Source of the DNA: a bacterium
Lineage (GTDB): Bacteria; Atribacterota; JS1; SB-45; 34-128
DNA length: 6,303 nucleotides
Direction of reading: 5' to 3'
NCBI GenBank assembly: GCA_018894595.1
Contig: JAHIPN010000393.1
Coordinates: 1-6,303 of the forward strand
Shown here: positions 1-6,303 of the stretch, one piece after another
How positions within the stretch are numbered: the stretch's first letter is position 1
How the letters are laid out: each line of letters opens with the position of its first letter
Program-made: the position numbers and the translations under genes
The notes under the pieces: model-generated
Database searches by the model: none
What the model saw: the letters and a program-made list of their open reading frames with translations, nothing else
What the model was told of the DNA's origin: nothing

Positions 1-101
1 AATTCTAAAAAAGACTTTAGAGCTTTCTTCTGATTCTGATGTTACACTTTGAAAATTAGGAAGCAAATAAGGGCCTTGGGAATAAATTGGGGAATAAATA
101 G
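1..101. other. Unassigned left edge
   Basis: No open frame, hairpin or promoter that I can support is visible before the first leader repeat begins at about 102. The stretch is AT-rich and could be the tail of an upstream intergenic region. Confidence 0.4.
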
Positions 102-271
102 GGAAGGCGTACCAAGTCAATAGTCCGGTAACTTTTGGGTTGTCCTGGAAGAAAAGAGGAGAGAAATAATAAAAGAGTGGATTAATTCCGGAAGGATTAA
201 CAATATAAATAGCAAGTAAAGAACATTATTAGAAACTAGGAAAATCTTATTTAAAATTAAGGGGTATAAAA
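102..271 (+). repeat. Leader repeat, copy 1 (upstream of HtrA-TPR gene)
   Basis: This is the first of four related leaders. Bases 102-200 match 2782-2880 (copy 3) with only two differences, and bases 217-264 match copy 2 at 1914-1961 with five differences, all transitions. It begins around GGAAGGCGTACC. A weak hairpin is possible around CCGGTAAC...GTTGTCCTGG (124-148). Codons 142-216 read VLEEKRREIIKEWINSGRI and onward without a stop, ending at TAA 217-219. No ATG opens this frame, because a TAG lies in frame at 121-123. The copy ends in the AAGGGG Shine-Dalgarno site (259-264) of the next gene. Confidence 0.85.
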
Positions 272-1762
272 ATGAAAAGAAATATTTTTATTTTATTGAT
301 CGTAGCGAGTATTTTAATTATTTTTTCAACTTTGATTTTTGCTTCCGGGACCATTGATGAAAGCCTGCCTTCTCTTATAAAAAGAATCAAACCCTCTACG
401 GTGATTATTTTTACTTATGACGATAAAGGAGAATTTTTAAAACTGGGTAGTGGTTTTTTTATCAGTCAGAATGGTGATGTGATTACTAATTATCACGTAC
501 TTCAGGGAGCAAGCTCGGCCGAGATAAAGACCACCGATGAAAAAACTTATCCTATAACTTATATCGTAGCAGGAGATGAACAAAATGATATTATCCGTCT
601 TTCCGTAAATATTTCTTCTCAATATGTCTATCCTTTATCATTAAGCAAAAGAAGTCCAGAAGTAGGGGAAAGAATAATTGTGTATGGTAGTCCATTAGGA
701 CTAGAAAACACAGTCAGTGATGGAATCGTCTCTGCTATAAGAGATGTTCCTGATTACGGAAGGATTATTCAAATTACTGCTCCTATCTCACCGGGCTCCA
801 GTGGCAGCCCAGTCTTAAATATGCAGGGAGAAGTGATCGGAATAGCTACTTTTCAAATGGTAGAAGGGCAGAATTTAAATTTTGCCATTCCAAGTGAAAG
901 GATAGCAAACCTTAATTTAATGGAAGAAGAGAAAAGACTTATTACCACCGAAGAATCATTTGAACGGGAGAATAAAGAGAAAAAAGATTCCGACTATGTT
1001 TATGATGCTATTAGTAAAGCTTCATATTTTATAGATAAGAAAGAGTATGAGAAGGCATTACCTTATTTGGAGATAGCGATTAAAACGGATATATTATCAT
1101 TAAAATATTGGGCGTATTTTGGGATTGGATTCTGTTATGATGAATTAGGTAATTACGCTAAGGCAATAGAAGCATATAAACAGGCAATCCGCATTGATCC
1201 TGACTATGCTGATACCCACTACAATTTACACCACAATTTAGGTATTGATTATGGCAGCATAGGTAACTACACTAAAGCAATAGAATCTTTTAAACGGGCA
1301 ATCCGCATTGATCCTGACTATGCTGATAACTACTACGGCTTAGGCATTGCTTATTGTAAGCTTAGTTTCTATGAAGACGCGATAGAATCTTTTAAACAGG
1401 TAATCCGCATTGATCCTGATTATGCTGATGCCTACTACAATTTAGGCATTGTTTATGGCATTCTCGGTTTCTATAAAGACGCAATGGAATCTCTTAAACA
1501 GGCGATTAGTATTGAGCCTGATAATGCAAAAACCTACTCTTTTTTAGGTAGAGCTTATATTAGTTTAGACAACTACCCCGAAGCAATAGAATCTCTTAAG
1601 CAGGCAATCCGCATTGATCCTGATTATGCTGAAGCCCACATTTTACTAGGTGCTACGTATCTTATAATTGGAGATAGAAATTCAGCTTTAAATGAATATA
1701 AAATTCTTAAAGAATTAGACATTGATAAAGCTAATGAGTTATTTGATATGATTTATGAATAA
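272..1762 (+). CDS. Secreted HtrA-like serine protease with C-terminal TPR repeats
   Basis: Predicted exported endopeptidase of the trypsin/HtrA (S1C) type, 496 residues. Residues 1-25 form a hydrophobic signal peptide or anchor, with possible cleavage after IFA. The protease domain (about 30-215) shows a complete triad: His75 in ITNYHVLQG, Asp106 in QNDIIRL and Ser177 in SPGSSGSPV. No PDZ domain follows, unlike DegP/DegQ. After a charged linker (216-242), about seven TPR units run from 245 to 487, most of 34 residues, with the repeated signature AIRIDPDYA. One unit (314-351) is 38 residues long because NLHHNL carries a 4-codon duplication. The start is supported by AAGGGG at 259-264. The family role is envelope protein quality control or signalling. 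The TPRs probably bind a partner or present substrates; that and any specific target are inference. Confidence 0.9.
   Translation: MKRNIFILLIVASILIIFSTLIFASGTIDESLPSLIKRIKPSTVIIFTYDDKGEFLKLGSGFFISQNGDVITNYHVLQGASSAEIKTTDEKTYPITYIVAGDEQNDIIRLSVNISSQYVYPLSLSKRSPEVGERIIVYGSPLGLENTVSDGIVSAIRDVPDYGRIIQITAPISPGSSGSPVLNMQGEVIGIATFQMVEGQNLNFAIPSERIANLNLMEEEKRLITTEESFERENKEKKDSDYVYDAISKASYFIDKKEYEKALPYLEIAIKTDILSLKYWAYFGIGFCYDELGNYAKAIEAYKQAIRIDPDYADTHYNLHHNLGIDYGSIGNYTKAIESFKRAIRIDPDYADNYYGLGIAYCKLSFYEDAIESFKQVIRIDPDYADAYYNLGIVYGILGFYKDAMESLKQAISIEPDNAKTYSFLGRAYISLDNYPEAIESLKQAIRIDPDYAEAHILLGATYLIIGDRNSALNEYKILKELDIDKANELFDMIYE
1181..1634 (+). repeat. Near-identical TPR-coding repeats
   Basis: The segment encoding the end of each TPR, CGCATTGATCCTGA(C/T)TATGCTGA, occurs at about 1190, 1304, 1406 and 1610 almost unchanged, including at silent positions. 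The divergent unit at about 1508 (ISIEPDNA) interrupts the series. Such nucleotide-level identity suggests recent unit duplication or gene conversion within the TPR tract. The segment ACAATTTA occurs at 1221-1228 and again at 1233-1240, 12 nt apart, which explains the four extra residues in the third TPR. Confidence 0.75.
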
Positions 1763-1793
1763 AAAAGAATTATATAAATTATTACCATGAATA

Positions 1794-1916
1794 ATGCAAT
1801 TAAAAGAAATAGCTTCTTTTTCAAAATTACTTGAGGGTGTCCTGAAAGAAAAGAGAAGAGAAATAATAAAAGAGTGGATTGAGTCCGGAAGGATTGAAGA
1901 TATAAACAACGAGTAA
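1794..1916 (+). CDS. Possible 40-residue ORF within leader repeat copy 2
   Basis: This short frame begins with MQLKEIASFSKLLEGVLKEK and continues with the repeat-conserved RREIIKEWIESGRI, ending at TAA 1914-1916. It is the only leader copy in which the conserved helix is preceded by a longer open frame with an ATG. The peptide is highly charged and would form an amphipathic helix. There is no convincing Shine-Dalgarno site before 1794, so it may be an untranslated relic of the C-terminus of a lost gene, or a leader peptide for the lipoprotein gene 57 nt downstream. I do not recognise a family. The case for coding rests on frame conservation across four copies. Confidence 0.35.
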   Translation: MQLKEIASFSKLLEGVLKEKRREIIKEWIESGRIEDINNE

Positions 1917-1972
1917 AGAATATTATTAGGAATTAGGGAAATTTTATTTAAAATTAAGGGGGATTTCGAATT
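1836..1972 (+). repeat. Leader repeat, copy 2 (upstream of NTF2-like lipoprotein)
   Basis: Homology to the other copies starts at about GGTGTCCTGAAAGAAAAGAG. This copy lacks the GGCGTACCAAGTCAATAG part found in copies 1 and 3. The downstream segment 1914-1961 is very close to 217-264 of copy 1 and ends in AAGGGGGA (1956-1963), the Shine-Dalgarno site of the next gene. Repeat similarity to copy 3 then continues into the signal-peptide codons. Confidence 0.8.
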
Positions 1973-2413
1973 ATGAAAAGGAAATATTATTTTGTAATTT
2001 TATTCTTGGTATTAGCTATATTTTTATCAGGCTGTAGCGGCGGAGGGGTAGTAACTCCTGATATTGATGAGATAGGAGGAGATGCCTATCTTTGCGAAAA
2101 TTTACTTAAAGGATTATATACTGCTCTTAATAATGAAAATTTCGCTTTAGCCCTTTCATATTGTAAATCTGGTGGAGCAACTTTTGATCTTGTTAATAAC
2201 AAATGGGATTTAGCACAGCAATATCCAACATTTTATTTTACCTATCAAGTCTATAATATTTGTAATTTTTCCTATATAGGCGAATACGTAAGTTGTGATT
2301 ATGATAAATCTTGGACATTATACGATATCTATGGAGTAACATATAGCACAAGTTATAGCTACGGAAGTCCAATGCTATTTGAAAAAATAAATGGAGAATG
2401 GAAAATGTCCTGA
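1973..2413 (+). CDS. Small lipoprotein, possible NTF2-like fold
   Basis: Predicted lipoprotein of 146 residues. Residues 1-20 form a signal peptide with lipobox LSGC; Cys21 would be lipidated, followed by a SGGG linker. The mature part (about 36-146) has a first helix resembling CENLLKGLYTALNNENFALA, a central strand-rich region with aromatic residues, and an ending LFEKINGEWKMS. That closing G-E-W-K pattern and the opening helix are typical of NTF2-like or SnoaL-like alpha+beta domains, an inference from pattern only. The mature part also has four cysteines besides the lipidated one. The start is set by AAGGGGGA at 1956-1963. The first 75 nt differ from the gene at 2957 at only about seven positions, while the bodies are unrelated. 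Function unknown; probably binds something at the membrane surface. Confidence 0.85.
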   Translation: MKRKYYFVILFLVLAIFLSGCSGGGVVTPDIDEIGGDAYLCENLLKGLYTALNNENFALALSYCKSGGATFDLVNNKWDLAQQYPTFYFTYQVYNICNFSYIGEYVSCDYDKSWTLYDIYGVTYSTSYSYGSPMLFEKINGEWKMS

Positions 2414-2586
2414 AAGTCAGAAAATAGGCAAGTTATAGTATGTATTAAAACAGGATTTAGAAGACTTTCTTGAGGGAAATAAGGTTTAGGTTAACTTATA
2501 ACAAGAAACGCCGGAAGGTCAAGCGGGGTCAGTCTTCACAACTTCACAAAATATAAAACGAAAACGAAGAAAAGGTGAAATTATGA

Positions 2587-2751
2587 ACCCCGAATTCAAC
2601 TTCTGCATCAAATGATTTAAGACGATTAGTTGAAAATCATATTTTAAAAGAAAGTGGAGTTAAAGGGGCGGGCTCTTATTACGACATTGCACAAGAATTG
2701 CACAAATTGCATAGCAATTGCACAAGAATTGCACAAATTAAATTTAAATAA
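2587..2751 (+). pseudogene. Remnant of a winged-helix protein (Fic or AlbA_2/RecG-like C-terminus)
   Basis: Between stops, the frame reads TPNSTSASNDLRRLVENHIL, then KESGVKGAGSYYDIAQELHK and a short tail to TAA 2749-2751. The pattern T-x-S-A-S-x-D-L-x-x-L-V-E-x-x-I-L followed by a G-rich turn and S-Y-Y matches the recognition helix and wing of the winged-helix domains that end many Fic and AlbA_2/RecG-like regulators. No start codon or N-terminal domain is present, and a TGA lies directly upstream (2584-2586). A 31-bp partial duplication shifts the frame near its end. It is probably a decayed fragment. Family assignment is by motif memory only. Confidence 0.5.
2686..2739 (+). repeat. 23-bp direct repeat, iteron-like
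   Basis: Bases 2686-2708 and 2717-2739 are identical 23-mers separated by 8 bp (GCATAGCA). Each 23-mer itself contains ATTGCACAA twice in tandem. The junction forms the palindrome AATTGC-ATA-GCAATT (2705-2719). The 31-nt offset is not a multiple of three, so the duplication put the second copy out of frame within the winged-helix remnant. Confidence 0.85.
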
Positions 2752-2757
2752 ATAATT
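2729..2757 (+). promoter_or_regulatory. Possible promoter before leader copy 3
   Basis: TTGCAC (2729-2734), a 17-bp spacer and ATAATT (2752-2757) resemble sigma-70 -35 and -10 boxes. The -35 box lies inside the second 23-bp repeat. AT-rich DNA gives such matches easily, so this is tentative. Confidence 0.25.
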
Positions 2758-2760
2758 AAC

Positions 2761-2956
2761 GCATCCTATTTTCTTAAATAAGGAAGGCGTACCAAGTCAA
2801 TAGTCCGGTAACTTTTGGGTTGTCATGGAAGAAAAGAGGAGAGAAATAATAAAAGAGTGGATTAATTCAGGAAGGATTAAAGATATATAGCAACTAAAAA
2901 ATACTAGCGAGGATTAGAAAAATGTTATTAAAGAATTAAAGGGGGTATTTAAGAAA
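2761..2956 (+). repeat. Leader repeat, copy 3 (upstream of PKD lipoprotein)
   Basis: Bases 2782-2880 are 97 of 99 identical to copy 1. Upstream, CCTATTTTCTTAAATA (2765-2780) is shared with copy 4. The conserved frame here opens with an ATG at 2825 and encodes MEEKRREIIKEWINSGRIKD plus one residue before TAG 2888-2890, 21 residues in all. The leader ends in AAAGGGGG (2938-2945), 11 nt before the next start codon. Similarity to copy 2 then runs on through the signal peptide and lipobox codons. Confidence 0.85.
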
Positions 2957-3594
2957 ATGAAAAAGAAATATTGTTTTGTAACTTTATTCTTGGTATTAGC
3001 TATATTTTTCTCAGGTTGTAGCGGTGGGGGGACTACTCCTCCCATCACTACCAATCAATCACCCACAGCAAGTTTTACTGCCAATCCCACTTCAGGTACA
3101 GCACCATTAGCAGTATCCTTTAACGCATCAAACTCATCAGATAGTGACGGAACTATTATAAGTTATGCCTGGGATTTTAAAGATGGAAGCACAGGTACCG
3201 GACAAATAATAAATCATACTTTTAGTTCTACCGGAAGTTATAATGTTTTACTCACGGTAACAGAGGATGAAGGGCTATAGATTCAACCACAAAAATTGTT
3301 ACCGTAACTTATGAGTATAAAGTCGAATACAAGATTTCAGGTACTGCAACATCAGTAAGTATAACTTTATCCAATTCTTCTGGAGGAACTGAACAATATA
3401 GTGATGTCATCTTACCAAAAGTTTACAGTTATAAATATTTTAGTGATAATTTTCTTTATATTTCTGCTCAAAATAATGGATCTTCAGGAACAGTAAATGT
3501 TGAATGTTATTATGAGGGCATATTGAAAAATAGTGCACATTCAGAAGGAGCTTATGTAATTGCGACAGCATCTTGGTACAATTCTAGTTGGTAA
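2957..3594 (+). pseudogene. Frameshifted lipoprotein with PKD and MmpS-like domains
   Basis: Residues 1-21 are a lipoprotein signal with lipobox FSGC, followed by a SGGG-TTPP linker. A PKD domain spans about 34-107, with SPTASFTANPTSGTAPLAVS, SDSDGTIISYAWDF and the strand SYNVLLTVTEDEGL. Translation stops at TAG 3278-3280, just short of the last PKD strand. The frame beginning with ATA at 3277 continues IDSTTKIVTVTY and then an MmpS-like beta domain (ITLSNSSGGTEQYS, LYISAQNNGSSGT, SEGAYVIATASW) to TAA 3592-3594. Adding one base at about 3276 restores a protein of roughly 213 residues. No slippery heptamer is visible, so the break is a one-base deletion or a sequencing error. The intact protein would be a surface lipoprotein with two beta-sandwich modules, perhaps for adhesion or ligand binding. 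Confidence 0.8.
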
Positions 3595-3620
3595 ATAATA
3601 ATTGAATAAACAGTGAATAA

Positions 3621-3636
3621 ACAGGGACACATCCCA
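3621..3636. other. Short hairpin GGGA-CACA-TCCC
   Basis: ACAGGGACACATCCCA (3621-3636) forms a 4-bp stem with a CACA loop. Similar GGGACA...TCCC phrases occur at the ends of IS200-like/RAYT-associated elements in many genomes (from memory). It sits immediately before leader copy 4 and may mark an old insertion boundary. Confidence 0.3.
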
Positions 3637-3780
3637 TTTTCTTAAATAGAAGGCGTAGCAAGGCAATAGGCCGGTAACTTTTAGGTTGTCCTGGAAGAAA
3701 AGAGAAGAGAAATAATAAAAGAGTGGATTAAGGAAGGAAAGATAAAAAGATAAAGACCTATTAATAACTTATAGGAAGAT
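3628..3780 (+). repeat. Leader repeat, copy 4 (orphan, no lipoprotein gene follows)
   Basis: CCCATTTTCTTAAATA, GAAGGCGTAGCAAGGCAATA and the conserved frame (VLEEKRREIIKEWIKEGKIK, 3688-3753) are all present. Relative to copies 1 and 3, AGTCAATAGTCC has become AGGCAATAGGCC. After the stop, TAAAGACCTATTAATAACTT still resembles the copy 1 tail for about 30 nt, then similarity is lost. No Shine-Dalgarno site or signal-peptide gene follows, so its cargo gene is missing. Confidence 0.75.
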
Positions 3781-3800
3781 TAATACCCTGAAAACAATTA

Positions 3801-3816
3801 AATACTATTTAGTATT
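3801..3816. other. Small perfect inverted repeat
   Basis: AATACT and AGTATT flank a 4-nt loop (ATTT). It lies just before the tentative promoter for the protease operon, so it could be an operator or simply an AT-rich hairpin. Confidence 0.35.
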
Positions 3817-3822
3817 ACAATT

Positions 3823-3850
3823 TTGGTATATATATGATAAAATATATAAA
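3823..3850 (+). promoter_or_regulatory. Possible promoter for the protease operon
   Basis: TTGGTA (3823-3828), a 16-bp spacer and TATAAA (3845-3850) are a plausible sigma-70 promoter. It would give a leader of about 105 nt (or about 165 nt to the internal start) containing the hairpin at 3873-3918. The surrounding DNA is AT-rich, which lowers the weight of the match. Confidence 0.35.
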
Positions 3851-3872
3851 AAGAAGAAATAACAAAAAAAAG

Positions 3873-3957
3873 AATTGTCGGCGCCATAACTTTAAATATA
3901 GTCAGTATGGCGGGAATTAAAAACACTTTTAATGTAAATTATATTTTAAGTTTTTTT
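3873..3957 (+). promoter_or_regulatory. Structured leader of the protease operon (two hairpins)
   Basis: CGCCATA (3882-3888) pairs with TATGGCG (3906-3912), and the flanking AATT (3873-3876) with AATT (3915-3918) extends the stem across an internal loop. A second AT-rich hairpin follows directly: AAAAACACTT (3919-3928) against AAGTTTTTTT (3948-3957), with one mismatch. The GC-rich first stem stands out in AT-rich DNA. It may regulate the operon or be a remnant element end. I recognise no known riboswitch. Confidence 0.45.
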
Positions 3958-3962
3958 AAAAT

Positions 3963-4934
3963 ATGCTATACAGAGAATTTCGATTAATTGGCGATACCTA
4001 TTATAAAAAGAGAGACCATAATATGATAAAAAATGAAACAGTGCCCACTATAATAAGCATTATGAATGAGCAAAATCAAGGTCAAGAAACCCGAAAAAGT
4101 ATCCTTGTCGAGTTAGAAAAAATATTAAAGAGACCCATTATTTCTTTCTTTACTAGTTTTCGTTTTCCCGTTATGATTGAAGATGCAGATGCAGATATAT
4201 TAGAAGGTCTTTTACAAAAAACAGATTTATCTAACGGACTAGCTGTGGTTGTGAGTTCTCCTGGTGGTTTTGGAATAACCGCTGAACGGATAATAAATAT
4301 TTTTCGTAATTATAGTGGAACAGGTGAATATTGGGCTATAGTCCCAAGTAAAGCAAAATCGGCTGCTACGATGATTTGTTTCGGCGCAAGTAAAATTATT
4401 ATGGGCGGAACATCAGAATTAGGTCCTATTGATCCGCAAATTGCTGTTTCTGAAAATGGCGTTACAAAGAGATTCTCATTGTGTAACCTTGTTGATAGCT
4501 ATGATGATTTATTTCAAAGGGCTATAAAAGAAGAGAATAACTTACAGCCATATCTACAACAATTAGCTAATTATGATGAAAGAGAGATAAAAGAGTTTAG
4601 GACTGCCATTTCCTTATCAGAAGATATTGCAACAAGAACTCTTAGCTCCGGCACAATGAAAGGAATGACTGATAAAGAAATAAAGAAAAAGATAGAAGTT
4701 TTTTTGACACCAAAAAAAACAAAATCACATGGGAGACCCATTTACGCAAAAGAAGCGTTATCTTGTGGCCTAAACATAGATCTAATAGACAAAAAAGAAA
4801 AAGTTTATGAGCTTTTTTGTGAGCTTTATATAAGAACAAATAATTTTGTATCAACAAGGGCTTCGAAGTGTATTGAAAATTCTCAGCATTCATTCGCTAC
4901 CCAAGCCCCAAGAAAAACAGGAGACAAAAAATGA
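3963..4934 (+). CDS. SDH-family (ClpP/SppA-fold) serine protease
   Basis: Predicted cytoplasmic protein of 323 residues with the ClpP/crotonase-like core of the SDH (serine dehydrogenase proteinase) family, related to SppA. VVVSSPGGFGITAERI (96-110) supplies the oxyanion-hole SPGG. IVPSKAKSAATMICFGASKI (126-145) carries the probable nucleophile Ser133. GGTSELGPIDPQI (148-160) is the family hallmark. His256 in SHGRPI is a candidate general base. No signal peptide or membrane segment is seen. The first 20 residues look dispensable: the ATG at 3963 has no Shine-Dalgarno site, whereas the in-frame ATG at 4023 follows AGAGAGA (4009-4015), so the true start may be 4023 (303 residues). Its stop overlaps the next start (ATGA), so the two genes form an operon. 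Substrate unknown. Confidence 0.85.
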   Translation: MLYREFRLIGDTYYKKRDHNMIKNETVPTIISIMNEQNQGQETRKSILVELEKILKRPIISFFTSFRFPVMIEDADADILEGLLQKTDLSNGLAVVVSSPGGFGITAERIINIFRNYSGTGEYWAIVPSKAKSAATMICFGASKIIMGGTSELGPIDPQIAVSENGVTKRFSLCNLVDSYDDLFQRAIKEENNLQPYLQQLANYDEREIKEFRTAISLSEDIATRTLSSGTMKGMTDKEIKKKIEVFLTPKKTKSHGRPIYAKEALSCGLNIDLIDKKEKVYELFCELYIRTNNFVSTRASKCIENSQHSFATQAPRKTGDKK

Positions 4935-5113
4935 AAAAAACAGTTAAATCAAACGAAAGACGCATAAAAGAGAAAGACGAGCGTTTTCTTAAAGCAAAAG
5001 AAAATTTTCTCAAAATGCAAAAAGAAATTGCACCATTCATAAAACGAAAACCTTTTAAGCAGCATTCAACTACTGGAAAATGGCGCGAAACAGAAAATCT
5101 ATATTTTATATAA
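4931..5113 (+). CDS. Small basic protein coupled to the SDH protease
   Basis: Sixty residues, very lysine-rich. Residues 1-33 (KSNERRIKEKDERFLKAKEN and on) should form a charged helix, possibly a coiled coil. The tail carries APFIKRKPFKQHSTTGKWRE, a compact motif that looks conserved in type, but I cannot name the family. Translation is well supported: AGGAGA (4919-4924) lies 6 nt before the ATG, and the ATG overlaps the protease stop codon. Coupling implies co-expression and perhaps a complex with the protease, as adaptor, inhibitor or substrate; that is inference. The gene ends 79 nt before the next promoter, and no terminator follows directly. Confidence 0.75.
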   Translation: MKKTVKSNERRIKEKDERFLKAKENFLKMQKEIAPFIKRKPFKQHSTTGKWRETENLYFI

Positions 5114-5192
5114 AATTTACCGTACACTCTTTTAGTGGAATTTAGTGAGCAAACAAGTGCATAAAGCAGTTAATTGATAAATTAAAATAAAT

Positions 5193-5221
5193 TTGACAAA
5201 CTATGCGGTATGTATTATATT
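5193..5221 (+). promoter_or_regulatory. Near-consensus sigma-70 promoter
   Basis: TTGACA (5193-5198), a spacer of exactly 17 bp and TATATT (5216-5221). It is the best promoter match in the window. The predicted start of transcription is near 5228, so the transcript begins with the two-hairpin RNA upstream of the NYN gene. Confidence 0.75.
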
Positions 5222-5227
5222 GATTAT

Positions 5228-5293
5228 AGATTTTAATAGACGACTCCCCGGCTATATGCCGGTTAGGCAGCTTATATGGCTGCCTTTTTTTTT
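5228..5293 (+). ncRNA. Short two-hairpin RNA upstream of the NYN nuclease gene
   Basis: The predicted transcript is about 65 nt. After an unstructured start (ending GACGACTCC), hairpin 1 is CCGGC-TATAT-GCCGG (5248-5262). Two bases later comes the terminator hairpin AGGCAGC-TTATATG-GCTGCCT (5265-5285), then nine T. Both loops contain the self-complementary AUAU, so a loop-loop contact or dimer contact is possible. No start codon with a Shine-Dalgarno site lies inside it. It could be an independent small RNA (antitoxin-like or guide-like) or an attenuating leader of the NYN gene. I cannot place it in a named family with certainty. The layout recalls type III antitoxin RNAs and the DUF3800- and abiF-associated RNA classes. 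Confidence 0.6.
5265..5293 (+). terminator. Intrinsic terminator just upstream of the NYN gene
   Basis: A 7-bp GC-rich stem, AGGCAGC (5265-5271) with GCTGCCT (5279-5285), has a 7-nt loop and runs straight into nine T (5285-5293). It lies between the promoter and the gene, 14 nt before the NYN start codon, so the gene can only be transcribed by read-through or anti-termination. Confidence 0.85.
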
Positions 5294-5307
5294 GGGGGGA
5301 TAATGCC

Positions 5308-5943
5308 ATGAAAAACAGAAGCATAATATATATTGATGGATTTAACCTATATTATGGTGCAGTTAAAAACACACCTTGGAAATGGTTAGACATGGAGAAA
5401 TATTTTTCATTTCTTCTTCCACATGATGATATACAAGAAATAAAATATTTTACTGCAAAAATACTTGGTTCGCATAAAGCAAATCAAGAAGCATATGTGA
5501 AAGCATTATCAACACTTAATAAAGTTCAAATTGTATACGGCTTGTTTAAATATAAAAAAATAAAATGCTTAGTAAAAAATTGTAACCATCAAGGTTCAAG
5601 ATTATTTAATGTTCCAGAGGAGAAAAGAACCGATGTGAATATCGCGATTCATATGATTAAAGATGCTATTGATGATAAATGTGATAGATTAATTGTTGTT
5701 AGCGGTGACTCTGATTTAGTCCCAGCAGTGAAAGCTGTAAAATTGATTGACCCAAACAAAAAAGTGATTGTTTATGTTCCCGCAAACAATAAGGTTCGTG
5801 GTGCAGCTAATGAATTAAGGAATTCTTCTGATAGACATAAAACATTACCAAATAATTTATTGTCGAAGGCTCAATTTTCAGATCAATTAACTGATTCAAC
5901 GGGTGGAATTATTCAAAAACCAGAGGCATGGTCAATGGGATGA
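5308..5943 (+). CDS. NYN-domain (LabA/DUF88-like) ribonuclease
   Basis: Predicted cytoplasmic metal-dependent RNase of the PIN-like NYN superfamily, 211 residues, apparently full length. The acidic site is intact: Asp10 with Asn13 in IYIDGFNLYYG, Asp109 in EEKRTDVNIAIHMI, and Asp134/Asp136 in VVSGDSDLVPAV. The strand KKVIVYVP (151-158) completes the fold. Cys87 and Cys92 (KCLVKNC), with nearby His94, may bind metal. The end (QFSDQLTD...GGIIQKPEAW) matches the usual C-terminal phrase of this family. The start is supported by GGGGGGA (5294-5300), 7 nt before the ATG. The gene sits directly behind a small structured RNA and its terminator, suggesting RNA-controlled expression or activity. The NYN family is known to cleave RNA; the target here is unknown. 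Confidence 0.85.
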   Translation: MKNRSIIYIDGFNLYYGAVKNTPWKWLDMEKYFSFLLPHDDIQEIKYFTAKILGSHKANQEAYVKALSTLNKVQIVYGLFKYKKIKCLVKNCNHQGSRLFNVPEEKRTDVNIAIHMIKDAIDDKCDRLIVVSGDSDLVPAVKAVKLIDPNKKVIVYVPANNKVRGAANELRNSSDRHKTLPNNLLSKAQFSDQLTDSTGGIIQKPEAWSMG

Positions 5944-5999
5944 TAATAACGAAGGAGTTAAGCTTGAAATTTATTTAAATTTTTATCCCGTTTTTCTTT
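5944..5999. other. Gap after the NYN gene
   Basis: A pyrimidine-rich stretch with no gene. A GAAGGAG site (5951-5957) is followed by a TTG that opens only four codons (stop TAA 5976-5978), so no product is supported. There is no clear terminator immediately after the NYN stop. Confidence 0.4.
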
Positions 6000-6117
6000 T
6001 GAGGACCCACTCTTTTTCTCTCTATCTCTCTCTTTCATTAATTATAACCACGATAATGTTTTCTAATATTTCACATTTAGTTTAGATTTAATTTAATTTA
6101 TCGTGATTTAGTCCTCA
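6000..6117. repeat. Nested inverted repeats in the 3' region
   Basis: TGAGGAC (6000-6006) is the exact complement of GTCCTCA (6111-6117), and inside it CACGATAA (6049-6056) is the exact complement of TTATCGTG (6098-6105). The two pairs nest correctly for a long stem-loop structure. The left interior is a CT-rich tract (6011-6035) that could instead pair with AGAGAGATA at 6127-6135. Confidence 0.5.
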
Positions 6118-6123
6118 CCCCGC

Positions 6124-6182
6124 AAAAGAGAGATAAAAAATAAACGAAAGAAATAATAGCAGGAATTTTTTATCTCCCTTTT
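6124..6182. repeat. 18-bp inverted repeat (long hairpin)
   Basis: The 18-nt arm 6124-6141 (AAAAGAGAGATAAAAAAT) is complementary to 6165-6182 at 17 of 18 positions, with a 23-nt loop. In either direction the stem has no T-run immediately outside it, so it is not a standard terminator, although it could act as a transcript end or stability element. Confidence 0.7.
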
Positions 6183-6214
6183 CGGTGGCTATATCCTTTA
6201 GATTCCCTATGGTT

Positions 6215-6292
6215 AGCGATAAGTAAAAACATCCATAAATAAAATGTTAAAAGAAAAGAAACATTTTATTTATGTAGTTTTCACCTATCGCT
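6215..6292. repeat. 78-nt imperfect palindrome
   Basis: AGCGATA (6215-6221) pairs with TATCGCT (6286-6292), GTAAAAAC (6223-6230) pairs with GTTTTCAC (6277-6284) with one mismatch, and ATAAATAAAATGTT (6235-6248) pairs perfectly with 6260-6273. The loop is 11 purines (6249-6259). About 29 pairs form along two arms of roughly 34-40 nt. It lacks the conserved ends of integron attC sites. It may be a MITE-like hairpin element or a structured RNA. Confidence 0.75.
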
Positions 6293-6303
6293 CAGGAGAA
6301 GAG

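Follow-up and report, generated by a model that had tools for sequence, protein, structure and literature searches.

Layout of the locus and the NYN protein

The window, by which we mean the whole analysed stretch of 6,303 nucleotides, carries in its last part a sigma-70-type promoter, a predicted small RNA of two hairpins, the second of which forms an intrinsic terminator, and the gene of an NYN-domain ribonuclease (Table 1). The promoter, the RNA, the terminator, and the NYN gene with its Shine-Dalgarno-like site all read as the first-pass annotation had claimed. The promoter is the best (11 of 12 matches) of the 32 promoter-like sites in the window, a number to be compared with 28.5 expected in shuffles. 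The RNA is composed of an unpaired 5′ ACGACUC, hairpin 1, a GGUU linker, and hairpin 2, with the loop of the latter being UUAUAUG in the window and CUAUAUG in most relatives; the segment 5232–5293 folds with −23.5 kcal/mol (z = −5.0). The terminator scan of the window gave 2 sites against 2.8 expected in shuffles and, having no excess, is by itself not evidence for the RNA, for which conservation is the evidence. A strong promoter and an RNA of about 65 nt had been described and are both present, but the conserved part, which begins with ACRACUCCCC, starts only at 5240. It is separated from the end of the −10 box by 19 nt in the window and often by 7–9 nt elsewhere, and the window RNA therefore probably has a short extra 5′ leader. 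Base pairing is possible between the GGGGGG that precedes the NYN gene and the CUCCCC in the window RNA.

Table 1. Positions of the features found in the window
Feature	Position	Strand	Basis
Sigma-70-type promoter of the RNA, TTGACA-17-TATATT	5193–5221	+	Sequence reading, promoter scan
−35 box TTGACA, followed by a 17-nt spacer	5193–5198	+	Direct reading
−10 box TATATT	5216–5221	+	Direct reading
Predicted small RNA, about 54–66 nt, ends predicted	5228–5293	+	Model R1, folding, covariation, column counts
Conserved core of model R1 within the RNA	5240–5292	+	Model R1
Hairpin 1 (5 bp; arms 5248–5252/5258–5262), covarying stem, loop variable in length and sequence	5248–5262	+	Folding, covariation
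Hairpin 2 (arms 5265–5272/5278–5285) with T run (5285–5293), intrinsic terminator and conserved covarying RNA domain	5265–5293	+	Terminator scan, folding, covariation
Shine-Dalgarno-like GGGGGG of the NYN gene	5294–5299	+	Sequence reading, pairing check
NYN-domain RNase gene, 211 aa (PF01936, PADLOC HEC-09); ATG at 5308, 211 codons, stop 5941–5943	5308–5943	+	ORF, Pfam, PADLOC, predicted structure
Trypsin-like protease fused to TPR repeats	272–1762		
ClpP-like SDH-type serine proteinase gene	3963–4934		PF01972, 5.6e-12
60-aa ORF after the proteinase gene	4931–5113		
99-nt element, four dispersed copies	103–201, 1800–1898, 2783–2881, 3649–3747		

The NYN protein matches Pfam PF01936 with 54.0 bits (cut-off, 24.2; 3.5e-14) and no other Pfam domain at E up to 0.001. 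Its predicted model (mean pLDDT, 90) has VPA0982 (PDB ID: 2QIP) as the nearest solved fold, the sole PDB match below E 0.001 in the Foldseek search, in agreement with its earlier description as NYN and not ToxN-like. The protein also matches the PADLOC model HEC-09 over residues 3–209 (1.3e-50), as do all four NYN proteins given to that search (the window, L143, L135, and L142; E = 5.4e-25 or better). All 101 NYN homologues share, without exception, the residues D10, N13, E105, D109, D134, and D136, which are predicted to be catalytic, the window protein having both the Pfam NYN domain and the conserved acidic active site. A CRISPR-associated NYN ribonuclease from Bacteroides fragilis is reported to have a triad of conserved Asp residues and to lose its activity when the first of them is mutated (PMC11346440); D10, D109, and D134 are the probable equivalents of this triad. 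Homologues of the NYN protein are encoded on 432 plasmid records, with related genes on plasmids of Klebsiella, Xanthomonas, Escherichia, and others, and on plasmids of 3.5–5.3 kb the NYN gene is one of 3–6 annotated genes.

Conservation and covariation of the RNA

The protein search with the window NYN gave 3361 relatives, of which 120 are listed. A genome scan with the single window NYN as the query found no match, and the loci were obtained by scanning one genome per species with a profile, as the best 80 loci of 488 relatives. The same motif recurs repeatedly in the printed sequence upstream of NYN homologues. A covariance model (R1) was built from 47 aligned RNA copies, namely those of the window, a viral locus (L081), and 45 genome loci picked by the motif; the model itself then recovered L029, L033, and L037. 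Among the best 80 of 488 relatives, the R1 RNA adjoins the NYN gene in all 48 genome loci whose NYN is at least 48% identical to that of the window (class 1), with one match per locus at E up to 0.01. In the 99 sources searched at E up to 0.001, R1 also matches the viral locus and the window itself (71 bits; E = 6.6e-12 over 563 kb), the window being a training row. In the other 32 genome loci (NYN identity, 43% or less), R1 has no match at E up to 0.01, L044 giving 0.11. By record name, the 48 class-1 loci belong to about ten phyla, plus a few named only ‘bacterium’, and the records include Spirochaetes, Thermodesulfobacteriota, Acidobacteria, Planctomycetota, Bacteroidetes, Cyanobacteria, Truepera/Calidithermus, Bdellovibrionales, Gammaproteobacteria, and Chloroflexi. 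In a midpoint-rooted tree of 101 NYN proteins, the 47 with a class-1 RNA are monophyletic with moderate support (0.717).

In the 50 R1 matches, 9 of 12 pairs undergo two-sided changes and 93.8% of the cells pair, none of 500 shuffles attaining any of the five observed measures; the alignment is fitted to the model and hence favours the structure, and slid structures score far lower. The first-pass annotation had made its proposal of an RNA–nuclease pair depend on conservation or covariation of the two stems upstream of homologous NYN genes, and the proposal is well supported by the conservation and covariation found there. The unpaired stretches are conserved as well. The 5′ ACRACUCCCC is matched without deviation in 43 of the 49 tandem loci, and among the 50 rows A1, C2, and C9 occur in every one and most of ACRACUC in at least 48; the CUANAU of the loop and the GGUU linker are also highly conserved. 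Such conservation of unpaired residues is as expected if a protein recognizes them.

The surroundings of the RNA recur as well. In 38 of 48 class-1 loci, the 60 nt upstream of the RNA include a promoter-like site scoring at least 9/12, the mean best promoter score being 9.35 compared with 6.25 for shuffled flanks. Among the 49 tandem loci (the window and 48 others), the RNA has a T run of at least 4 at its 3′ end in 45 and is followed by an in-frame start in 46, the gap between them having a median of 9 nt (range, −4 to 83). Sequestration of the Shine-Dalgarno site was rejected as a conserved function, since its complement is present in only 3 of these 49 loci, and a guide RNA with a long variable part was rejected from the alignment of the 47 copies.

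A known Rfam family was likewise rejected by Rfam 15 scans of the window and 20 other loci. No family reaches the gathering score in the window, where all ten matches at E up to 10 concern unrelated families; the abiF and DUF3800 models do not match the window even at that threshold, and the scan for abiF, DUF3800, and ToxI called for in the first-pass annotation gave no match there. In the 20 other loci, only RNAI and tRNA were found at the gathering score.

Placement and distribution of the RNA

The position of the RNA relative to the NYN gene is not fixed. In L033, the class-1 RNA (R1, 68.6 bits) is upstream of the NYN gene on the opposite strand, pointing away from it. A second model (R2) was made from 11 RNAs (class 2) selected visually on the NYN strand upstream of distant NYN genes, and finds a convergent RNA just downstream of the NYN gene in 13 loci (L051, L052, L060, L061, L063, L066, L067, L071–L073, L075, the plasmid L138, and the prophage L148; E = 1.5e-12 to 3.5e-4), in which no RNA had been seen or assigned before the R2 search. 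The convergent RNA, on the opposite strand, has its 3′ end between −2 and +19 nt relative to the NYN stop codon, and the 12 of these 13 loci that are present in the NYN tree cluster together. The tandem upstream matches of R2 are the training loci, the near-copies L070 and L078, and L084. Tandem or convergent matches at E up to 1e-3 occur in 27 of 61 distant NYN loci, the one in L092 is placed differently, and 33 of the 61 have no R2 match at that threshold. In the R2 matches, including weak ones, 18 of 19 pairs change on both sides, which was attained in 0 of 500 shuffles. With the RNA inverted in L033 and convergent in 13 loci, a role as a leader cannot explain the convergent placement, and the RNA has the appearance of a gene of its own that acts in trans.

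Further RNA-like elements were noted. In L092 (1893–1976), R2 matches the NYN strand at the NYN 3′ end (E = 5e-4), an arrangement seen nowhere else. Another RNA type is located just upstream of HEC-09-type NYN genes on plasmids of Klebsiella, Pseudomonas, and Thiothrix (L143, 3901–3977; L144, 3902–3977; L145, 2458–2534), starting with ACRACUCAACCCC or ACAACUCAUCCC and having a terminator hairpin; two of them were folded and gave z values of about −4.4 to −4.7. RNA-like hairpins were also found by eye, and partly folded, in L085–L089, L086/L095, L092/L094, L049 (E = 0.044 with R2 and 2.7 with R1), and L053.

Bacterial genomes were also searched for RNAs that stand apart from an NYN gene. In 36 genomes reached via the loci, R1 has 33 matches in 32 genomes, 32 of them at known loci; the remaining one is a second copy in G014 (L131), with no NYN gene within the 3.5 kb read. 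Among 785 genomes sampled from three phyla (294, 244, and 247; stricter filters), five were matched, namely three seeds and two new ones, in both of which the RNA adjoins an NYN gene (whole in L133, running off the contig end in L132). R1 thus has one match away from an NYN gene in these 821 genomes (36 plus 785), and the class-1 system, with two new cases in 785, is rare and sparsely distributed. R2 has 29 matches in 24 genomes, and 26 of these 29 loci encode a piece of NYN, some being cut by contig ends; class-2 RNAs with no NYN nearby are those in L325 (1501–1561), L330 (1501–1561), and L319 (1308–1365), which are possibly solitary antitoxins or remnants. A full RNA stands beside an NYN gene with an early in-frame stop in L047, and a second RNA beside an NYN fragment in L068/L070. 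By comparison, no class-1 NYN gene lacks the RNA (0 of 48), a lopsidedness that, in small numbers, is as an antitoxin would give.

The RNA was also found in phages. IMG/VR was scanned with three exact patterns, giving 30, 16, and 26 stretches. At E up to 0.012, R1 accepts 22 of the 30 matches of ACGACTCCCC, of which about 19 are distinct. It accepts none of the 16 matches of ACAACTCCCC, which serve as a chance control, and, for the third pattern, 2 of 25 further loci. Since an exact pattern fixes part of the motif, the R1 scores of the phage copies are inflated, including those of the best ones (67 bits for L171 and 64 bits for L161). The phage copies have the 5′ ACGACUCCCC in common with the NYN-bound RNA, and several also the CUAYAUG loop; many have no T run. 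In 27 distinct rows chosen from the matches, 10 of 12 pairs change on both sides, with 1 of 500 shuffles attaining the pair count and none the covariation score. No NYN gene was found in 20 phage records with the RNA (5–129 kb, possibly fragments), the only records matched in this search being the known NYN carriers L081 and L097 included in it. BLASTN of the RNA against INPHARED gave short partial matches only, none covering 80% of the query, and thus pointed to no named phage host.

In 12 of 16 cases, the phage RNA begins 0–32 nt past the stop codon of the longest preceding ORF; in L171, L149, L150, and L159, that ORF ends 115–363 nt before it. According to PHROGs, the gene downstream of the RNA in L171 is a head–tail adaptor and the ORF upstream in L159 a tail tube. 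PHROGs names neither of the genes flanking the RNA in L176, and ‘major tail protein’ is therefore a guess there. For one phage group, 80 relatives of the upstream gene were fetched without using the RNA; R1 matches 26 of them at E up to 0.1, starting 7–57 nt past the protein match in 24, and the pattern set had already included 8 of these 26 contigs. The other 54 have no R1 match at that threshold.

Relation to known systems and possible roles of the RNA

The locus resembles AbiF with its RNA (RCd22/AbiFr; Abi_2/HEPN, cited with the Rfam abiF motif RF03085) in having a promoter, a short structured RNA, an intrinsic terminator, a toxin gene without a promoter of its own, and an RNase as the toxin (PMC12373285); the AbiF RNA is reported to act both in cis and in trans through protein binding. 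AbiF is a HEPN protein, whereas the window protein is NYN; RCd22 has two motif copies in about 100–130 nt, compared with one unit of 54–66 nt and no Rfam match here, and, unlike in AbiF/RCd22, the RNA is convergent or inverted in some members of the NYN system. Type III toxin–antitoxin systems (ToxIN, CptIN, and TenpIN) have in common with the present loci an RNA partner of a predicted endoribonuclease and, in tandem loci, a terminator between the RNA and RNase genes, and phage mimicry of the RNA is described for them in the case of the pseudo-ToxI of PhiTE (PMC5449768). In contrast to these systems, the RNA here is a single unit, its placement is not fixed upstream, and the protein has an NYN/PIN-like fold instead of that of ToxN, CptN, or TenpN, as judged by Pfam and Foldseek. 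The repeat scan reported no direct repeat in the RNA region of the window, as the first-pass annotation had noted of tandem repeats, and a tandem-repeat type III antitoxin was rejected on this ground; with both the classical repeats and the toxin family missing, the locus falls outside the named type III families.

HEC-09, a candidate defence protein of PADLOC-DB 2.0.0, is the same protein family as the window NYN; its entry is the name of a protein model, with neither a description nor an RNA. HEC stands for Hma-embedded candidate (PMC12988326), and the literature search found HEC-09 by name in one paper, where it figures only as one of the systems correlated with phage susceptibility (PMC12447246). 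The B. fragilis NYN ribonuclease shares the fold and the nearest solved structure (VPA0982/2QIP) with the window protein; it is a CRISPR ancillary protein, for which the text consulted notes no RNA partner of the present kind (PMC11346440). A literature search whose coverage excluded bioRxiv and most subscription journals found, among the papers listed, no NYN protein paired with an RNA antitoxin.

Comparison of the loci shows the RNA to be a conserved structure tied to a clade of NYN genes, encoded in some loci as a separately oriented gene, with orphan copies in phages; its transcription, the binding and inhibition of NYN, the trigger, and the decoy function of the phage copies are what we infer. 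Together these suggest an undescribed pair of a toxin and an RNA antidote, or of phage defence. We consider it rather likely that the locus is type III-like, in that the NYN nuclease is held in check by a short, non-repeat RNA, which serves some phages as a decoy. A constitutive promoter would give the short two-hairpin RNA ending at its own terminator. At tandem loci, read-through past the terminator would supply the NYN mRNA, and the terminator would keep the RNA in excess, as is described for AbiF/RCd22 (PMC12373285); at convergent loci, the RNA would come from its own opposing unit. The earlier idea that the terminator sets the RNA-to-toxin ratio can accordingly hold for tandem loci and not elsewhere, where the RNA is transcribed towards the NYN gene from the other side. 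The folded RNA may expose the ACRACUC and the CUAYAUG loop, bind NYN, and block it, thereby holding it inactive in trans in the manner of a type III antitoxin made of a single non-repeat unit. Shortage of the RNA, for example upon phage shut-off of host transcription, would free NYN to cut RNA, resulting in growth arrest or abortive infection. The motif in the 3′ ends of phage genes could then be a decoy to which the nuclease stays bound, in the manner of the pseudo-ToxI of PhiTE (PMC5449768).

In favour of inhibition by the RNA we count its presence at all 48 class-1 loci, the covariation, the conserved unpaired stretches, the separate gene, the asymmetry between RNAs and NYN genes found alone, and the invariant residues, and further the HEC-09 match, the plasmid homologues, the sparse distribution, and the two precedents, AbiF/RCd22 (PMC12373285) and PhiTE (PMC5449768). 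Against it we count the distant NYN loci without an R2 match (33/61), the related phages without an R1 match (54/80), and the moderate support of the class-1 clade; the rarity of class 1 also makes a specific phage decoy puzzling. Of the roles proposed at first, namely that the RNA inhibits, is processed by, or guides the NYN protein, the data favour inhibition and speak against guiding, since free variation is limited to the short loop of hairpin 1.

Both the obligatory pairing and the conservation of unpaired residues would fit equally well if the RNA were an essential cofactor or sensor of an RNA–NYN effector complex, activating or aiming the nuclease instead of inhibiting it, and the independent orientation would fit any trans-acting partner. 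Variation is confined, however, to the hairpin 1 loop and the stem sequence, with no long variable guide, and the orphan phage RNAs without a detected NYN gene and the RNAs beside broken NYN genes are harder to explain by an RNA that arms the nuclease, which makes a cofactor rather unlikely. We find it improbable that the motif is a general RNA element of phages and plasmids with a role of its own (e.g., antitermination or 3′-end protection), captured by NYN genes and unrelated to them in phages. The phage copies follow phage genes, often without a T run and in only part of the related phages, and may be compared with antitermination elements, but the single R1 match away from NYN in 821 genomes and the 5′ sequence and loop shared with the NYN-bound RNA speak against such an element. 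Even less probable is an exclusively cis-acting leader, i.e., an attenuator of read-through into NYN, possibly with Shine-Dalgarno sequestration or NYN autoregulation; the terminator does precede NYN in the 49 tandem loci, and CUCCCC could pair with the Shine-Dalgarno site in the window, but the inverted and convergent RNAs, the orphan copies, and the scarcity of the Shine-Dalgarno complement run counter to it. A leader role may exist on top of the trans role. An ordinary terminator hairpin standing by chance before an unrelated gene would agree with the terminator scan, but is contradicted by the covariation test, the covariation of both stems, and the conservation of unpaired sequence over about ten phyla, and has next to no probability.

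Returning to an RNA that restrains the NYN nuclease, we put forward only tentatively the wider proposal of a new and widespread RNA-controlled defence, in which several classes of short single-unit RNAs would co-evolve with one NYN (HEC-09) family, from upstream, divergent, or convergent positions, and would be countered by phage-borne RNA anti-toxins in the 3′ ends of genes. If right, HEC-09, a model without a described mechanism, would become a two-part RNA–protein system, a PIN-like nuclease would join the toxins held by RNA antitoxins, and such antitoxins would need neither repeats nor co-transcription with the toxin; the RNA would also provide a seed for searching phage genomes for RNA-based counter-defence.

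Other features of the window were recorded. The proteinase gene is located upstream of the RNA–NYN locus, and the 60-aa ORF that follows it has no Pfam match. The TPR part of the trypsin-like protease gene is a 102-nt tandem DNA repeat. The four copies of the 99-nt element are 67–97% identical to the third; copies 2–4 follow genes or reading frames and copy 1 precedes the protease–TPR gene, and the element may be a repeat or a gene remnant.
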